From NCBI RefSeq assembly GCF_014490035.1, contig NZ_CP061008.1:2852001-2916000 (forward strand): a DNA stretch of 64,000 nucleotides, read 5' to 3'. Positions within the stretch are counted from its first letter, which is position 1, and every line of letters begins with the position of its first letter. Below are positions 1-64,000 of this stretch, one piece after another. The DNA comes from Achromobacter xylosoxidans (GTDB lineage: Bacteria; Pseudomonadota; Gammaproteobacteria; Burkholderiales; Burkholderiaceae_B). The translations under genes were made by a program, and so were the position numbers. The notes below the pieces were generated by a model. It did not search any database. It saw only the letters and a program-made list of their open reading frames with translations, and had not been told where the DNA came from.

Positions 1-1
1 G

Positions 2-22
2 GTCTGGCACGACTGGTTCTGA
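2..22 (+). CDS. Possible 3' end of an upstream gene (partial)
   Basis: Reading from base 2, a frame encodes VWHDWF and stops at TGA (20-22). A GC-rich inverted repeat (GGCGGC 27-32, GCCGCC 39-44) follows directly, as expected just after a gene end. In many Burkholderiales spoT precedes greB, so this could be its last codons, but six residues cannot identify a protein. Confidence 0.3.
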   Translation, partial: VWHDWF

Positions 23-93
23 CGCGGGCGGCGGCCGGGCCGCCTTGCCCTTCAAGCTATCGACTGTGACCGCGCCGAGACGGCGCAACCGCC

Positions 94-645
94 ATGAACA
101 AAGCCTTTGTCAAAGAGTCGGACAACGAGGACGACGACGATCTGCCGCAAGCCCAGGCCCTGCCTGCCGGCACCAAGAACTACATGACGCCCGGCGGCTA
201 TGAGCGCCTGCGCGGCGAACTCACGCACCTGATGAACGTGGAGCGTCCTTCGGTGGTGCAGGTGGTGTCGTGGGCCGCGTCCAACGGCGACCGTTCCGAG
301 AACGGCGACTATCTGTACGGCAAGAAGCGCCTGCGCGAAATCGACCGCCGCATGCGCTTCTTGACCAAGCGGCTGGATATCGCCGAAGTGGTCGATCCGG
401 CCGCGCAGCCCAACCGCGACCAGGTCTTCTTCGGCGCCACGGTGCTGTATTCCGACAAGGCCGGCGAGGAACACAACGTGACCATCGTCGGCGTCGACGA
501 GGCCGAGCCGCTGGCGGGCAAGATCAGCTGGATTTCGCCGGTGGCGCGCGCGCTGATCAAGGCCAAGGAAGGCGACACCGTGGTGCTGCGCACGCCCGGC
601 GGGATCGAAGAGCTGGACATCCTGGAAGTCAGCTATCCCGCATAA
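94..645 (+). CDS. greB: Transcription elongation factor GreB
   Basis: This 183-residue protein rescues backtracked RNA polymerase by stimulating cleavage of the 3' end of the transcript through the secondary channel. The N-terminal coiled coil starts at about residue 28 (YMTPGGYERLRGEL) and carries the acidic tip region (SENGDYLYGKKRLREIDRR, about residues 68-86). A Gre C-terminal domain follows (FFGATVLYSD, then ISWISPVARALIKAKEGD). YLYGKKRLREIDRR is typical of GreB rather than GreA. Residues 8-20 form an acidic N-terminal extension (DNEDDDD) beyond the usual GreB length of about 158. It converges on the TRAP operon at 764-3730. Confidence 0.95.
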   Translation: MNKAFVKESDNEDDDDLPQAQALPAGTKNYMTPGGYERLRGELTHLMNVERPSVVQVVSWAASNGDRSENGDYLYGKKRLREIDRRMRFLTKRLDIAEVVDPAAQPNRDQVFFGATVLYSDKAGEEHNVTIVGVDEAEPLAGKISWISPVARALIKAKEGDTVVLRTPGGIEELDILEVSYPA

Positions 646-651
646 AAGAAA

Positions 652-680
652 ACGGGCGCCAGCTTGTGGCCGGCGCCCGT
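652..680 (-). terminator. Intrinsic terminator of the TRAP operon
   Basis: Perfect 9-bp arms (ACGGGCGCC 652-660, GGCGCCCGT 672-680) are separated by 11 bases. Read on the minus strand, the stem is followed by a T-rich run (TTTTCTTTTAT), so it should terminate transcription leaving dctP. On the plus strand no T run follows, but the stem could also slow greB transcription. Confidence 0.75.
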
Positions 681-763
681 TGGTGGGCGGGATCTGACGT
701 CCCTGCCTCGGTTGGCGGCTTGCGCCGCCGTTCCCCTGGGGCTTGCTGCTTGTTCTTTGCGGC

Positions 764-1792
764 CTACTTCTTGCGATTGGCGATCGACTTTTCAGCCAGG
801 TTCACCAGGTCTTCGCCGATCTGCTTCTTCCACTTGTCATAGACGGGCTTGGTCACCTTGACGAAGGCCTCGTGGTCCGCCTGCGACAGCGAGGTCACGG
901 TCACGCCGTGGCCCGCGATCTCCTTCAGCAGCGACGGGTCTTCAGGCGTCACGCCCTTGCGCGCGATCACGATCTGCTGCTTGCCGGCGTCCAGCGCGGC
1001 CTGGCGCACGATGTCGCGGTCCTTTTCGGACCAGGAATTCCAGACCTCGCGGTTGACCACGAAGATCAGCGGATCGGCCACGTAGTTCCACAGCGTCAGG
1101 TATTTCTGGCCCACGGTGTAGAGCTTGGAGCCGGTGTAGATCGACAGGGGATTTTCCTGGCCGTCCACCGCGCCGCTGGCCAGCGCCGGCTGGGCATCGG
1201 CCCAGCTCATCTGCGTGGGGTTGGCGCCCAGCGCGGTGAAGGTGTCGATGTACAGCGGCGAGCCCACCACGCGCAGCTTCAGGCCCTTCATGTCCTCGGG
1301 CTTCTTGATCTCGTGCTTGGAATTGCTCAGCTGGCGGTAGCCGTTCTCGCCCCAGGCCAGCGGCACCACGCCGGCCTTCTCGATGAGCTTGAACATTTCC
1401 TTGCCCACGTCGCCCTGCACCAGCGCATCGATGGCGGCGTAGTCGGGCATCAGGAAGGGCAGGGAGAACAGGTTCAGCTGCTTGACCTGCGGCGACCAGT
1501 TGATGGTGGAGCCCACGGCCATGTCGATCACGCCCTGGCGGATGGCGGTGAATTCGCGCGTCTGGTCGCCCTGGACCAGCGAGGTGCCGGGATAGACCTT
1601 GATGTTGATGCGGCCCTGCGTGCGCTCGCGCACCAGGTTCGACCAGATTTCAGCGCCCTGGCCCCACGGGAAGGTGGTGCCGACCACGATGGAGAGCTTG
1701 TATTCGGGCTTGTAGTTCTGCGCATGCGCAGGCGCCATGCCGACGACGGCCGCCGCGCACAGGGCCGCTCCGATCAGGTTGCGGAATTTCAT
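764..1792 (-). CDS. dctP: TRAP transporter periplasmic solute-binding protein (DctP family)
   Basis: The 342-residue extracytoplasmic receptor feeds an organic-acid-like ligand to the DctQM permease encoded upstream. It has a Sec signal peptide (cleavage after AHA at about residue 24). A DctP fold covers residues 30-330 with the family's ligand-anchoring region around MKGLKLRVVGSPLY and the motif QENPLSIYTGSKLY. It is the last gene of the minus-strand unit dctQ-dctM-dctP, 94 bases after dctM. That gap, and separate high-level expression of the receptor, are common in this family. The ligand cannot be read from sequence. Confidence 0.93.
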   Translation of the reverse strand: MKFRNLIGAALCAAAVVGMAPAHAQNYKPEYKLSIVVGTTFPWGQGAEIWSNLVRERTQGRINIKVYPGTSLVQGDQTREFTAIRQGVIDMAVGSTINWSPQVKQLNLFSLPFLMPDYAAIDALVQGDVGKEMFKLIEKAGVVPLAWGENGYRQLSNSKHEIKKPEDMKGLKLRVVGSPLYIDTFTALGANPTQMSWADAQPALASGAVDGQENPLSIYTGSKLYTVGQKYLTLWNYVADPLIFVVNREVWNSWSEKDRDIVRQAALDAGKQQIVIARKGVTPEDPSLLKEIAGHGVTVTSLSQADHEAFVKVTKPVYDKWKKQIGEDLVNLAEKSIANRKK

Positions 1793-1886
1793 GTTGCGTC
1801 TCCTCTCTTTGCGTGTCTGTTGTTGTAGTGAATACCGGTACCGCCGGCCTTGGGGTCGCCCCTTGGGGGCGTCCTGTTTGGCCCTT

Positions 1887-3185
1887 TCAATAACCCAGCT
1901 TCTTGGGCAGCCACAGCGCCAGCTGCGGGAACACCAGCACCGCCACCAGCACCAGGAACATCGCGCCCAGCAGCCACACCACCCAGCGCACCGTCGACTC
2001 CATCGGCACGCGCGCGATGCGGCACGACACCATCAGGTTCACGGCCAGCGGCGGGGTGAACTGGCCCAGGGCGACCTTCAAGGTCAGGATCACGCCGAAC
2101 CACACCGGATCCCAGCCATAGGCGTTGGCGATGGGCATGAGCAGCGGCACGAAGATCAGGAAGATGGAGATGCCGTCCAGGAACATGCCTACCGTCATCA
2201 GCAGCAGGATCAGCAGCGCCAGCACCCCCCATTCGCCCAATCCGGAGTTGACGATGGCGTGGGTGATGGGATCGATCACGCTCAGGGTGGAAAGCGCCCA
2301 GGCGAAGATGCCGGCCAGCGTGACCACCAGCATGATGACGGCGGACAGCTCGGCGGCTTCGCGCAGGATGGTGTACAGGTCGCGCAGCTTGATGGTGCGG
2401 TGGATGAACATGCCCACGAACAGGCCGTAGAACACCGCGACCACGGCCGCTTCGGTAGGCGTGAACCAGCCCATGCGCATGCCGCCCAGGATCAGCACCG
2501 GCGCGGCCAGGCCCCATGAGGCTTCGCGCAGGCTGGCCCAGAAAGGCGGGCGGGGCAGGTGGGCTTCCAGCGCGCCCATCTTGTACTTGCGCGACAGCCA
2601 GACCGCCGGAATGATGAGCGCGAAGCCGGCCAGAATGCCGGGGATCATGCCGGCGGCGAACAGCGCCGGCACCGATGCGCCAGGCACCAGCACCGAGTAG
2701 ATGATGAAGGCCACCGAGGGCGGGATCAGGATGTCCGTGGCGGCGCCGGCCGCGACCACGGCAGCGGAGAACGAGCCCGGATAACCGGCGCGCGACATGG
2801 CGGTGATCATCACCGCGCCCACCGCGGCGGCGCAGGCCGGGCCGGAGCCGGAGATGCCGCCCAGGAACATGGCCACGGCGATCGATACCAGCGGCAGCAT
2901 GCCGGGGCCGCGGCCGACGATGGCGATGGCGAAATCCACCAGCCGCTTGGCCACGCCGGAACGGTCGAAGATCGAGCCCACCAGCACGAACATGGGGATG
3001 GCCAGCAGCGGATACTTGGCCAGGCCGGCGTAGAAGTTCTGCGGCACGGTCAGCAGGCCATACCAGGGCGTGTCCAGGTTGGACAGCACGATGGCCACGG
3101 TTCCGCCCAGGCCCAGGGCCACGCCGACCGGCACGCCGATCAGCATCAGGACGATGAAGACGGTGAAGAGGATGGCGGCGATCAT
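1887..3185 (-). CDS. dctM: TRAP transporter large permease subunit (DctM family)
   Basis: This 432-residue inner-membrane protein is the sodium-coupled transport subunit of the TRAP system. Length and hydrophobic pattern (about 12 segments) fit DctM; family motifs such as PMFVLVGSIFDRSGVAKRL and GGISGSGPACAAAVG are present. The longest open frame runs further upstream, but the start at 3185 is set by an ATGA overlap with the dctQ stop (3182-3185). This gives the standard N terminus MIAAILFTVFIVLMLIGVPV and implies translational coupling with dctQ. Confidence 0.93.
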   Translation of the reverse strand: MIAAILFTVFIVLMLIGVPVGVALGLGGTVAIVLSNLDTPWYGLLTVPQNFYAGLAKYPLLAIPMFVLVGSIFDRSGVAKRLVDFAIAIVGRGPGMLPLVSIAVAMFLGGISGSGPACAAAVGAVMITAMSRAGYPGSFSAAVVAAGAATDILIPPSVAFIIYSVLVPGASVPALFAAGMIPGILAGFALIIPAVWLSRKYKMGALEAHLPRPPFWASLREASWGLAAPVLILGGMRMGWFTPTEAAVVAVFYGLFVGMFIHRTIKLRDLYTILREAAELSAVIMLVVTLAGIFAWALSTLSVIDPITHAIVNSGLGEWGVLALLILLLMTVGMFLDGISIFLIFVPLLMPIANAYGWDPVWFGVILTLKVALGQFTPPLAVNLMVSCRIARVPMESTVRWVVWLLGAMFLVLVAVLVFPQLALWLPKKLGY

Positions 3186-3730
3186 TGCTGATCCTGCCCG
3201 GCGGCGCGCCCGCTCTTGGCGATGCGGCGCAGCGTGCCGATGGTGCGCAGCGAGATCGCCGCGGCCATCACGGGCAGCCAGATCGAATACCACCAGGTCG
3301 GCACGCCGATGGCGGGGGAGGTCTCTTCGTAGATGTACTCGTCGGAAACCAGCTTCACCGACAGCACGGTCAGCAGCAGGAAGAAGGCCAGCACGCAGCT
3401 GTTGGAGATCAGCGCCATGATGCGCTGGCGGCGCGGCGAACCCGAGTCCGCCAGGATCTCGATGCGGATGTGGTGGTTGCGCACGAAAGCCACGCTGCCG
3501 CCGGCCATGGTCAGCACGATCAGCAGGAACACCGAGATTTCTTCCGTCCAGGCAAAGGACTGGTCGGTGAAGTAGCGCACCAGCACATTCAGGAAGGTAA
3601 TGATGGCCAGGGTCGCCAGCAGGATCACGGCCAGCCAGTCTTCGATGGCCAGCGGCACTTTGACTGCGGGATCTGATTCGGTGGGAATGATCGGTTCGAC
3701 AGGCTCGGCGGGGGCTTCGGGGCGGGACAT
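3182..3730 (-). CDS. dctQ: TRAP transporter small permease subunit (DctQ family)
   Basis: The 182-residue protein has four predicted membrane segments (starting near residues 30, 65, 105 and 150) and the DctQ signature FAWTEEISVFLLIVLTMAGG followed by VAFVRNHHIRIEIL. It partners DctM in the membrane complex. A proline/glutamate-rich N-terminal tail of about 25 residues precedes the first helix. It is the first gene of the operon; the 358-base gap upstream holds a perfect 16-bp palindrome (3841-3856). Confidence 0.92.
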   Translation of the reverse strand: MSRPEAPAEPVEPIIPTESDPAVKVPLAIEDWLAVILLATLAIITFLNVLVRYFTDQSFAWTEEISVFLLIVLTMAGGSVAFVRNHHIRIEILADSGSPRRQRIMALISNSCVLAFFLLLTVLSVKLVSDEYIYEETSPAIGVPTWWYSIWLPVMAAAISLRTIGTLRRIAKSGRAAGQDQQ

Positions 3731-3840
3731 GTGAGGCAGCGGCCAGCGCGCGGGTAGGCGCCATGCATTAATGGGGGTCGCTGCATCCTACCGTTGCGCC
3801 GTGGGGCCGGAAGTTCGTGTTTTCCCGCGGTGCGGGATAA

Positions 3841-3856
3841 GCGCAACATGTTGCGC
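3841..3856. promoter_or_regulatory. Perfect 16-bp palindrome, candidate operator
   Basis: GCGCAACATGTTGCGC is self-complementary over its full length. It lies in the 358-base non-coding gap between divergent dctQ (ATG at 3730) and purL (GTG at 4089), 111 bases from dctQ and about 190 from the purL -10 element. Position favours control of the TRAP operon. The cognate regulator is unknown and no regulator gene is adjacent. Nothing else gene-like is visible in 3731-4088. Confidence 0.5.
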
Positions 3857-4043
3857 CGCCGCATAAGCGCCGGGCTTGCGGCGCGGCTCGTGTTGGGAAA
3901 GGTTCGCAATGGCGGGAATTTGTCGTCGATATTGCTCTGCACCATCAAACCGCGGGATGCCTGGAATTCTTTTGTAACAGTGGTCGAAATCGGGCCATCG
4001 GAGGTCGGTGGAACAAGCTCTCCGGGAAAACCCCCTAAACGGG

Positions 4044-4049
4044 TAAAAT
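4044..4049 (+). promoter_or_regulatory. Probable -10 element of the purL promoter
   Basis: TAAAAT sits 45 bases before the GTG at 4089. No convincing -35 hexamer is seen 17 bases upstream. If used, transcription would begin near 4056, exactly at the TTG that opens the longest purL frame. This argues that TTG is not the translation start. Confidence 0.45.
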
Positions 4050-4088
4050 CACGTTTTGCTCTCCTTCTCTTTATACGGCGCCCGCATC

Positions 4089-7000
4089 GTGTCCCTAGTT
4101 CAGCATCTGCCTGGTTCCTCCGTCCTGTCCTCCTTCCGTCGCGATCGCCTCCTGGCGCAATTGAAGGAAGCCGGCCTGCCGGTGGCCGACATATCCGCCC
4201 GCTACGAGCACTTCGTCAGCACCGACGCGGCCCTGACGGCCGAACAGCAGCAACACCTGACCCAATTGCTGGACTACGGCACCCCCGCCACCGGCGACGC
4301 GCCGGCCAAGAGCCTGTCCCTGCTGGTGATCCCGCGCCTGGGCACGATTTCGCCCTGGGCCAGCAAGGCCACCGACATCGCCCACAACTGTGGCCTGGCG
4401 TCCGTGCACCGCATCGAGCGCGGCGTGCGCTACGTGATCACCCCCGAGCGCGGCCTGCTGGGTACCAAGTCCTTCGACGACGCCATGCTGGCGCGCGCGG
4501 CCGACTGCCTGCACGACCGCATGACCGAAACCGTGGTGGACGCCAGCTTCGACGGCCAGGCGCTGTTCCAGCCGCTGGCCGGCAAGCCCATGCGCACGGT
4601 CGATGTGCAGGCGCGCGGCGCCGAAGCCCTGGCCGAGGCCAACGTCTCGCTGGGCCTGGCGCTGTCGGACGATGAAATCGAGTACCTGGCCAAGTCCTTC
4701 AGCGACCTGGGCCGCGATCCCACCGACGTGGAACTGATGATGTTCGCCCAGGCCAACAGCGAACACTGCCGCCACAAGATCTTCAACGCCCAGTGGGTGA
4801 TCGACGGCCAGGAACAGCCCAACACGCTGTTCGGCATGATCCGCGCCACCCACAAGGCGCAGCCCGAGGGTACCGTGGTCGCCTATTCGGACAACGCCGC
4901 CATCATGGAAGGCGGCCCCGCGCAGCGCTTCCAGGCCGGCGTGCCGGGCGTGACGGGCGAGGGCGTCGAAGGCGCCAAGTACATCCGCCGCAACACCACC
5001 GTGCACACGCTGATGAAGGTGGAAACCCACAACCACCCGACCGCGATCGCGCCGTTCCCCGGCGCCTCGACCGGCAACGGCGGCGAGATCCGCGACGAAG
5101 GCGCGACCGGCCGCGGCTCCAAGCCCAAGGCCGGCCTGACCGGCTTCACCGTGTCGCACCTGCGCTTTGACGATGCCTTGCAGCCCTGGGAAGCCGACCA
5201 TCACGGCCTGCCGGAGCGCATCGCCTCGCCGCTGTCTATCATGATCGACGGCCCCATTGGCGGCGCGGCGTTCAATAACGAATTCGGCCGTCCCAACCTG
5301 CTGGGCTATTTCCGTTCGTTCGAACAGACCGCCGGCGGCACGCGCTGGGGCTACCACAAGCCCATCATGATCGCGGGCGGCCTGGGCAGCATCGATGCCG
5401 GCCTGACGCACAAGGACGTGATTCCTCCGGGCGCGCTGCTGATCCAGCTGGGCGGCCCGGGCTTCCGCATCGGCATGGGCGGCGGCGCCGCCTCCAGCAT
5501 CAGCATGGGCAGCAACTCGGCCGAACTGGACTTCGATTCCGTCCAGCGCGGCAACCCTGAAATCGAGCGCCGCGCCCAGGAGGTCATCGACCGCTGCTGG
5601 CAGCAGGCCGAGAACAACCCCATCATCGCGATCCACGACGTGGGCGCGGGCGGCCTGTCCAATGCGTTCCCGGAACTGGTGAACGACGCCGGCCGCGGCG
5701 CCATCTTCGACCTCAAGCGCGTGCCGCTGGAAGAATCGGGCCTGTCGCCCGCCGAAATCTGGAGCAACGAATCCCAGGAACGCTACGTCCTGTCGATCCT
5801 GCCCAAGGACCTGGAACGCTTTGACGCCATCGCCCGCCGCGAACGCTGCCCCTACGCGGTGGTGGGCGTGGCCACCGAAGAGCGCCAGCTGCGCGTGGTG
5901 GACGGCGAGGGCCTGCCGGGCCTGGACACCATCCGTCCGCAGGGCGAAGCCGAAGTGCGTCCGGTGGACGTGCCGATCGACGTCATCCTGGGCAAGCCGC
6001 CGCGCATGACCCGCGACGTCACGCGCCTGCCCGGCGTGTCCGCGCCGCTGGACCTGGCCGGCATCGACCTGACCGAAGCCGCCTACCGCGTGCTGCGCCA
6101 CCCCACGGTGGCCAACAAGTCCTTCCTCATCACCATCGGCGACCGCACCGTGGGCGGGCTGTCCAGCCGCGACCAGATGGTCGGTCCGTGGCAGGTGCCG
6201 GTGGCTGACTGCGCCGTGACCCTGGCCGACTACGAAGGCTTCCGCGGCGAAGCCATGTCCATGGGCGAACGCACCCCGATCGCCATGCTGGACGCGCCGG
6301 CCTCCGGCCGCATGGCCGTGGCCGAGGCCCTGACCAACCTGGCTGCGGCCGACGTGGCGCGCCTGGAAGACATCAAGCTGTCGGCCAACTGGATGGCCGC
6401 CTGCGGCGTGGCCGGGCAGGACGCCGCGCTGTACGACACCGTGTCCGCCGTCAGCGACCTGTGCCAGGCCACCGGCCTGTCGATCCCGGTGGGCAAGGAT
6501 TCCCTGTCCATGAAGACGTCCTGGGAACAGGACGGCGAACAGCGCCAGGTGGTGGCGCCGGTGTCGCTGATCGTCACGGCCTTCGCGCCCGTGGCCGACG
6601 TGCGCGCCAGCCTGACCCCGCAGCTGCGCACCGACGCCGGCGACAGCGTGCTGATCCTGATCGACTTGGGCCGCGGCCGCCATCGCATGGGCGGCTCGAT
6701 CCTGGCGCAGGCCTACAACCAGGTCGGCGAAACCGTGCCGGACATCGACGCGCCGCAAGACCTGCGCGCGTTCTTCGTCACGATCCGCACCCTGGCCGAA
6801 GCCGGCACCATCCTGGCCTACCACGACCGTTCCGACGGCGGCCTGTTCGCGACCCTGACCGAAATGGCCTTCGCCGGCCGCACCGGCATCTCGGTCAACC
6901 TGGACATGCTGACCTTCGATCCGCAATCGGCGGATTGGGGCGATTACAAGATCCGTCCCGAGCAGGTGGCGGTGCAGCGCGAGGAACTGACGCTCAAGGC

Positions 7001-8138
7001 GCTGTTCTCCGAAGAAGCCGGCGCCGTCATCCAGGTGCCGGCCGCCCAGCGCGACGCCGTCATGCAGGTGCTGCGCGGCGCGGGCCTGTCGGCGCATTCG
7101 CATGTCATCGGCGGCCTGAATGGCGCCGACGAAGTCGAGTTCTACCGCGACGGCAAGAAGGTCTGGGGCCAGCCGCGCGCCGAACTCGGCCGCGCCTGGA
7201 GCGAAGTGTCCTACCGCATCATGTCGCGCCGCGATAACCCGGCCTGCGCCCAGGCCGAGCTCGACGTCTGGAACGACGTCACGGATCCGGGCATGAGCCC
7301 CAACGTGGACTTCGACCCCCAGGAAGACGTGGCCGCGCCCTTCGTCAACACCGGCAAGCGTCCGCGCGTCGCGATCCTGCGCGAGCAGGGCTGCAACAGC
7401 CAGGTGGAAATGGGCTGGGCCTTCGACACCGCCGGCTTTGAAGCCATCGACGTGCACATGACCGACCTGTTGTCCGGCCGCGTGGATCTTGCGCAGGTGC
7501 AAGGCCTGGTGGCCGTGGGCGGCTTCAGCTACGGCGACGTGCTGGGCGCTGGCGAAGGCTGGGCGCGCACCATCCGCTTCAACAGCAAGCTGTCGGATCA
7601 GTTCGCCGCCTACTTCGCGCGTCCCGACACCTTCGCGCTGGGCGTGTGCAACGGCTGCCAGATGATGGCCGCGCTGGCGCCGATGATTCCGGGCGCAGAA
7701 TTCTGGCCGCGCTTCACGCGCAACCTGTCGGAAAAATACGAAGCCCGCCTGGCGATGATCGAAGTGGCCAAGTCGCCGTCGATCTTCTTCGCCGGCATGG
7801 AAGGCGCGCGCATTCCGGTGGCCGTGGCGCACGGCGAAGGCTATGCGGACTTCTCGCAGCAGGGCGACGCCAGCCGCCTGCTGGCCGCCGCGCGCTACAT
7901 CGACAACCGCGGCCAGGCCACCGAAGCCTATCCGTTCAACCCGAACGGCAGCCCGGGCGGCCTGACCTCGGTCACCACCGCCGACGGCCGCTTCACGGTC
8001 ATGATGCCGCACCCGGAACGCGTGACGCGCAACGTCATGATGTCCTGGGCGCCCGAGAAGTGGGGCAAGGCGGATGCCGGCGGCGCGTTCAGCCCCTGGA
8101 TGCGCATCTTCCGCAACGCGCGCGTCTGGCTGAAGTAA
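4089..8138 (+). CDS. purL: Phosphoribosylformylglycinamidine synthase (FGAM synthase, large single-chain PurL)
   Basis: This enzyme catalyses the fourth step of purine synthesis, converting FGAR to FGAM with ATP and glutamine in the cytoplasm. It is the long proteobacterial form (1349 residues from GTG 4089). Domains in order: PurS-like N terminus; linker; two AIRS-type ATP-binding halves (with [20 protein letters not shown]); and a C-terminal class I glutamine amidotransferase domain. The latter has the nucleophile cysteine in GVCNGCQM and the His/Glu in MMPHPERV. The open frame continues upstream to a TTG at 4056, but a -10 box at 4044-4049 would place the transcript start there, so GTG 4089 is preferred. 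It is monocistronic with a strong terminator downstream. Confidence 0.96.
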
Positions 8139-8181
8139 GCCAAACGCTGGCGCCGGGGCTTGCTTCCCGGCGCTTGCGCGA

Positions 8182-8207
8182 AACGCCCCGCTACTTGGCG
8201 GGGCGTT
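8182..8207 (+). terminator. Intrinsic terminator after purL
   Basis: Ten-bp arms AACGCCCCGC (8182-8191) and GCGGGGCGTT (8198-8207) with a 6-base loop are followed by TTC, giving a TTTT run. It lies between convergent purL and the TonB receptor gene and can act on both strands. Confidence 0.85.
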
Positions 8208-8220
8208 TTCATTGTGGCGC

Positions 8221-10617
8221 TCAGAACTGGTACTTCACCCGGCCGATGACGCTGCGGCGGCTGCCCGGATAGCAATCGCTCAGGTCGGAGCAGGTCGCCA
8301 GGTATTCCTTGTCGAACAGATTGGTGGCGTTGACCGACAGCGTCAGGTGCTTGTCCACCGCATAGGACACGCCCGCGTCCACCAGCGTGCGCCCGGCGAT
8401 CTCCAGCGTGTTGGCGTTGTCGCCGTAGGTCGAGCCCACGTAGCGCAGGCCTGCGCCCAGGCTCAGTCCGGCCAGCGCGCTGTTGCGCACCGTGTAGTTC
8501 AGCCAGCCCGACGCGCTGTGCTCGGGCACCAGGGCAGGGCGGTTGCCTTCGGTGCCGTTGTTGGCGCGGGTGATGCGGGCGCGCACATAGGTATAGGAAC
8601 CGGTGAAGTCCCAGCCGTCGCCCAGGCTGAACTTGCCTTCCAGTTCCACGCCGCGCGATTGCACCTCGCCCGAAGCGACCTGGAATCCGGGGTTTTGCAG
8701 GTCATTGGTCAGTACGTTGCTCTTCTTGATGTCGAAGACCGCCAGCGTGTAGAGCGCATTCGACCCGGGCGGCTGGAACTTGATGCCGCCTTCCCATTGA
8801 CGTCCGCGCGAGGGCGCGAACGGAGAACTGCCATTGGCCGGCGCCGAGGTTCCGGTATTGGGCAGGAAGGACTGGGCGAAGCTGACGTAGGGCGCGACGC
8901 CGTTGGGCATGACGTAGTTCAGGCCGGCGCGGCCGCTGAAGCGGCTGCCGCTTTGATTGGAGTCGTTGTTCAGGATCCGGTTTTCGGTCTTCTGGCTGTA
9001 CCAGTCGTAGCGGCCGCCCAGGGTCAGCACCCAGCGCTCGTCGAAGCGGACCTGGTCCTGCAGATACAGGCCGGTCTGGTGCGTGCGCTCCAGGTAGTTG
9101 GCCAGCGGTATGGTCGGCGTGGGCACGTCCACGCCATAGACTGGATCAAAGGGGTTCAGGCTGGGGGCGGGCCCCATGGTGCGCGACACGTCCGCGCTGC
9201 TGCGGTTGAAGTCCAGGCCCAGCAGCAGCGTATGGGCCAGCGGGCCGGTGCGCAGGTCGAACTGGGCTTGGTTGTCCAACGCCAGCGCGGTCATGCTTTC
9301 GTCGTAGCGCCGGGCAGTGCGGGCGATGCCGGTGGGCGTCAGGCCGGCCAGGAACATGTTGTCCAGGATCGAATCGACCCGCCCGTAGCGCAGGTTCTGC
9401 CGCACCTGCAGCGTGTCGTTGAAACGATGCTCGAACAGATAGCCGATGCTCTTCTGGTCCTGGTCGTAGCGATTGAAATTGGGATCGCCGTTGCGCAGAT
9501 TGGTGGGCTTGCCGTTCACCGTAACCGTGCCGATGGTGCCGCCGGAACGGTCGCGCAGGTACTCCGTCAACAGCGTGAAGCGGGTCGCGGCGGAAGGGGC
9601 CCAGGTCAGCGAAGGCGCCAGGAACAGGCGGTCGTCCGAAATGCGGTCGCCGTTGGGGTAGGTGAATTGCGTGTTGGCGTCGCGCGCCACGCCGATGATG
9701 CGGTACATCAGCGTGCCGTCTTCGGTCGCGGGGCCGGTCAGATCGACCGCGGCCTGCTTGCGCTGGAAGCTGCCGTACTCCAGCTCGGCCTCGTAGTGCG
9801 GCGTGGCCGAGGGCAGCTTGCTCACGCGGTTGATGACCCCGCCCGCGTCGCCCTGGCCGTACAGCACGGAAGAAGGGCCGCGCAGCACTTCGATACGATC
9901 CAGCGCGTAGGGTTCGCTGCGGAACAGGGTGTAGCCGGACGTGGCCTGGCGCAGGCCGTCCTTGTAGTCGCTGGTGGCCTGGGCGTTGAAGCCGCGCAGC
10001 ATGACCCAATCGAAGCCCTTGGGATCCACGCCATACGTTTCCACCGTCACGCCGGGCACGTAGCGCAGCACTTCGGTCACGCTTTGCGCGTTCTGCGCTT
10101 CCATCTGCGCCCGCGTCACCACCGAGATCGACTGCGGGACTTCCAGGATGGGCGTGTCGGTCTTGGTGCCGGCCCGGGTTTCCTCGGCCACGTAGCTGTC
10201 GGGCGCCACGCTCGAGGCCCGCACGGTGACAGGCTCCAGCGTGGAAATGCCTGCCGCGCCGGGCGGCAGCGGACGCAGCACGTAGCCGCCGCCTTCCTGC
10301 CGCGCGGCCAGGCCGCTGCCGGCGAGGATCGCGGCATAGCCCGCGTTCAGGCCATAGGCGCCGCGCAGGCCGGGGCTGCGGCGGCCCGCGGTCAGGGCGC
10401 CGTCGATGGCGATGGTCACGCCCGCCTGCTGGGAGTAGGCGTTCAGCACCTGGTCCAATGGGCCGGCGGGAATGTCGTAGCTCCTGGCGGCCCGCTCCTG
10501 GGGCGAGGGGGAGCCTGGTCCCGCGGCCATGGCGGCGGGGGGCGCGGCCAGCGCCAGGGCGGTCAGCGCCAGCGCCAGCGTGCTGCGGGCGGGCTTGGGA
10601 GTGGAGCGGGCTTGCAT
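8221..10617 (-). CDS. TonB-dependent siderophore receptor with N-terminal signalling domain
   Basis: This 798-residue outer-membrane receptor imports a ferric siderophore with energy from TonB-ExbBD. A signal peptide (cleavage near AAMA) is followed by an STN (secretin/TonB short N-terminal) domain (SYDIPAGPLDQVLNAYSQ, to about residue 110). A plug domain follows (IEVLRGPSSVLYGQGDAGG), then a 22-strand-type barrel ending in the terminal aromatic signature VKYQF. The STN domain and the FecIR-type genes directly upstream indicate a transducer that signals ligand occupancy to FecR. The siderophore is not identifiable. Confidence 0.92.
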   Translation of the reverse strand: MQARSTPKPARSTLALALTALALAAPPAAMAAGPGSPSPQERAARSYDIPAGPLDQVLNAYSQQAGVTIAIDGALTAGRRSPGLRGAYGLNAGYAAILAGSGLAARQEGGGYVLRPLPPGAAGISTLEPVTVRASSVAPDSYVAEETRAGTKTDTPILEVPQSISVVTRAQMEAQNAQSVTEVLRYVPGVTVETYGVDPKGFDWVMLRGFNAQATSDYKDGLRQATSGYTLFRSEPYALDRIEVLRGPSSVLYGQGDAGGVINRVSKLPSATPHYEAELEYGSFQRKQAAVDLTGPATEDGTLMYRIIGVARDANTQFTYPNGDRISDDRLFLAPSLTWAPSAATRFTLLTEYLRDRSGGTIGTVTVNGKPTNLRNGDPNFNRYDQDQKSIGYLFEHRFNDTLQVRQNLRYGRVDSILDNMFLAGLTPTGIARTARRYDESMTALALDNQAQFDLRTGPLAHTLLLGLDFNRSSADVSRTMGPAPSLNPFDPVYGVDVPTPTIPLANYLERTHQTGLYLQDQVRFDERWVLTLGGRYDWYSQKTENRILNNDSNQSGSRFSGRAGLNYVMPNGVAPYVSFAQSFLPNTGTSAPANGSSPFAPSRGRQWEGGIKFQPPGSNALYTLAVFDIKKSNVLTNDLQNPGFQVASGEVQSRGVELEGKFSLGDGWDFTGSYTYVRARITRANNGTEGNRPALVPEHSASGWLNYTVRNSALAGLSLGAGLRYVGSTYGDNANTLEIAGRTLVDAGVSYAVDKHLTLSVNATNLFDKEYLATCSDLSDCYPGSRRSVIGRVKYQF

Positions 10618-10719
10618 GGAGTGGGTTCCTCGTTGCGGACGTGAATGCTGCGGATATGCAGGTATCCCGAACGAGAAATAAAAAGTGCTACGGTTTTCGC
10701 GAATTTTTTTTGTAGAGGG

Positions 10720-11682
10720 CTATCTGGGTTCCACCACCACCCAATAAGCCGTGTAGCGCGACACGCGCAGCGGCAGGGCTCTTGCAAGCGAGGCCAGGAT
10801 CCGGTCCGTGTCGTCCAGGGCGTACACGCCCGACACGATCAGGTCGGCCACGCGCGGGTCGCAGCGGATCACGCCGCGCCGGTAGCGCCCGACCTGGTCC
10901 AGGAAGTCCGCCAGGCGCAGCCGTTCGGCCACCAGTTGGCCGCGCAGCCAGGCCGGCGCCTGCTGCAGGGCGTCCGGCATCGGCTCGGCCGCCAGCGGCG
11001 TGAACGCGGCGGACTGGCCCGCGTCCAGGCGCAGGGGGTGGCCGCGGGAGGGCTGGATCTCCACCGCGCCTTCGTAGACGCCGACCCGTATCCGGTCGCG
11101 CTGTTGCTCCACGGTGAACCGGGTGCCCAGCGCCTGCACATCGCCATAGGCGGTGGCGACGAAGAAGGGGCGGCCCGCGGCAGCCGGGCCGTGGCCGGTT
11201 TGCACGTAGATCTCGCCGCGCCGCAGGACCAGCCGGCGCGCCTCGGCGGTGTATTCCATGTCCACGGCGCTAGCGCCGTTGAGTATGAGCCGGGTGCCGT
11301 CGGCCAGCATGATTTCGCGCCGTTCGCCTGCCGCGCTGCGATAGTCCGCGGCGTAGGGCTGCCAAGGCAGGCGTTGGGCCGCCAGGCCCGCGGCGCCGGC
11401 GCCCAGCACCGCCCAGCCCATCAGGCGCAGGGCTTTGCGGCGTCCCGCCTGCCGGCCGGAGCGGGCCAGCGCCTGGGCCGAGGCCTCGGGCGAAACGTCC
11501 ATCAGCCGCGTGTCGATCCGCTGCACCTGCTGCCAGGCGCGTTCATGGTCCGGATGGGCCGCGCGCCAGCGTTGCCAGGCCGCGCGTTCGTCGGCGCTGG
11601 CTTCGCCGGACCACAGGATGACCAGCCATTCCAGTCCTTGCGCCAGTATCGGTTCGGGGATGTCCCCGTGCCGGGCGCTCAC
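10720..11682 (-). CDS. FecR-family anti-sigma regulator
   Basis: This 320-residue inner-membrane protein relays the receptor signal to the ECF sigma factor. Residues 10-55 form the cytoplasmic DUF4880/FecR N domain (WLVILWSGEASADERAAWQRW). One membrane segment lies near residue 88-104, and the periplasmic FecR domain follows (LADGTRLILNGASAVDMEY; VQALGTRFTVEQQRDRIRVGVYEGAVEI). The start is GTG at 11682, overlapping the sigma-factor stop by four bases (GTGA), so translation is coupled. The C-terminal region binds the receptor STN domain in characterised homologues. Confidence 0.92.
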   Translation of the reverse strand: MSARHGDIPEPILAQGLEWLVILWSGEASADERAAWQRWRAAHPDHERAWQQVQRIDTRLMDVSPEASAQALARSGRQAGRRKALRLMGWAVLGAGAAGLAAQRLPWQPYAADYRSAAGERREIMLADGTRLILNGASAVDMEYTAEARRLVLRRGEIYVQTGHGPAAAGRPFFVATAYGDVQALGTRFTVEQQRDRIRVGVYEGAVEIQPSRGHPLRLDAGQSAAFTPLAAEPMPDALQQAPAWLRGQLVAERLRLADFLDQVGRYRRGVIRCDPRVADLIVSGVYALDDTDRILASLARALPLRVSRYTAYWVVVEPR

Positions 11683-12185
11683 AGCGCGGCCAGGCAGGCT
11701 TGGGCGGCGCGCAGCATGTGCTTGCGCACCAGCGCCACCGACACGCCCAGGCTTTGCGCGATGTCGGAATAGGTCCGGCCCTCGAAGCGGGACAGGATGA
11801 AGACCTGGCGGGCGCGGGCGGGCAGGGCGTCCAGCGCGGCGTCCACCGCCATCAGCGTTTCCAGCGCCAGCGCGCGCGCTTCGGCCGAAGGCATGTGCGC
11901 TTCGGGCAGGCTGGCCAAGGCGTCCAGATAGGCGCTTTCCAGGGCGCGGCGGCGGTACAGGTCCACCACCAGACCTTTGGCGATCTGGGTGAGGAAGGCG
12001 CGCGCCTGGCCGGCTTCGGGCAGGCGGCCCGAGTTCAGCAGCCGCTCGTACGTGTCGTGCGACAGGTCGGCCGCGTCATGGGCGCAACCCAGCCGCCGCC
12101 GCAGCCAGCCCGCCAGCCATCCATGATGGTCGCGGTAGAGCAGGTTCAAGGCATGTTGCGCCGTGGGCTGGGTGGCCGCCGTCAC
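11679..12185 (-). CDS. ECF sigma factor, FecI-like
   Basis: This 168-residue sigma-70 family factor directs transcription of the adjacent TonB receptor gene on siderophore signalling. Region 2 (LCLL-type core AADLSHDTYERLLNSG, residues 37-52) and region 4 (LPARARQVFILSRFEGRTYS, about 116-135, then IAQSLGVSVALVRKHMLRA) are complete. The start is GTG 12185 after a GGAAAC-like Shine-Dalgarno. A Fur-box-like sequence lies 28 bases upstream, so expression should respond to iron. Confidence 0.93.
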   Translation of the reverse strand: MTAATQPTAQHALNLLYRDHHGWLAGWLRRRLGCAHDAADLSHDTYERLLNSGRLPEAGQARAFLTQIAKGLVVDLYRRRALESAYLDALASLPEAHMPSAEARALALETLMAVDAALDALPARARQVFILSRFEGRTYSDIAQSLGVSVALVRKHMLRAAQACLAAL

Positions 12186-12212
12186 GATGGGTTTCCGTCA
12201 GGTCCAAAGATT

Positions 12213-12231
12213 GCAAATGATAATCGTTGTT
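12213..12231 (-). promoter_or_regulatory. Fur box upstream of the fecI-like gene
   Basis: GCAAATGATAATCGTTGTT matches the classical 19-bp Fur consensus at 14 of 19 positions, including the central ATGATAATC core. It lies 28 bp before the sigma-factor start, in the position expected for iron-dependent repression of the FecI-FecR-receptor set. Confidence 0.8.
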
Positions 12232-12355
12232 AATTGTGTTGGACAAGGGCGACGCCGAGGGAAATGCGTCATGCAATCAAATGAGATGTTTAACTTTTCA
12301 TTGCAACCTGTCGTAAAGCATAGGTAGCCGCTATACGCAACCCGGAGTGACCCCA

Positions 12356-13981
12356 ATGTTCCAGAATCTCAGTATTCGCGCGGTCTTGACGACCGCTTTA
12401 GCCGTTTTCTTCGCGCTTTTCCTGCTAACCGGCATCGCCGTCCACCAGCAGCTGACGTCCAACCGCAATTCCATCGAAGTGCTGCTGGACACCAACCTGG
12501 TCCGCGCCAATGCCGTGAACGGCGCCGGCACCGAACTGCTGCGCGCCCGCCTGGTGCTGCTGGCCGCGCAGACCGCGCTGATGGAAGGCAAGAGCCTGGA
12601 CAACCTGGCCAGCATGCAGCGCCTGGACGGCTATACCAAAAAGGCCGGCGAGCTGATCGACCTGGTGCGCAAGACCCCCGAAACCTCGGCCCAGGGCAAG
12701 CCCCTGCTGGACGCGGCCCTGGCGGCCTACGACGTCTATCACCGCGACGCCATCGTGCCCATGATTGCGGCCATCCGCGCCGGCAACGCCCAGGATTCCA
12801 ATCGCCTCAACCTGGAAAAAGTCACGCCGCTGGGCCTGACCTTTACCGCCGCCATCCAGAAATACGTGGACTATGCCGACGAGGTCGGCCAGCGCGTGGC
12901 GCGTGACGCCTCCACCCGCATCAACGGCGCGATCGCCGTCCTGGTCGGCCTGCTGGTCGTGGTGGCCGCGCTGGTGGTGGGCCTGTACGCGGTGTTCGGC
13001 CGCGCGGTGTTCCGTCCGCTGCATGAAGCCGGGCGCCTGTTCGACCGCATTGCCGGCGGCGACCTGACCAACCGCATCGAGCAACGCGGCAACAACGAAA
13101 TCGGCGTGCTCTACGCCGCCGTCAAGCGCATGCAGGACAGCCTGGCGCGCACCGTGTCGGCCGTGCGCCTGGGCGTGGAAGAGATCCACACCGGCGCGCG
13201 CGAAATCGCCGCGGGCAACATCGACCTGTCTTCGCGCACCGAACAGCAGGCCGCCTCGCTGGAGGAAACCGCCGCCAGCATGGATGAGCTGTCGTCCACC
13301 GTGCGCAACAACGCGGAAAGCTCGCGCAGCGCCTCGGAACTGGCCGTGGCGGCATCCGAAGTGGCCACGCGCGGCGGTCAGGCCGTGGGCGACGTGGTCG
13401 GCACCATGCGCGGCATCGCCGACAGCTCCAACCGCATCGCCGACATCGTCGGCGTGATCGACGGCATCGCCTTCCAGACCAACATCCTGGCGCTGAACGC
13501 CGCGGTGGAAGCGGCGCGCGCCGGCGAGCAGGGCAAGGGCTTCGCGGTCGTGGCCAGCGAAGTGCGCGCCCTGGCGCAGCGCAGCGCCGCCGCCGCCAAG
13601 GAAATCAAGGGCCTGATCGACGACTCCGTGCAGAAGGTATCGATCGGTTCCGACCAGGTTGAAGCAGCCGGCGCCACCATGCAGGAAATCGTGACCTCGG
13701 TGCGCCGCGTGACGGACATCATCAACGAAATTTCCAGCGCGTCCGAGGAGCAGTCGCAAGGCATCCAGCAGGTCAACCAGGCCGTGTCGCAGATGGACAG
13801 CGTGACGCAGCAGAACGCGGCGCTGGTCGAGCAGGCCGCGGCGTCCGCGGCATCCCTGGAAACCCAGTCGCAGCGCCTGCGCGAAGCGGTGGCCGTGTTC
13901 AAGCTGCAGACCGGCCGCGTGATCGATGCCGATGCGCCGGCCGTAGGCCGCAACGGCGAACCGGCTTTGCTCGGCGCCTGA
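12356..13981 (+). CDS. Methyl-accepting chemotaxis protein (Tar/Tsr type)
   Basis: The 541-residue transmembrane chemoreceptor has an N-terminal membrane helix (residues 9-31), a periplasmic four-helix sensor domain (32-190) and a second helix (about 192-213). A HAMP domain (about 215-268) and a cytoplasmic signalling domain follow, with the hairpin-tip core [20 protein letters not shown] and [16 protein letters not shown]. Predicted methylation helices flank it, such as [20 protein letters not shown]. The start at ATG 12356 is preferred over an in-frame GTG at 12347 because GGAG (12344-12347) is well spaced. No CheR pentapeptide tail is visible. The ligand is unknown. Confidence 0.93.
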
Positions 13982-14030
13982 ACGCGCCAGCACATGGCGG
14001 CCGGCCCGGATGGCTGGCCGTGAACGGGAA

Positions 14031-14065
14031 CAAAGCCCCCAGCGCGTGTGCGACTGGGGGCTTTG
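14031..14065 (+). terminator. Hairpin terminator after the chemoreceptor gene
   Basis: Twelve-bp perfect arms CAAAGCCCCCAG (14031-14042) and CTGGGGGCTTTG (14054-14065) enclose an 11-base loop. Only a short T stretch sits inside the right arm. The stem is strong and lies 50 bases after the stop. Confidence 0.7.
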
Positions 14066-14205
14066 TCCATGGGCCGGATGTGCGGTCCGTGTGGCGGCAC
14101 CATTTCCCGGCGCCTATGACAATCAGGGACAAAAGATGCCAGCCGCGCCGCACAGGCATAAAATAGCGGATTGCCTACCCCCTCCCGCACACAGGATCCC
14201 GCGCC

Positions 14206-15678
14206 ATGAACGCACGCATCCCCGAAGACGCTCTTCCTCCCACTCTGGACCCGAAGGCCTTGCAGGCTTTCGTCGACGAAAAATGGGACAACGAGATCAT
14301 CCCGGCGCTGACCGACTACATCGCCATCCCGGCCAAGAGTCCGGCTTTCGACGCGGACTGGGAAAAGAACGCTTTCATCGAGCGCGTGGTGCGCGACGCC
14401 GCGCAGTGGGTCGAGGCACAGAAGGTCTCGGGCCTGAAGCTGGAAGTGGTGCGCCTGCCGGGCCGCACGCCCGTCATCTTCTTTGACGCGCCCGCCACCC
14501 GCAGCGACAACGGCGACACCGTGCTGCTGTACGGCCACCTGGACAAGCAGCCCGAATTCTCGGGCTGGCGCGCCGGCCTCGGCCCCTGGACCCCCAAGCT
14601 CGAAGACGGCAAGCTCTACGGCCGCGGCGGCGCCGATGACGGCTATGCCGTGTACGCCTCGCTGACCGCCATCATGGCGCTGGACAAGCAGGGCATTCCG
14701 CGCCCGCGCTGCGTGGGCATCGTCGAAACCTGTGAGGAATCCGGCAGCTACGACCTGCTGCCCTACGTGGACGCGCTGCGCGACCGCCTGGGCAACGTGG
14801 CCCTGGTGGTGTGCCTGGACTCGGGCGCCGGCAACTACGACCAGCTCTGGATGACGACTTCGCTGCGCGGCATGGTGTCGGGCACGCTGGAAGTGCAGGT
14901 GCTGGACGAAGGCGTGCACTCGGGCGACTCCAGCGGCGTGGTGCCGTCCTCGTTCCGCATCCTGCGCCATCTGCTGGACCGCCTGGAAGACAGCGGCACC
15001 GGCCGCCTGCTGCCGCAGAGCCTGCATTGCGAGATCCCCGCCGAACGCGTGGAACAAGTGCACGCCACCGCGCGCATCCTGGGCGACGAAGTCTGGCGCC
15101 GTTTCCCCTGGAGCTGCGGCGCCGACGGCGGCTTCGTGCTGCCCATGACGACCGAACCCGAACAGGCGCTGCTGAACCGCACCTGGCGTCCGACGCTGTC
15201 GGTGACCGGCGCCGAAGGCCTGCCGCCGCTGTCCAGCGCCGGCAACGTGCTGCGTCCGCGCACGGCCTTCAAGCTGTCGCTGCGCCTGCCGCCGCTGATC
15301 GACGCCGTGGCTGCCTCGCAAGAAATCAAGGCGCTGCTGGAAGCCGACGCGCCCTATAACGCCAAGGTGATCTTCAAGGCCAACGAAGGCGCCGCCACCG
15401 GCTGGAACGCCCCGGCCTCCGCGCCCTGGCTGACCCAGGCGCTGGACGCGGCCTCGCAGCAGTACTACGGCGCGTCCTGCGGCTATATCGGCCAGGGCGG
15501 CACCATTCCGCTGATGAGCATCCTGCAGAAGGGCTTCCCCAAGGCCCAGTTCATGGTCTGCGGCGTGTTGGGCCCCAAGTCCAACGCCCACGGCCCCAAT
15601 GAATTCCTGCACGTGCCCTACGGCAAGAAACTGACCGCAGCCGTGGCCCAGACCATGGCCGCCATGCCGGCCGCGTAA
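14206..15678 (+). CDS. M20-family metallopeptidase (dipeptidase/aminoacylase type)
   Basis: A 490-residue, probably cytoplasmic dizinc hydrolase. Metal and catalytic motifs are in order: LYGHLDKQPE (His ligand and catalytic Asp), GRGGADDGYA (bridging Asp), VETCEESGSYDL (Glu base and Glu ligand), LDSGAG and, near the C terminus, AHGPNEFLHV (final His). A dimerisation insert (about residues 225-410) makes the length typical of the PepV/CNDP-like long M20 class. No signal peptide. It stands alone between two terminators. A TAAAAT hexamer at 14159-14164 is a plausible -10. The substrate is not predictable beyond amide/peptide bonds. Confidence 0.9.
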   Translation: MNARIPEDALPPTLDPKALQAFVDEKWDNEIIPALTDYIAIPAKSPAFDADWEKNAFIERVVRDAAQWVEAQKVSGLKLEVVRLPGRTPVIFFDAPATRSDNGDTVLLYGHLDKQPEFSGWRAGLGPWTPKLEDGKLYGRGGADDGYAVYASLTAIMALDKQGIPRPRCVGIVETCEESGSYDLLPYVDALRDRLGNVALVVCLDSGAGNYDQLWMTTSLRGMVSGTLEVQVLDEGVHSGDSSGVVPSSFRILRHLLDRLEDSGTGRLLPQSLHCEIPAERVEQVHATARILGDEVWRRFPWSCGADGGFVLPMTTEPEQALLNRTWRPTLSVTGAEGLPPLSSAGNVLRPRTAFKLSLRLPPLIDAVAASQEIKALLEADAPYNAKVIFKANEGAATGWNAPASAPWLTQALDAASQQYYGASCGYIGQGGTIPLMSILQKGFPKAQFMVCGVLGPKSNAHGPNEFLHVPYGKKLTAAVAQTMAAMPAA

Positions 15679-15696
15679 GCGGCGGCGACGCTCTTC

Positions 15697-15732
15697 AAAG
15701 CGCGGGCCGCAACGCCCGCGCTTTTCTTTTTT
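15697..15732 (+). terminator. Intrinsic terminator after the M20 peptidase gene
   Basis: Perfect 11-bp arms AAAGCGCGGGC (15697-15707) and GCCCGCGCTTT (15714-15724) with loop CGCAAC are followed by TCTTTTTT. It lies immediately before the ribosome-binding region of the next gene, which therefore needs its own promoter or read-through. Confidence 0.9.
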
Positions 15733-15747
15733 CCAGGACGGACACCC

Positions 15748-16305
15748 ATGATTTCCACTTCCGACGCCTATGCCAACGTGGTCGCTGAGACCAAGCACTG
15801 GCTGAACCAGGCCGTGATCGGCCTGAACCTCTGTCCCTTCGCCAAGGCGGTGCAGGTCAAGGACCAGATCCGCTTTGCCGTCAGCGACGCCACCGACGCC
15901 GAAGGCGTACTCACCGACCTGCAGGACGAACTGGCGCTGCTGGCCGAGACCGATCCGGAAAAGATCGACACCACGCTGCTGATCATCCCCGACGCGCTGG
16001 ACGACTTCATGGACTTCAATGACTTCGAAGACCTGTCCGACCGTCTGCTCAAGCGCATGCGCCTGGTGGGCGAGCTGCAGGTGGCGACCTTCCATCCGCA
16101 GTTCCAGTTCGCCGACACGCAGCCGGACGACATCGAGAACTACACCAACCGGTCGCCGTACCCGATCCTGCACCTGTTGCGCGAAGACAGCATCGACCGC
16201 GCGGTGGAGTCCTTCCCGGATGCCGCCGAAATCTACGAGAAGAACATCGATACGATGAAGCGGCTGGGGCTGGAAGGCTGGAAGAAGCTGATGACCAAGG
16301 CCTGA
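15748..16305 (+). CDS. DUF1415 family protein
   Basis: The 185-residue cytoplasmic protein belongs to the DUF1415 family, recognised by the N-terminal signature WLNQAVIGLNLCPFAKAVQ (residues 18-36) and YTNRSPYPILHLLRED in the second half. The function of this family is unknown. The protein is acidic and lacks membrane segments. The start ATG 15748 follows AGGACGG. It stands between the M20 peptidase terminator and the Bug-hydrolase unit, with no operon partner. Confidence 0.85.
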   Translation: MISTSDAYANVVAETKHWLNQAVIGLNLCPFAKAVQVKDQIRFAVSDATDAEGVLTDLQDELALLAETDPEKIDTTLLIIPDALDDFMDFNDFEDLSDRLLKRMRLVGELQVATFHPQFQFADTQPDDIENYTNRSPYPILHLLREDSIDRAVESFPDAAEIYEKNIDTMKRLGLEGWKKLMTKA

Positions 16306-16531
16306 CGCCATCGGATCGCATACCAAATACCGCTGCTCGGAATAAAGCGTTCACCGTCTCCTGGTAAGCCTCGGGATATCCCTAGATAGCCCGTCCGCGG
16401 TATTGCATACAACATACTGACGCCGTGACAGCTCGCCGTAAGGTGAGCGGCCCGTGCGTCCTTTCCCTTCGATTGCTTTGCCCCGCGGCCTCTCCCGGGC
16501 GCGGGGGCGTTGTCCTTGCCTGGAGAGTTGT

Positions 16532-17518
16532 ATGCGATTTACCCGCCGCCATGCCCTGGGCGCGCTCGCCGCGCTGCCTCTGATCTCGCGCCCCGCCTGG
16601 GCCCAGAACACTTTTCCGACCCGCCCCGTGCGCCTGCTGGTGGGCTTTGCCCCTGGCGGGCTGACCGATATCGCGGCGCGCGCCCTGGCCGAGCGCATGG
16701 GCAAGACCTTGAAGCAGAGCGTGGTGGTGGAAAACCGTCCCGGCGGCCAGGCCATCATCGCCACGGTGGCGGTGGCGCGCGCCGAGCCCGATGGCTACAC
16801 GCTGGGCTTTGCCGGCACCAATGGCATGATCCTGAACCCCTTGCTCTACAACAACCTGCCTTACCAGCCATCGGACTTCAAGCAGCTGGGCTCCATGGGC
16901 AAGTCGCCGATGCTGCTGATCGTGCATCCCGAGCTGGGGGTGAAGAACGTGCAGGAATTCATCGCGCTGGCCAAGAAGAAGCCGGGCGACATCACTTGCG
17001 CGCACGCCGGCCGCGGCGTGATCAACCACCTGGCGCTGCTGCACTTCCAGTCCAAGACCGGCACCCAGTTCCAGGACGTGCCCTACAAGGGCAGCGGTCC
17101 CGCGCTGCTGGACCTGATGGCAGGCACGGTGCAGAGCACTTTCGACTTCCCGACCTCGGCGCTGCCCAACATCAAGTCGGGCAAGTTGCAGGTGCTGGCG
17201 GTGACCTCCGACAAGCGCCTCTCCAGCCTGCCGGACGTCCCGACCATGAAGGAGGCTGGCCTGGACGGCTTCGAACTCTATACCCGCATGATGATCTCGG
17301 GCCCGGCCGCCATGCCGGCGCCGGTGGTCGCGGCGCTGGAGAACGCCGTGCGCGAAGGCACGCGCGATCCCAGCCTGGTGCAGCAGTTCGCGGACCAGGG
17401 CGTGACCGTGGAGTTCACTTCGTCGGCCGACCTGGACAAGGTCATCGCCGACGAGTCCGCCATGTGGGCCCAGGTCATCAAGGCCAACGGCGTGCCCAAG
17501 ACCGACCTGAAGAGCTAA
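16532..17518 (+). CDS. Bug (TctC) family tripartite tricarboxylate receptor protein
   Basis: This 328-residue periplasmic binding protein belongs to the Bug family expanded in Alcaligenaceae. The signal peptide contains a twin-arginine-like start (MRFTRRHALGALAALPL) and cleaves after AWA (about residue 25). Bug hallmarks are RPVRLLVGFAPGG, VVVENRPGGQ and VPYKGSGPALLDLMAG. The open frame extends 26 codons upstream, but ATG 16532 is preceded by GGAGAG at good spacing and directly opens the signal peptide. No TctA/TctB permease genes are nearby, so it is an orphan receptor. It is followed after 9 bases by the acyl hydrolase gene. The ligand is unknown. Confidence 0.92.
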   Translation: MRFTRRHALGALAALPLISRPAWAQNTFPTRPVRLLVGFAPGGLTDIAARALAERMGKTLKQSVVVENRPGGQAIIATVAVARAEPDGYTLGFAGTNGMILNPLLYNNLPYQPSDFKQLGSMGKSPMLLIVHPELGVKNVQEFIALAKKKPGDITCAHAGRGVINHLALLHFQSKTGTQFQDVPYKGSGPALLDLMAGTVQSTFDFPTSALPNIKSGKLQVLAVTSDKRLSSLPDVPTMKEAGLDGFELYTRMMISGPAAMPAPVVAALENAVREGTRDPSLVQQFADQGVTVEFTSSADLDKVIADESAMWAQVIKANGVPKTDLKS

Positions 17519-17527
17519 GGAGCCACC

Positions 17528-18826
17528 GTGGCAGAACAACCCAGCATCACCGTCAGCCCGGAACGCGCCCTGATCGACGTGGCGCGCGAGATCCGCGTGA
17601 GCGGCTTTCCGGCCTATGCCTTCATCACCGTCACGGCCAGCATGACGATGTGCGGCGCGCCATGGCGCTCGCAAGCCGTATTCGTGGCCGGCCACGACGG
17701 CAGCCTGGACCTGGCCCGCGATTGCCCCGTGTCCGGCAGCTATGCCGAGCCCGCGGCCATGGGCATCGTCTGGTCCATGGCTTGCGAGGACGTGGCCAGC
17801 GTGGTGTTCCCGCCGGACCGGACCGAGCCGCTCGTCATCCGCATCGAAGCCAGCGACGGCCGCCAGTCCGCCGCGGCGACCCTGGTGCAGGAATTCCAGG
17901 CCGAAGGCGTCACGCACCGCAGCGTGCGCGAGCAGGTTGGCGGCATGACGCTGTCGGGTGAACTCTATACGCCCGCCGGCCCCGGCCCGCACCCGCTGGT
18001 GATCTACATGAACGGCTCGTCCGGCGGCGTCAACGCGCCGCGCGCGGCGCTGTTCGCGTCCCGTGGCTACCAGTGCCTGGCGCTGGCCATCTTCAACTAC
18101 GAGGGCCGCCCCAAGTACCTGAACGACATGCCGCTGGAGTACTTCGAGCATGTGTTGCGCTGGGCCCGCGCGGAGCTTACGCCGCGCGACGGCTTCGTGG
18201 CCTTGTCCGGCATCAGCCGCGGGGGCGAGACCTCGCTGCTGGTGGCTTCGCATTACCCGGACTTGGTCAGCGCGGTGGTCGCCTACGTGCCGTCGCCGGT
18301 CATGCATGGCGTGGTCAGCGCCGGCGCGCCCGGCACCGGCCGCGACGCGCAGGTCTGGACCAAGGGCGGCGAACCGCTGCCGCATCTGTGGCAGGACAAC
18401 ACCAGCGCCAACTGGGACGCCGCCTACGCGTCCCAGCCGCCGTACCGCCAGACGCACGCCTTCCTCAGCGCCACGCGCGACAGCGCGGCGTTCGAGCGCG
18501 CCCGCATTCCGGTCGAGAACTATCCCGGCCCGGTGCTGCTGGTCAGCGCGTCGGACGACGGCTTCTGGCCCAGCACCGCCTACTCGGAAATCGTCATGCG
18601 GCGGCGCCAGGAACATGGCTTGCCCACGTTCCACCACGTCTGCATGGGCGCGGGCCATCACGTGCACTATCCCTGCCTGCCCGCGACCCTGATCAGCAAG
18701 CCGCACGCCATGTCCGGCCTGCTGCTGGACGCGGGCGGCACGCCCAGCGCCAACGCGGCGGGCAACGAAGGCTCCTATCTGGCGGTGCTGGAGTTCCTGG
18801 GCAGGGTGGGGGGCGTGGCGAAGTAG
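17528..18826 (+). CDS. BAAT/acyl-CoA thioesterase-like alpha/beta hydrolase
   Basis: A 432-residue protein with the two-domain layout of acyl-CoA thioesterases and bile acid-CoA:amino acid N-acyltransferases. An N-terminal beta-sandwich (residues 5-125, ITVSPERALIDVAREIRVSG) is joined to a C-terminal alpha/beta-hydrolase domain. The nucleophile elbow is GISRGG with Ser230, so the thioesterase-type serine is present rather than the cysteine of the acyltransferases. A late Asp (SASDDGFW) and His (GAGHHVHYP) complete a plausible triad. The GTG start follows AAGGAG. It is co-transcribed with the upstream Bug receptor (9-base gap), so it may process what that receptor helps import. Confidence 0.82.
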   Translation: MAEQPSITVSPERALIDVAREIRVSGFPAYAFITVTASMTMCGAPWRSQAVFVAGHDGSLDLARDCPVSGSYAEPAAMGIVWSMACEDVASVVFPPDRTEPLVIRIEASDGRQSAAATLVQEFQAEGVTHRSVREQVGGMTLSGELYTPAGPGPHPLVIYMNGSSGGVNAPRAALFASRGYQCLALAIFNYEGRPKYLNDMPLEYFEHVLRWARAELTPRDGFVALSGISRGGETSLLVASHYPDLVSAVVAYVPSPVMHGVVSAGAPGTGRDAQVWTKGGEPLPHLWQDNTSANWDAAYASQPPYRQTHAFLSATRDSAAFERARIPVENYPGPVLLVSASDDGFWPSTAYSEIVMRRRQEHGLPTFHHVCMGAGHHVHYPCLPATLISKPHAMSGLLLDAGGTPSANAAGNEGSYLAVLEFLGRVGGVAK

Positions 18827-18839
18827 GCGGCCAGGCGGG

Positions 18840-18863
18840 CGGCCGGGCTAGTCCGCCCGGCCG
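18840..18863. terminator. GC-rich hairpin between convergent genes
   Basis: Arms CGGCCGGGC (18840-18848) and GCCCGGCCG (18855-18863) with a 6-base loop lie between the stops of the hydrolase (18826) and the minus-strand Bug gene (18864). No T run follows on either strand, so efficiency is uncertain. Confidence 0.5.
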
Positions 18864-19835
18864 TCATCCGTTGCGCAGCTTCTGTTCCGACACGAACGCC
18901 GACCAGCGCTGCAGCTCGCCGCGTATCAGCCCGGCGAACTCGGCCGGGGTGTTGGCCTGGGCGGCTTCCATGCCCAGGCCGGCAAGCTTTTCGCGCACCT
19001 CGGCGTCGGCCAGGATGGTCTGCATGGCGCCGCTCCATTTGGCGATCAGGTCAGGCGGCGTGCCCGCGGGCGCGACGATTCCCTCCCATTCCTTCAGATT
19101 GAATGCAGGCACCCCGGCCTCGGCCAGCGTGGGCACGCCGGGCAGGGCGGCCATGCCGCCATCGCGCGTGACGGCGAGGGCGCGCAGCTTGCCGGACTGC
19201 GCCAGCGGCACCGCGACGGATGCGGTGGCGAACATGGTCTGCACGTAGCCGCCCATCAGCGCCTGCGCCGCTTCCGCCGGCCCCTTGAACGGCACGTGCA
19301 GCATGTCTATGCCGGCCGCCTGGCAGAAGGCCGCGCCCAGCAGATGGGCAGGCGAGCCATTGCCGCCGGAACCGTAGCTGAGCTTGCCGGGCTGGCGCTT
19401 CGCCTGTTCGACCAGGCCGCGGACGTCGGCGTATTCGCTGCCCGGCGCCACCAGCAGGGCGTTGTACAGCCAGACCAGATTCGCGATCGGCGCGAAGTCG
19501 CCATCCGTGCGGTACGACACCTTGCCGAACAGCGCCGGCAGCACGGTATGCGTCAGGAACATGATGCCCACGGTATAGCCGTCGGGCGCGCTGCGCGCGA
19601 CCGCGTCCAGCCCTATCATGCCGGTCGCGCCGGGCCGGTTCTCGACCACCACCGGCTGGCCCCACAGGCGCTGCAGCCTTTCGCCGATCACGCGCGCCAG
19701 CACGTCGGGCGGGCTGGCCGCGGGCAGCGGCACGATGATGCGTACGGGCTTGTCCGGGTACGCGGCGCGGGCGGCCCAGGGCAGGGTACAGGCCAGGGCG
19801 CCGGACAGGCCCTTCAGTAGCGTGCGGCGGCGCAT
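18864..19835 (-). CDS. Bug (TctC) family receptor protein of the sulfatase cluster
   Basis: A 323-residue periplasmic receptor with a signal peptide beginning MRRRTLLKGLSGALACTLPW and cleaving after ARA (about residue 24). The Bug motifs are PVRIIVPLPAASPPDVLAR, VVVENRPGATG and LHVPFKGPAEAAQALMGG. It is the last gene of a minus-strand unit, sulfatase, cupin, Bug, with only 3 bases between the cupin stop (19839) and its own ATG (19835). Context suggests it captures the sulfatase substrate. It lacks adjacent TctAB genes. Confidence 0.9.
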   Translation of the reverse strand: MRRRTLLKGLSGALACTLPWAARAAYPDKPVRIIVPLPAASPPDVLARVIGERLQRLWGQPVVVENRPGATGMIGLDAVARSAPDGYTVGIMFLTHTVLPALFGKVSYRTDGDFAPIANLVWLYNALLVAPGSEYADVRGLVEQAKRQPGKLSYGSGGNGSPAHLLGAAFCQAAGIDMLHVPFKGPAEAAQALMGGYVQTMFATASVAVPLAQSGKLRALAVTRDGGMAALPGVPTLAEAGVPAFNLKEWEGIVAPAGTPPDLIAKWSGAMQTILADAEVREKLAGLGMEAAQANTPAEFAGLIRGELQRWSAFVSEQKLRNG

Positions 19836-19838
19836 GGT

Positions 19839-20291
19839 TCAGGCCGCGGACGAGACAGGCGGCATGAAGATCACGTCATACTCCGGCGCCACCGCAACGA
19901 CCTCCGCCGGACTCGACATGTTGTGGATGCGCCGGTAGAGCTCCAGCAGCTTGCCCGCGGGCGCGGCCCAGAACAGCGCGGTGGCGGCGACGCCGGAATT
20001 GTTGAAGAAGGCATGCGGCACGCCACGGGGCATGCGCACCAGGTCGCCGGGGCCGGCCGAGGTCTTCTTGCCATCGAGCAGCAGGTCGATGCGGCCGTCC
20101 AGCACGAAGATGTACTCGTCCTGATTGGGATGCACGTGCGGCGGCACGAAGCTCTCTTCCGGAAACGTGGCGTGCCAGGAAATGCTGTCCAGGCTGACCT
20201 GCTTGGGCACGTACACCTGGCCCAGGATGTTCCAGGAGACGCCGTCCAGGCCGGCCTGGGCGCGGGTGATGTCGGGGGTTTCGAGAATCAT
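19839..20291 (-). CDS. Cupin domain protein
   Basis: A 150-residue single-domain cupin (residues 35-115). Metal-binding motif 1 is visible as PPHVHPNQDEYIFVLDG (two His, Glu) and motif 2 as GDLVRMPRGVPHAFFN (His). It could be a small dioxygenase, isomerase or sensor. It sits between sulfatase (10-base gap) and Bug receptor (3-base gap), so it belongs to the same pathway. The substrate is unknown. Confidence 0.85.
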   Translation of the reverse strand: MILETPDITRAQAGLDGVSWNILGQVYVPKQVSLDSISWHATFPEESFVPPHVHPNQDEYIFVLDGRIDLLLDGKKTSAGPGDLVRMPRGVPHAFFNNSGVAATALFWAAPAGKLLELYRRIHNMSSPAEVVAVAPEYDVIFMPPVSSAA

Positions 20292-20301
20292 GCTGCACTC
20301 C

Positions 20302-21984
20302 TCAGGATTGCGACAGCCGATCCAGCGTCGGCTTCACGAGCGGGTTGGATGATGCGAAACGGGGCTTGAACGTCTGCCTGGCGCGGGCCAGGTCGGCTTC
20401 GTCCCAGTAGCCGATCAGGATGCCGCCTTCGGAAATGCGCGGCTGGACTTCAATCGACTCGATGGTGCCGTCGGCCACCGTGGCGCGCTGGCGCGGCTGG
20501 CGGGCCCAGCGGAACAGCAGGTCCTCCATGCGCTTGCGCACCGCCTCGTGCGCGGGCGAGGCGCCCAGGTCGACGAATTCGTTCGGGTCTTCCTGCAGGT
20601 CGTACAGCATTGGCCGGTAGCCTTCGGCCAGCACGTACTTCCAGCGTTCATCGCGCACCATGCGCAGCCAGGCCTGGCGCGCGGGCGTGCCCAACGCGAT
20701 GCGCGAATCCTGGAAGGCGTAGTCGTACTCGCAGATGACGTGGTCGCGCCAATCCGGCGGCGTCTGGCCGAACAGCAGGGGCCGCAGCGAACGGCCGTCC
20801 ATGATGTGCGGCACCGGCACGCCGCCGCAGGCCTCAAGGAAGGTGGGCGCCAGGTCTATCGCCTCGACCATGGCGGCACAGCGCGTGCCGCGGGCGGCGT
20901 CGGCGCGCGGATCCGGGTCATAGACAATCAGCGGCGCGCGGATGACGGGTTCATGGAACAGGTCCTTTTCCCCCATCCAGTGGTCGCCCAGATAGTCGCC
21001 GTGATCGGACGTGAACACGATCATGGTGTTGTCGAACAGGCCGCGCGCCTCCATGAAGCGGAACAGCGCGCCGAGCTGGTCGTCGATCTGCTTGATCAGC
21101 CCCATGTAGCCGGGCATGACCGCCTCGCGCACGCCAGGCTCGGAGAAGGTCGCCGACACGCGATGCTGCATCATCGCCGCATACACCGGATGCGGGTCGG
21201 CGCGTTCGGCCTCCGATCGCACCACCGGCAGCGCGTCCTGCGCGCTGTACATGCCGGCGTAGGGCGCCGGCGCCAGATACGGCCAGTGCGGCTTGATGTA
21301 GGACAGGTGCAGGCACCAGGGCTGCTCGCCCGCCTCGGTGATGAAGTCCATCGCGCGGCGCGTGATGTAGGGCGTTTCCGAATGCTCGTCGGGCACGCGC
21401 GCGGGCAGGTTGGAATACTTCAGGAACCAGCCCGAGCGCACCCTGCCGTCCGTGTCGACCGCGGAATTGGCCCAGCTTTCCCAGGGGTTGTCGCCGCCAT
21501 AACCCTGTGCGCGCAGATAGTCGTTGTAGCGCGGGTCCGGATCGTGGCCCGAATAGGGATGGATGCCGTCGTCGCGCTCGTAGGCGTCGAAGCCGCATTC
21601 GGCAATGCGGCGGCCAATGACGGAGGCAGGGTCTATGCCCAGCCGCGACATGCCGGCCGTGTCGGCGCGCATGTGGGTCTTGCCCACCAGCACCGAGCGC
21701 ACGCCCAAGGGCCGCAGATGGTCGCCTATGGTCATCTCGCCGGCCTTCAGCGGCACGAAGTTCCAGCTGGCCCCGTGCGCATGCACGTAGCGCCCGGTGT
21801 AGTAGCTCATGCGCGACGGGCCGCAAACGGGCGACTGCACGAACGCCCGGTCGAAGATCACGCCGCGCGCGGCCAGCGCGTCCAGATTCGGGGTCTTCAG
21901 CCTGGGATGGCCAAAACAGGAAAGATGGTCGTAGCGCAGCTGGTCGCACATGATGAAGAGAATGTTCTTCACGCCTCGGGTCAT
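20302..21984 (-). CDS. Sulfatase / alkaline-phosphatase-superfamily hydrolase
   Basis: A 560-residue hydrolase of sulfate (or phosphonate/phosphate) esters. The metal-site N terminus is NILFIMCDQLRYDHLSC (Asp14). The formylglycine-type nucleophile site is VCGPSRMSYYTGR with Cys54-Gly-Pro-Ser-Arg58, matching the Cys-X-Pro-Ser-Arg maturation signature. The second metal motif is FTSDHGDYLGDHWMGEKDL. There is no signal peptide, so it acts in the cytoplasm and needs a formylglycine-generating enzyme encoded elsewhere. It is the first gene of the sulfatase-cupin-Bug unit and is transcribed divergently from a LysR gene. Phosphonate monoesterase activity is an alternative within this superfamily. Confidence 0.88.
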   Translation of the reverse strand: MTRGVKNILFIMCDQLRYDHLSCFGHPRLKTPNLDALAARGVIFDRAFVQSPVCGPSRMSYYTGRYVHAHGASWNFVPLKAGEMTIGDHLRPLGVRSVLVGKTHMRADTAGMSRLGIDPASVIGRRIAECGFDAYERDDGIHPYSGHDPDPRYNDYLRAQGYGGDNPWESWANSAVDTDGRVRSGWFLKYSNLPARVPDEHSETPYITRRAMDFITEAGEQPWCLHLSYIKPHWPYLAPAPYAGMYSAQDALPVVRSEAERADPHPVYAAMMQHRVSATFSEPGVREAVMPGYMGLIKQIDDQLGALFRFMEARGLFDNTMIVFTSDHGDYLGDHWMGEKDLFHEPVIRAPLIVYDPDPRADAARGTRCAAMVEAIDLAPTFLEACGGVPVPHIMDGRSLRPLLFGQTPPDWRDHVICEYDYAFQDSRIALGTPARQAWLRMVRDERWKYVLAEGYRPMLYDLQEDPNEFVDLGASPAHEAVRKRMEDLLFRWARQPRQRATVADGTIESIEVQPRISEGGILIGYWDEADLARARQTFKPRFASSNPLVKPTLDRLSQS

Positions 21985-22063
21985 GCTAGGCTCCTGTCTC
22001 CGATGGGCATGCAGGAATTCTATCGACGGCCTGCGCGCGCATCCCTTGAATTGTTTTGATGTC

Positions 22064-22080
22064 GATTACCCCAGGTAATC
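22064..22080. promoter_or_regulatory. LysR-type operator palindrome
   Basis: GATTACC-CCA-GGTAATC is a perfect inverted repeat with 7-bp arms. It contains ATTAC-N5-GTAAT, that is the T-N11-A pattern of LysR binding sites. It lies in the 111-base gap between the divergent sulfatase and LysR genes, 16 bases before the regulator's start codon, and probably serves both activation and autorepression. Confidence 0.7.
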
Positions 22081-22095
22081 GGCCGGAGAGGCGGT

Positions 22096-23001
22096 TTGCG
22101 ACTCCAGCATCTGAACCTGTTGCTCACCCTGGCCCGGACCGGCAGCATGCGCGCCGCCGCGCAGGTGCTGAACGTGTCGCAGCCGGCGTTGACCAAGTCG
22201 CTGCGCCAGCTGGAAGAAGAGGTCGGCGCCGAGCTCGTGGTGCGCACGCCCAAGGGCGTGCGGCTGGCGCAGGCAGGCGAGATCCTCGCGGCACGCGCCG
22301 CGGTCGTCATGCGCGAAATCGAAAAGGCTCGCGAAGACCTGGCCTGGCACCTGCGCGGCGCCGAAGCCCAGGTGACCTTGGGCGTATCGCCCGCGGCCGC
22401 GATCCTGCTGGCGCCGGGCGCGGTGGCGCGCTATGGCGCGCGCTGGCCGCAGGTGCGGCTGCGCGTGCGCGACACGCTGTATCCGCAGGCGCTGGAGCGC
22501 ATCCGTTCCGGCGAACTGGACATGGCGCTGGGGCCGCTGCCCGAGACGGGCGGCGGCGGCGACCTGGCCGTGCAGCCGCTGTTCGAAAGCCAGTCGGTCA
22601 TCGTCGCGCGGGCATCGCATCCGCTGGCAGGCGCGCGGCATCTGAGCGAGCTGGCCGAGGCGGCCTGGGTGCTGACGGGGCCGGCGCAGGGGCCGGGCGA
22701 TCCCAGGGCGCTGTATGCCGACGAAACGCAGGCGCGCGCGTTGCACCTGCAGCTCGAATGCGAGTCTTTTTCCACGCTGCTGGCGTTGATGCCGCAGCTG
22801 GACCTGATCGGCATCATGCCCCAGGGGTTCCTGGACCGCTACGGGCCGACGTTGGGCCTGGTCCGGCTGGCCATCGCCGATCCCTTGCCCAAGACCGTCA
22901 TCTATGTGACGCACCGCGCCGATGCGCCGCTGACCGTGCCGGCGCGCCGCCTGCTGGACGCGCTGCTGGGCGAGGCCGCGCAGCTGGCTGCCCACCCCTG
23001 A
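22096..23001 (+). CDS. LysR-family transcriptional regulator
   Basis: A 301-residue regulator. The winged helix-turn-helix is at residues 1-60 (MRAAAQVLNVSQPALTKSLR, about 18-37) and a LysR substrate-binding domain fills residues 85-295. The start is a TTG at 22096, supported by the alignment of the first residues (MRLQHLNLLLTLARTGSM) with the family N terminus. It is divergent from the sulfatase-cupin-Bug unit over a LysR-box palindrome and upstream of the FAD monooxygenase, and most likely controls this island in response to a pathway intermediate. Confidence 0.88.
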   Translation: MRLQHLNLLLTLARTGSMRAAAQVLNVSQPALTKSLRQLEEEVGAELVVRTPKGVRLAQAGEILAARAAVVMREIEKAREDLAWHLRGAEAQVTLGVSPAAAILLAPGAVARYGARWPQVRLRVRDTLYPQALERIRSGELDMALGPLPETGGGGDLAVQPLFESQSVIVARASHPLAGARHLSELAEAAWVLTGPAQGPGDPRALYADETQARALHLQLECESFSTLLALMPQLDLIGIMPQGFLDRYGPTLGLVRLAIADPLPKTVIYVTHRADAPLTVPARRLLDALLGEAAQLAAHP

Positions 23002-23025
23002 GCCGTAACGGATCGGTCCAAACGG

Positions 23026-23068
23026 TTGAGGCGCGCCGCAGACGCCATGCCAGCGGCGTAAGCCTCAA
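23026..23068 (+). terminator. Two-tier hairpin between the LysR and monooxygenase genes
   Basis: Outer arms TTGAGGC (23026-23032) and GCCTCAA (23062-23068) enclose inner arms CGCCGC (23034-23039) and GCGGCG (23053-23058). A run TTATTTTTTT (to about 23106) follows 30 bases later. It may terminate the LysR transcript or act as a leader structure for the monooxygenase mRNA. Confidence 0.45.
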
Positions 23069-23160
23069 TATCTTTGACGGTTGGCCATGCGCGGCCTTAT
23101 TTTTTTGGATTCCTGCCGAGGCGCAATCCACGCCGCCTCGACATTCTCCAAGGCGACATC

Positions 23161-24744
23161 ATGGTGATTGCAACGACAGTCCTGGTGGTGGGCGCCGGTC
23201 CGGCGGGCCTGCTCACCGCCGCCGAGCTGCAACGGCGCGGCGTCCAATGCCTGTTGATCGATGCGCACGAGCGGCCGCTGGAATGGGACCGCGCAACCGT
23301 GGTCCATCCCCGCTCGCTGGAGATCTTCGACTCGCTGGGCATCGTCGAGCCGCTGCTGGCCGCGGGTGTGAAGCAGCGCGGCGCGCGCATCCATGCCGAC
23401 GGCAAGGTGCTGGGCGAGATCGACCTGGACCTTTGCGGCAGCCGCTACCCCTACAACATCGGGATTTCGGAAGAGGTCACCGAGTCCATCCTCGCCGATT
23501 ATCTGGCCAGCCACGGCGGCAGCGTGCAGCGGGCCAGCAAGCTGGTGGACCTGCAGGAACGGCCGGACGGCATGCTGGCCAGGATCGAACGGCCGGACGG
23601 CGATATCGAAGTGCTGGCCGAGTGGGTGATAGGCTGCGACGGCCACCACAGCACGGTGCGCGAACTGGCCGGCATCGAACAGGACGGCCACGACATCAGC
23701 CAGCCTTGGGCGGTGTTCGATGCCGCAATCAGCGGCTGGCCCGAGATTTTCGAGGCCAACTACGCCTACCTGGACCGGACCCCGGTGATCCTGACGGCGC
23801 TGCCAGGCCAGCGCTGGCGCGTGTACCTGCGGCCCAGCGCCGAAGATTCCGATCTGGTGGCCGATGCCTTGTCCACGTTGCGGCGCTATCTGCCCCAGGC
23901 CAATTTCGAAGACGTGGCCCACCCGGCGCGCTTCCGTTGCTACACCAAAGTCGCGCGGCAATTCCGGGCCGGCCGCATCCTGCTGGCCGGGGACGCCGCG
24001 CATACCTGCAGCCCGGCCCAGGGCCATGGCATGAATAGCGGCCTGCACGACGCCGTCAACCTGGCCTGGAAGCTTGCGCTGGTCTGCGGCGGGCAGTGCT
24101 CGGATTGGCTGCTCGACAGCTACCAGGCGGAGCGCCGGCCGGCCGCGCAGCGCGTGCTGGCATCGGGCGACGAGGCCGAGAGCGCCCAATTGGCCACGGA
24201 CCCCGACGTGCTGCGCGAGCGCAATGCCGCCATCCGCAAAGCCTTCGAGGACGGCGCCTCGCAGCATCACGAGGCGGTGGCCGAGGCGGAGCTGGACATC
24301 GACTACCGCGATTCGCCCATCGTCATGGGAGACCGGCACGATCCGGTTTCGCCCGGCCAGCGGCTGCCGGACCAGATCCCGATCCGCCTTGCGGCGGGCG
24401 GCGCGGGGATGCTGCACGAACGCACCCACCGCAAGGGCCATACGGTCTTCATCCTGGGCGGTCCGCGGACGTCCGCGGACGCGCTCGCCCAGGTCCGCGC
24501 CGCAATCGAACCGCTATCCGACGGCGCCATCATCGAGGCCGTGGTCGCCTTGACGGCGAACGGCGATATCGGCGGCGTGGACGGTTATCTGGATCTCTCG
24601 ATGGCCGGCAGGCTGGGCGTGCGGCATATCCTGGTGCTGGCCGTCAGGGCGGACGGCCATGTCGGGCTGCGCTCGGAAGAGCGCCACGCGGAGACCCTGG
24701 GGGCTTACGTAGCGCGGCTGCGCACGCCTGCGCCGGCATCCTGA
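23161..24744 (+). CDS. FAD-dependent aromatic monooxygenase (PheA/TfdB-like)
   Basis: A 527-residue class A flavoprotein hydroxylase. Three family fingerprints are present: dinucleotide fold VVGAGPAGLLTAAELQRRG, the DG motif VIGCDGHHSTVREL, and the GD motif LLAGDAAHTCSPAQGHGMNS. A C-terminal thioredoxin-like domain (about residues 390-525) is typical of phenol hydroxylase-type members. The frame is open for 29 codons upstream, but ATG 23161 has an AAGG Shine-Dalgarno and opens directly into the FAD motif. It would insert an oxygen atom into an aromatic ring using NAD(P)H. Next to the LysR gene, it may act on the product released by the sulfatase. Its last 40 bases overlap the convergent DUF4105 gene. 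Confidence 0.88.
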   Translation: MVIATTVLVVGAGPAGLLTAAELQRRGVQCLLIDAHERPLEWDRATVVHPRSLEIFDSLGIVEPLLAAGVKQRGARIHADGKVLGEIDLDLCGSRYPYNIGISEEVTESILADYLASHGGSVQRASKLVDLQERPDGMLARIERPDGDIEVLAEWVIGCDGHHSTVRELAGIEQDGHDISQPWAVFDAAISGWPEIFEANYAYLDRTPVILTALPGQRWRVYLRPSAEDSDLVADALSTLRRYLPQANFEDVAHPARFRCYTKVARQFRAGRILLAGDAAHTCSPAQGHGMNSGLHDAVNLAWKLALVCGGQCSDWLLDSYQAERRPAAQRVLASGDEAESAQLATDPDVLRERNAAIRKAFEDGASQHHEAVAEAELDIDYRDSPIVMGDRHDPVSPGQRLPDQIPIRLAAGGAGMLHERTHRKGHTVFILGGPRTSADALAQVRAAIEPLSDGAIIEAVVALTANGDIGGVDGYLDLSMAGRLGVRHILVLAVRADGHVGLRSEERHAETLGAYVARLRTPAPAS

Positions 24745-25742
24745 TCGGGGGCGGGCGCCTGCGCCACGCCCGGCACGCCGCGCCGGATGTTGCGCGAGAA
24801 TTCGGCCGCATCCACGGTGGCGCGGGCGCGCTGCGTGTAATGGCCCGCCTGCCGGTAGGCCTGCGGACTGTCCGCGCCTGCGAGGGCGTCCAGGCGGTAC
24901 AGGTACTCGGGCAGATAACCGGAGAACAGCACGCGGTAATCGAGCGGCAGCCCCGGCACGATCTGGTCGGCCAACCGGTACACGATGGTGGTGCAGTTGC
25001 CCGTCAGCGTGTTGTAGAAGCGCGGCTTGTCCGCCAACCGGGTGGCGGTGTCCACATAGGACAGGAACAGCTTGCGGGCCGCGCCCTCTGGCATGTGCAC
25101 GCGGTACAGATAGCCTTCCTCGCCGCGCACATTGGTGCGCACGCGCAGGCTGTCTTCCTCGGTCGAGGCCAGCACGGACAGCTCGTACTGGCGGAAGAAG
25201 CCGCCGATTTCCGAGAACTCGTCGTGCAGCTTGCGGCGGATCTCCACCGAGAACACCACGTATTGGCCGTCGCTGAAGCCGAACGACACCAGGGCGTGGG
25301 CGATGGCGGGCCGGCCCCAATAGGACAGCGCCAGGTCCACCGAGGCGAGGCGCGACAGATCGTAGCGGCGGGTCTCCCAACGCACGTCGTAGTCCGTGCG
25401 CGTGCGCCAGTCGAAATTGCGCACGTTGCGCAAGGTGACGATGTCGCCCTCGATGGTGCCTTGCGTCTGGCGCTCCACTTCCGGCATCCACTGACGGTCG
25501 TTGGACGGACGCACCCCCAGCCGCCACCAGGCCAACAGCGCCAGCAGCAGAACGCCGAACAGCCAGGCAGGCCAGGACTCTCCGATAGACAGTCCGACCA
25601 GCGCGGCGGCCGCGAGCGCGAGCCATGCCGCCGGCAGGACGGCGCGCGCGCGGCCGGGGAACGGAGACTGGAACCAGAGCGCCGCCGCGCCCCAGGCCGC
25701 GCCGGCCACGATGGCCACTCCGCCTACGATCTGCGCAATCAT
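24705..25742 (-). CDS. DUF4105 (Lnb N-terminal domain-like) membrane protein
   Basis: A 345-residue protein with two or three N-terminal membrane helices (residues 3-24, 35-52 and 58-74) and a periplasmic DUF4105 domain (about 90-315). The segments LFLSYVDTATRLADKPRFYN, NTLTGNCTTIVYRLADQI and FSGYLPEYLYRLDAL are characteristic. His149 (AIAHALVSFGF) precedes Cys250 (GNCTT), an order seen in circularly permuted papain-like folds, so a hydrolase is possible. The downstream minus-strand neighbour arrangement with the next gene (27 bases apart) suggests an operon. The family's function is unknown. Confidence 0.82.
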   Translation of the reverse strand: MIAQIVGGVAIVAGAAWGAAALWFQSPFPGRARAVLPAAWLALAAAALVGLSIGESWPAWLFGVLLLALLAWWRLGVRPSNDRQWMPEVERQTQGTIEGDIVTLRNVRNFDWRTRTDYDVRWETRRYDLSRLASVDLALSYWGRPAIAHALVSFGFSDGQYVVFSVEIRRKLHDEFSEIGGFFRQYELSVLASTEEDSLRVRTNVRGEEGYLYRVHMPEGAARKLFLSYVDTATRLADKPRFYNTLTGNCTTIVYRLADQIVPGLPLDYRVLFSGYLPEYLYRLDALAGADSPQAYRQAGHYTQRARATVDAAEFSRNIRRGVPGVAQAPAPDQDAGAGVRSRAT

Positions 25743-25769
25743 GGCGTCTTCATGCGCGTTGCGGGGCCG

Positions 25770-27167
25770 TCATTGCGCCCCTTGCGAGGATTCGGCCTGC
25801 TCCGCGTTGCGGGCCTGCGCCTTGCGGTCCTGCTTGCGCCAGCCCGCGCGCATGCGGGCGATCTGGCGCAGCGCGTCCTGCGACATCTTCCACCAGCCGA
25901 ACGGGCGCGGGTCGGCCAGCATGCTGAGCGCGCGCGCATAGTCCAGGGTGAGGCCCGGGGTCCAGGCCATGGTCAGCGCGCGCTTGCGGATCTGCGCGGC
26001 CACCCACAGTTCAGGCGTCAGCAAGAGGCGCAGCAGCACGCGCCATCCTGCCTTCGGGCCATGCAGGCGTCCCACCACGCCGTCCAGCGCCGCTTCCAGC
26101 GCGCTGGACACCGAACTGGAGCAGTTGCGGTGCGTCAGGTTGTAGATCTCGGTCTTGCGGTACTCGTTCCAGAAGGCCTGCAGCTTGGCCGCGTCGTAGT
26201 TGCGGATGCGCACTCGCATCGTGGACGGCGTCCAGGCCTTGGATTCGGTGGCGTAGTCGGGCTGGTACACGCCTGGCACGTTGTTCTCGGCGGTGGCGCG
26301 CAGCAGAGTGCCAAACTGTTCCGGAGAGTGGTCGATCTCCCGGGCCGGATACAGGCTGATGTACACGCCTTCCGGCGATTCCAGCGCGGCGTGGCCGGTC
26401 GACACCACGCCGTTGATATCGACGGCGGCGATGTAGCGATTGACCACGGGGTAGTTGCGCGTCTCGGTCTTGGCCGAGCCCGACGGCGTCCAGACGTGGA
26501 CGGTGAGCGCGCGCTCCGATTCCAGCGGGGGACCGTCGAACACCGTCTGTGCGGGCGCGTCGGCGCGCGTCGGCATGAAGTCCGGATGCGGATTGACGTC
26601 CAGCGCCGGGTTGGAGTCCAGGTGGCGGACGCGGCGCGCCAGCGACAGCAGCCGCAGCCCTGTAAACGCCAGGAACAGGCCCAGGCAGTATGGCACCGTG
26701 CCGACGTAATGGGTCGGGTAGGGCTGGAAAAAGAAAATGGCCAGCAGGATTTCCGCCACGCCCGAGGCGAAGACATAGCGCCAGCGCTCGTAGCGCACCA
26801 CGTAGGCGGCGGTGCACTGGATCAGGCCGTCCACCAGGAACATGAGGCCGAACAGCATGGATAGCGCGAAATGCCCGTGATGGTGGCCGATCAGGACCAG
26901 GCTGCCGGCCGTCAGCACGATGGCGCCCTTGGCATAGCGCAGCACCCGCTGCCCGCCCACGCCGGACTTGGCGATCATCAGCGTGGCCAGGCCTTCGATG
27001 ACCAGCAGCGCCGCGAAGAAATTCAGCGGGAAATAGACGGCGTTGTCGAGCGCGTCGATGAACAGCGTGACGCCTGTAATGCAGAGCAGGCCGCCGATGA
27101 TATACAGCCCGCGGGCGCGCTTGCGCAGATAGTCCACGCCCAGCAGCAGCAAAACCAGATTGGCCAT
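25770..27167 (-). CDS. HdeD-like membrane domain fused to a putative Cys-His hydrolase domain
   Basis: A 465-residue protein. Residues 1-175 contain about six hydrophobic helices of the HdeD/DUF308 type (LYIIGGLLCITGVTLFIDAL; IEGLATLMI). Residues 215-380 form a soluble domain in which His259 (VVSTGHAALESPEG) precedes Cys349 (THRNCSSSVSSALEAAL). This is the same His-then-Asn-Cys order and small-residue context as in the DUF4105 protein encoded 27 bases downstream. A basic C-terminal tail ends the protein. It is first in the two-gene minus-strand unit; a 16-bp inverted repeat (27214-27229) lies in its upstream region. Protease or acyltransferase activity is inference only. Confidence 0.7.
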   Translation of the reverse strand: MANLVLLLLGVDYLRKRARGLYIIGGLLCITGVTLFIDALDNAVYFPLNFFAALLVIEGLATLMIAKSGVGGQRVLRYAKGAIVLTAGSLVLIGHHHGHFALSMLFGLMFLVDGLIQCTAAYVVRYERWRYVFASGVAEILLAIFFFQPYPTHYVGTVPYCLGLFLAFTGLRLLSLARRVRHLDSNPALDVNPHPDFMPTRADAPAQTVFDGPPLESERALTVHVWTPSGSAKTETRNYPVVNRYIAAVDINGVVSTGHAALESPEGVYISLYPAREIDHSPEQFGTLLRATAENNVPGVYQPDYATESKAWTPSTMRVRIRNYDAAKLQAFWNEYRKTEIYNLTHRNCSSSVSSALEAALDGVVGRLHGPKAGWRVLLRLLLTPELWVAAQIRKRALTMAWTPGLTLDYARALSMLADPRPFGWWKMSQDALRQIARMRAGWRKQDRKAQARNAEQAESSQGAQ

Positions 27168-27213
27168 TGCGCTTGATCCTCCTCTTCCGTGACCCCGTTA
27201 CGGTGCTAGATAT

Positions 27214-27229
27214 TTGGTTTGCTAACCAA
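27214..27229. promoter_or_regulatory. Inverted repeat between divergent genes
   Basis: TTGGTT-TGCT-AACCAA forms perfect 6-bp arms in an AT-rich patch of the 136-base gap between the HdeD-like gene (minus) and the DUF1801 gene (plus). It is a plausible repressor site for either; no regulator gene is adjacent. Confidence 0.4.
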
Positions 27230-27303
27230 GTTAACAAATTTTCCGGCAGCTATGCAGGTATTCTTCCTGACGCATCCGTCTGCGATCGTTCCCGGGACAT
27301 GGC

Positions 27304-27726
27304 ATGAACACCAAGACCAGCCGCGCAACAAAAGAGGCAACGCAAGAGACACCCTCCAGCCTGATAGACGCCAGGATCCGCGAACTGGACGATTGGCGCG
27401 GCCAGACGCTAGCGCGCGTCAGGGCCATCATCAGGCAGGCCGATCCCGGCGTGGTAGAGGAATGGAAGTGGCGGGTGCCGGTGTGGTCGCGCGACGGCAT
27501 CATCTGCACTGGCGAAACCTATAAAGGCGCCGTGAAACTGACCTTCGCCAAGGGTGCGGCGCTGGAGGACGCCACCGGGCTGTTCAACGCCAGCCTGGAC
27601 GGCAACACGCGGCGCGCCATCGATATCCGCCAGGGTGAAACCCTGGACGAAACGGCCCTGGCTGCGCTGATCCGCGCCGCGGTGCGCCTGAATGCGGCGG
27701 GGAAATCGGCAGGCGCGAAAAAATAG
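27304..27726 (+). CDS. DUF1801 family protein
   Basis: A 140-residue cytoplasmic protein of the DUF1801/YdhG-like fold. It is recognised by VRAIIRQADPGVVEEWKWR, the cysteine-containing strand VWSRDGIICTGETYKGAVKL and the C-terminal helices LDETALAALIRAAVRLN. Members are small, often duplicated in soil bacteria, and have no established biochemical role. The start ATG 27304 lies after CGGGACATGGC with only a weak Shine-Dalgarno. It converges on the deacetylase gene with 14 bases between the stops. Confidence 0.82.
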   Translation: MNTKTSRATKEATQETPSSLIDARIRELDDWRGQTLARVRAIIRQADPGVVEEWKWRVPVWSRDGIICTGETYKGAVKLTFAKGAALEDATGLFNASLDGNTRRAIDIRQGETLDETALAALIRAAVRLNAAGKSAGAKK

Positions 27727-27740
27727 CTCGCGCCTGAGGT

Positions 27741-28658
27741 TCAGGGCAACAGCCCGGCCTCCCGCAACAGCGGCTCCTCATACTCGGAGCCTTCCGCCGG
27801 ATATCGCAGGTCCGCAAGCTTGCCGGCCTTGGCCAGCGCCCAGACGATGCTTTCGCCGGCGGGCAGCGTGTCGGGCGCCTGGGCGTACAGCGGATCTTCA
27901 AATGCGGCGCTCGCCGGGGCGATCGTCCAGCCCTGGGCGTTCAGCGCCGCAATCACGTCCGGCAGGGCTGCCGCATTGAGCTGGTTGGTGTGCAGCAGCA
28001 TGACATGCTTGGGGCTGCGGCCCAGCACCTCGCGGGCCAGCCCGTCGTAATAGGCCGCCCGGTCCAGCAAATGGCGGACGTACCGCTGTTTCACGCGTTG
28101 GGCCCGGGCGGTGTCGCCCGCCTTCATGTGATCGGCATAGACGCGGCTGTAGTACCAGTCGCTGGCATCTATGGATACCAGCCCGTTCCTGTAGCGGTTC
28201 TGCGCCATCCAGTCCCGCATGCCGTCCCGCTTGGCTTGCGTATCGCCTTCTTTCAGGTACGGGAACCGCAGCATCGGCACGAAGGTAGGCAGGCTCCGCA
28301 GGGCGGCATCGGCGCTTTTTACGTCGGCTATGAACGCTTCCAGCGACACCTTGGGGTCGGCCAGGCTGCGGTGGCTGGCCGTATGGTTGCCAACCCAATG
28401 TCCCGCCCTCGACCATTGCGCCACCAGCGCGAGCCCGTCGGCGCCACCTATGCTGCGCAACGCGGGAAACAGCGCGGACTGGATCCCGTGCTTCTGCAAG
28501 GCCTCCAGCAGTTGGGAATTCCATAGCGCGGCCTGGGGCTGCTTATCGGGATCGAGTCCGTCGTCAAAGGTCAGGGCCACGGTCTGGGCGGAGCACCACG
28601 ACGCCCATAGAGAGAAGCCGACGGCAAAAATGCGGCGTAGGGAAAAGCGGGAAGCCAT
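27741..28658 (-). CDS. Exported polysaccharide deacetylase-family protein
   Basis: A 305-residue NodB-homology protein. A signal peptide (MASRFSLRRIFAVGFSLWAS, cleaving after CSA) leads into motif 1 VALTFDDGLDPD (catalytic Asp and metal Asp) and motif 2 GNHTASHRSL (His-X3-His metal ligands). RFPYLKEGD is the likely motif 3. A metal-dependent de-N- or de-O-acetylase acting on envelope or environmental polysaccharide is expected. An in-frame GTG at 28694 would add 12 residues, but the signal peptide fits ATG 28658. It is monocistronic on the minus strand, between hairpins. Confidence 0.86.
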   Translation of the reverse strand: MASRFSLRRIFAVGFSLWASWCSAQTVALTFDDGLDPDKQPQAALWNSQLLEALQKHGIQSALFPALRSIGGADGLALVAQWSRAGHWVGNHTASHRSLADPKVSLEAFIADVKSADAALRSLPTFVPMLRFPYLKEGDTQAKRDGMRDWMAQNRYRNGLVSIDASDWYYSRVYADHMKAGDTARAQRVKQRYVRHLLDRAAYYDGLAREVLGRSPKHVMLLHTNQLNAAALPDVIAALNAQGWTIAPASAAFEDPLYAQAPDTLPAGESIVWALAKAGKLADLRYPAEGSEYEEPLLREAGLLP

Positions 28659-28720
28659 GCAGGGAAGCAAACCTCGGATGTCGTTGCCACGCACGCCAGG
28701 AATTCCACCCTGGCGTCCCG

Positions 28721-28742
28721 TGCCCCGGCGGATGCCGGGGCA
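28721..28742 (-). terminator. Hairpin after the BBE-type oxidoreductase gene
   Basis: Arms TGCCCCGGC (28721-28729) and GCCGGGGCA (28734-28742) have a 4-base loop, 40 bases past the stop at 28782 on the minus strand. A second stem (CGCCAGG 28694-28700, CCTGGCG 28709-28715) follows. There is no T run, so terminator function is only probable. Confidence 0.45.
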
Positions 28743-28781
28743 TCAGGATAGCAGCCAGGGCAAACGGGCGCGCCGATCATG

Positions 28782-30176
28782 TCAGGCCCCCGCCGGCCTG
28801 ATGTTCTGGTTGTGCCGGAACAGGTTGTGCGGGTCGTAGCGGGTCTTGGCCTGGACCAGTCGGTCGAAGTTCGGGCCGTAGGCCGCGCCCAGCCGCTCCG
28901 GTTCGTCCTGCGTCAGGAAGTTCACGTACACGCCTCCTTGCGCATAAGGCTCGGTGGTGCGGAACAGCGTCCGGGCCCAGGCGATGCAGCGCTCGTCTTC
29001 TTCCGGAAAGTCCCAGCGTCCGTGCACGTTCATGGCGAATTGCGCCGCACGGTGCGGATAGGCCATGGCGGACACCGGCACCTGCGCGGCCACGCCGCCG
29101 ATGTAGCCCAGGAAGATCTCGCATTGCGGCGACGGCAGGTTTTCCACCGCGGCGACGATGGCGTCGATCAGCCCGTCTTCCAGGCCCCCCAGATTGTGCG
29201 ACTTCCAGTAGTTGCGGGCGCCGGGCGTAAGCAGCGGGTCGAAGGCCTTTTGCCAGGCGCTGTAGGGCATGGGGCCCAGATGCTCGCCATAAGGCGTGCC
29301 GAAGCCGCGCACCACTTCGACCGCGGCCGGACCTAGTGCCGGATCGCCCGTATAGCACATGGCGAAGGCGACCATGGGCTTGCCGTGCACATCTTGAGGC
29401 AGGAAGGGCAGCGGCGGCGCCAGGCGCAGCACGGCCCAGACCGTCAGTTCCTGGGGCAACGTCGCCAGCGCATCGCGGTACTTCGACAGCGCTTGCTTGC
29501 CCTGTTCCAGCGGCAGCACCACCAGGCCGCCATACACCTCGGGGCCGACCGGATGCAGCTGGAATTCGAACATCGTGACCACGCCGAAATTGCCGCCGCC
29601 GCCCCGGATCGCCCAGAACAGGTCCGGGTTGTCCTGCTCGCTGGCGTGCAGCAGCTTGCCGTCCGCGGTGATGACGTCGGCCGAGAGCAGGTTGTCGATG
29701 GTCATGCCGAACCTGCGGGTCAGCCAGCCGAAGCCGCCGCCCAGCGTCAACCCGGCCACGCCGGTGGTGGAATTCACGCCCAGCGGCGTGGCCAGGCCAT
29801 AGGCCTGGGCTTCGTGGTCGAAATCGGCCAGCGTCGCGCCGGGCTCCACATAGGCACGGGCGCGCAAGGGATCGACGCGCACCGACTTCATGGGCGACAG
29901 GTCGATCATCATGCCGTCCTCGCAGACCGCGGTGCCAGCGATGTTGTGGCCCGCGCCGCGCACGGACAGGACCAGGCCGTTGTTGCGCGCGAAATCCACG
30001 GCGCGGCGCACGTCGGCCGCGCCCGCGCATCGGAAGATCACCGCCGGCCGGCGGTCTACCATCGCGTTCCAGATCTTGCGGGCGTCGTCGTAGCCGGGGT
30101 CGCCCGGGCAGAGGACCTGGCCTCGGGCCGAGGCTTTCAGATCATCCAGGGCGCTATCGGAAAGTTTGCTCATCAC
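28782..30176 (-). CDS. FAD-linked oxidoreductase, berberine-bridge-enzyme (BBE) type
   Basis: A 464-residue enzyme of the VAO/PCMH flavin fold. The FAD-binding domain (residues 40-215) shows LSVRGAGHNIAG, whose His is the usual 8-alpha attachment site, and LGGGFGWLTRRFGMTIDNLL. In GVAGLTLGGG the second attachment cysteine of bicovalent members is absent, so monocovalent FAD is predicted. The substrate domain (220-415) is followed by the C-terminal BBE segment YGPNFDRLVQAKTRYDPHNL. No signal peptide. It oxidises an alcohol, sugar or amine with oxygen or another acceptor; the substrate is unknown. It may be read together with the MurA-like gene upstream (202-base gap), though a hairpin lies between. 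Confidence 0.88.
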   Translation of the reverse strand: MMSKLSDSALDDLKASARGQVLCPGDPGYDDARKIWNAMVDRRPAVIFRCAGAADVRRAVDFARNNGLVLSVRGAGHNIAGTAVCEDGMMIDLSPMKSVRVDPLRARAYVEPGATLADFDHEAQAYGLATPLGVNSTTGVAGLTLGGGFGWLTRRFGMTIDNLLSADVITADGKLLHASEQDNPDLFWAIRGGGGNFGVVTMFEFQLHPVGPEVYGGLVVLPLEQGKQALSKYRDALATLPQELTVWAVLRLAPPLPFLPQDVHGKPMVAFAMCYTGDPALGPAAVEVVRGFGTPYGEHLGPMPYSAWQKAFDPLLTPGARNYWKSHNLGGLEDGLIDAIVAAVENLPSPQCEIFLGYIGGVAAQVPVSAMAYPHRAAQFAMNVHGRWDFPEEDERCIAWARTLFRTTEPYAQGGVYVNFLTQDEPERLGAAYGPNFDRLVQAKTRYDPHNLFRHNQNIRPAGA

Positions 30177-30321
30177 ACACCTCCTTGAAGGTGCTGCTTC
30201 GTGAACAACCTCTGAAACTGGGGCCTGCGTAGCAGGCCCTGGCCGCCTATGGGTTCGGGCGCGGCATGGGAGACGCCTCCTGGGTAGAGGGCCATGACCC
30301 GGAAAGGGCGGCGCGCCGCGC

Positions 30322-30345
30322 CGGGAGCCGGTCGGCCCGCTCCCG
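30322..30345 (-). terminator. Hairpin downstream of the MurA-like gene
   Basis: Arms CGGGAGC (30322-30328) and GCTCCCG (30339-30345) with a 10-base loop lie 34 bases past the stop at 30379. There is no T run on the minus strand (GTTTTG follows on the plus strand). The rest of the 202-base gap 30177-30378 shows nothing gene-like. Confidence 0.35.
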
Positions 30346-30378
30346 TTTTGCGCGCCGTGGCGTGCGTATCTGGAAAGC

Positions 30379-31680
30379 TTACTCCTCGCTGGTCCATTCC
30401 ACCTGCACGCCGAGGCTGCGCAGGTTCTCGACGAAGCGCGGATGGGCGCGGCGGATCGGCGTGGCGTTGCGGATTTCCGAACGGCCGTCGATGCTGCTGG
30501 CGATCATGAAGAGGGCGATGGCGACGCGGATGATGTAGGGGCTTTCGACCACTGCAGGCGTCAGCGGCCGGCCGCCGAACGTGATCAGGCGGTGCGGATC
30601 GGACGAAAACACGTGCGCGCCGAACTTGGACAGTTCGCCGGCCCAGCCCAGCGCGCCGTCGTAGACCTTGTTCCAGAACATGGCGTTGCCCTCGGCGCAC
30701 ACGCCCAGCGCGATGAAGATGGGCAGCAGGTCCACCGGGAAATAGGGCCACGGCGCCGCCTCGACCTTGGTCAGCACATTGCTGGTGAAGGGCGTCTGCA
30801 CCTTCAGCGGGCCCGAGCGCAGCGCGCGCGACCAGCCGTTCTCGTGCACGATCTGCACGCCGAACTTGGCGAAGGTGCGGTCGATCAGCGGGAAGTTCGC
30901 GGGCGTGCTGTTGCGCACCACCACGTCGCCGCCCGTGATCGCGCCCAGCGCGAGAAAGGTGGTGATCTCGTGGAAGTCTTCCTCGAAGGTGAATTCGCCG
31001 CCGCCCAGGCGGGCGCCGCCGCGCACCGTCAGCCGCGAGGTGCCGATGCCGTCGATGTCCGCGCCCATCATCGCCATGAAACGGCAGAACTCCTGCACGT
31101 GCGGCTCGGAGGCGGCGTTGGTCAGGGTCGATTCGCCCTGCGCGGCGGCGGCGCACAGCACGAAGTTCTCGGTGGTCGTCACCGAGGCATAGTCCAGCCA
31201 GTGGTGGGTCGGCTTCAGGGGGCCGCTGCTGCGGACCAGCAGCGAGCCGCTGGCGCGCTCCACTTCGCCGCCGAAGGAGCGGAAGATGTCCACGTGCGGG
31301 TCGATCTCGCGCACACCCAGGGTGCAGCCCTTGACGTTGTCTTCCAGCCGCGCCACGCCGAAGCGGGCCAGCAGCGGCGGCACCAGCATGATGGACGAGC
31401 GCATTTCCTCGGGCAGCCGGTGGCGCGCGGCGTCGAAGGCGGTGTCGCGGTGGTGCAGGTCCAGGGTGCGGGTGGACTCGTCCAGCCGCACCTCGCTGCC
31501 CAGGGTGCGGAAGATGTCCAGGATCTTGCGCACGTCGGTGATGTCGGGCACGCCGTGCAGCCGCAGCGGCTGGTCCGTCAGCAGGGTGGCGCACAGCACC
31601 GGCAGGACCGCGTTCTTGTTGGCCGAAGGGATGACGCGGCCGCGCAATGGGGTGCCGCCGTGGACGATGAGGTTGGACAT
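30379..31680 (-). CDS. MurA-family UDP-GlcNAc 1-carboxyvinyltransferase (probable paralogue)
   Basis: A 433-residue EPSP-synthase-fold enzyme. MurA transfers enolpyruvate from PEP to UDP-GlcNAc, the first committed step of peptidoglycan synthesis. Lys22-Asn23 (SANKNAVLP) and the PEP-reactive Cys119 (VKGCTLGVREIDPH) are kept, as is the Asp in FPVDLLPIF, where canonical MurA has PTDMQAQF. The divergent surroundings of this Asp and of the cysteine loop, and the absence of the hisG/bolA-type neighbours usual for betaproteobacterial murA, suggest a second copy rather than the housekeeping gene. The start ATG 31680 (MSNLIVHGG) is chosen over the 20-codon upstream extension. The gene symbol is withheld because orthology is unclear. 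Confidence 0.8.
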   Translation of the reverse strand: MSNLIVHGGTPLRGRVIPSANKNAVLPVLCATLLTDQPLRLHGVPDITDVRKILDIFRTLGSEVRLDESTRTLDLHHRDTAFDAARHRLPEEMRSSIMLVPPLLARFGVARLEDNVKGCTLGVREIDPHVDIFRSFGGEVERASGSLLVRSSGPLKPTHHWLDYASVTTTENFVLCAAAAQGESTLTNAASEPHVQEFCRFMAMMGADIDGIGTSRLTVRGGARLGGGEFTFEEDFHEITTFLALGAITGGDVVVRNSTPANFPLIDRTFAKFGVQIVHENGWSRALRSGPLKVQTPFTSNVLTKVEAAPWPYFPVDLLPIFIALGVCAEGNAMFWNKVYDGALGWAGELSKFGAHVFSSDPHRLITFGGRPLTPAVVESPYIIRVAIALFMIASSIDGRSEIRNATPIRRAHPRFVENLRSLGVQVEWTSEE

Positions 31681-31710
31681 GGAGCGAGTAGGACGAAAAG
31701 AAAGAGGGAG

Positions 31711-31729
31711 GGGAGCCGCCAAGGCTCCC
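31711..31729 (-). terminator. Intrinsic terminator after the small membrane-protein gene
   Basis: Seven-bp arms GGGAGCC (31711-31717) and GGCTCCC (31723-31729) with a 5-base loop lie 37 bases after the stop at 31766. On the minus strand a pyrimidine run CTCCCTCTTTCTTTT follows, just upstream of the MurA-like start. Confidence 0.65.
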
Positions 31730-31765
31730 GGTAAATTCACACTGTAAGGGGGCGTGGCACCCGTG

Positions 31766-32254
31766 TCATGCCGGCTTGGCGGCGCCGGGGCCGGGATTCT
31801 TGCGGATCAGGACCCAGCCGCCTATGGTCAGCGCCAGGCCGGCCCCCAAATAAGGCAAGCCGAAAATCAGCGCCCAGAAAAACAGCGCCGTATAGGCGTC
31901 GTTGGCCGCCTGCTTGCCGCCGGTGGCCGGATTGAAGATGCCGGGTTCCATTGCAAGCAGGGCGCCGAGCAGGTTCAGCAGGACGGCCAGGCCGAGCATG
32001 GCGCAGCCCCAGCCGATCAGGCGGCGGAAATTGGGAATGCGGACCAGCGCCGCGACGAGCGCCAAGCCTATCAGCAGCGACACGATGCCCGTCGTGATCA
32101 GCATTTTGTCCAGCGCTGCCATGTAGGCAAGCCCAGTCAAGTCCGCCAGCCCGAACGCGTGCTGCATGACCGGATTGACGACGCCGCCGCTGGCCCAGGC
32201 GACGAGCAGGCCGAACGCAATGCTGGTGAGCCACTTGGTCAGGGCAGAGGGCAT
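31766..32254 (-). CDS. Small four-helix membrane protein, unknown function
   Basis: I do not recognise a named family. The 162-residue protein has four hydrophobic segments (about residues 9-30, 52-72, 82-103 and 120-147) with short loops and a Gly/Pro-rich cytoplasmic tail (RKNPGPGAAKPA). The loop EPGIFNPATGGKQAANDAYT between helices 3 and 4 is the only notable hydrophilic stretch. It stands alone on the minus strand with its own terminator (31711-31729); the deaminase stop lies 100 bases upstream of its start. Confidence 0.75.
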   Translation of the reverse strand: MPSALTKWLTSIAFGLLVAWASGGVVNPVMQHAFGLADLTGLAYMAALDKMLITTGIVSLLIGLALVAALVRIPNFRRLIGWGCAMLGLAVLLNLLGALLAMEPGIFNPATGGKQAANDAYTALFFWALIFGLPYLGAGLALTIGGWVLIRKNPGPGAAKPA

Positions 32255-32353
32255 GCGGGAGTCCTGTTCATAATGCGGTGCAGCGAGAATACTGCGGATT
32301 GCTGCTGACGATTGAGACGGGCGGTAACCGCGATCCAGGCAAGGCGCCGCCGC

Positions 32354-32839
32354 CTAGGGCCGGCGCCGCATTCTTTCCTGGTGCAGCAGCCTGACCTGTT
32401 CGGCGAACTCCGGCACCGGTCCTTCGACGGGAATGCCGTCCACGACCTCGGCGATGGCCAGCGGCCGCACCTTGGACGTGGGGGCGACACCCCATTCCCG
32501 CAGCCATTCACGGTATTGCGCGGAGGAGCTGGCATAGACGATGCGGCCCAATCCGACCCAGCCATGCGCCGACGCGCACATGGAGCAGTGTTCGCCCGAG
32601 GTATAGACGGTGCAGGCGGCGCGTTGGGCCGCCGGCACATTGCTGGCGGCCCAACGCGCGATCTCGAATTCCGGATGCCGCGTGCGGTCGCCGCCGGAGA
32701 CGTGGTTGTGGTCTTCGAACAGGACCTCGCCGTCGGGCGAGACCAAGACCGAGCCGAAGGGCTCGTCGCCAGCTTCCAGCGCCTGTCTGGCGAGTTCGAT
32801 ACAGCGCGCCAGGTGCTTCTTGTCCGTTTCTGTAATCAT
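32354..32839 (-). CDS. Nucleoside/cytidine deaminase-family protein
   Basis: A 161-residue zinc-dependent deaminase of the guanine/tRNA-adenosine deaminase group. The zinc and proton-shuttle motif is RTRHPEFEIARWA (His-Pro-Glu) and the second zinc motif is SGEHCSMCASA (Cys-X2-Cys, with His-Cys in place of the common Pro-Cys). Start ATG 32839 is preceded by AGGAGG at ideal spacing; the open frame upstream is not used. It would deaminate a purine or pyrimidine base or nucleoside in the cytoplasm. There is no operon partner. Confidence 0.88.
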   Translation of the reverse strand: MITETDKKHLARCIELARQALEAGDEPFGSVLVSPDGEVLFEDHNHVSGGDRTRHPEFEIARWAASNVPAAQRAACTVYTSGEHCSMCASAHGWVGLGRIVYASSSAQYREWLREWGVAPTSKVRPLAIAEVVDGIPVEGPVPEFAEQVRLLHQERMRRRP

Positions 32840-32941
32840 GCGAGCCTCCTTGTGTATGCCGCGCGGCGCGTGGGGACCGGCGGCTGTGGGTGGGGAGGCC
32901 GCCGGCATGCATCCGCAAGCATAGCCTTCTTGCAGGCTGGC

Positions 32942-33505
32942 TCAGTAATACACGTCCACGTAGTCCGTCAGCCCGCCGCAGGCTTCCATCTGCTGCAGGC
33001 GCCAGTACTTGCGCTTGCCGGTCGCGCGGAACTCGAATTCGCCGTTGCGCTCGCAGCGCCGGCCCTTGTCCGGCGCGTCCAGGATCAGGATCGTGCCGCG
33101 GAAGATGAAGCGGTCGCTGGCGATGGAGACGATATCGCCCTTGATCTTCAGCGTGCCTTCGTGGTTGGCCTGAGTGCCCTCGATGCGGACCACGTCGTTT
33201 TCATCCGTCGCGGTCAGGTGGCCGCGCTGGGCGGACCAGAGCCATTGCAGCGTGATGCCGCTGTTGTTCATCAGGCGCTCGTAGGCGGCCTGGTTCTGGA
33301 TGTCGGTCTTCTGCGCCGAACCCGAGGGCGCGGCCGCGGCCGGAGCCGCAGCGGTCGGGGCAGAAGCGCCTTGATGCGCCCTCACTTGGGCCGCAGCCAT
33401 CGTCGGCACAGCCGCGGCCATGGCCAGGCTTGCCGCCAGCAGCAGGCTGGACATCCGCTTTTTTCCCAGGGCGATGGGGGTGTCGCGCTCGAGGTTCTTG
33501 TGCAT
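32942..33505 (-). CDS. Exported protein of unknown function
   Basis: A 187-residue protein with a long basic signal region (MHKNLERDTPIALGKKRMS) and hydrophobic core cleaving after MAAA (near residue 40). An Ala/Pro-rich spacer (APTAAAPAAAAPSGSA) and a C-terminal domain of about 115 residues rich in beta strands follow (TLKIKGDIVSIASDRFIFRG; CERNGEFEFRATGKRKYWRL). Two cysteines in the mature part could pair. I recognise no catalytic motif. The 221 bases upstream carry an AT-rich inverted repeat (33662-33685) likely linked to its promoter. Confidence 0.75.
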   Translation of the reverse strand: MHKNLERDTPIALGKKRMSSLLLAASLAMAAAVPTMAAAQVRAHQGASAPTAAAPAAAAPSGSAQKTDIQNQAAYERLMNNSGITLQWLWSAQRGHLTATDENDVVRIEGTQANHEGTLKIKGDIVSIASDRFIFRGTILILDAPDKGRRCERNGEFEFRATGKRKYWRLQQMEACGGLTDYVDVYY

Positions 33506-33661
33506 GGTTCTCGTCAAGTAAGGGTAGGAGGGCGCGGCCGCCCGGTCCGGGCAACCTGACGGGGACGCCGCCAGGGATGCGCCTGGGCCGAGGGTCGGCG
33601 GGCGCATAACTTAGCATGGTCATCGGACCCCGATAATTGCTGTTGTTTGAGCTTGTGTATC

Positions 33662-33685
33662 CATTGGTTATTTGCATTACCAATG
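33662..33685. promoter_or_regulatory. AT-rich inverted repeat upstream of an exported-protein gene
   Basis: CATTGGT (33662-33668) and ACCAATG (33679-33685) are perfect 7-bp arms around a 10-base AT-rich spacer. The site lies about 160 bases before the minus-strand gene starting at 33505, in the gap after the DUF899 gene. Its base composition is much lower in G+C than its surroundings. Regulator unknown. Confidence 0.35.
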
Positions 33686-33726
33686 AATACCGCCAGACGC
33701 CGCGCCAGTCCATGCCCCCCGCCCAC

Positions 33727-34503
33727 TCACTGTTTGGCGGCTGCGCTCTGCGCCCGGAAGGCGGCTTCGCCCGCATCGGAAATCTCGACCCATTTCCTGT
33801 CGGGCGCGGCGTCCGGCACATAGCTGTCGTGCCAGTTCCACCACTTGTAGGTCGGCGTCTGCGGATAGCCCTCGGGCGAATCCTCCCAGACTTCCTGGCG
33901 CCCCAGCGGCGTGATGTCCAGGTAGTTCCAGGTGCCGCCCATCTGCTCGTCGCCGCGGTTATTGAGGAAGTAGGTGCGGAAAATGCGGCCGCCGTCGCGA
34001 TAGAACACATTGGTGCCATGCCACTCGTCCACGCCGAAGTCGGCATCGAAGCCGTCGGTCAGCGTGTACCAGGGCATTTTCCAGTCCATCTGCGCTTTCA
34101 AGCGCGCGATGTCCGCCTGCGGCGCGCGGGAAACAAAGACCAGCGTGGTGTCGCGGGCGTTCAGGTGCGCCAGATGAGCGACCTGGTCCGCCACCATGGA
34201 GCAGCCGCGGCAGGCATGTTCCGGCCAGCCGTACACGCCCGGTTCGAAAAAGGCGCGGTAGACGATCAGTTGGCGGCGGCCATCGAACAGGTCGGGCAGG
34301 GCGAGCGTGCCCGAGGGGCCCTCGAACACATAGGTCTTGGCCACTTCCGTCCAAGGCATGCGCCGGCGTTCGGCGGCCAGCGCGTCGCGGGCGCGGGTGT
34401 GGGCTTTTTCCTTGACCAGCAACTGCTGGCGGACGGTTTCCCAGTCCTGGGGCGAGACGACCGGGGGCGTGCGCATGGGGGTGCCATTGCTTGATGCAGT
34501 CAT
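33727..34503 (-). CDS. DUF899 (thioredoxin-like) family protein
   Basis: A 258-residue cytoplasmic protein of the DUF899 family, a thioredoxin-fold group of unknown reaction. Diagnostic features are the basic N-terminal helix (RQQLLVKEKAHTRARDALAA), the redox-like Cys-X2-Cys in EHACRGCSMVADQVAHL, and the aromatic-rich end (MGGTWNYLDITPLGRQE). Start ATG 34503 has a near-perfect Shine-Dalgarno (TAAGGAGGT). It is a single gene on the minus strand, 145 bases from the outer-membrane barrel gene. Confidence 0.88.
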   Translation of the reverse strand: MTASSNGTPMRTPPVVSPQDWETVRQQLLVKEKAHTRARDALAAERRRMPWTEVAKTYVFEGPSGTLALPDLFDGRRQLIVYRAFFEPGVYGWPEHACRGCSMVADQVAHLAHLNARDTTLVFVSRAPQADIARLKAQMDWKMPWYTLTDGFDADFGVDEWHGTNVFYRDGGRIFRTYFLNNRGDEQMGGTWNYLDITPLGRQEVWEDSPEGYPQTPTYKWWNWHDSYVPDAAPDRKWVEISDAGEAAFRAQSAAAKQ

Positions 34504-34648
34504 GATTTCCTACCTCCTTATCGCGGGCCGGCGCCCTGGCGCAAGGGTCTGCGCGCAGACTGGCTGCTCGGCGGCCTGGAAACAGTCTGGCATCGCCGGG
34601 CAGAGAGGGGGGAGTAACAAATCCGGCGCAATTCCGCCGGCGGCCGGC

Positions 34649-35620
34649 TCAGAAACTTACCGCCAGGCCCACCGAGAAGCCCGACACGTTGTTGCCGAAC
34701 ACATAGCGGCCCACCAGCCGGGTGCGGGTGATGATCATGTTGTAGGCGCTGGAGTCCAGCTCAAGGCCGGCGCCCACCGAGGTCAGCCGGTCGAAGCCCA
34801 GGATGCCGCGCTGGTCGCCAAGGAACTCCGAGTGCGTCAGTTCCAGCACGTAGCGCAGCGGCCGTTGCAGCATGACGAATCCCGTGGGGGCGCGGTAGCG
34901 CGCCCACAGATTGGCCGATTGCGCCGTGGCATGGCCTTGCACGGCCGCGGAGCTGTCGAAGCTCTGCAGGCGCAGGTCCGAATAGCGCAGCTCCACGTCG
35001 ACCTCGTAGCCGGGTCGGTAGTGCTCGTAATCCAACATGAGCGAGCCGCCCAGGCCGTAGGCGTTGAGCGAACCCTTGTCCAGGAAATCGATGTCCTTGC
35101 CAGTCTGGCGTCCCACATACCAGCTGGCCGCGCGCAGGTCGCTGGTGACATTGCCCAGCGCGAAATTGAAGATGGGGCGCAGTTTCAGTTCGTCCGTGAG
35201 CTTGAAGTCCCAGCCGATGCCGCCCGTGGCGGATACGCTGTTCCACTTGGTGGGGACGGTGCGAGACTCCGCCCCTTGCGTGGCGACGAAAGTCGGATCG
35301 TAGCGGCTCCAGGCCAGCACGCCTTCAAGGTAGATGGGCACGGATTTGGAAATGGTGTCGCCGCCGCCCAGCTGCGACATGGAGAATTCGCTGGACCCGG
35401 AGACCGATCCAGTGCCGGCGCCGATGTTCAGGGCGCTGGTCGTGATGTCGGGCACGATGGAGAACGACATGATGGCCAGCACGCCGTTGGCGCGCTTTTG
35501 CAGATCGTCCTTGCTCAGGCGCAAGCCTTGCTGCGCCAGGGCGGGAGCAGCCGCTGCGCAGGCCAGCAGGGCAAGCAGCCAGCCCATATGTCGTTTCGCC
35601 ATGCTCAGGGGCAGGGGCAT
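34649..35620 (-). CDS. Solitary outer-membrane beta-barrel protein (autotransporter-barrel-like)
   Basis: A 323-residue exported protein with a signal peptide (MGWLLALLACAAAAPALA core, cleaving before QQG). The remainder is alternating hydrophobic strands ending in the outer-membrane signature GLAVSF with terminal phenylalanine. Strand-like segments such as LRPIFNFALGNVT, YEVDVELRYSDLRL and LRYVLELTHSEF and the lack of any passenger fit a stand-alone 12-strand autotransporter-type barrel. The start could be one of three close Met codons (1, 7 or 12). Its role (pore, assembly or secretion partner) is unknown. Confidence 0.72.
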   Translation of the reverse strand: MPLPLSMAKRHMGWLLALLACAAAAPALAQQGLRLSKDDLQKRANGVLAIMSFSIVPDITTSALNIGAGTGSVSGSSEFSMSQLGGGDTISKSVPIYLEGVLAWSRYDPTFVATQGAESRTVPTKWNSVSATGGIGWDFKLTDELKLRPIFNFALGNVTSDLRAASWYVGRQTGKDIDFLDKGSLNAYGLGGSLMLDYEHYRPGYEVDVELRYSDLRLQSFDSSAAVQGHATAQSANLWARYRAPTGFVMLQRPLRYVLELTHSEFLGDQRGILGFDRLTSVGAGLELDSSAYNMIITRTRLVGRYVFGNNVSGFSVGLAVSF

Positions 35621-35680
35621 GTCATCTCCGGAACGAATGCGTGTCCAATGGCGGCAGCCAGCCTTGGGGCGTCAGGCAAT

Positions 35681-36463
35681 CTACGGGGCCGCGGCAGGCG
35701 GGTCAACCATGGATTGGCGCTGGGCTGCCAGCAGAGCGTCGCTCTGGTCGATGCGGATGGTTCCTATCCGCGGAAATTCGAAATCCACGATGATGTAGAT
35801 CGCCGCCGTCATGACCACCGCATAGACCAGCTGGTGCAGCATGCTGTCGCGCTGGGCGACCGCCAGTTTGGATCCGATGAGGCAGGCGCACACCAGCGCC
35901 AGAAACACCAGGAACGCGTAGGTGGCGACGGGGGGATGGACCTTTTGCGCCACGGTCTGGGCGGTGGACACGTCGAACATGTCATTGACCGCGCCGATGT
36001 ACGACGCCGCGAAGGGCGGCACGGTATTGCGGGCGGCGCTCATCGACGTGGTCCAGATTTCTTTCTGCAGCGCGCCTACCCGGCCTGCGATCGCTTCGCG
36101 CTGGCCCAGGTCGGAAACGTGGCTGTAGTATTCGATGCGCCCGTCCACGTAGCGCCGGAACTGCTCGCGCAGCTTGGGCTGGTCCGCGGCATTGAGCATG
36201 TCGATCCGCAGCCAGGCCGTGCCGATGGCGTTGACCTCGAGCACCAGGAGGTTGCGGCGCTCGGCCATGCGCTGTGCCGCGCCCGAGAACGTGAAAGCCA
36301 CCAGCAGGCCCAGCAGCGCGAACACGGACGCCTCGATGGCGGCGGCGCCGGCGCCGCTCTTGTCGTCGGCGCGATGGCCCAGGCGCTTGCCGATGCGCAT
36401 CGCAAGCAGCAGCAGCGCGAAGAACAGGACCGCCAGACCCGCCAGCAGAAGGGAATAGTTCAT
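35681..36463 (-). CDS. DUF4239 (bestrophin-like) membrane protein
   Basis: A 260-residue membrane protein with helices near residues 3-22, 45-62, 185-203 and 208-228. The family signature is ASVFALLGLLVAFTFSGAAQ followed by the conserved acidic/Arg block RRNLLVLEVNAIGTAWLRID. DUF4239 proteins resemble bestrophin channels in sequence, but no transport activity is established. It ends 60 bases before the barrel gene and starts 15 bases after the diguanylate cyclase stop, so all three may form one minus-strand transcript. Confidence 0.78.
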   Translation of the reverse strand: MNYSLLLAGLAVLFFALLLLAMRIGKRLGHRADDKSGAGAAAIEASVFALLGLLVAFTFSGAAQRMAERRNLLVLEVNAIGTAWLRIDMLNAADQPKLREQFRRYVDGRIEYYSHVSDLGQREAIAGRVGALQKEIWTTSMSAARNTVPPFAASYIGAVNDMFDVSTAQTVAQKVHPPVATYAFLVFLALVCACLIGSKLAVAQRDSMLHQLVYAVVMTAAIYIIVDFEFPRIGTIRIDQSDALLAAQRQSMVDPPAAAP

Positions 36464-36478
36464 CAGGTCACCACGCGT

Positions 36479-38080
36479 TCAATTGCGGTTGGTCGGGTAC
36501 GGCGGCACAGCCTGGGCCTGGTCGCGCCACAGCGTGACGCGGTTGCGCCCCGCCTGCTTGGACGCGTACAGGGCCTCGTCAGCCCGCCGTATGACTTCGG
36601 AAGCGGACTCGCCGTCTTGCGGCCAGAGCGCGACGCCGATGGATATCGTCACGCGGCCCACGCTGTCCGGCATGAGACGGCGGGCCACGGCCGTGCGCAG
36701 GCGTTCGGCAACCTCGCAAGCCTTTTCAGCCGAACCGGTGGGCAACAGGGCGATGAATTCTTCTCCCCCCACCCTGAAGGCGCGGTCCTGGTCGCGCAGG
36801 CCGGCGCGGATCACCTCGGTCAGCGCGATCAGCACTTTGTCGCCCGTCATGTGGCCGAAGCTGTCGTTGATGCGCTTGAAGTGGTCCAGATCCATGGCGA
36901 TGACCGCCACGGATGCGCCGTCTGCCGCGTAGGCGTTCAGCACCTCGGTCATGGCCCGGCGGTTCAGCAGACCGGTCATCGGATCCGTCAGCGCCTGGGT
37001 GTTCAGGCGTCCCACTTCGTCCTGATGCTGGTCCAGCGTCGATCGGACGGCCTCGCGCAACGTGTCGGCCTCGGCGTACCACGCGTTGAGCCGCGCGAGG
37101 TCCACGTCGCCCGACTTGCCTGCGGTCATGGCGCGCGTCAGGCGCGACAGCGGCGATGCGATGGCATAGGCCAGGCCGCACACCAGCAATAGCGTGAGCG
37201 CGATGGCCGGGATGGCGGAGCGCAGCGCATCCCCCAGCAATTCGCGCAGCGGCGACAGTACCTGATCCAGCGTACGCTGCGCCACCACCGCCCAATTGCC
37301 CTTGGGCAAGGGCGCGTAGCCGGTCAATACGGCGCCGCCGTCCGCCTTCGGATGCAGGGCGGCGCCGACGTTCCGGGCCGATTCGATGCTGGCCAGATCG
37401 AGCGTGTCGGGCGCGGCGTGCCGGCGGTACAGCACGTCGCCGTTGCTGCCGACCAGGAACACCGACATGCCGGCGATTTCGTCCCGGTCGCCGATGATCC
37501 GGTCCATGCCGCTGCCGGCATCCAGCGTGATGGCAATGGCCAGATAGGCCTGGGGCGCGCCGGCCGCGTCTTCCACGGGTTCGGCCACGGTAAGCACCGC
37601 GGCCTGCGCCCCGGGTATCTCCGTCACCCAGGCGCCCGAGCCTGGGGCGCTCACGCCCAGATCGGCAAGGCGGAGGATCTTTGCATCCGCAAGCTGGCCC
37701 GTAGGCGAGCGGGCAACGATACGGCCTTCGGCGTCGGCCAGCATGACCGCGTGCAGCGAGTCGACCTGGCCGGCCAGGCGCTGCAATTCGTTCTGCAGCG
37801 CTTGCGGTTTTCCCATGGAGGCAGCGAGTTGGCCGGCGGCATTGCGGGCCTGGCGATGCAAGGCGGCAATGTAGACGTCGATGACCTCGGCCAGCTTCTC
37901 GGCGCGCGCGTGGTTGGCGGCCAGCGCATTCTTGATGATCTGCGCCTTCTGTACCTGGTAGCTGGAGTACATGGCGTTGGAAAAACCGACGGCGACGCTC
38001 AGCACGGCCAGGACGACCAGCACTGCAAGCAGGCCGATTTTGCGCTTGCGCAGGCCTGCGTGGCTAGACCGAGGGCTCAT
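36479..38080 (-). CDS. Membrane diguanylate cyclase with Cache sensor
   Basis: A 533-residue enzyme making cyclic di-GMP from two GTP. A first helix (residues 14-34), periplasmic dCache-type sensor (35-285), second helix (about 290-315), HAMP-like linker and GGDEF domain (about 360-520) are present. The active site is VGGEEFIALLP, and an RxxD inhibition site (RDQD) lies five residues before it, so product inhibition is expected. The start ATG 38080 follows GGAG; 19 upstream codons are rejected. It neighbours the DUF4239 gene. Confidence 0.92.
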   Translation of the reverse strand: MSPRSSHAGLRKRKIGLLAVLVVLAVLSVAVGFSNAMYSSYQVQKAQIIKNALAANHARAEKLAEVIDVYIAALHRQARNAAGQLAASMGKPQALQNELQRLAGQVDSLHAVMLADAEGRIVARSPTGQLADAKILRLADLGVSAPGSGAWVTEIPGAQAAVLTVAEPVEDAAGAPQAYLAIAITLDAGSGMDRIIGDRDEIAGMSVFLVGSNGDVLYRRHAAPDTLDLASIESARNVGAALHPKADGGAVLTGYAPLPKGNWAVVAQRTLDQVLSPLRELLGDALRSAIPAIALTLLLVCGLAYAIASPLSRLTRAMTAGKSGDVDLARLNAWYAEADTLREAVRSTLDQHQDEVGRLNTQALTDPMTGLLNRRAMTEVLNAYAADGASVAVIAMDLDHFKRINDSFGHMTGDKVLIALTEVIRAGLRDQDRAFRVGGEEFIALLPTGSAEKACEVAERLRTAVARRLMPDSVGRVTISIGVALWPQDGESASEVIRRADEALYASKQAGRNRVTLWRDQAQAVPPYPTNRN

Positions 38081-38236
38081 CGAGACTCCGTGCAATATTC
38101 CATGCGTGTTGGTGTATCGACTGCGTTTAGTCTGCAAAGATAAATGGGCTGGGGGCGGGCCGCAAGAGCTGACGCCGGGAATGGCGATCCGCCGTTGATT
38201 TACCGGAGAAAAATGTGAGTTGCCGCCAACACGGAC

Positions 38237-38255
38237 GGCCTGATGCCATCAGGCC
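38237..38255 (-). terminator. Hairpin downstream of a DUF1254 gene
   Basis: Eight-bp arms GGCCTGAT (38237-38244) and ATCAGGCC (38248-38255) with a 3-base loop lie 41 bases after the stop at 38296. No T run follows on the minus strand. Nothing else gene-like is seen in the gap 38081-38295. Confidence 0.45.
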
Positions 38256-38295
38256 TGGGAATTCGTGTTACGTCGATGCCGGCGCGCCCTTATGC

Positions 38296-39783
38296 CTATT
38301 TCACCTTGATGATGTCGTCCGGCTTCCAGGTCTGGTCGTAGAACGCATCTTCCGCGCCGTACAGCCGCAGCGCGACCAGGAAGTCGCGCCCCGGGATGGT
38401 CTGAATGAAGGCGGCGTCCGCCGTGCCTTCGGGCTTGTCCGGCCCGAACCAGATTTCCACGGAACCGTCCGCCTGCTTGGGGATGTCGTAATAGCCGTTG
38501 GTGGAGGGCATCAGCTGCCTGGTTTCCGGCATGGTGCCGTCAGTCACGTTATAGGCCGTGACCGCCCAGAACAAGGCCGCCGGCGCGTTGGGCGGCAGCC
38601 GCAGCTTGTAGGTGTTGGATCCATGCAGGAAATTCCCGGCGGCATCCCGGGCGGTGTAGGGGTATTTCGAACCCGCGCCCGTGGTGCGCATGACCATCGC
38701 GGGGGCGGACGAATAGGCATACTGGAAGAAGCCGGCGCGCTGGTTCACGTCCAGATAGCTTTCCTGCATCCATTCGGCCGTGCCGCCCGCCCAGGCCCGT
38801 TCCCATTGACGGTCCTTATAGTAGAGGTTGCGTCCATCCTCCCGCCCCAACTGGCGCAGCGCCAATATCATCCTAGGCGCGGTCTCCACGGCTTTCTGCA
38901 GCATGTCCTGCTGCCGTTGGGTCGGCTCGAAGGGTTGACCCTTGACGATGCCGATGGACGCCAGCACGCCCCGCAGTTCGGGATCGATGGCGGACACGGG
39001 CTCGTAGTCGACGAAGTCCTTGAGCTTCTGCCAGAACTGACGGTCCACCGGATACATCATGTCCACGCGCTTGCCGCTGGCATCCGGAAACTCCATGGGC
39101 TTGATGTTTTTTTCCTCTGCCCAGAGCGGATAGACGCGAGTGGTTTCCGCCGCCTTGACGGCGGGGGCGGGGTCGGGTTTGCCGTCGCCCTTCGCCATGA
39201 CCGTGCGGAAGAACAGGAACACGTTGTAGGTCGGCGATTTGAAGGCGAAGTAGCTGCTGGGAATGTGGCCGTCATAGTCCGGCGGCAACAGCAGATACAG
39301 GCCGCCGCGTGCGCGGTCAGGGCCGATGGCGCCCACGTCGGTAATGGTGCGTTGGAAGAAGTCGGTGAACATGCCGATGACGTTGGGGGGCGCCTTGACC
39401 ACCAGCGGGCCGGTCTTCTTCAGGTCCAGGTAGCTCATGGAATAGATGACGTCGGCGTTGGGCGTGGGCACCATGGTCTTGGCGTCCATGCGCTCCTTCC
39501 AGATCGGCAGCACGTTGTAGCCGGCTCCGAACGCCTTCTCGGAGCCATCGCGCATGCCGATGACGTTGAGCGCCGGCAGCATCGTCATGTAGGCGTGAAT
39601 GGCGCGTTGGTAGTAGAGCTCGTCGCGCAGGCCTTCGGCCTCCTTTTGGTCGAGCCAGTTGCCATTGTTGATTTGCCTGACGAGCGGCGAGATGGCTGCT
39701 TGTTCCTGGGCTGCGCTGGTTCCAGCGCAAAAGGCGGCAAGCAACGCGGCCGCCAACAGCTTGAATCGGGGTTGGGCGCGCAT
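38296..39783 (-). CDS. Exported DUF1254/DUF1214 protein (copy B)
   Basis: A 495-residue periplasmic protein with a signal peptide (MRAQPRFKLLAAALLAAF, cleaving after SAA). The N-terminal DUF1254 domain (about residues 60-200; TMVPTPNADVIYSMSYLDLK) and the C-terminal DUF1214 domain (about 370-480; FWAVTAYNVTDG, YDIPKQADGSVEIWFGP) are typical. The start ATG 39783 follows AGGAG; the 32-codon upstream extension is not used. No function is established for this family, which is often found as duplicates. It lies 92 bases downstream of a second such gene, with a 10-bp hairpin between them. Confidence 0.87.
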   Translation of the reverse strand: MRAQPRFKLLAAALLAAFCAGTSAAQEQAAISPLVRQINNGNWLDQKEAEGLRDELYYQRAIHAYMTMLPALNVIGMRDGSEKAFGAGYNVLPIWKERMDAKTMVPTPNADVIYSMSYLDLKKTGPLVVKAPPNVIGMFTDFFQRTITDVGAIGPDRARGGLYLLLPPDYDGHIPSSYFAFKSPTYNVFLFFRTVMAKGDGKPDPAPAVKAAETTRVYPLWAEEKNIKPMEFPDASGKRVDMMYPVDRQFWQKLKDFVDYEPVSAIDPELRGVLASIGIVKGQPFEPTQRQQDMLQKAVETAPRMILALRQLGREDGRNLYYKDRQWERAWAGGTAEWMQESYLDVNQRAGFFQYAYSSAPAMVMRTTGAGSKYPYTARDAAGNFLHGSNTYKLRLPPNAPAALFWAVTAYNVTDGTMPETRQLMPSTNGYYDIPKQADGSVEIWFGPDKPEGTADAAFIQTIPGRDFLVALRLYGAEDAFYDQTWKPDDIIKVK

Positions 39784-39847
39784 GAATGAACTCCTGGTGA
39801 GGGTGCGGGAACGCTCCCGCGCACGACATGACGAGGTGGAAGAGGGG

Positions 39848-39870
39848 CGGACCGGCGCTGCGCCGGTCCG
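39848..39870 (-). terminator. Strong hairpin between the two DUF1254 genes
   Basis: Perfect 10-bp arms CGGACCGGCG (39848-39857) and CGCCGGTCCG (39861-39870) enclose a 3-base loop, directly after the upstream gene's stop (39876). There is no T run. It could be a partial terminator or 3' mRNA stabiliser that uncouples expression of the two paralogues. Confidence 0.5.
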
Positions 39871-39875
39871 GGCCG

Positions 39876-41342
39876 TCAATCCATCTTCTTGATTTGCGGC
39901 GGCTTCCAGCTGCCGTCGAGTATGGCCTGCTGGCCCCAGTACGCGCGTATGTAGAGCGAGATGGGCTCTTTGGGCGAGGGCAGCCAGTTGGCCTCCTTGT
40001 CCTTGCCAGGAGAGGTCGGTCCCACATAGAGAGTCAAGGAACCATCCGCATTGCGGGCGAGGTCCTTGTTCTTGGTACCGAGCGAATAGCGCTTGAGTTC
40101 GTTCGGGCTGAAGAGATGCAGCTTGTTGTAGAGCGTCAGGGACCAGAAGCCCTTGACGGGCGGCAGCTGGCCCTTGGGGAAAGTGATTTCGTAGCGTTGG
40201 CTGCCATCGAGCTGCGCGCCGGCCGCGTCGAAGTCCGTATAGAAATACTGGGTTTCGCTAGGCCGGTTGTCGAACATGTTCGACTTGGAGGTGCCGGTCC
40301 GGTTGAAATAGTCCAGACCCGTCTGGGCATTGTTGACGGACCGGTTCCAGTTGTTGCCGGCAGGGCGCCCATTGTGCTTCCACTGGAAGAAGGGCGCTAT
40401 GACTTGCTCTTCGGTTTCCTTGGCGGTCTGGAGCAGCGCCTCCTTGATTGCCGGATCGCGCGCCGCCGCGGCCAGCACGGAACGGAACTGGGCATACATG
40501 GCCTCCTCGCCTGGCAGCGGCGGGACTGTGTCCAGCACCTTGCCTAACTGGTCGAAGAATGTCTCGGGGATTACCCAGCGCGTTTCTCCTGAGCTGGCGC
40601 TCTCGGCCTGAGGGTTCGGGATATCGGGTGTGTTCTTCCAGTTTATGGTCTTCATCTTCCCGTCGAAATCCTTCAGCGGATAGAACACGACCTGGTTTAT
40701 CTTGTCCTGTATGGCTTTGCGATCCTGTGCCGTGTCATCCATGAAAATACGCGGGATGGCATTGGCCAGCGCGGTTGGACTGCGGATGACACCCTGTACG
40801 CCTGCGGGCCGTTTGCCCTTCCAGTTGGGGCCGACCAGCAGATAGAAGCCCGGCTTGCTCTTGTAAGGCTTGCCCAGTTCGCCGAACTGGTTGGTGCGCT
40901 GGTCGTAGAGCGCGTAAACCCAGAAGCGATCGCCGAAGTCGGGAACCTGGGCGATCACGGGTTCCTCGTCCAGCGAGAAGAAGCCCAGGCCGTACACCAC
41001 GTCCTGATTGGGGCAGGTGACGAAAGTCTCTTGCGGGGCGATGTAATCGTGCAACATGCCGGCCTGGCCGCGTGGTGCCACAGGAAGAATGCCGCCCAGC
41101 AGGCCGGGGCGGGGCGCCTTGGTGATCCGATCGCTGCGGTTTTGCATGTTCACCATGGGCCAGCCCCAGATGTAGGCATAGCGGCCTATCGCCTTCGCGT
41201 ACTCCGGGTGCATGGCGATGTCAGGCGCCGGCAGGGCCAGCGCGGCTTTGCCGGCTGGCGCCTGCGGCGCACCGACGGCGGGCGGGGCGCCCGTCGCAAG
41301 ATTCAGGCAAAGAAACGAGAGAATTGCGACACCATGCTTCAT
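39876..41342 (-). CDS. Exported DUF1254/DUF1214 protein (copy A)
   Basis: A 488-residue periplasmic protein distantly related to the next gene downstream. It has a signal peptide (MKHGVAILSFLCLNLATGA), a DUF1254 domain (about residues 50-180; YAYIWGWPMVNMQNR; CPNQDVVYGLGFFSLDEEP) and a DUF1214 domain (about 360-475; FWSLTLYNKLHLF; LTLYVGPTSPG). Start ATG 41342 has AGGAG; 68 upstream codons in the open frame are rejected. It faces an AraC regulator gene across about 120 bases, which probably controls it. Confidence 0.87.
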   Translation of the reverse strand: MKHGVAILSFLCLNLATGAPPAVGAPQAPAGKAALALPAPDIAMHPEYAKAIGRYAYIWGWPMVNMQNRSDRITKAPRPGLLGGILPVAPRGQAGMLHDYIAPQETFVTCPNQDVVYGLGFFSLDEEPVIAQVPDFGDRFWVYALYDQRTNQFGELGKPYKSKPGFYLLVGPNWKGKRPAGVQGVIRSPTALANAIPRIFMDDTAQDRKAIQDKINQVVFYPLKDFDGKMKTINWKNTPDIPNPQAESASSGETRWVIPETFFDQLGKVLDTVPPLPGEEAMYAQFRSVLAAAARDPAIKEALLQTAKETEEQVIAPFFQWKHNGRPAGNNWNRSVNNAQTGLDYFNRTGTSKSNMFDNRPSETQYFYTDFDAAGAQLDGSQRYEITFPKGQLPPVKGFWSLTLYNKLHLFSPNELKRYSLGTKNKDLARNADGSLTLYVGPTSPGKDKEANWLPSPKEPISLYIRAYWGQQAILDGSWKPPQIKKMD

Positions 41343-41461
41343 TCTGCGCTCCTGTCGGGGACTGCCAGACTGCTTGCGGGAGACGCCATTTTCACTAGTG
41401 ACTCGATTACAAGTCCATGCTAATTTCGGCAATAACTCGTCAGAAAGTTGCGAGGGTCTCG

Positions 41462-42400
41462 ATGGAGCTGTTCCAGTTCGGATCGTTCGGAGAGTACGAA
41501 GCCGCGGTGGTTGACGTAGACCTGAAAGTGCGTCTGCTCGGGCCACAAGACGGAGGCTGGCGATTGGGGCACGCGGACGTTGGCGGGATCACTGTCCAAC
41601 GCGGAATTGAAGCCGTGCCGAATCTGTGTGAAGCCGCGGTGGCGGCCACGCATTTCATGTTTCTGATATCCGATGCCGGATCGGCTTCGGCCTGGCTGAA
41701 CGGCGTCGCATTGGGGCCGGACAAGCTTGCCGTCCTTGCGCCTGGCCGAGGCTTCGTCTTTCGCGCCGACGGTCCGAATAGCTGGGTGACCATCGCGATT
41801 CCTCTGTCGTCGCCCTTGTTGCAGGCCGATGACGAAGTCGGCGGGATCTTGCGCTACTGGTCCCGTACCACCAGTGTATTGACCGCCAGTCCTGCGCACA
41901 TCGCGGCCTTGCAGCAGGCCGCTCTTTGTGCGGCGGACTCGAGAATGCCTGGCGAAGCCGGCCGCGTGCTGATCGAAAATGCGATCGCAACCATGGTCTT
42001 TTCCCGCCGTCCGCGGCCGGCGCCTGGTGGAAGACCAGGGGTTTCCTTGCACGAATTGTGCAACGCGACCTTGACGCTTTTCCGGGCGATGGACGGCGAT
42101 GGACGGAAGAGCGCCGGCTACGATGGGCTGAGCGTGGGCGATCGATCATTGAGGACGTTCTTTCGTCATTGCTTTGGCTTGAGTCCGACGCAGTATCTGC
42201 ACTTGCGGCAGTTGCATGCGGTTCACGCCGCCTTGGCCAGCGCTGTGGCGGGCGAATGGTCCATTGCGGAAATTTTCGAACGTCAAGGCTATCCCTATTC
42301 CAACTACGCGCTGACTCGCTATCGAGCGCTTTTCGGAGAAACGCCGTCGGCGACGCGCCGACGTTTCTTCAATGCGGCTAGCCAGCTTGGCGTTTCATAG
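41462..42400 (+). CDS. AraC-family transcriptional regulator
   Basis: A 312-residue regulator. The N-terminal ~190 residues form a ligand- or signal-sensing domain of the AraC-binding-domain-like type; the C-terminal AraC double helix-turn-helix is at about 215-305 (LSVGDRSLRTFFRHCFGLSP; SIAEIFERQGYPYSNYALTR). ATG 41462 is preferred because GAGGG (41452-41456) is properly spaced; an ATG at 41417 would add 15 residues. It is divergent from the DUF1254 pair, its likely target. Confidence 0.85.
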   Translation: MELFQFGSFGEYEAAVVDVDLKVRLLGPQDGGWRLGHADVGGITVQRGIEAVPNLCEAAVAATHFMFLISDAGSASAWLNGVALGPDKLAVLAPGRGFVFRADGPNSWVTIAIPLSSPLLQADDEVGGILRYWSRTTSVLTASPAHIAALQQAALCAADSRMPGEAGRVLIENAIATMVFSRRPRPAPGGRPGVSLHELCNATLTLFRAMDGDGRKSAGYDGLSVGDRSLRTFFRHCFGLSPTQYLHLRQLHAVHAALASAVAGEWSIAEIFERQGYPYSNYALTRYRALFGETPSATRRRFFNAASQLGVS

Positions 42401-42456
42401 CGCCAGCGCATCGGGCCGGCACGTCGGCGCGCCTGTCACTGAAGAGGAGTACGAGC

Positions 42457-42936
42457 ATGCCCAGCAAAAACACGATTTGCCTCTGGTACGACCGCGACGC
42501 CCTGGAAGCCGCGCAGTTCTATGCCCGGACCTTTCCCGACAGCGCCGTCAGCAAGGTGCTGCGCGCGCCGGGGGATTATCCTTCCGGCAAGCAGGGCGAC
42601 GTGCTGACGGTGGAGTTCACCGTGGCAGGCATCCCCTGCGTGGGCCTGAACGGCGGCCCGGCCTTCAAGCACAGCGAGGCCTTTTCCTTCCAGATATCCA
42701 CCGAGGACCAGGCCGAGACCGACCGCCTGTGGAATGCCATCGTCGGCAATGGCGGCCAGGAAAGCGAATGCGGCTGGTGCCGGGACAAGTGGGGCCTGTC
42801 CTGGCAGATCACGCCGCGCGTGCTGATCGAAGCGATCTCGGACCCCGACCCTGCCATCGCCAAGCGCGCGTTCGACGCGATGATGACCATGGGCAAGATC
42901 GACATCGCGGCCATCGAGGCCGCGCGGCGGGGGTAG
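42457..42936 (+). CDS. PhnB-like VOC-fold protein
   Basis: A 159-residue protein of the PhnB / 3-demethylubiquinone-methyltransferase-like VOC group. Signatures are ICLWYDRDALEAAQFYARTF, FPDSAVSKV, VAGIPCVGLNGGPAFKHSEA and CGWCRDKWGLSWQITPRVL. Despite the old methyltransferase name, no SAM motif is present and the activity is unknown. The start ATG 42457 follows AAGAGGAG. It is 56 bases after the AraC gene and could be co-transcribed with it. Confidence 0.88.
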   Translation: MPSKNTICLWYDRDALEAAQFYARTFPDSAVSKVLRAPGDYPSGKQGDVLTVEFTVAGIPCVGLNGGPAFKHSEAFSFQISTEDQAETDRLWNAIVGNGGQESECGWCRDKWGLSWQITPRVLIEAISDPDPAIAKRAFDAMMTMGKIDIAAIEAARRG

Positions 42937-43075
42937 GGGGAGGATTCCTCCTTTTGGCTGATTCCGGCGGGAACCGCGCGATCTATCATGGAAGCGCCGC
43001 GCCGGGGCAGCCATCCGCATGGTTCGTCCCGAGGGTGGCAAGTGCTTGCGCTATCTTGCTCGGGGAGCTTTTGCC

Positions 43076-43744
43076 ATGGCCACGCTCGCGGTTCGCCTGA
43101 TGGCGTTTGTCGTGCTTGCGGGCTGCGGCGCCGCGGCTCATGCGGGGCCCGGACAGGCCATGGAGGCCACCGGCACGTCGCGCTCCTCATCGTCCTCGCG
43201 CAGCAACAACACCGGCGCCGCCATCGATGCGGCGCAAAAGGCGCTGAGCGATTATCTGCGCAGTTCCGACCAGCAGGACGGCGCGCTGCTCGATCAGGAC
43301 GCGCAGGACCGCCTGCGTCAGCAGTACGAGGAGGCGCAGCGCGCGGCGGCCCAGGCCCGGGCGAAGCAGCAAGAGGCCGACTATCAGCGGAATCGCGACC
43401 GGATCAAGGAGCGCTATGGCGCCGATCCCGCGCTGAATCCGTGGGGTAGCGGTTCCGCCAGCCGCGACAAGCCCCGCAATGCGCCCGCCGACGCGCCGAA
43501 CCCTCCGGCTTCAGCCAAGGCCGGGGCCAAGGACCCGGGGCTCGATTACGCCGGCCAGGCCTGCGAGTACTTCACGCGGCCCTCGGATGCCGCGCATCTG
43601 AACTATTACAGCGAAGGGTCGACCGTCGTGTACGGCGGACGCGTCTACCAATGCAAGGACGGCCGCTGGGCCTACCGCTATCCCGATACCGTGCTGAGCG
43701 CGCGCGACCGCAGCCGGCTTTCGGCCACCCAGCTGGAGAAGTGA
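43076..43744 (+). CDS. Secreted or lipid-anchored protein heading a six-cysteine paralogue locus
   Basis: I recognise no named family. The 222-residue protein starts at ATG 43076 (GGAG Shine-Dalgarno; an ATG at 43019 is rejected). Its signal sequence contains VVLAGC, a lipobox-like end at Cys17, although signal peptidase I cleavage after AHA is also possible. A Ser-rich segment (SRSSSSSRSNN) and a charged helical segment (DRLRQQYEEAQRAAAQARAK, about 85-105) follow. The C-terminal module of about 50 residues has the pattern of small carbohydrate-binding folds (YSEGSTVVYGGRVYQCKDGR), a resemblance only. Its stop is 1 base before the next ATG, so the three genes to 45386 form an operon. Confidence 0.72.
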   Translation: MATLAVRLMAFVVLAGCGAAAHAGPGQAMEATGTSRSSSSSRSNNTGAAIDAAQKALSDYLRSSDQQDGALLDQDAQDRLRQQYEEAQRAAAQARAKQQEADYQRNRDRIKERYGADPALNPWGSGSASRDKPRNAPADAPNPPASAKAGAKDPGLDYAGQACEYFTRPSDAAHLNYYSEGSTVVYGGRVYQCKDGRWAYRYPDTVLSARDRSRLSATQLEK

Positions 43745-43745
43745 C

Positions 43746-44549
43746 ATGTCATTGTTCGCGTCGGTCATGGCGGCCGTGCTGGCGTCTTCGACCCTGGGCG
43801 CTCCGCAGGGCTCGGGAATGGGAAACAGCGAAGCCTTGTACAAGGCTTATTCCAGCGCCTTGGACCAGGGCTTTCAGGCGATGGGGCCTGGCATGCAGCG
43901 CGCGCTGGCAACCTACTGCCAGGACGGGCTGTCCATCGACGGCTACTGCAGCATGGTGGAGCACGGCGCCATCATAGGCAGTCATCTCAGCGGCAATTAC
44001 GAGGCTGTGCTGCGCTACAGCGACCGGTACGCAACGGCCATGCTTGCCTACCTGGGCGCCAACCGCGTTCCGGCCGGCGCCTGTATGCCCTTGAACGCAG
44101 CAGTGGTGAATCCACGCACGAGCAGGATTACGGCCTCCTGGGACGCTCTTTTGCCGTCCCTGGTCTACTTCGCTCAGACCAAGCTCAGGCTGCCCGCGAG
44201 CGGCTCCTATTACCAGGCGTTCTACTGCGCGCGCCGTGGGCCCAACAATCTGTTCGAGGACTATGACCCTGAACATTCCAGCGTGCCGGCCAGCGAGGCG
44301 GAAGTGCGTGTTGCGCGCAAGTTCGAGGCGGAGATTCTGCGGCCGTTCCGCGTCGCGAATGAACAATTGCACGCGGAACTCCTCCAGACCGCCGATCAAG
44401 ACCGCGCGGCGGGCCGCCGTCACCTGCTCAAACGCTCCGTCCTGTTCGGAAACGCGTATGCGGCATGCAGCCGGGCGCGTTTCCCGGCCAACCTCTGCGG
44501 CTACCTGAGCACCGACCGCATCGAGGTCGATTATTACGAGCGCCAGTAA
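43746..44549 (+). CDS. Six-cysteine tandem paralogue, copy 1, unknown function
   Basis: I recognise no family. The 267-residue protein opens with a short hydrophobic N terminus (MSLFASVMAAVLASSTLGAP) that lacks the usual basic start of a signal peptide but could still direct export. Exactly six cysteines occur (58, 68, 113, 161, 241, 251), all conserved in the neighbouring copy, consistent with three disulfides outside the cytoplasm. Conserved blocks include ALYKAYSSALDQGFQAMGPG, YYQAFYCARR, DPEHSSVPAS and CSRARFPANLCGYLS. It begins 1 base after the upstream gene's stop and is followed after 33 bases by copy 2. No catalytic motif is evident. Confidence 0.72.
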   Translation: MSLFASVMAAVLASSTLGAPQGSGMGNSEALYKAYSSALDQGFQAMGPGMQRALATYCQDGLSIDGYCSMVEHGAIIGSHLSGNYEAVLRYSDRYATAMLAYLGANRVPAGACMPLNAAVVNPRTSRITASWDALLPSLVYFAQTKLRLPASGSYYQAFYCARRGPNNLFEDYDPEHSSVPASEAEVRVARKFEAEILRPFRVANEQLHAELLQTADQDRAAGRRHLLKRSVLFGNAYAACSRARFPANLCGYLSTDRIEVDYYERQ

Positions 44550-44582
44550 GCCGGCTTTCACGCACCCAACAGGAGAAGCGAT

Positions 44583-45386
44583 ATGTCATTGTTCGCGTCG
44601 GTCATGGCGGCCGTGCTGGCGTCTTCGACCTTGGGCGCGCCGCTGGGTTTGGGAACGGAACGGAGCGAAGCCTTGTATAAGGCCTATTCCAGCGCCTTGG
44701 ACCAGGGCTTTCAGGCGATGGGGCCTGGCATGCAGCGCGCATTGGCAACGTATTGCCAGGACGGGCGGTCCATCGATGGCTACTGCAATTGGGCGGTGCA
44801 AGGCGCCATCATAGGCAGCTATCTCAGCGGCAACTACGAGGACGTGCTGCGCTACAGCGACCGCTATGCCGCTGCGAAGCTGGCTTATCTGCAATCCAGG
44901 CGCGAGCCACTGGGCGCCTGCATGGCGGTGTACGTGAGCACGGTGAAGCCTGGCACGACCAGCACTTTGATTTCCTGGAGTTCGCACGTGCCGTCGTTGA
45001 ACTACCTGGCGCAGGCGCGGCTGAAACGGCCCGCGACGGGGCCGTACTACCAGGCGTTCTATTGCGCGCGACGGGCGCCGAATGACTTGCTGGACGCCTA
45101 TGACCCCGAGCATTCCAGCGTCCCGGCGAGCGATGCGGAGTTGCGCGTGGCGCGCAAGTTCGAGGCGGAAATCCTGCGGCCAATGCGCACGGCGAGCGAG
45201 CAGATGCAAGCCGAACTCGTCCGTACCATCCAGACCGACAGCACGGCGCTCAGCCGCAATTTCCTCCAGACCGCGGTGCTGTACGGAAACGCCTATTCCG
45301 CATGCAGCCGGGCGCGCTTCCCGGCCAATCTCTGCGGCTATCTCAGCGCGGACCGCATCGAGGTGGAATACTACGAACGCCAGTGA
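44583..45386 (+). CDS. Six-cysteine tandem paralogue, copy 2, unknown function
   Basis: A 267-residue twin of the preceding protein, aligned without gaps; my hand count gives 75 differences (about 72% identity). Residues 1-20, 31-60 and 191-200 and the C-terminal 20 are nearly or fully identical, while 101-155 and 201-235 are strongly diverged. All six cysteines are at the same positions. The mosaic of identical and variable blocks suggests tandem duplication followed by local divergence or gene conversion. It has its own Shine-Dalgarno (AGGAGAAG) in the 33-base gap. The role is unknown, but an extracytoplasmic location is likely. Confidence 0.72.
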   Translation: MSLFASVMAAVLASSTLGAPLGLGTERSEALYKAYSSALDQGFQAMGPGMQRALATYCQDGRSIDGYCNWAVQGAIIGSYLSGNYEDVLRYSDRYAAAKLAYLQSRREPLGACMAVYVSTVKPGTTSTLISWSSHVPSLNYLAQARLKRPATGPYYQAFYCARRAPNDLLDAYDPEHSSVPASDAELRVARKFEAEILRPMRTASEQMQAELVRTIQTDSTALSRNFLQTAVLYGNAYSACSRARFPANLCGYLSADRIEVEYYERQ

Positions 45387-45458
45387 GCCCGCGCCGCTGT
45401 GCGGGTGCCGCTAGCTGGATAACATGCACTGATTGCGATACGCCACGGAGCGCAGACA

Positions 45459-45911
45459 GTGCGATTGCCCGCCAGTCCGGATCACAGGGCGTTTTCCCGG
45501 CTGTGCCGCGCGCGGGACTTGCTCGCGGAGCTGCGGTCCGCGCAGGTTTCGGTCGCGGATGCCGCGCGCGAAGCGAGCATGTCCCCATTTCACTTCATCC
45601 GCCGCTTCGAGGCCGCGTTCGGCGAAACGCCGCACCAGTTCCGCACGCGGGAAAGACTGGCGGCCGCGCAGCGGCTGCTTGCGCATGGCCACGCCGTGAC
45701 CGACGTGTGCCTGGAACTGGGCTACAGCAGCCTGGGCTCGTTCAGCGCGCTGTTCGCGCGCAGGATCGGGGTCTCGCCCGCGCAATACCAGCGCAGTCTG
45801 CGCCAAGTCGTCCATATCCCCGACTGGACGCCGCATCCCCCGGCATGCCTGTTGCTGATGGGCGGACCAGCCGCTATCGCAATTTTCGAGAAGACGCGGC
45901 GCCGGCCTTGA
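45459..45911 (+). CDS. Short AraC-family regulator paired with a VOC gene
   Basis: A 150-residue protein made almost only of the AraC double helix-turn-helix (about residues 25-118; VSVADAAREASMSPFHFIRR; DVCLELGYSSLGSFSALFAR). A 30-residue tail ends in AAIAIFEKTRRRP. The GTG start follows GGAG at 9 bases. It lacks a ligand domain, so it may respond to interaction or level. Seventy bases downstream is a VOC protein gene. The same order, including a similar tail, recurs as the C-terminal part of the MocR fusion at 54516-56531 with its VOC gene. Confidence 0.85.
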   Translation: MRLPASPDHRAFSRLCRARDLLAELRSAQVSVADAAREASMSPFHFIRRFEAAFGETPHQFRTRERLAAAQRLLAHGHAVTDVCLELGYSSLGSFSALFARRIGVSPAQYQRSLRQVVHIPDWTPHPPACLLLMGGPAAIAIFEKTRRRP

Positions 45912-45980
45912 GCCATGCTGGGGCTTTTGCGGCCCGGCCATGGTCATGCCGGATTTTGCGTCCAGGCATAAGGAGAGACG

Positions 45981-46370
45981 ATGAGGATCAAGCTGAACAG
46001 CATATTTGTCGACGATCAGGACAAGGCGCTGCGCTTCTACACCGAGGTGCTCGGCTTTATCAAGAAGCAGGATTTTCCCGCGGGCGGCGCGCGCTGGATC
46101 ACGGTGGTTTCGCCCGAGGGACCGGACGATCTGGAGCTGGTGCTGGAGCCCAACGGCCATCCGGCGGCCAGCGCCTACCAGACCGCGCTCAGGAATGACG
46201 GCATCCCCGTCACCGCCTTTGAAAGCGCCGACATCCAGGCCGAAGCGCAACGCCTGAAGCAGAAGGGCGTGGTCTTCACGGTAGATCCGACCGCCGCGGG
46301 TCCGGTGACGATCGCGATCTTCTCGGACACCTGCGGCAACCTGATACAGATCTACCAGTTGAATGGCTGA
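45981..46370 (+). CDS. VOC-fold (glyoxalase/bleomycin-resistance) protein
   Basis: A 129-residue single VOC protein with two beta-alpha-beta-beta-beta units (LNSIFVDDQDKALRFYTEVLGF; VTIAIFSDTCGNLIQIYQL). Start ATG 45981 follows AAGGAGAG. It is probably controlled by, or co-transcribed with, the short AraC gene upstream. It resembles the VOC protein at 56528 (shared FVDDQD/YVDDQD opening). Enzymatic versus binding role is unknown. Confidence 0.88.
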   Translation: MRIKLNSIFVDDQDKALRFYTEVLGFIKKQDFPAGGARWITVVSPEGPDDLELVLEPNGHPAASAYQTALRNDGIPVTAFESADIQAEAQRLKQKGVVFTVDPTAAGPVTIAIFSDTCGNLIQIYQLNG

Positions 46371-46372
46371 GG

Positions 46373-46407
46373 CTGCCGGCGCGCGCTTCAGCCTCCGGCC
46401 GGCAGCA
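46373..46407. terminator. Hairpin at the convergent VOC/nuclease gene ends
   Basis: Arms GCTGCCGGC (46373-46381) and GCCGGCAGC (46399-46407) span the 17-base space after the VOC stop (46370) and enter the last codons of the minus-strand nuclease (stop 46388). An alternative nested stem uses GAGGCTG/CAGCCTC. It is probably a bidirectional terminator without a T run. Confidence 0.45.
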
Positions 46408-47323
46408 CGTGCAGTCCGGTGCGCTTGACGAATTCCTCGTAACTGATGGGCGGCCCGGCTTTGGTGCTGGCGGCGTTGGCCTGCCAATGGACCCAGGAGC
46501 GTCCCGTGGTCGCGTCGTACACGACCTTGTAGATGTAGGTGGGCACGGCCACGCCCGCGCCTATGGTCTTGGGCTTGTCGGCATAGACGGGGCCGGTGAA
46601 GACGTACACGTCGCCCGCGGCGCGCATCACGTACTTGCGCGTGTCCTGTTCGATGCTGCTCCAGGCGCCGCCGTTGTGAATCTGGTCCTGCGGCACCATG
46701 TTGGCCAGCGAGAAGCTCTGCGCCATCGCCTCCGGCGTGGACATATCGCCTGCCGGCGCCATGTGGCCGCGCGAATAGCCGGAGCCGCGGTAGTCGTCCA
46801 GCTCGGCCCGCTCGGCGCGCGGCAGCCGCGCTTCGGCGTAGAACTTGTCGGTGCGGCGCATGCCCTGGGCCTGGGTCAGCATCTGGCGATTCAGGCGTTC
46901 CGCCACGAATACCGGCGTCTTGGTCTGCCCGTCGTGCAGGATGGCGAAGGCCGAGAAGCACACCTCCCGCAGCTTCTGGCCGCCCGGGACTTCCGGCGGG
47001 CGCGAATGCGGAAAGAACTGCCGGCATTCGGCAAACATCGTTTGAACAGGCGCCCCTGTCCGCGCTGCGGTCGGCACCGCCACGGGCGCCGCGGGCTGGC
47101 GTTGCTGCGGCCAGCCCAGGCGCGTGATGACTTCCTGCACCGGCGCCGGAATCCGCCACTGCGGATTCAGCATATAGGTGGCCGCGCCGAAACTCGCCAG
47201 CGACGAGAACAGCAGGGCCTTCAGGAATCGGGGGAAACGGCCGCTGGATCGGGATCCGGCCCGGGCCTTGGATCTGCTTGGGGGACTTCTCTTCTTGGAA
47301 GCGGGTGTCTTCGCGCGCGTCAT
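46388..47323 (-). CDS. Membrane-anchored DNA/RNA non-specific endonuclease
   Basis: A 311-residue protein with a highly basic cytoplasmic N terminus (about 35 residues), one membrane helix (about 36-52) and a periplasmic nuclease domain of the NucA/Serratia type (about 110-300). The catalytic motif is GYSRGHMAPAGDM (general-base His; Ser replaces the common Asp before Arg-Gly-His), and the metal-binding Asn motif is NMVPQDQIHNGGAWSSIE. It is likely a Mg-dependent nuclease in the periplasm for nucleic-acid scavenging or defence; the anchor suggests it stays membrane-bound. It is monocistronic. Confidence 0.88.
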   Translation of the reverse strand: MTRAKTPASKKRSPPSRSKARAGSRSSGRFPRFLKALLFSSLASFGAATYMLNPQWRIPAPVQEVITRLGWPQQRQPAAPVAVPTAARTGAPVQTMFAECRQFFPHSRPPEVPGGQKLREVCFSAFAILHDGQTKTPVFVAERLNRQMLTQAQGMRRTDKFYAEARLPRAERAELDDYRGSGYSRGHMAPAGDMSTPEAMAQSFSLANMVPQDQIHNGGAWSSIEQDTRKYVMRAAGDVYVFTGPVYADKPKTIGAGVAVPTYIYKVVYDATTGRSWVHWQANAASTKAGPPISYEEFVKRTGLHVLPAGG

Positions 47324-47566
47324 TACTACCTGTGAGCTACTGCCCGATTGCAGTTGGCAATCGGCACCGCCCCGGATTGTAGATGAGTGGCAAATTTGCC
47401 ACTTGCACGGATTCTTTCGTTTCCCGAGATGACTGCGAGGTCCGGTGTTGCATGATGCGCAACACGGCTTGTGACAGTAGTTACGCTATGTTTCCATGAG
47501 GCATTTCCCACGTAGAATTCTTGCTGGCCGCGGCGATTGCTGCGGCGCGATACCCACGCGTTCAAG

Positions 47567-48742
47567 ATGTACGTCGATCTCCTCACCCTTTACTTCATCA
47601 TTATCGGAACGCTGCTCGCCAGTGCAGGCCTGACGTTCTGGGAGCATCGGACCCATCCCAGCCGCAGCGGATCATTGCGCATCCTGGCGGCGGGTTTCGC
47701 CACGCTGGCCGTGGGCTGCACTGTCGCGCTGTTTCGCGCGAGGCTTCCCAGCCCGCTGGGCTCGGCCGTCGCCAATCTCATCGTCCTCAGCGGCTATCTC
47801 CTCCTCATGAACGGCGCGGCCTCATTGAGCGGCAGGCGCCACCGCGGCGCTTCCATTGGCCTGCTGGTCGTCATGGCGCTGATCTGGCTGGCGGCCGGCA
47901 CCCAGCGGGAGGACCTGGTCTGGAAGTACATCAGTGCATTCCCGATCGCGTTGGTCAGCGGCGTGACCGCTTGGGAACTGCTGCGCTGCCAGTCGCTCAG
48001 GTCGTTGACGCCGCTGCGCATCGCAACGGCGGCGGTAACCATCCACGCACTGGTCTACGCCGCGCGCGCCTTCATCCTGCCGTGGTGGGTGGCGGAGCAC
48101 GGGCCGGCCATACACCTGACCGCCAGCACCCTCACCATGTACGAAGGCGTGCTGTATTCGATCGTGCTGCCGATGACGCTGCTCAAACTGATCCGCGAGG
48201 AGACCCATGGCCAGCTGCTGCGAGAGTCGCAGACGGACTATCTGACCCGCCTGGGCAATCGCCGCTGGTACTTCGAACAGGGCGCACGCATCATCGAGGG
48301 CGGGGCAGGGCGCGGACCGGTTGCGGTGCTGGCCTTCGATCTGGACCAGTTCAAGGCCATCAACGACAGGTACGGCCACCAGACGGGCGATCAGGTGTTG
48401 AAATTCTTCGCGGATAGCGCGCGTTGCGTGTTGGGCGACGATGTGTTGCTTGCCCGCATCGGCGGCGAAGAGTTCGCCGCGCTGCTGTCCGGCCCCGACG
48501 CGCGCCGCGCCACGGTGCTGGGCGCGGCCGTGGCGCAACGCTTCGCCGTGACGGTGTCCGGGCGGGACGACAGCTTGGGCATACCGGCCACGGTCAGCGT
48601 CGGGCTGGCGCAGTTCGAGGACAAGGTTCCGCCTTTGGCCGACGCGCTGGCCGCGGCCGACCGGGCGTTGTATCAGGCCAAGGCGCTGGGCGGGAACCGG
48701 GTGGAACTGGCGGGTGCCGCCGCAAGCGCGGTGAACTGCTGA
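47567..48742 (+). CDS. Membrane diguanylate cyclase (no I-site)
   Basis: A 391-residue protein with six or seven N-terminal membrane segments (residues 1-200) and a C-terminal GGDEF domain (about 225-385). The active-site motif is RIGGEEFAALLSG and the substrate loop AFDLDQFKAINDRYGHQTGD is intact. The residues where an RxxD inhibitory site would lie (GDDV) do not match, unlike the cyclase at 36479. ATG 47567 is chosen; an in-frame TTG at 47537 would add ten hydrophilic residues before the first helix. The 243-base gap to the divergent nuclease gene shows no gene. Confidence 0.9.
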   Translation: MYVDLLTLYFIIIGTLLASAGLTFWEHRTHPSRSGSLRILAAGFATLAVGCTVALFRARLPSPLGSAVANLIVLSGYLLLMNGAASLSGRRHRGASIGLLVVMALIWLAAGTQREDLVWKYISAFPIALVSGVTAWELLRCQSLRSLTPLRIATAAVTIHALVYAARAFILPWWVAEHGPAIHLTASTLTMYEGVLYSIVLPMTLLKLIREETHGQLLRESQTDYLTRLGNRRWYFEQGARIIEGGAGRGPVAVLAFDLDQFKAINDRYGHQTGDQVLKFFADSARCVLGDDVLLARIGGEEFAALLSGPDARRATVLGAAVAQRFAVTVSGRDDSLGIPATVSVGLAQFEDKVPPLADALAAADRALYQAKALGGNRVELAGAAASAVNC

Positions 48743-48758
48743 CCGCAGCCGGCGCGGA

Positions 48759-49163
48759 TCAGGTCCGGCGCCGCGACCTGGGCCTGGGCGCCACCCCCAT
48801 CCGCGGATCCCGCGCCAGCGCAAGCCGCGCCATCAGCGCTGCGGTCGTCTCGAAGTCCTCGTCGGTCTGGGGCAGGTACAGCCATTTCCCCAGCACCGGA
48901 TGCACGCGCAGGGCGGGGAACTCCGCCAACAGCGCCTCATGGCGCTCCCGCGAGGTGCAGACCAGCAGGCCGCTCCAGGGATCCTCGCGATCGGCCGCGA
49001 CCAGATACAGCAGGCCGTCCAGATACGCCGCATCGCAGCCGAACATCTTGCGGCGCAGGTAGCCGGCATCGCGCTCCAGCGGTTCCAGGATCCAGAGCAG
49101 CGAATTGAGGCGGACGGTCCGTTGTTTCGGGGGCGGGGCGAATGGGTCTGATCGGTTGCGCAT
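48759..49163 (-). CDS. Small protein, possibly TfoX N-terminal-like
   Basis: A 134-residue cytoplasmic protein. The core RRKMFGCDAAYLDGLLYLV, followed by charged residues and LRVHPVLGKWLYLPQTDEDF, has the look of the TfoX/Sxy N-terminal fold (Met-Phe-Gly followed by hydrophobic strands), but the resemblance is weak. A basic C-terminal tail (RPRSRRRT) could bind nucleic acid. It converges on the diguanylate cyclase gene (16-base gap). Function unassigned. Confidence 0.6.
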   Translation of the reverse strand: MRNRSDPFAPPPKQRTVRLNSLLWILEPLERDAGYLRRKMFGCDAAYLDGLLYLVAADREDPWSGLLVCTSRERHEALLAEFPALRVHPVLGKWLYLPQTDEDFETTAALMARLALARDPRMGVAPRPRSRRRT

Positions 49164-49255
49164 GAGGTGACTGCTGGCGGGACGGGTTGCGGCGGGAACC
49201 CAAGAATAATGGTAATAATGGTGCCGGATTAAAGTTTCGACTGCGAGGGGATAGC

Positions 49256-49894
49256 GTGCATTGCTCTAGATGCGGAGCCGCCCACAAGGGCAAGAACAGC
49301 GTATGCGACGAATGCGCAAGAGTGCTGGGCAACATGCCCAGCAAGAACATCTTCGCATCGGACACCGGCAGTTTTTCGACGGACCAGACGCCGCCAGCGG
49401 TGACGAGTCCGCAGCCGGCCGTGAATCCGCAGCCCGCCGCCAGTCCGCCAGCTGCCGCGGCCTCTCGCGGCAGCTGGGCTGAAGCATTCCAGCGCTACCA
49501 CATTGTGCCCCTGCGGCTGCGCGGCAAGCCCGTCAAGACGGTCTGGCTGTTGGCTGCCGGCGCGGCAGGCTTGGCGATCACCGCCCTGGGCGTCTACGCC
49601 TGGGGGATGTCGACGTGGTGGTTCATCCTGATTTTCCTGAGCCTCATCAGCCTGGACACGGGGCGTGACCTGAATCGCATGCGCTACTCGCGGTTTTTAA
49701 TGATGTGCAGCCTGGAGGCCAATCGCGCCGGCGAGGTTTTCTACACAGAGATTGGCGGCCAGTGCCCGGTATGCGATGGGGAATTGAAGCTCAGGGAGAT
49801 CGGTCCGAAGCGCCATAAGGAGACGATGGCGGTGTGCTGCGTGAATGGCAGCCACCGCTGGCGATTCGATCCCCGCGTGCTCGGCGATCTTTGA
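49256..49894 (+). CDS. Membrane protein with two zinc ribbons, unknown function
   Basis: A 212-residue protein. GTG 49256 is chosen because GAGGGG lies five bases upstream; an in-frame TTG at 49187 is rejected. The N-terminal zinc ribbon has Cys3, Cys6, Cys17 and Cys20 (MHCSRCGAAHKGKNSVCDEC). A Pro/Ala linker (about 45-70) and a two-pass membrane hairpin (about 95-138) follow. A C-terminal Cys-rich patch, GGQCPVCDGELK then MAVCCVNGSHRW, is probably a second ribbon. Both soluble parts are likely cytoplasmic. I recognise no named family. Confidence 0.7.
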   Translation: MHCSRCGAAHKGKNSVCDECARVLGNMPSKNIFASDTGSFSTDQTPPAVTSPQPAVNPQPAASPPAAAASRGSWAEAFQRYHIVPLRLRGKPVKTVWLLAAGAAGLAITALGVYAWGMSTWWFILIFLSLISLDTGRDLNRMRYSRFLMMCSLEANRAGEVFYTEIGGQCPVCDGELKLREIGPKRHKETMAVCCVNGSHRWRFDPRVLGDL

Positions 49895-49959
49895 GGTCCG
49901 TGTCCGGCGCAACCCGTCGGGCCTAGTCCGGCCGGCGGGGCCGGTCCCGCCGCGCTGCC

Positions 49960-49965
49960 TATAAT
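49960..49965 (+). promoter_or_regulatory. Consensus -10 element before the radical SAM gene
   Basis: TATAAT lies 40 bases before ATG 50006, predicting a start near 49972. No clear -35 box. An in-frame start codon at 49964 overlaps this element and is therefore unlikely to be used. Confidence 0.5.
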
Positions 49966-50005
49966 GGCCCCGATCCCCGCTTCGACGGCAATCTTGCCGT
50001 GTTTC

Positions 50006-51919
50006 ATGTCCTCTTTGCCTCTACGCGTGCTGTCGGTCATTCCGCCGATGACGCAGCTCAATACTCCGTACCCGTCCACCGCCTACCTGACCGGCTTTCT
50101 GCGGTCGCGCGACGTGACCTCGTTCCAGGAAGACCTGGCGCTGGCCCTGGTGCTGCGCCTGCTGTCGGCCGACGGCCTGCGCGCCGTGGCGGAACGCGTC
50201 GCCGCCTTGCCGGCGAACAAGCACAGTCCCGCGGTCCAGTCCTTCGTGGCGCAGCAGGCGCGCTACCTGGCGACCATCGGGCCGGTGATCGCCTTCCTGC
50301 AGGGCCGCGATTCGACGCTGGCGCACCGCATCGTCGGCCGCCATTTCCTGCCCGAGGGGCCGCGCTTCAGCTCGCTGGACGCGTATCTGGACGAAGACGG
50401 CGGCGATCCGCTGGGCTGGGCCTTCGGCGCCCTGGGCCTGCATGACCGCGCCAAGCACCTGGCGACGCTGTATCTGAACGACCTGGCCGACGTGCTGCGG
50501 GACGCGGTGGATCCGCGCTTCGAGTTCGTGCGCTATGCCGAGTCGCTGGCGGGCAGCCAGCCCACGTTCGACCCGCTGGCCCAGGCGCTGGCGGCGCCGC
50601 CCACGCTGGTGGACGACATGCTGCGCAGCCTGACCGCGGAAGCGCTGGCCCGCCACACGCCCACCGTGGTGCTGCTTTCCGTACCGTTCCCCGGCGCGGT
50701 CTATGCCGCCTTCCGCATCGCCCAGACCATCAAGGCGCACGATCCCGGCATCGTCACCGTGTTGGGCGGCGGCTTCGTCAACACCGAACTGCGCGAACTG
50801 AAGGACCCGCGGGTCTTCGATTACTTCGACTACGTGACCCTGGACGCGGGCGAGCGCCCCTTGCTGTCGCTCCTGGAACACCTGCAGGGCAAACGCTCGC
50901 GCCAGCGTCTGGTGCGCACCTTCCTGCGCGACGCGGACAGCGGCGCGGTGCGCTATGTGAACATGGTCGAACCCGATATCGCCTTTGCCGAAGTGGGTAC
51001 GCCCACCTGGGACGGGCTGCCGCTGGACCGCTACCTGTCGCTGCTGGACATGCTGAATCCCATGAACCGGCTGTGGAGCGACGGGCGCTGGAACAAGCTG
51101 ACCGTGGCGCATGGCTGCTATTGGAAGAAATGCAGTTTCTGCGACGTCAGCCTGGATTACATCGGCCGCTACGAAGGCGCATCCGCCGCGGTGCTGGCCG
51201 ACCGCATCGAGGCCATCGTGCGCGAAACCGGGCAGACCGGCTTCCATTTCGTCGACGAGGCCGCGCCGCCCAAGTCGCTCAAGGCGCTGGCGACCGAGCT
51301 GATTGCGCGCAATACCGATATTTCATGGTGGGGCAACATCCGCTTCGAAAAGACCTTCAGCCCCGAACTCTGCGAACTGCTGGCCGACAGCGGCTGTATC
51401 GCAGTATCGGGCGGCCTGGAGGTCGCCTCGGACCGCCTGCTGAACCTGATGAAGAAGGGGGTCTCGGTGGATCAGGTGGCGCGGGTCACGCGCGCCTTCA
51501 CCGACGCCGGCATCCTGGTGCATGCCTACCTGATGTACGGCTTTCCCACGCAGACCGTGCAAGATACCGTGGATGCGCTGGAGTACGTGCGGCAACTGTT
51601 CGACAATGGCTGCATCCAGAGCGGCTTTTTCCACCGATTCGCCTGTACAGTGCATTCGCCCGTGGGGCAGAACCCCGAGGAATACGGCGTTACCCTCAAG
51701 CCCTTGCCGCCGATCACCTTCGCCAAGAACGACGTCGGCTTCCATGACCCTACCGGCGTGGATCACGACGCGCTGGGCCGCGCGCTGAAGAAGGCCATCT
51801 ACAACTACATGCATGGCATCGGGCTGGACGAGGACGTGCGTAGCTGGTTCCCGTTCCATGTGCCGAAGACCACGGTATCGAAGCACCGGATCGGCCGGGC
51901 ATTGAGCCAGCGCGGTTAG
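50006..51919 (+). CDS. B12-binding-type radical SAM protein with Cys-X4-Cys-X2-Cys cluster motif
   Basis: A 637-residue protein. The N-terminal part (to about 350) includes a cobalamin-binding-like Rossmann region (LGGGFVNTELRELKDPRVFD; GERPLLSLLEHLQGK). The radical SAM core (about 360-580) has the cluster motif HGCYWKKCSFCD with Cys371, Cys376 and Cys379 (codons at 51116, 51131 and 51140), that is X4 instead of the canonical X3 between the first two cysteines. FVDEAAPPKSLKAL and GGLEVASDRLLNLMKKG are further core motifs. It may perform a radical methylation, rearrangement or C-S/C-C chemistry; the substrate is unknown. It is not clustered with an obvious pathway; a second -10 box separates the next gene. 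Confidence 0.85.
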   Translation: MSSLPLRVLSVIPPMTQLNTPYPSTAYLTGFLRSRDVTSFQEDLALALVLRLLSADGLRAVAERVAALPANKHSPAVQSFVAQQARYLATIGPVIAFLQGRDSTLAHRIVGRHFLPEGPRFSSLDAYLDEDGGDPLGWAFGALGLHDRAKHLATLYLNDLADVLRDAVDPRFEFVRYAESLAGSQPTFDPLAQALAAPPTLVDDMLRSLTAEALARHTPTVVLLSVPFPGAVYAAFRIAQTIKAHDPGIVTVLGGGFVNTELRELKDPRVFDYFDYVTLDAGERPLLSLLEHLQGKRSRQRLVRTFLRDADSGAVRYVNMVEPDIAFAEVGTPTWDGLPLDRYLSLLDMLNPMNRLWSDGRWNKLTVAHGCYWKKCSFCDVSLDYIGRYEGASAAVLADRIEAIVRETGQTGFHFVDEAAPPKSLKALATELIARNTDISWWGNIRFEKTFSPELCELLADSGCIAVSGGLEVASDRLLNLMKKGVSVDQVARVTRAFTDAGILVHAYLMYGFPTQTVQDTVDALEYVRQLFDNGCIQSGFFHRFACTVHSPVGQNPEEYGVTLKPLPPITFAKNDVGFHDPTGVDHDALGRALKKAIYNYMHGIGLDEDVRSWFPFHVPKTTVSKHRIGRALSQRG

Positions 51920-51935
51920 GGCGGCGCGCCACCCC

Positions 51936-51941
51936 TATAAT
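51936..51941 (+). promoter_or_regulatory. Consensus -10 element before the NAD(P)-binding protein gene
   Basis: TATAAT lies 17 bases after the radical SAM stop. The expected transcript start (about 51948) is only a few bases before an ATG at 51955, which supports the second ATG at 51973 as the start. Confidence 0.5.
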
Positions 51942-51972
51942 CCGCAGCACGGAAATGACCGTCGGAGCGGCG

Positions 51973-52698
51973 ATGGCAGTGCTGGTGGTCGGAGCAAGCG
52001 GAGCAACGGGGCGGCTGCTCGTGAGGCAGCTGCTCGATCGCGGGCAGCAAGTCCGGGCCATCTTGCGGTCTCCCGGCGCGCTTGCGGACCTCGCCGGCGA
52101 TGCCAGGCTGTCGCTCATACAGGCCAGCGTCCTGGACCTTGGCGACGCCGAGATGGCCCGGTGCGCCAGCGGCTGCACAGCGGTGCTGTCCTGCCTGGGC
52201 CACAACATGACCCTGAAGGGCATGTACGGCGCGCCTCGCAGGTTGGTGGCGGATGCGGCCCGACGCTTGTGTACGGCGATCCGGGCGAACCGGCCGGACG
52301 CGCCGGTCAGATTCGTGCTCATGAACACGGCGGGCAACAGCAACCGCGATCTGGCGGAGCCTGTTTCGTTCGGCCAGAAATGCGTGGTCGGGTTCGTGCG
52401 TCTGCTAGTGCCGCCACACGCCGACAACGAACAGGCTTCGGATTATCTGCGCACGCAAGTGGGCCAGGCTGACGGCATGGTCGAGTGGGCCGTGGTCCGG
52501 CCCGATAGCCTGCGCGATGGCGCCGCAGCCACCGGCTATGAGGTGCATCCTTCGCCCACCCGCAGCGCCATCTTCAACGCAGGGGCGACAAGCCGCATCC
52601 ATGTGGCGCACTTCATGGCCGAGCTGGCCACCGACGCGGCCACATGGAACCGGTGGAAGGGGCGGATGCCGGTGATCTACGACCAGGGCATGGCCTAG
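51973..52698 (+). CDS. Atypical SDR / NAD(P)H-binding protein
   Basis: A 241-residue Rossmann-fold protein of the NAD(P)-binding (NmrA-like/SDR-a) group. The nucleotide motif VLVVGASGATGRLLVRQLLD opens the protein; VRAILRSPG follows the second strand. FVLMNTAGNSNRD and WAVVRPDSLRDG are later core strands. ATG 51973 is preferred over ATG 51955 because GGAG precedes it by 6 bases. It is likely an oxidoreductase or redox sensor without known substrate. It converges on the ferredoxin-M24 fusion gene. Confidence 0.85.
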   Translation: MAVLVVGASGATGRLLVRQLLDRGQQVRAILRSPGALADLAGDARLSLIQASVLDLGDAEMARCASGCTAVLSCLGHNMTLKGMYGAPRRLVADAARRLCTAIRANRPDAPVRFVLMNTAGNSNRDLAEPVSFGQKCVVGFVRLLVPPHADNEQASDYLRTQVGQADGMVEWAVVRPDSLRDGAAATGYEVHPSPTRSAIFNAGATSRIHVAHFMAELATDAATWNRWKGRMPVIYDQGMA

Positions 52699-52721
52699 CC
52701 GGACTGGATCGGGACGCCGCC

Positions 52722-54425
52722 CTAACGCAGCAGCACATCTTCGTAGAACGCGCCGATCGGCCGCTGCGCATCGCGCACCTGGATCTCCAGCACCCAGATG
52801 CCGTCGGCGGGCACGAAGTCCGCCTGCGCCAGCAAATGCTTGCCGTACAGCGCATGCGGGAAATCCGATACCCGGTGTCCGGGAATCTCGCGCACCAGTT
52901 CGCAGCCATGCTCGCGTGCATATTCCGAGGCACGGTCGTATAGCGCGGCTCCCGTCAGGCCTTCCAGCCATGCCAGGCGTGCGCGCCGGAAGACCTCGCG
53001 CGCGGCCTCGGCGCAGCGCAGGCGGTCCGCATCCGCGCCCAGCACGAAGGTGTCGCCGTAGTCGCCCTCGTGGCCGTCCCACACCGGGCCGATGTCCAGT
53101 ACGAAGATGTCGTGCGCCTGCAGCTTGCGGTCGTAGTCGGTGCGCTGGACGGGCGGCGATTGCGTGTCCGGGCCGAAGCGCACATAGGTCGGGTGCCAGT
53201 TGTTGGATGCTCCCATTTGACGCAGGTGCTCGTCCGCCGTGGCGATGGCCTCGCGCGTGGTCATGCCGGGGCGCATCAGCGCGGCGATTTCCGCCACCGC
53301 CTGCATGGATCGCCGGCGCGCGTCCAGGATGCCTGCCAGCGTATAGCGCGGACTGAGGCGTTCCCAGGGGTGCGCCTCGCGCTGCGGCGCGACGCTGGCC
53401 GCGTCCCCGGCTGCGGGGTGGAAGGCTTCGGACCGGTAGCGGTCGGCGGGCAGGCCGGCCGCCAGCAGGCGGTCGCGGGCAGCCTGCACCATTGCGGGAT
53501 TGCCGCAGGCGTAGACCAGGCTGCGGGACCAGTCATGGCCCGCGGCGATGGCGGCGTCCTGCACGTGGCGGCGGGGCCGGCCATCTGCGTTATCGGCCTG
53601 GGACAGCACCGCATGCCACTGGAACCCCTCGCCCTTGCCCTGCAAGGCATCCAGCATCTGCCCGGCGTAGCAATCGTCCGGCGTGCGTCCGCCCCAGTAC
53701 AAGGTCACCGTCTTCAGCGCGCGGCTTTGCAACGCTGCCATAAGGATGGGAGCCACGCCCGCATAGCCCGTGCCGGTGGCCAGCAGCACCAGGTGATCGA
53801 TGCCGGCAGGCATCTCTGCGGGCCAGGTGCAGCCGCCTTGCGCGCTGTCCAGGGTCAGCATGTCGCCGGGCTGGAGACCGGGAAGAATGCCATTGGTGAA
53901 GGCGCCGCCGGGCATGCGGCGGATGTGGAACTCCAGCCGGGCAGGCCCCGCCGCGCCGGGCGCATTCGCTATCGAAAAGTTGCGGCGGGCGCCGCCGTCC
54001 AGGATCAGCCGGGCATGCTGGCCGGGCAGGTAGCCGTAGTCGTCCCCGTCCTGCAACTCGACGATGAGCTGGGTGACGTCCGGCGCCAGCGGCAGGCGTG
54101 ACGCCACGCGGGCGCTGCGCGGCGGCCTGGGTTCTTCGGGGGCGCGCCAATGCGGGAAGCGCAGCGTCAGGTCGCTGGCGGCGCGGCACTGGCACATCAG
54201 CAACTCGTCGCTGGCGGTCTGGTAGCTGCCGTCCGCGGGCGGGGCGATACGCTCATAGCTGCCCGCCACGACCACGGCGCGGCACGAGCCGCAGGCCCCG
54301 CGCTGACAGGAGAAGGGCACGGGTATCCCCTGGGCCAGCGCTGCCTCCAGGATCGAGGTCGTGCCGTCCGCGACGAAGGGGCCGGTCTCCAGGGTGATGG
54401 TGTGGCAGGGCGCAGTGACGGTCAT
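52722..54425 (-). CDS. Ferredoxin / ferredoxin-reductase fused to an M24 peptidase-fold domain
   Basis: A continuous 567-residue frame. Residues 1-90 form a plant-type 2Fe-2S ferredoxin (Cys40, Cys45, Cys48, Cys78). Residues 100-200 are an FAD domain with RRNFSIANAP, and 205-335 an NAD(P) domain with LLATGTGYAGVAPI and YACGNPAMV. This is the layout of electron-transfer chains serving oxygenases. A linker (336-355) joins an M24 (aminopeptidase P/creatinase/DddP fold) domain, 356-567. The five M24 metal ligands all appear: Asp444 and Asp455 (11 apart, DIGPVWDGHEGD), His517 (IPGHRVSD), Glu547 (VLEIQVRD) and Glu562 (FYEDVLL). No signal peptide. It is divergent from the MocR-AraC fusion regulator. 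No oxygenase gene is adjacent, so the electron acceptor is unknown. Confidence 0.88.
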   Translation of the reverse strand: MTVTAPCHTITLETGPFVADGTTSILEAALAQGIPVPFSCQRGACGSCRAVVVAGSYERIAPPADGSYQTASDELLMCQCRAASDLTLRFPHWRAPEEPRPPRSARVASRLPLAPDVTQLIVELQDGDDYGYLPGQHARLILDGGARRNFSIANAPGAAGPARLEFHIRRMPGGAFTNGILPGLQPGDMLTLDSAQGGCTWPAEMPAGIDHLVLLATGTGYAGVAPILMAALQSRALKTVTLYWGGRTPDDCYAGQMLDALQGKGEGFQWHAVLSQADNADGRPRRHVQDAAIAAGHDWSRSLVYACGNPAMVQAARDRLLAAGLPADRYRSEAFHPAAGDAASVAPQREAHPWERLSPRYTLAGILDARRRSMQAVAEIAALMRPGMTTREAIATADEHLRQMGASNNWHPTYVRFGPDTQSPPVQRTDYDRKLQAHDIFVLDIGPVWDGHEGDYGDTFVLGADADRLRCAEAAREVFRRARLAWLEGLTGAALYDRASEYAREHGCELVREIPGHRVSDFPHALYGKHLLAQADFVPADGIWVLEIQVRDAQRPIGAFYEDVLLR

Positions 54426-54481
54426 GGCGGGTTCCAGGAAATTTGCCCCGCTAGGGGCTCAGGCAGTCAATCTACCGATAG

Positions 54482-54506
54482 AATGGCTACATGGAATAGA
54501 GCCATT
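54482..54506. promoter_or_regulatory. Inverted repeat at the MocR-AraC promoter, candidate operator
   Basis: AATGGCT (54482-54488) and AGCCATT (54500-54506) are perfect 7-bp arms with an 11-base spacer. The left arm overlaps a possible -10 (TAGAAT, 54479-54484) and an early in-frame ATG (54483). Binding here would block transcription of the regulator gene and could control the divergent fusion gene, whose ATG is 57 bases away. Confidence 0.55.
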
Positions 54507-54515
54507 TCTGCCAAT

Positions 54516-56531
54516 ATGAACAAGCCACTTTCCGTAGCGCAGCCAGGCGCGAAACGCCAGGAAGCCAGCCTGGATCTGCCGATGGACGCCGCGCGGCCCG
54601 GGGAATCCAAGCAGGCCTGGGTCTACCGCGAGATCCGAGAACGCATACTGAAGGGCGCGCTGCCGTCCGGTGCGCGCCTGCCGTCCACGCGCAGCCTGGC
54701 CGGGCGCTGGCACATTGCGCGCTCCACGGTCGAGGCTGCCTACGATCAATTGCGCAGCGAAGGCTATACCGCGGGCACGGTCGGTTCGGGCACTCATGTG
54801 GCGGCGGTGATTCCGGACAACTTTTTCCGGGCGGGGTTGCCGGGCCAGGGCGCCGCAACGTCCCAGACCCCGGGGCCGCGCCCGGCAACGCAAGCAGGCG
54901 GGCCAACGGTCGGCGCACCCGGGGCCGGCCCGCACATGGCCGCGATCTTCGCGCCGACGCAGCCCAACTCCCAGTTCTATTCCCGCAGCGCCGACGCCGC
55001 GCTCTTTCCCATGGAACGCTGGCGCAAGGGGCTGATGACCAGCGCGCGGCGCGTCACGCCGGCCCAGCTTGCCAACGATGAACCACAAGGCTGGCGCCCC
55101 TTGCGCGAGCAGATCGCCCGCTACCTGGGCGCGGCCCGCGGCATCAGCTGCGATCCGGACCAGGTCATCGTCCTGGGCGGCATCCGCGACGGCCTGGACC
55201 TCTGCGGCCATCTCCTGCTGCAGCCGCAGGACAAGGTGCTGATCGAGGATCCGGGCTACCTGAACGCCGAACCCATCTTCGGCCAGTACACGCGGCACAT
55301 CGTTCCCTTGGCCATCGACGCCGAAGGTTTTCCGGTGGCGCAGGCGCGGCGCCAGCGCGGCGTGAAGCTGGTGCACGTCACGCCCGCGCACCAGGCGCCC
55401 ACTGGCGCCACCATGTCCGTGTCCCGCCGTCTGGAGCTGCTGGACTGGGCCGCGCAGGCCGGCTGCTGGATCGTCGAGGACGACTACGACAGCGAATTCA
55501 GCTACGACGGCGCGCCGCTGGCGGCCCTGAAAAGCCTGGACACGGCCGACCGCGTCATCCATTGCGGCAGTTTCAACAAGACCCTGTTCAACGCGCTGCG
55601 CATCGGCTATGCGGTGGTTCCCAAGGAATTGGCGGCCGCTTTCGTGCAGGCGCGCCGCCGCGCGGGGCGCTCGCCCAGCATCATCGAGCAAATGACGCTG
55701 GCGGCGTTCCTGCAGGACGGCAGTTTCGCGCGCCACGTGCGCAAGGCGCGCGGCGTGTACGCGCGACGGCGCGACGCCGTGCTGCGCGCCTTGCGCCAGG
55801 CCGTCGGCAACGATGCGTTACGCGTCGGTGGCGAGCACGCGGGCTTTCACCTGCTGTGGTGGCTGCCTCCCGGCTGGGATGTGGCGCAGGCCGTGGCGGC
55901 GGCGCGGGCCGCGGGCGTGGGCATGCAGCCGGTGGCGGACTTCTGCCGCAAGGTGGATCTGGCGCCGGGCGTGGTGGTGGGCTATAGCACGGTGCAGGAA
56001 GACGCCCTGCTGAAGCTGGGAACGCTGCTGGCGCAAACCGCGCCAGGCGCGGGCCAGCAGCAGGATCCGGGCTTGCTGCGCCGCCTGCTGCGCGTCAAGG
56101 ACCGCATGGACGCGGCCTCGCACGAGGCCTGGCCGGTGGAGCGCCTGGCCGAGGTCAGCGGCATCTCCAAGGCCCATTTTGCGCATTCCTTCAAGCGCGC
56201 CTTCGGCCTGCCGCCGCACCGCTATCTGCTGACGCGGCGTATCGAGCAAAGCGTGGCCATGCTGCGGGACACGGAGCGGAGCGTCACGGAAATCGCCTAC
56301 GCCACCGGCTGGGAAAGCCTGGGCACCTATAGCCGCATCTTCCGCGACATTACCGGTCTCAGCCCCAGCGCCATGCGGGCGCAGGCGCGGGAGGGAACGC
56401 CGCCGTTGGACCGCATGCCCGGTTGCGTTGCGAAGGCCGCGCAGCGCCCCGATCTCAACATCGCTGTTTTGGAGAAGCGCCGCCGCGAGGCCGACGGTAA
56501 ATTGCCGCCATTAACCAAGGAGGTCTCATGA
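54516..56531 (+). CDS. MocR-type regulator (GntR + aminotransferase domains) with an extra C-terminal AraC domain
   Basis: A 671-residue, three-module regulator in one frame. Residues 34-100: GntR winged helix (WVYREIRERILKGALPSG; LPSTRSLAGRWHIARSTVE). Residues 150-507: fold-type I PLP aminotransferase-like domain with VTPAHQAPTGATMS, EDDYDSEFSYDG and Lys355 (GSFNKTLFNALRIGY) for the PLP Schiff base, so PLP or an amino compound may be the signal. Residues 521-625: complete AraC double helix-turn-helix (VERLAEVSGISKAHFAHSFK; VTEIAYATGWESLGTYSRIF). A tail ends NIAVLEKRRREAD. MocR proteins normally end after the aminotransferase domain. ATG 54516 is chosen because an upstream ATG (54483) overlaps the promoter and operator. 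The stop overlaps the VOC start by four bases. Confidence 0.88.
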   Translation: MNKPLSVAQPGAKRQEASLDLPMDAARPGESKQAWVYREIRERILKGALPSGARLPSTRSLAGRWHIARSTVEAAYDQLRSEGYTAGTVGSGTHVAAVIPDNFFRAGLPGQGAATSQTPGPRPATQAGGPTVGAPGAGPHMAAIFAPTQPNSQFYSRSADAALFPMERWRKGLMTSARRVTPAQLANDEPQGWRPLREQIARYLGAARGISCDPDQVIVLGGIRDGLDLCGHLLLQPQDKVLIEDPGYLNAEPIFGQYTRHIVPLAIDAEGFPVAQARRQRGVKLVHVTPAHQAPTGATMSVSRRLELLDWAAQAGCWIVEDDYDSEFSYDGAPLAALKSLDTADRVIHCGSFNKTLFNALRIGYAVVPKELAAAFVQARRRAGRSPSIIEQMTLAAFLQDGSFARHVRKARGVYARRRDAVLRALRQAVGNDALRVGGEHAGFHLLWWLPPGWDVAQAVAAARAAGVGMQPVADFCRKVDLAPGVVVGYSTVQEDALLKLGTLLAQTAPGAGQQQDPGLLRRLLRVKDRMDAASHEAWPVERLAEVSGISKAHFAHSFKRAFGLPPHRYLLTRRIEQSVAMLRDTERSVTEIAYATGWESLGTYSRIFRDITGLSPSAMRAQAREGTPPLDRMPGCVAKAAQRPDLNIAVLEKRRREADGKLPPLTKEVS

Positions 56532-56944
56532 ACTCAGGCATCAATGTGGCGGGCATATACGTGGATGATCAGGATGCGGCGCTGGCTTTCTACGTGGACA
56601 AGCTTGGATTCCATGTCCACACGGACGTGCGCAACGGACCGTACCGCTGGCTGACGGTCCAGCATCCGGACCAGCCCTCGTTCCAGCTCGGCCTGTTCGC
56701 GCCCGGCCCGCCCATCCACGACGAGGCCACGGCGCAGACCTTGCGCGCCATGGTGGCGAAGGGGGCCATGCCGCCCCTGGTCCTGCATGTGGCCGACTGC
56801 CGCGCAGACTATGCCCGGTTGCAGGCCCTGGGCGTCGAGTTCACGCAGGAACCCATCGAACGCTACGGCAGCGTGGACGCGGGCTTTCGCGATCCGGCGG
56901 GCAATGGCTGGAAGATGATCCAGGCGCCGCGGGGCGCGACATGA
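56528..56944 (+). CDS. VOC-fold protein coupled to the MocR-AraC gene
   Basis: A 138-residue VOC (glyoxalase/bleomycin-resistance) protein with two fold units (NVAGIYVDDQDAALAFYVDK; VDAGFRDPAGNGWKMIQAP). ATGA overlaps the regulator's stop (56528-56531), so translation is coupled, helped by AAGGAGG inside the regulator's last codons. Its opening resembles that of the VOC protein at 45981, which also follows an AraC domain. A catalytic or ligand-binding partner role is possible. Confidence 0.88.
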   Translation: MNSGINVAGIYVDDQDAALAFYVDKLGFHVHTDVRNGPYRWLTVQHPDQPSFQLGLFAPGPPIHDEATAQTLRAMVAKGAMPPLVLHVADCRADYARLQALGVEFTQEPIERYGSVDAGFRDPAGNGWKMIQAPRGAT

Positions 56945-56972
56945 CAGCCGGCCTCGGGCGCTGGCGGCGCGT

Positions 56973-57404
56973 TCAGTAAGTGATCCGCACCGAAGCCGCA
57001 CTGCGCTGTGCGCCCGCGCGGGTGACGGCTTCGATGTTGTTGCCGTCCGGGTCCAGCACAAACGCGGCGTAGTAGCCGGGATGGTAGGCGGCGCGCTCGC
57101 CCGGTGGGCCGTTATCCCGGCCGCCGTGCGCCATCGCCGCCTTGTAGAAGGCATCCACCATGGCCTGGTCTTCCGCCTGGAAGGCCAGGTGGATGCGGCC
57201 GGTGAGTTCGCCCTGCATCTCGGCGCTGCCGCGCGACGAAATGAACAGCTCGTCCGTCCAGAAGTCTGCGCCGTCGGAGCCGCCGATGGGAATCTTCAAC
57301 GCATCGAAGACCGCCGTGTAGAACGCCTTGCTGGCGGGCAGGTCGCGCACGACCAGCCCGATGTGATCGATCAAGCGGCCCTTGTGTCGTTCTTTCTGCG
57401 CCAT
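56973..57404 (-). CDS. VOC-fold (glyoxalase-like) protein
   Basis: A 143-residue VOC protein (LIDHIGLVVRDLPASKAFYT, about 11-30; HPGYYAAFVLDPDGNNIEAV, about 107-126), with His14 and Glu in the last motif as possible metal ligands. Start ATG 57404 follows CAGGAG. It is convergent with the MocR-associated VOC gene (28 bases between stops) and is less similar to it than the two AraC-linked copies are to each other. It is closest in style to lactoylglutathione-lyase-like proteins of unknown substrate. Confidence 0.87.
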   Translation of the reverse strand: MAQKERHKGRLIDHIGLVVRDLPASKAFYTAVFDALKIPIGGSDGADFWTDELFISSRGSAEMQGELTGRIHLAFQAEDQAMVDAFYKAAMAHGGRDNGPPGERAAYHPGYYAAFVLDPDGNNIEAVTRAGAQRSAASVRITY

Positions 57405-57515
57405 GAATCGCTCCTGGCTTTGGCAGTGGGAGAAGAATCAGCGATGTGAGACTACGCCTGGCGGCGCCATGTTTCAAGGCGCCGCACAGCCATTCGGGCG
57501 CGTGGCGATGCCCGC

Positions 57516-57854
57516 TCAGTCCTGGCCGGCCATGGCCCGCATGGGCTGGCAGGTCAGTTCCTTTTCTTCCTCTCCGAAATCCGCCATGTCCTTGCGCGCC
57601 TTGGTGTAGGCGCGCAGATACTCCGCATCGAATGCCAGCGACGACACGCCGGACTCGCGCGTTGCCGACTGCTGCCGCTTCTTCAGGATCTCCAGCAGTT
57701 CAGGGGTGAGCACCTTGCAATACTCCATGATGGCGTGGATCTGGGCCAGGGAGGTGGCCCGCTCCAGGTTCTGTTGCGCCAAGGCGGTTGCCGCGGGCAG
57801 CGACAGCACGGCGGCGGCGATCCAGGCGGCCGGTTTTAGCAGGGGATGGGGCAT
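57516..57854 (-). CDS. Small exported protein, unknown function
   Basis: I recognise no family. The 112-residue protein has a signal peptide (MPHPLLKPAAWIAAAVLSLP, cleaving after ALA) and a helical mature part with two cysteines (MEYCKVLTPELLE; KELTCQPMRAMAG) that could pair. ATG 57854 is chosen over a start nine codons upstream because it opens the signal peptide. It is divergent from lldD across 162 bases. Confidence 0.72.
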   Translation of the reverse strand: MPHPLLKPAAWIAAAVLSLPAATALAQQNLERATSLAQIHAIMEYCKVLTPELLEILKKRQQSATRESGVSSLAFDAEYLRAYTKARKDMADFGEEEKELTCQPMRAMAGQD

Positions 57855-58016
57855 TGCGGGCCAAGTCCGTTCAAGAAGCAAGAGCCCGCATTTAACACGA
57901 TCTTTGGTGGCGCCCGCTTCGACGCGCCGGGAAATGCGGCCGTCGGTCTACAATTCGTCCCGCTCCATCCGGGGGCTCAGCCTGTCTGTACGTGTAGTGT
58001 CGATAAAGGTCCACCC

Positions 58017-59162
58017 ATGCGTCTGAACCAGTGCCAGAACTTCCACGACTTTCGCCGCATGGCCCGCCAGCGGCTGCCAGGCCCCATCTTCAATTACATC
58101 GACGGCGCCGCCGACGATGAAACCACCTACCGCCGCAACACCGCGGCCTTCGAATCCTGCGACCTGCTGCCCGATGTGCTGCGCGGCGTGGCGGAGGTGG
58201 ACATGTCGGTGACGGTCATGGGCCAGAAGCTGGCGCTGCCGGTCTATTGCTCGCCCACCGCCTTGCAGCGCCTGTTCCATCATGACGGCGAACGCGCCGT
58301 GGCCGCCGCCGCGGGCAAGTTCGGCACCATGTTCGGTGTGTCCTCGCTGGGCACCGTCAGCCTGGAAGAAGCCCGCAAGATCAGCGGCGGCCCCCAGGTC
58401 TACCAGTTCTACTTCCACAAGGATCGCGGCCTGAACCGCGAGATGATGGCCCGCGCCAAAGAGGCCGGCGTGCAGGTCATGATGCTGACCGTGGACAGCA
58501 TCACAGGCGGCAACCGCGAGCGCGACAAGCGCACCGGCTTCGCCATTCCGTTCAGGCTCAACCTGGCCGGCATCGCGCAGTTCGCCATCAAGCCCGCCTG
58601 GGCGCTCAACTACCTCACCCACGAACGCTTCCGGCTGCCGCAGCTGGACACCCACGTCGACATGGGCGGCGGCGCCATGTCCATCAGCCGCTACTTCACC
58701 GACATGCTGGACCCGGCCATGACCTGGGACGATGTCGCCGCGATGGTGCAGGAATGGGGCGGGCAATTCTGCCTGAAGGGCGTGATGTCGGTGGAAGACG
58801 CCAGGCGCGCAGCCGACATCGGCTGCACCGGCATCGTGCTGTCCAACCACGGCGGCCGCCAGTTGGACGGATCGCGCAGCGCCTTTGACCAGCTCGCGGA
58901 AATCGTCGACGCGGTCGGCGACCGTATCGACGTGATGATGGACGGCGGCGTGCAGCGCGGCACTCACGTGCTCAAGGCCCTGGCGCTGGGCGCCAAGGCA
59001 GTGGGCCTGGGCCGCTACTATTTATTCCCGCTGGCGGCCGCGGGCCGGCCGGGCGTGGAGCGCGCGCTGGAACTGATGCGGGTCGAGATCGAGCGGGCCA
59101 TGAAGCTGATGGGGTGCAGGACCGTCGCCGAACTGCAGCGGCGGCACCTGCGGTTCCGCTGA
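58017..59162 (+). CDS. lldD: FMN-dependent L-lactate dehydrogenase / alpha-hydroxy-acid oxidase
   Basis: A 381-residue TIM-barrel flavoprotein oxidising L-lactate (or a related 2-hydroxy acid) to the keto acid, passing electrons to the quinone pool at the inner membrane. The active-site signature SNHGGRQLDGS carries the catalytic His and FMN-binding Arg. The N-terminal GPIFNYIDGAADDETTYRRN and the quinone-linked insertion region (about 180-235) fit LldD. DGGVQRGTHVLKALALGAKA is the phosphate-binding part. Start ATG 58017 follows AAAGG; the longer upstream frame is not used. No lldP/lldR genes are nearby, and 2-hydroxy-acid specificity should be treated as probable only. Confidence 0.88.
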   Translation: MRLNQCQNFHDFRRMARQRLPGPIFNYIDGAADDETTYRRNTAAFESCDLLPDVLRGVAEVDMSVTVMGQKLALPVYCSPTALQRLFHHDGERAVAAAAGKFGTMFGVSSLGTVSLEEARKISGGPQVYQFYFHKDRGLNREMMARAKEAGVQVMMLTVDSITGGNRERDKRTGFAIPFRLNLAGIAQFAIKPAWALNYLTHERFRLPQLDTHVDMGGGAMSISRYFTDMLDPAMTWDDVAAMVQEWGGQFCLKGVMSVEDARRAADIGCTGIVLSNHGGRQLDGSRSAFDQLAEIVDAVGDRIDVMMDGGVQRGTHVLKALALGAKAVGLGRYYLFPLAAAGRPGVERALELMRVEIERAMKLMGCRTVAELQRRHLRFR

Positions 59163-59177
59163 TCGGGCATCGCGGTT

Positions 59178-59209
59178 CGCGGATCGGGCAGGATAGGCCG
59201 CGATCCGCG
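59178..59209. terminator. Hairpin between lldD and the autotransporter gene
   Basis: Perfect 9-bp arms CGCGGATCG (59178-59186) and CGATCCGCG (59201-59209) with a 14-base loop lie between the convergent stops at 59162 and 59220. No T run on either strand. Confidence 0.45.
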
Positions 59210-59219
59210 GGCTTGCGCT

Positions 59220-62200
59220 TCAGAACGCGATCTTCACGCCGAGCTTGCCGTTGAAGTTCTGGCCATCGCCTCTCAGGCTGATCTCCGAGCCCACGCTGCC
59301 GTACATGGAGACATTGCGTTTGACGCCCACGTCCGCGCCCAGGTTCAGTTGCACCGATGCGCCCTTCATGTCGGCCCGGAACGGTACATAGCCGTTCTGT
59401 GATGAGAACTCGGTGGTCGGATTGGTCAGGAACTCGTTGACGAGGCTGGCGCGCAGCCAGGTCGTCGCGACCCGCTTGCCGTCTGGCCCGGGATCCAGTT
59501 CCACCGTGCGCGCCAGGCGCACTCCCAGGCGGCCCCTAAGGCTGTCTACGTCGTTGAAGCGGATCTTGGCGGCGCCGTCGTTGGCATCGTTGAGGTTGAC
59601 ATTCTGGAACACCAGTTGCGCCTGCGGCTCGATCACCCATTCGTCGTTCAGGCGGAACGGATAGCCGCCTTCCAGCGAGGTCGCGAAGCCGAAGCCGCGC
59701 GTGTCCAGGTTGTAGCCCGCGGGCGAGCGGCCGTTGTCCACGTCGTAGCGCGTGCCTTGGATCACCGCGTCGACATACCAGCCTTCCTTGCCGATATGCG
59801 TCCAGTAGCCGCCCAGCGTCACGCCGTTCATGGCCGCCTGGCCGGCCGAGCGGCCATCCAGGTGGTCGACGTCGGCTGTGGCGCGGCCGAAGGCGACATA
59901 AGCGCCGGCGTGGTCCATGCTGCCGTTGGCGTTGGCGCGGCGATAAAGGTCCACGCCGGATTGCAGGCCATAGATCTTGTAGTCGTAGTCCGGGCCTCGG
60001 GATCCCAGGATGCCCGAGTTGCTGCCGTTGCGCTCGCCTGTCACGCCGATGACGCGGCCCCATGCCAGGGAATTGCTGCCGGTCGGCGTGGAGGGCAGGG
60101 CGTAGCGCGCCTCGCCGATGCGTTCATGTAGCGAGTCGAGGAAGGTCGAACCGTAGCGCAAGGCCAGCTCCGGCGTCGCCACGGCCGTGGAGACTTCGGG
60201 CCGGTAGTTGGGCGGTGCGGGCGGCACGGGCGTGGGCGGGTTGGGCGGCACCGGCGGCTCGGGCGGGTTCGGTGGAACCGGGGGCTCGGGGTTCTTGCAC
60301 GCGGGATTGCTGGGCGCGGCGGCGCAATCCACCGTCGATCGCAGGTACCAGTTCTGCAGCCCGCTGGCGTCCACGCTGGAGCGTTGCAACGTATAGGCAT
60401 ACGGGCCCGCGGCGACGTAGCCGCCGGCATTACCTAGCGTGAACGCGCTGGTGGCCGTGGTGCCGCCATTGACGGCATCGACCAGCAGAATGCCGTTGCC
60501 GGTAGTCACGGCGCCCGCGCCGCCGGCGTTGGTGACGATCAGTGAAGACGAGCCTGAGGCCGTGCCGCCATTGATCACCAGGCGGTCTGACGGCGAACTA
60601 TCGTCGCCGAGCAAGGTGTTCATCGCGATCCTGCCGCCCTGGCCTGCGTAGTTCGGCGTCGTCAGCGTGGTGCCGGGCGCGGTGCCGGTGCCCATGTTGA
60701 TGAGGCCGGCATTGGTCACGCCGGCCACAGTCTGGTTGTAGCCGCTCAGATCGAGCGTACCCGCTGCCGCCACGTTCACGGCTGAGTTGGGACTCAGCGT
60801 GGAGGCCGCGCCCGCGCGCAGCACGCCGTTATTGACGTTGGTCGGACCGCCATGGGTGTTCTGCGCAGTCAGGATCGTCGTGCCGGTGCCGTTCTGATTG
60901 ACGGTGCCGCTGCCGGAGATCAGGCCGGCGAACGTGACCGCGTCGGAGCGATTGAAGCTTAGCGCGCCGCTGTTGGCCACGTCGCCCAGGATGGCGCCGG
61001 ATGTGCCGCCATTGCCCAATTGGAGCGTGCCTGCGGAAATGGTGGTGCCGCCGGTATAGGTGTTATCTGCGGTCAGGATGGTGGTGCCGGTGCCGATCTG
61101 GTTGACCACACCGCTGCCGGAGATCAGGCCGGCGAAGGTCTGGACATCAGAGCGGTTGAAGGTCAGCGCGCCGTTGTTGTCCACGTTGCCCAGGATGGCG
61201 CCGGTCGTGCCGCCATTGCCCAGTTGGAGCGTCCCTGCGGAAATGGTGGTGCCGCCCGTGTAGGTATTGTTTACCGTCAGGATGGTGGTGCCGGTGCCGA
61301 TCTGGTTGACCGTGCCGCTGCCGGATATCAGGCCGGGGAAGGTCTGGATATCAGCGCGGTTGAAGGTCAATGCGCCGTTGTTGGACACGTCGCCCAGGAT
61401 GGCGCCGGACGTGCCGCCATTGCCCAGCTGGAGCGTGCCTGCGGAAATGGTGGTGCCACCCGTATAGGCATTGTCCGCTGTCAGGATGGTGGTGCCGGTG
61501 CCGATCTGGTTGACCGTGCCGCTGCCAGAGATCAGGCCGGGGAAGGTCTGGACGTCGGCGCGGTTGAAGCTCAGCGTGCCGTTGTTTGCGACGTCGCCCA
61601 GGATGGCGCCAATGGTGCCGCCGTTGCCCAGCTGCAGCGTACCTGCCGAGATCGTGGTGCCGCCGGTGTAGGTATTGTCGGCGGTCAGAATCGTGGTGCC
61701 AGAGCCGATCTGGTTGACCACGCCGCTGCCGGATATCTGGCCGGCGAAGGTCACTACGTCGGAACGGTTGAAAGCCAGGACTCCATTGTTTGCCACATTG
61801 CCCACGATGGCGCCCGACGCGCCGCCGTCGCCCAATTGCAGGGTGCCTGCGGCAATCGTGGTGCCGCCGGTGTAGCTGTTGTTGCCTGTCAATACGGTGG
61901 TCCCGGTGCCGATCTGGTTGACCACGCCACTGCCCGAAATCTGGCCTGCGAGCGTCATGGTGTCCGAGCGGTTGAAGGTCAGCGCTCCGTTGTCGACCAC
62001 ATTGCCGAGGATGGCGCCCGAGGTACCACCATTGCCCAGCTGCAGCGTGCCCGCCGAGATCGTGGTACTGCCGGTGTAGGTATTGTCGGCGGTCAGGATC
62101 GTGGTGCCAGAGCCGATCTGGTTGACTCTGCCGCTGCCGGAGATCAGCCCGGAGAAGGTCTGGACGTCGGAGCGGTTGAACGTCAGCGCGCCATTGTTCG

Positions 62201-63827
62201 CGACGTTGCCCAGGATGGCGCCCGAGGTGCCGCCGTTGCCCAGCTGCAGCGTGCCGGCCGAGATCGTGGTGCCGCCGGTGTAGGTATTGTCCGCCGTCAG
62301 GATGGTCGTGCCCGCGCCGATCTGGTTGACCACGCCGCTACCGGAGATCAGGCCAGGGAATGCCACGGTATCGGAGCGATTGAAGGCCAGCGCCCCATTG
62401 TTGGTCACGTTGCCCAGGATGGCGCCCGAACTGCCGCCATCGCCCAGTTGCAGCGTGCCCGCAGAGATCGTGGTGCCTCCCGCATAGGTATTGTTGCCTG
62501 TCAGCACCGCGGTGCCGGCGCCGATCTGGCTGACCGAACCGCTGCCGGAAATCTGGCCTGCGAACGTCAGGGTGTTGGAGCGATCGAACACCAGCGCCCC
62601 ATTGTTCGCTACGTTGCCGACGATCGCGCCCGTGGTGCCGCCATTGCCCAACTGCAAGGTTCCAGCCGCGATGGCGGTGCCGCCGGTATAGGTGTTGTTG
62701 GCCGTCAGTATCGTGGCGCCCGTGCCATTCTGGTTGACCACGCCGCTGCCCGAGATCAGGCCTGCGAACGTCACGCTGTCAGTGCGGTTGAAGTTCAGGA
62801 TGCCGTTGTTTGCGACGTTGCCCACGATGGCGCCGCTGGTGCCGCCATTGCCCAATTGCAGCGTGCCGCCGGCGATCGTGGTACCGCCCGTGTAATTGTT
62901 GTTGGCGGTCAGTATTGTGGTGCCGTTGTAGGTGCTGAGCTTGCCCGCGCCGGTGATGCCGGGAGTAAACACATAGCCGGCGGTGTTGGTGTGGTTGAAC
63001 ACCAGTCCGCCTGTTGCGCCCAGGGTCAGGCTGGGACTGGGGCCCGTCAACGACAGCGTGCCAGGGGCCGCCGCAGCGGCCAGCGCGGCAGCGCCGATAT
63101 TGATGACGCCTTGTGAACTGGCCGCTCCGCCAACCACGGCGCTGGTCGCACTGACCACGGCATCGTTCGAAATGGTCACGGCGCCGTTGCCCGAAGCGCC
63201 CACGCTGAGTTGAGCGCTGCTGTTCCACTGCGTGCCAGCGCCGCTGACCGTCACCACGCCCACGCTGCCCGGGTCGTAGCCGACAACGGCGGCCGCATTG
63301 CTCACGACCGCGCTGTCGCTGATCTGCAGCGTGCCGTTGCCGGTCTGGCCCACGCGCATGAAGCCGGTGGTGTTCAGCTGCGATCCCAGGCCGCTTACCG
63401 TAACGGTGCCGGTGCCGCCCGCCGCCACGCCCACATAAGTGTTGGTCGTGCTTCTGACGACACCGCCGTTCGAAACACCCAGCGTGCCCGTGCCCGAGAA
63501 CCCTACGGACAGGCCAGCGCTGTTCGTCCATTGCGCTCCCGTGCCGCTCACCGTCACATGGCCGGTGCTGCCGACCTGCCGGCCGATGAAGCCGGATCCG
63601 TTGGACACCACGCCGGTCGCGCCAATCTGCAGCGTGCCGGTACTGGTGTTGCCTACCGTGAGGGAACTGGCTCCCAGGTTCCAGGGCGAACTCTGCGACC
63701 CGGGAACGGTGACTATCGATCCGCCGTCGATGGTCTGGGAGTAGGCGGGGAAAGCGCCCAACGCGATCAGGAATGCGCTGGAAAGCTTGAATGACAAGCG
63801 GACGTCAATTGGTGACAAGGGCTGCAT
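59220..63827 (-). CDS. Repeat-rich autotransporter (type Va secretion) with ten tandem 68-residue repeats
   Basis: A 1535-residue self-secreting surface protein. Signal peptide: residues 1-30 (cleaving after AYS). Residues 56-245: four ~50-residue beta-helix repeats (VGxTGxGTL...VVSN...VTVSGxGxQW). Residues 321-1000: ten copies of a 68-residue passenger-associated repeat (GTLQLGNGGTSGAILG ... FNRSD ... LISGSGVVNQIGTGTTILTA). A proline linker (PEPPVPPNPPEPP) follows, then a C-terminal beta-barrel of about 280 residues ending KLGVKIAF. The only passenger cysteines lie just before the linker (VDCAAAPSNPACKN). No RGD motif or protease triad is evident. Likely an adhesin or surface-coat protein. 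Upstream (63828-64000) is unusually AT-rich and holds a palindrome. Confidence 0.92.
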   Translation of the reverse strand: MQPLSPIDVRLSFKLSSAFLIALGAFPAYSQTIDGGSIVTVPGSQSSPWNLGASSLTVGNTSTGTLQIGATGVVSNGSGFIGRQVGSTGHVTVSGTGAQWTNSAGLSVGFSGTGTLGVSNGGVVRSTTNTYVGVAAGGTGTVTVSGLGSQLNTTGFMRVGQTGNGTLQISDSAVVSNAAAVVGYDPGSVGVVTVSGAGTQWNSSAQLSVGASGNGAVTISNDAVVSATSAVVGGAASSQGVINIGAAALAAAAAPGTLSLTGPSPSLTLGATGGLVFNHTNTAGYVFTPGITGAGKLSTYNGTTILTANNNYTGGTTIAGGTLQLGNGGTSGAIVGNVANNGILNFNRTDSVTFAGLISGSGVVNQNGTGATILTANNTYTGGTAIAAGTLQLGNGGTTGAIVGNVANNGALVFDRSNTLTFAGQISGSGSVSQIGAGTAVLTGNNTYAGGTTISAGTLQLGDGGSSGAILGNVTNNGALAFNRSDTVAFPGLISGSGVVNQIGAGTTILTADNTYTGGTTISAGTLQLGNGGTSGAILGNVANNGALTFNRSDVQTFSGLISGSGRVNQIGSGTTILTADNTYTGSTTISAGTLQLGNGGTSGAILGNVVDNGALTFNRSDTMTLAGQISGSGVVNQIGTGTTVLTGNNSYTGGTTIAAGTLQLGDGGASGAIVGNVANNGVLAFNRSDVVTFAGQISGSGVVNQIGSGTTILTADNTYTGGTTISAGTLQLGNGGTIGAILGDVANNGTLSFNRADVQTFPGLISGSGTVNQIGTGTTILTADNAYTGGTTISAGTLQLGNGGTSGAILGDVSNNGALTFNRADIQTFPGLISGSGTVNQIGTGTTILTVNNTYTGGTTISAGTLQLGNGGTTGAILGNVDNNGALTFNRSDVQTFAGLISGSGVVNQIGTGTTILTADNTYTGGTTISAGTLQLGNGGTSGAILGDVANSGALSFNRSDAVTFAGLISGSGTVNQNGTGTTILTAQNTHGGPTNVNNGVLRAGAASTLSPNSAVNVAAAGTLDLSGYNQTVAGVTNAGLINMGTGTAPGTTLTTPNYAGQGGRIAMNTLLGDDSSPSDRLVINGGTASGSSSLIVTNAGGAGAVTTGNGILLVDAVNGGTTATSAFTLGNAGGYVAAGPYAYTLQRSSVDASGLQNWYLRSTVDCAAAPSNPACKNPEPPVPPNPPEPPVPPNPPTPVPPAPPNYRPEVSTAVATPELALRYGSTFLDSLHERIGEARYALPSTPTGSNSLAWGRVIGVTGERNGSNSGILGSRGPDYDYKIYGLQSGVDLYRRANANGSMDHAGAYVAFGRATADVDHLDGRSAGQAAMNGVTLGGYWTHIGKEGWYVDAVIQGTRYDVDNGRSPAGYNLDTRGFGFATSLEGGYPFRLNDEWVIEPQAQLVFQNVNLNDANDGAAKIRFNDVDSLRGRLGVRLARTVELDPGPDGKRVATTWLRASLVNEFLTNPTTEFSSQNGYVPFRADMKGASVQLNLGADVGVKRNVSMYGSVGSEISLRGDGQNFNGKLGVKIAF
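60828..62867 (-). repeat. Ten in-frame 204-bp tandem repeats in the autotransporter passenger
   Basis: Ten units of exactly 68 codons run without gaps from GTLQLG (codon start 62867) to ...NVNN (end 60828). Units 3-9 are most alike and the first and last most diverged. Each unit has the form GTLQLGxGGxxGAIxGxVxNxG, then LxFxRSD, then GxISGSGxVxQ, then GTxxLTxxNTYTGGTTIxA. Near-identical neighbouring DNA makes copy-number change by recombination likely. Confidence 0.92.
63093..63662 (-). repeat. Four ~150-bp repeats in the N-terminal passenger
   Basis: Units start near residues 56, 106, 157 and 207 (period 50-51 residues), each with VGxTGxGTLxI, a VVSN-like turn and VTVSGxGxQW; the fourth is shorter. 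Sequence similarity is protein-level rather than DNA-level, so they are older than the 204-bp array. Confidence 0.75.
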
Positions 63828-63953
63828 CTTCTCTACTCACTTAATCAAAAGAAATTCAGTGAAGTGATCGTCTGCGCGTAATGCCTGCCAATTGAATTTG
63901 CCGGTGGGTGAACAACCGACGAGGGCAGGCAACAAGAATAAGCCTGTTTATCG

Positions 63954-63968
63954 TTGTTGTTACAACAA
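63954..63968. promoter_or_regulatory. AT-rich palindrome upstream of the autotransporter
   Basis: TTGTTGT-T-ACAACAA is a perfect inverted repeat with 7-bp arms and one central base, 127 bases before the ATG at 63827, in the least GC-rich stretch of the window. It is a candidate repressor or activator site; the regulator is not in view. Confidence 0.45.
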
Positions 63969-64000
63969 TAAATAGGGTCATATAACGACGCGCAGGAATG

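What the first reader, a model, noticed from the sequence alone, without database searches (positions are those of the whole stretch)
52722..54425. Ferredoxin-reductase electron-transfer chain fused to a complete M24 peptidase-fold domain
The 567-residue frame joins 2Fe-2S ferredoxin, FAD and NAD(P) domains to an M24 domain with all five metal ligands in correct order (Asp444, Asp455, His517, Glu547, Glu562). Redox chains of this type feed oxygenases; M24 proteins hydrolyse Xaa-Pro bonds, creatine, or cleave DMSP. A direct link between NAD(P)H oxidation and an M24 centre is not a pairing I know from characterised enzymes.
Basis: partly seen in the sequence, partly recalled or inferred. Interest (0 to 1): 0.8.

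Follow-up and report, generated by a model that had tools for sequence, protein, structure and literature searches.

The report
Peptidase-fold enzyme wired to electron chain
A bacterium carries one protein that joins an NAD(P)H-driven electron chain to a domain built like a peptide-cutting enzyme, and related bacteria keep the same pair together in several other arrangements, which suggests that this old hydrolase fold has become a redox enzyme, perhaps an oxygenase for small amines.

Summary
It is no read error or chance fusion: of 408 database relatives, 117 of the 120 listed carry Fer2, NAD and M24 domains (Achromobacter, Bordetella, Variovorax, Herbaspirillum, Collimonas, Roseateles, Pseudomonas and others).

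New here: the coupling recurs in other forms. There are Fer2-M24 chains without the flavin part; a second fusion with different domain order and ferredoxin type (FAD-NAD-Fer2-M24, Duganella); and reductase-M24 gene pairs in 7 of 50 unfused loci, one with a double-ferredoxin reductase. A MocR regulator stands divergently beside the fused gene in 30 of 30 distinct loci, with a conserved palindrome between them.

Best reading: the M24 domain is the terminal, probably diiron, electron acceptor of a self-sufficient oxygenase-type enzyme acting on a small amine. The coupling is shown by comparison; iron, O2 chemistry and substrate are inferred. Two operons resemble the Dirammox dnf set (MocR, glutamine amidotransferase, reductase) with M24 where the diiron oxygenase would be; AurF-type oxygenases pass cut-off in 2 of 12 genomes tested. 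No structure model could be made.

The parts
52722..54425 (-). Fused gene, 567 aa: Fer2 - FAD - NAD(P) - M24 (P0001)
54180..54374 (-). Plant-type [2Fe-2S] ferredoxin domain, residues 18-82 (Cys40, 45, 48, 78)
53829..54110 (-). FAD-binding domain, residues 106-199 (R-x-F-S motif)
53475..53786 (-). NAD(P)-binding domain, residues 214-317 (GTGYAG motif)
52725..53354 (-). M24 (pita-bread) domain, about residues 358-567; ligands D444, D455, H517, E547, E562; H411 and H524 in the positions of the M24 catalytic histidines (positions by family knowledge)
54482..54506 (.). Palindrome AATGGCT-N11-AGCCATT between the two divergent genes; candidate MocR operator. The extended pattern AATGGCTNNATTN6AGCCATT occurs at this one place in the 6.76-Mb genome at up to 2 mismatches; the looser palindrome has one more 2-mismatch match in the window (1321-1345)
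54516..56531 (+). Divergent MocR-type regulator (GntR HTH + aminotransferase-like domain), here with an added C-terminal AraC-type HTH (about 56145-56381)

Best explanation
A self-sufficient NAD(P)H-dependent metallo-oxidoreductase. Electrons pass NAD(P)H -> FAD -> [2Fe-2S] -> the dinuclear (most likely diiron) centre of the M24 domain, which activates O2 and oxidises a small amine or amino-acid-like compound; a divergent MocR regulator senses that compound and controls the gene from the operator between the two genes. Shown by comparison: the architecture, intact sites, recurrent coupling of this M24 subfamily to oxygenase-type reductases in several arrangements, and constant MocR linkage of the fused form. 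Inferred: that M24 is the electron acceptor, that the metal is iron, that O2 is used, the operator's role, and the amine substrate.
For: (a) Conserved fusion with intact redox and metal motifs; M24 is the most constrained part. (b) Fer2-M24 chains without FAD/NAD: P0130, P0132, P0133, and L027, which keeps its divergent MocR. (c) Second fusion FAD-NAD-Fer2(C-x5-C-x2-C)-M24: P0290, P0291, P0293, P0299, P0301, with P0324 incomplete. (d) Unfused reductase directly upstream of M24 on the same strand in 7 of 50 unfused loci: L128, L135, L171, L172, L183, L186, L187; L186's reads Fer2-FAD-NAD-Fer2. In 160 genomes of one family, 3 of 27 matches to that reductase (E up to 1e-50) cover its C-terminal Fer2, and all 3 lie beside M24. 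(e) In the M24 tree the FAD-NAD-Fer2-linked genes group with 11 stand-alone genes (98/91), apart from the Fer2-headed group (100/99). (f) MocR divergent in 32 of 32 fused loci, 30 distinct; amino-acid permease in L172, L183 and L187. (g) Within six genes on either side, by my simple gene caller, MocR is the only neighbour cluster common to the fused loci. (h) The reductase module resembles BenC/AntC/MmoC, which serve oxygenases. (i) An M24-fold enzyme with two bound irons is known: DddP (PMC4108388, passages).
Against: 43 of 50 unfused M24 relatives have no reductase of these types beside them, so a linked chain is not obligatory for the subfamily. The whole hydrolytic M24 site is kept, so hydrolysis is not excluded. 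No M24-fold oxygenase is known to me. Metal, O2 use and substrate are untested, and no structure model was obtained. The FAD-NAD modules of the two coupled types group together, weakly (85), so a shared origin with ferredoxin exchange is possible instead of two independent recruitments. The reductase-M24 operons other than L186 are one group in the tree (91/96), not seven independent cases.
Confidence: 0.45

Rival explanations
1. M24 is an ordinary hydrolase or lyase that uses Fe(II); the attached chain only keeps its iron reduced or gates activity by redox state.
For: All hydrolytic M24 residues are invariant. M24-fold enzymes such as DddP bind iron, and the DddP paper cites Fe(II) as native cofactor of E. 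coli methionine aminopeptidase (passages and reference list). 43 of 50 unfused relatives lack a linked reductase.
Against: Known M24 enzymes need no dedicated reductase (family knowledge). Two reductase architectures fused to M24 and a third beside it are costly for mere maintenance.
Confidence: 0.22
2. The chain serves a separate oxygenase in trans and M24 hydrolyses that oxygenase's product; the fusion only links two steps of one pathway.
For: Reductases of this type usually feed separate oxygenases. One stand-alone M24 (L124) is divergent from a Rieske oxygenase gene. AurF-type matches over cut-off exist in G1019 and G1139, and weaker ones under cut-off in 6 more of the 12 genomes tested, the window's own included.
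Against: MocR is the only neighbour cluster common to the fused loci. The two genomes with AurF over cut-off hold it on another contig (G1019) or tens of kilobases and more from M24 (G1139). Fer2-M24 chains keep the ferredoxin with M24 and drop the flavin part. Other oxygenase types were not searched for genome-wide; around six of the seven operons I only looked by eye at the first residues of longer ORFs.
Confidence: 0.15
3. The M24 centre does reductive rather than O2 chemistry, for example reduction of an N-oxide or hydroxylamine.
For: Other ferredoxin or flavin fusions serve reductions (MOSC-domain amine reductases, recalled). Nothing here shows O2 use.
Against: The reductase modules score best against those of oxygenases and flavin reductases; dinuclear carboxylate/histidine sites with such reductases are typical of O2 enzymes (family knowledge).
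Confidence: 0.12
4. Artefact: two genes joined by a sequencing error or a chance fusion without function.
For: Bordetella sp. N has an in-frame stop within the NAD domain (L100), and Variovorax sp. E3 has broken frames (L025).
Against: Same open frame in 20 of 37 same-genus genomes and three domains in one chain in 117 of 120 listed relatives; purifying selection on all domains.
Confidence: 0.01

Closest known systems
BenC / AntC / MmoC oxygenase reductases (Fer2-FAD-NAD)
   Same: Same three electron-transfer domains in the same order; best NCBIfam matches; the best solved relatives are reductases of this kind
   Different: Those are free reductases; here an M24 domain follows in the same chain, and scores (about 107 bits) are far under the BenC cut-off of 430
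M24 metallopeptidases (methionine aminopeptidase, prolidase, aminopeptidase P) and M24-fold lyase DddP
   Same: Pita-bread domain with all five metal ligands and both catalytic-position histidines
   Different: Own subfamily (GHRxxDFPH, GAFxED); 31.8 and 35.5 bits against methionine aminopeptidase with a cut-off of 171; linked to a redox chain
Dirammox dnf system (DnfA, DnfB, DnfC; MocR-like DnfR)
   Same: In L183 and L187: MocR, glutamine amidotransferase, FAD/NAD/2Fe-2S reductase plus a metalloenzyme (dnf as in PMC9478400, abstract and passages; DnfR from a reference title there)
   Different: DnfA is an AurF/CmlI-like diiron protein, not M24; AurF not over cut-off in G1061 and G1094; substrate unknown; no dnf sequence was compared
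HD-domain oxygenases (MIOX, PhnZ, TmpB)
   Same: Precedent for a metallohydrolase fold that became a diiron oxygenase (PMC8177086, passages)
   Different: Different fold; they need no external reducing system, whereas this one carries its own
Ectoine hydrolase DoeA/EutD with MocR-type regulation
   Same: MocR-type regulons of ectoine use are described (PMC5320631, passages); that DoeA is an M24-fold enzyme is recalled
   Different: No redox chain; different M24 subfamily (recalled)

Membership tests
M24 (pita-bread) superfamily | Pfam M24 match over the gathering score and five metal ligands | tested here: met
   77 bits against 23; ligands in 90 of 90 rows
Type I methionine aminopeptidase | NCBIfam TIGR00500 over its cut-off | tested here: not met
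   31.8 bits (whole protein) and 35.5 bits (M24 part) against 171.35
Xaa-Pro aminopeptidase / prolidase | NCBIfam equivalog over its cut-off | tested here: not met
   best for the window's M24 part: 13.8 bits against 393 (PRK09795, named 'aminopeptidase')
Xaa-Pro aminopeptidase / prolidase | cleavage of Xaa-Pro bonds | not testable with these tools
   needs purified protein
BenC-type oxygenase reductase | Fer2-FAD-NAD order with [2Fe-2S], FAD and NAD motifs | tested here: met
   the equivalog cut-off itself is not met (106.9 against 430)
Dirammox dnf system | AurF/CmlI-like diiron oxygenase DnfA in the cluster | tested here: not met
   PF11583 over cut-off in 2 of 12 genomes, neither beside M24; under cut-off in 6 more, G000 included
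Dirammox dnf system | MocR regulator, FNR/2Fe-2S reductase and glutamine amidotransferase together | tested here: inconclusive
   all three seen in L183 and L187 only; the window has MocR and reductase, and no amidotransferase among the six neighbouring proteins scanned; no dnf sequence was compared
Diiron oxygenase | two irons, O2 and reductant dependent turnover | not testable with these tools
   needs metal analysis and assay
MocR-type regulator (neighbour) | GntR HTH plus aminotransferase-like domain | tested here: met
   PF00392 and PF00155 over cut-off; PdxR equivalog 411.8 against 320

The most novel reading that the evidence does not exclude
This M24 subfamily is, to my knowledge, the first pita-bread-fold oxygenase: its dinuclear iron centre, fed by a fused or operon-encoded NAD(P)H/FAD/2Fe-2S chain, activates O2 to oxidise small amines under MocR control. 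In the L183/L187 operons it takes the place that DnfA, a diiron hydroxylamine oxidase, has in the Dirammox cluster, so N-oxygenation, and part of the still unexplained heterotrophic nitrification of such bacteria (recalled), may be its chemistry.
Probability: 0.3. Interest if true: 0.9.

Novelty: new variant of a known kind. Interest (0 to 1): 0.76.

Why it matters
M24 proteins are filed by annotation as peptidases, and many listed stand-alone relatives are named 'Xaa-Pro aminopeptidase'. If one subfamily is redox-active, that naming is wrong for many genes and a major metallohydrolase fold gains O2 chemistry, as the HD fold did with MIOX and PhnZ. The single-chain form makes the idea directly testable with one purified protein.

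Tried and rejected
Read error or split gene: rejected. Plasmids: no record holds the fused gene over 80% of its length (0 of 18 matching records). Even sampling of the class with full length or M24 domain found only the window's own genome (1 of 369 genomes each), so the family is patchy. First neighbourhood tables used my simple gene caller, which missed reductase genes in L128, L183, L186 and L187; the reductase counts come from the tblastn table. I took P0334 (an Alcaligenes-type protein) for DnfB; it is a widespread reductase with a relative in the window's own genome, so no comparison with dnf sequences was made. Structure: structure prediction never ran, so no fold search and no distance between cluster and metal site. 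Gathering more Herbaspirillum/Collimonas/Pseudomonas contexts failed. Paper searches for an M24 protein with a ferredoxin chain or an M24 oxygenase gave nothing on point.

Full report
WHAT IS THERE. The frame lies on the minus strand, 52722-54425, 567 residues. Pfam gives Fer2 18-82, FAD_binding_6 106-199, NAD_binding_1 214-317 and Peptidase_M24 366-519, all above gathering scores. The window lies in a 6.76-Mb genome, Achromobacter-like by its nearest named relatives (91-94% identity); the gene occurs there once, and the next matches are separate reductases at 35% and 33% identity.

IT IS A CONSERVED SINGLE GENE. One search found 408 proteins and listed 120 (the window's own among them); 117 of the 120 carry Fer2, NAD and M24 domains in one chain (P0071 and P0072 have no M24 domain, P0079 no Fer2). 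Names given by sources include Achromobacter, Bordetella, Variovorax, Burkholderia, Roseateles, Paraburkholderia, Herbaspirillum, Collimonas, Pantoea and Pseudomonas. In 61 genomes (own and relatives), 20 of the 37 same-genus ones hold it. In evenly drawn samples of the class it was found in the window's own genome only (1 of 369): it is patchy. dN/dS against four relatives is 0.13-0.20, with 0.07-0.15 in M24 and 0.36-0.63 in the 17-residue linker.

THE SITES ARE COMPLETE. In 90 M24 domains (41 fused, 4 Fer2-M24, 45 others) D444, D455, H411, H517, R518, H524, E547, E562 and D563 are invariant. The plant-type C-x4-C-x2-C...C motif is in 45 of 45 Fer2-bearing rows, R-x-F/Y-S in 41 of 41 fused rows and GTG[YF]AG in 37 of 41. 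By sequence the M24 part is a subfamily of its own: 31.8 and 35.5 bits against methionine aminopeptidase with a cut-off of 171, and only distant solved relatives.

THE COUPLING RECURS. (1) Fer2-M24 without FAD and NAD domains: P0130, P0132, P0133 and Mitsuaria L027. (2) A different fusion, FAD-NAD-Fer2-M24, with a C-x5-C-x2-C ferredoxin placed behind the NAD domain: P0290, P0291, P0293, P0299 (Duganella levis), P0301 and the incomplete P0324 (domain order by Pfam for P0290; in P0299 Pfam reports only FAD and NAD, the other two parts being read from motifs). (3) Two-gene forms: of 82 M24 regions in the loci of 9 kb or more, 32 belong to fused loci and 50 are unfused; in 7 of these 50 a reductase match ends 35-130 bases upstream of the M24 match on the same strand (L128, L135, L171, L172, L183, L186, L187). 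L186's reductase has ferredoxin motifs at both ends. In 160 genomes of one family this reductase gave 27 matches at E up to 1e-50; only 3 cover its C-terminal ferredoxin, and all 3 are the ones beside M24. 43 of the 50 unfused M24 genes have no such neighbour.

HISTORY. In an M24 tree of 80 rows the Fer2-headed chains form one group (100/99); the FAD-NAD-Fer2-linked ones form another (91/96 without L186, a long branch), inside a larger group (98/91) that also holds 11 stand-alone genes. 'Coupled' against 'alone' takes three changes on this tree. A tree of the FAD-NAD modules puts both coupled types together with weak support (85), two operon reductases (L187's and L186's) falling elsewhere on long branches, so either two recruitments or one old partnership with exchanged ferredoxins fits; both mean that M24 and an electron chain belong together in these lineages.

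REGULATION AND SURROUNDINGS. A MocR-type regulator stands divergently upstream in 32 of 32 fused loci (30 distinct: L026/L098 and L021/L099 are duplicates). By my simple gene caller no other neighbour within six genes is common to them. Between the genes lies AATGGCT-N11-AGCCATT at 54482-54506 (exact; with up to 2 mismatches the window has one more match, at 1321-1345, where 0.10 are expected in all). The extended pattern AATGGCTNNATTN6AGCCATT occurs at this one place in the whole genome at up to 2 mismatches. The palindrome is found, at up to 2 mismatches and a spacing of 10-11, between MocR and the fused gene in 26 of 30 fused loci read (not in L023, L024, L025, L100). Operon forms in L128, L135, L171, L172, L183 and L187, not L186, have a MocR gene within 3 kb. 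L172, L183 and L187 add an amino-acid permease and L183 and L187 a glutamine amidotransferase. In 12 of the 43 'alone' rows an FtrA/GlxA-like regulator is the next gene (11 divergent; model match for one).

MECHANISM. Reductases of this make-up feed oxygenases (nearest models BenC, AntC, PaaE, MmoC). No oxygenase gene was found to accompany the fused gene, a stripped Fer2-M24 form exists, and M24-fold proteins can hold two irons (DddP, PMC4108388, passages). The simplest reading is therefore that the M24 centre itself takes the electrons and, most likely, activates O2. MocR regulators are tied to PLP, GABA, taurine and ectoine metabolism (PMC5320631, abstract, passages and Conclusions), so a small amine is the likely substrate. 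The Dirammox cluster offers a parallel: DnfA is an AurF-like diiron enzyme that turns hydroxylamine into N2 with O2, NADH and FAD (DnfB was not needed in that assay), DnfB an FNR/2Fe-2S reductase and DnfC a glutamine amidotransferase (PMC9478400, abstract and passages); a MocR-like DnfR is known to me from a reference title there. L183 and L187 have these parts with M24 in place of DnfA. AurF is over cut-off in 2 of 12 genomes tested (G1019, G1139; not beside M24) and matches under cut-off in 6 more, the window's own included. This is a likeness in parts, not a demonstrated homology of clusters.

WHAT IS NOT SHOWN. Iron, O2 use, substrate, and any contact between cluster and metal site. Structure prediction was busy in 12 tries and then switched off. 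Oxygenases other than the AurF type were not searched for genome-wide. 'Not described' rests in an open-access library only; one search returned 95 papers, of which I saw the 10 listed.

VERDICT. Architecture and recurrent coupling are solid; the oxygenase reading is the best of several.

Noticed in passing
window 54516-56531 (about 56145-56381): The MocR regulator carries an extra C-terminal AraC-type HTH (window only). MocR proteins of similar length (669-681 aa) occur in 7 loci (window, L008-L011, L106, L107); the complete ones in other fused loci read about 470-530 aa.
   Followed up: partly
L100:8260-10056: Bordetella sp. N: the fused gene is interrupted by an in-frame stop within the NAD domain (two frames in the same register); described only.
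   Followed up: no
L186:6783-8138: Reductase with ferredoxin motifs at both ends, Fer2-FAD-NAD-Fer2, next to an M24 gene; a MocR and a succinate-semialdehyde dehydrogenase gene stand some kilobases away.
   Followed up: partly
L124, L130, L132, L122: Stand-alone M24 genes near a Rieske oxygenase (L124), GGACT/AIG2-like genes (L124, L130 by Pfam; L132 by similarity), and bacterioferritin with a siderophore receptor (L122).
   Followed up: partly
window 59220-63827: A 1535-aa frame with many near-identical repeats and an autotransporter-like C-terminus (by eye).
   Followed up: no
window 56528-56944 and 56973-57404: Two small glyoxalase/dioxygenase-fold genes on opposite strands.
   Followed up: no
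window 49964-51919: Radical SAM protein with a sub-threshold B12-binding match.
   Followed up: no
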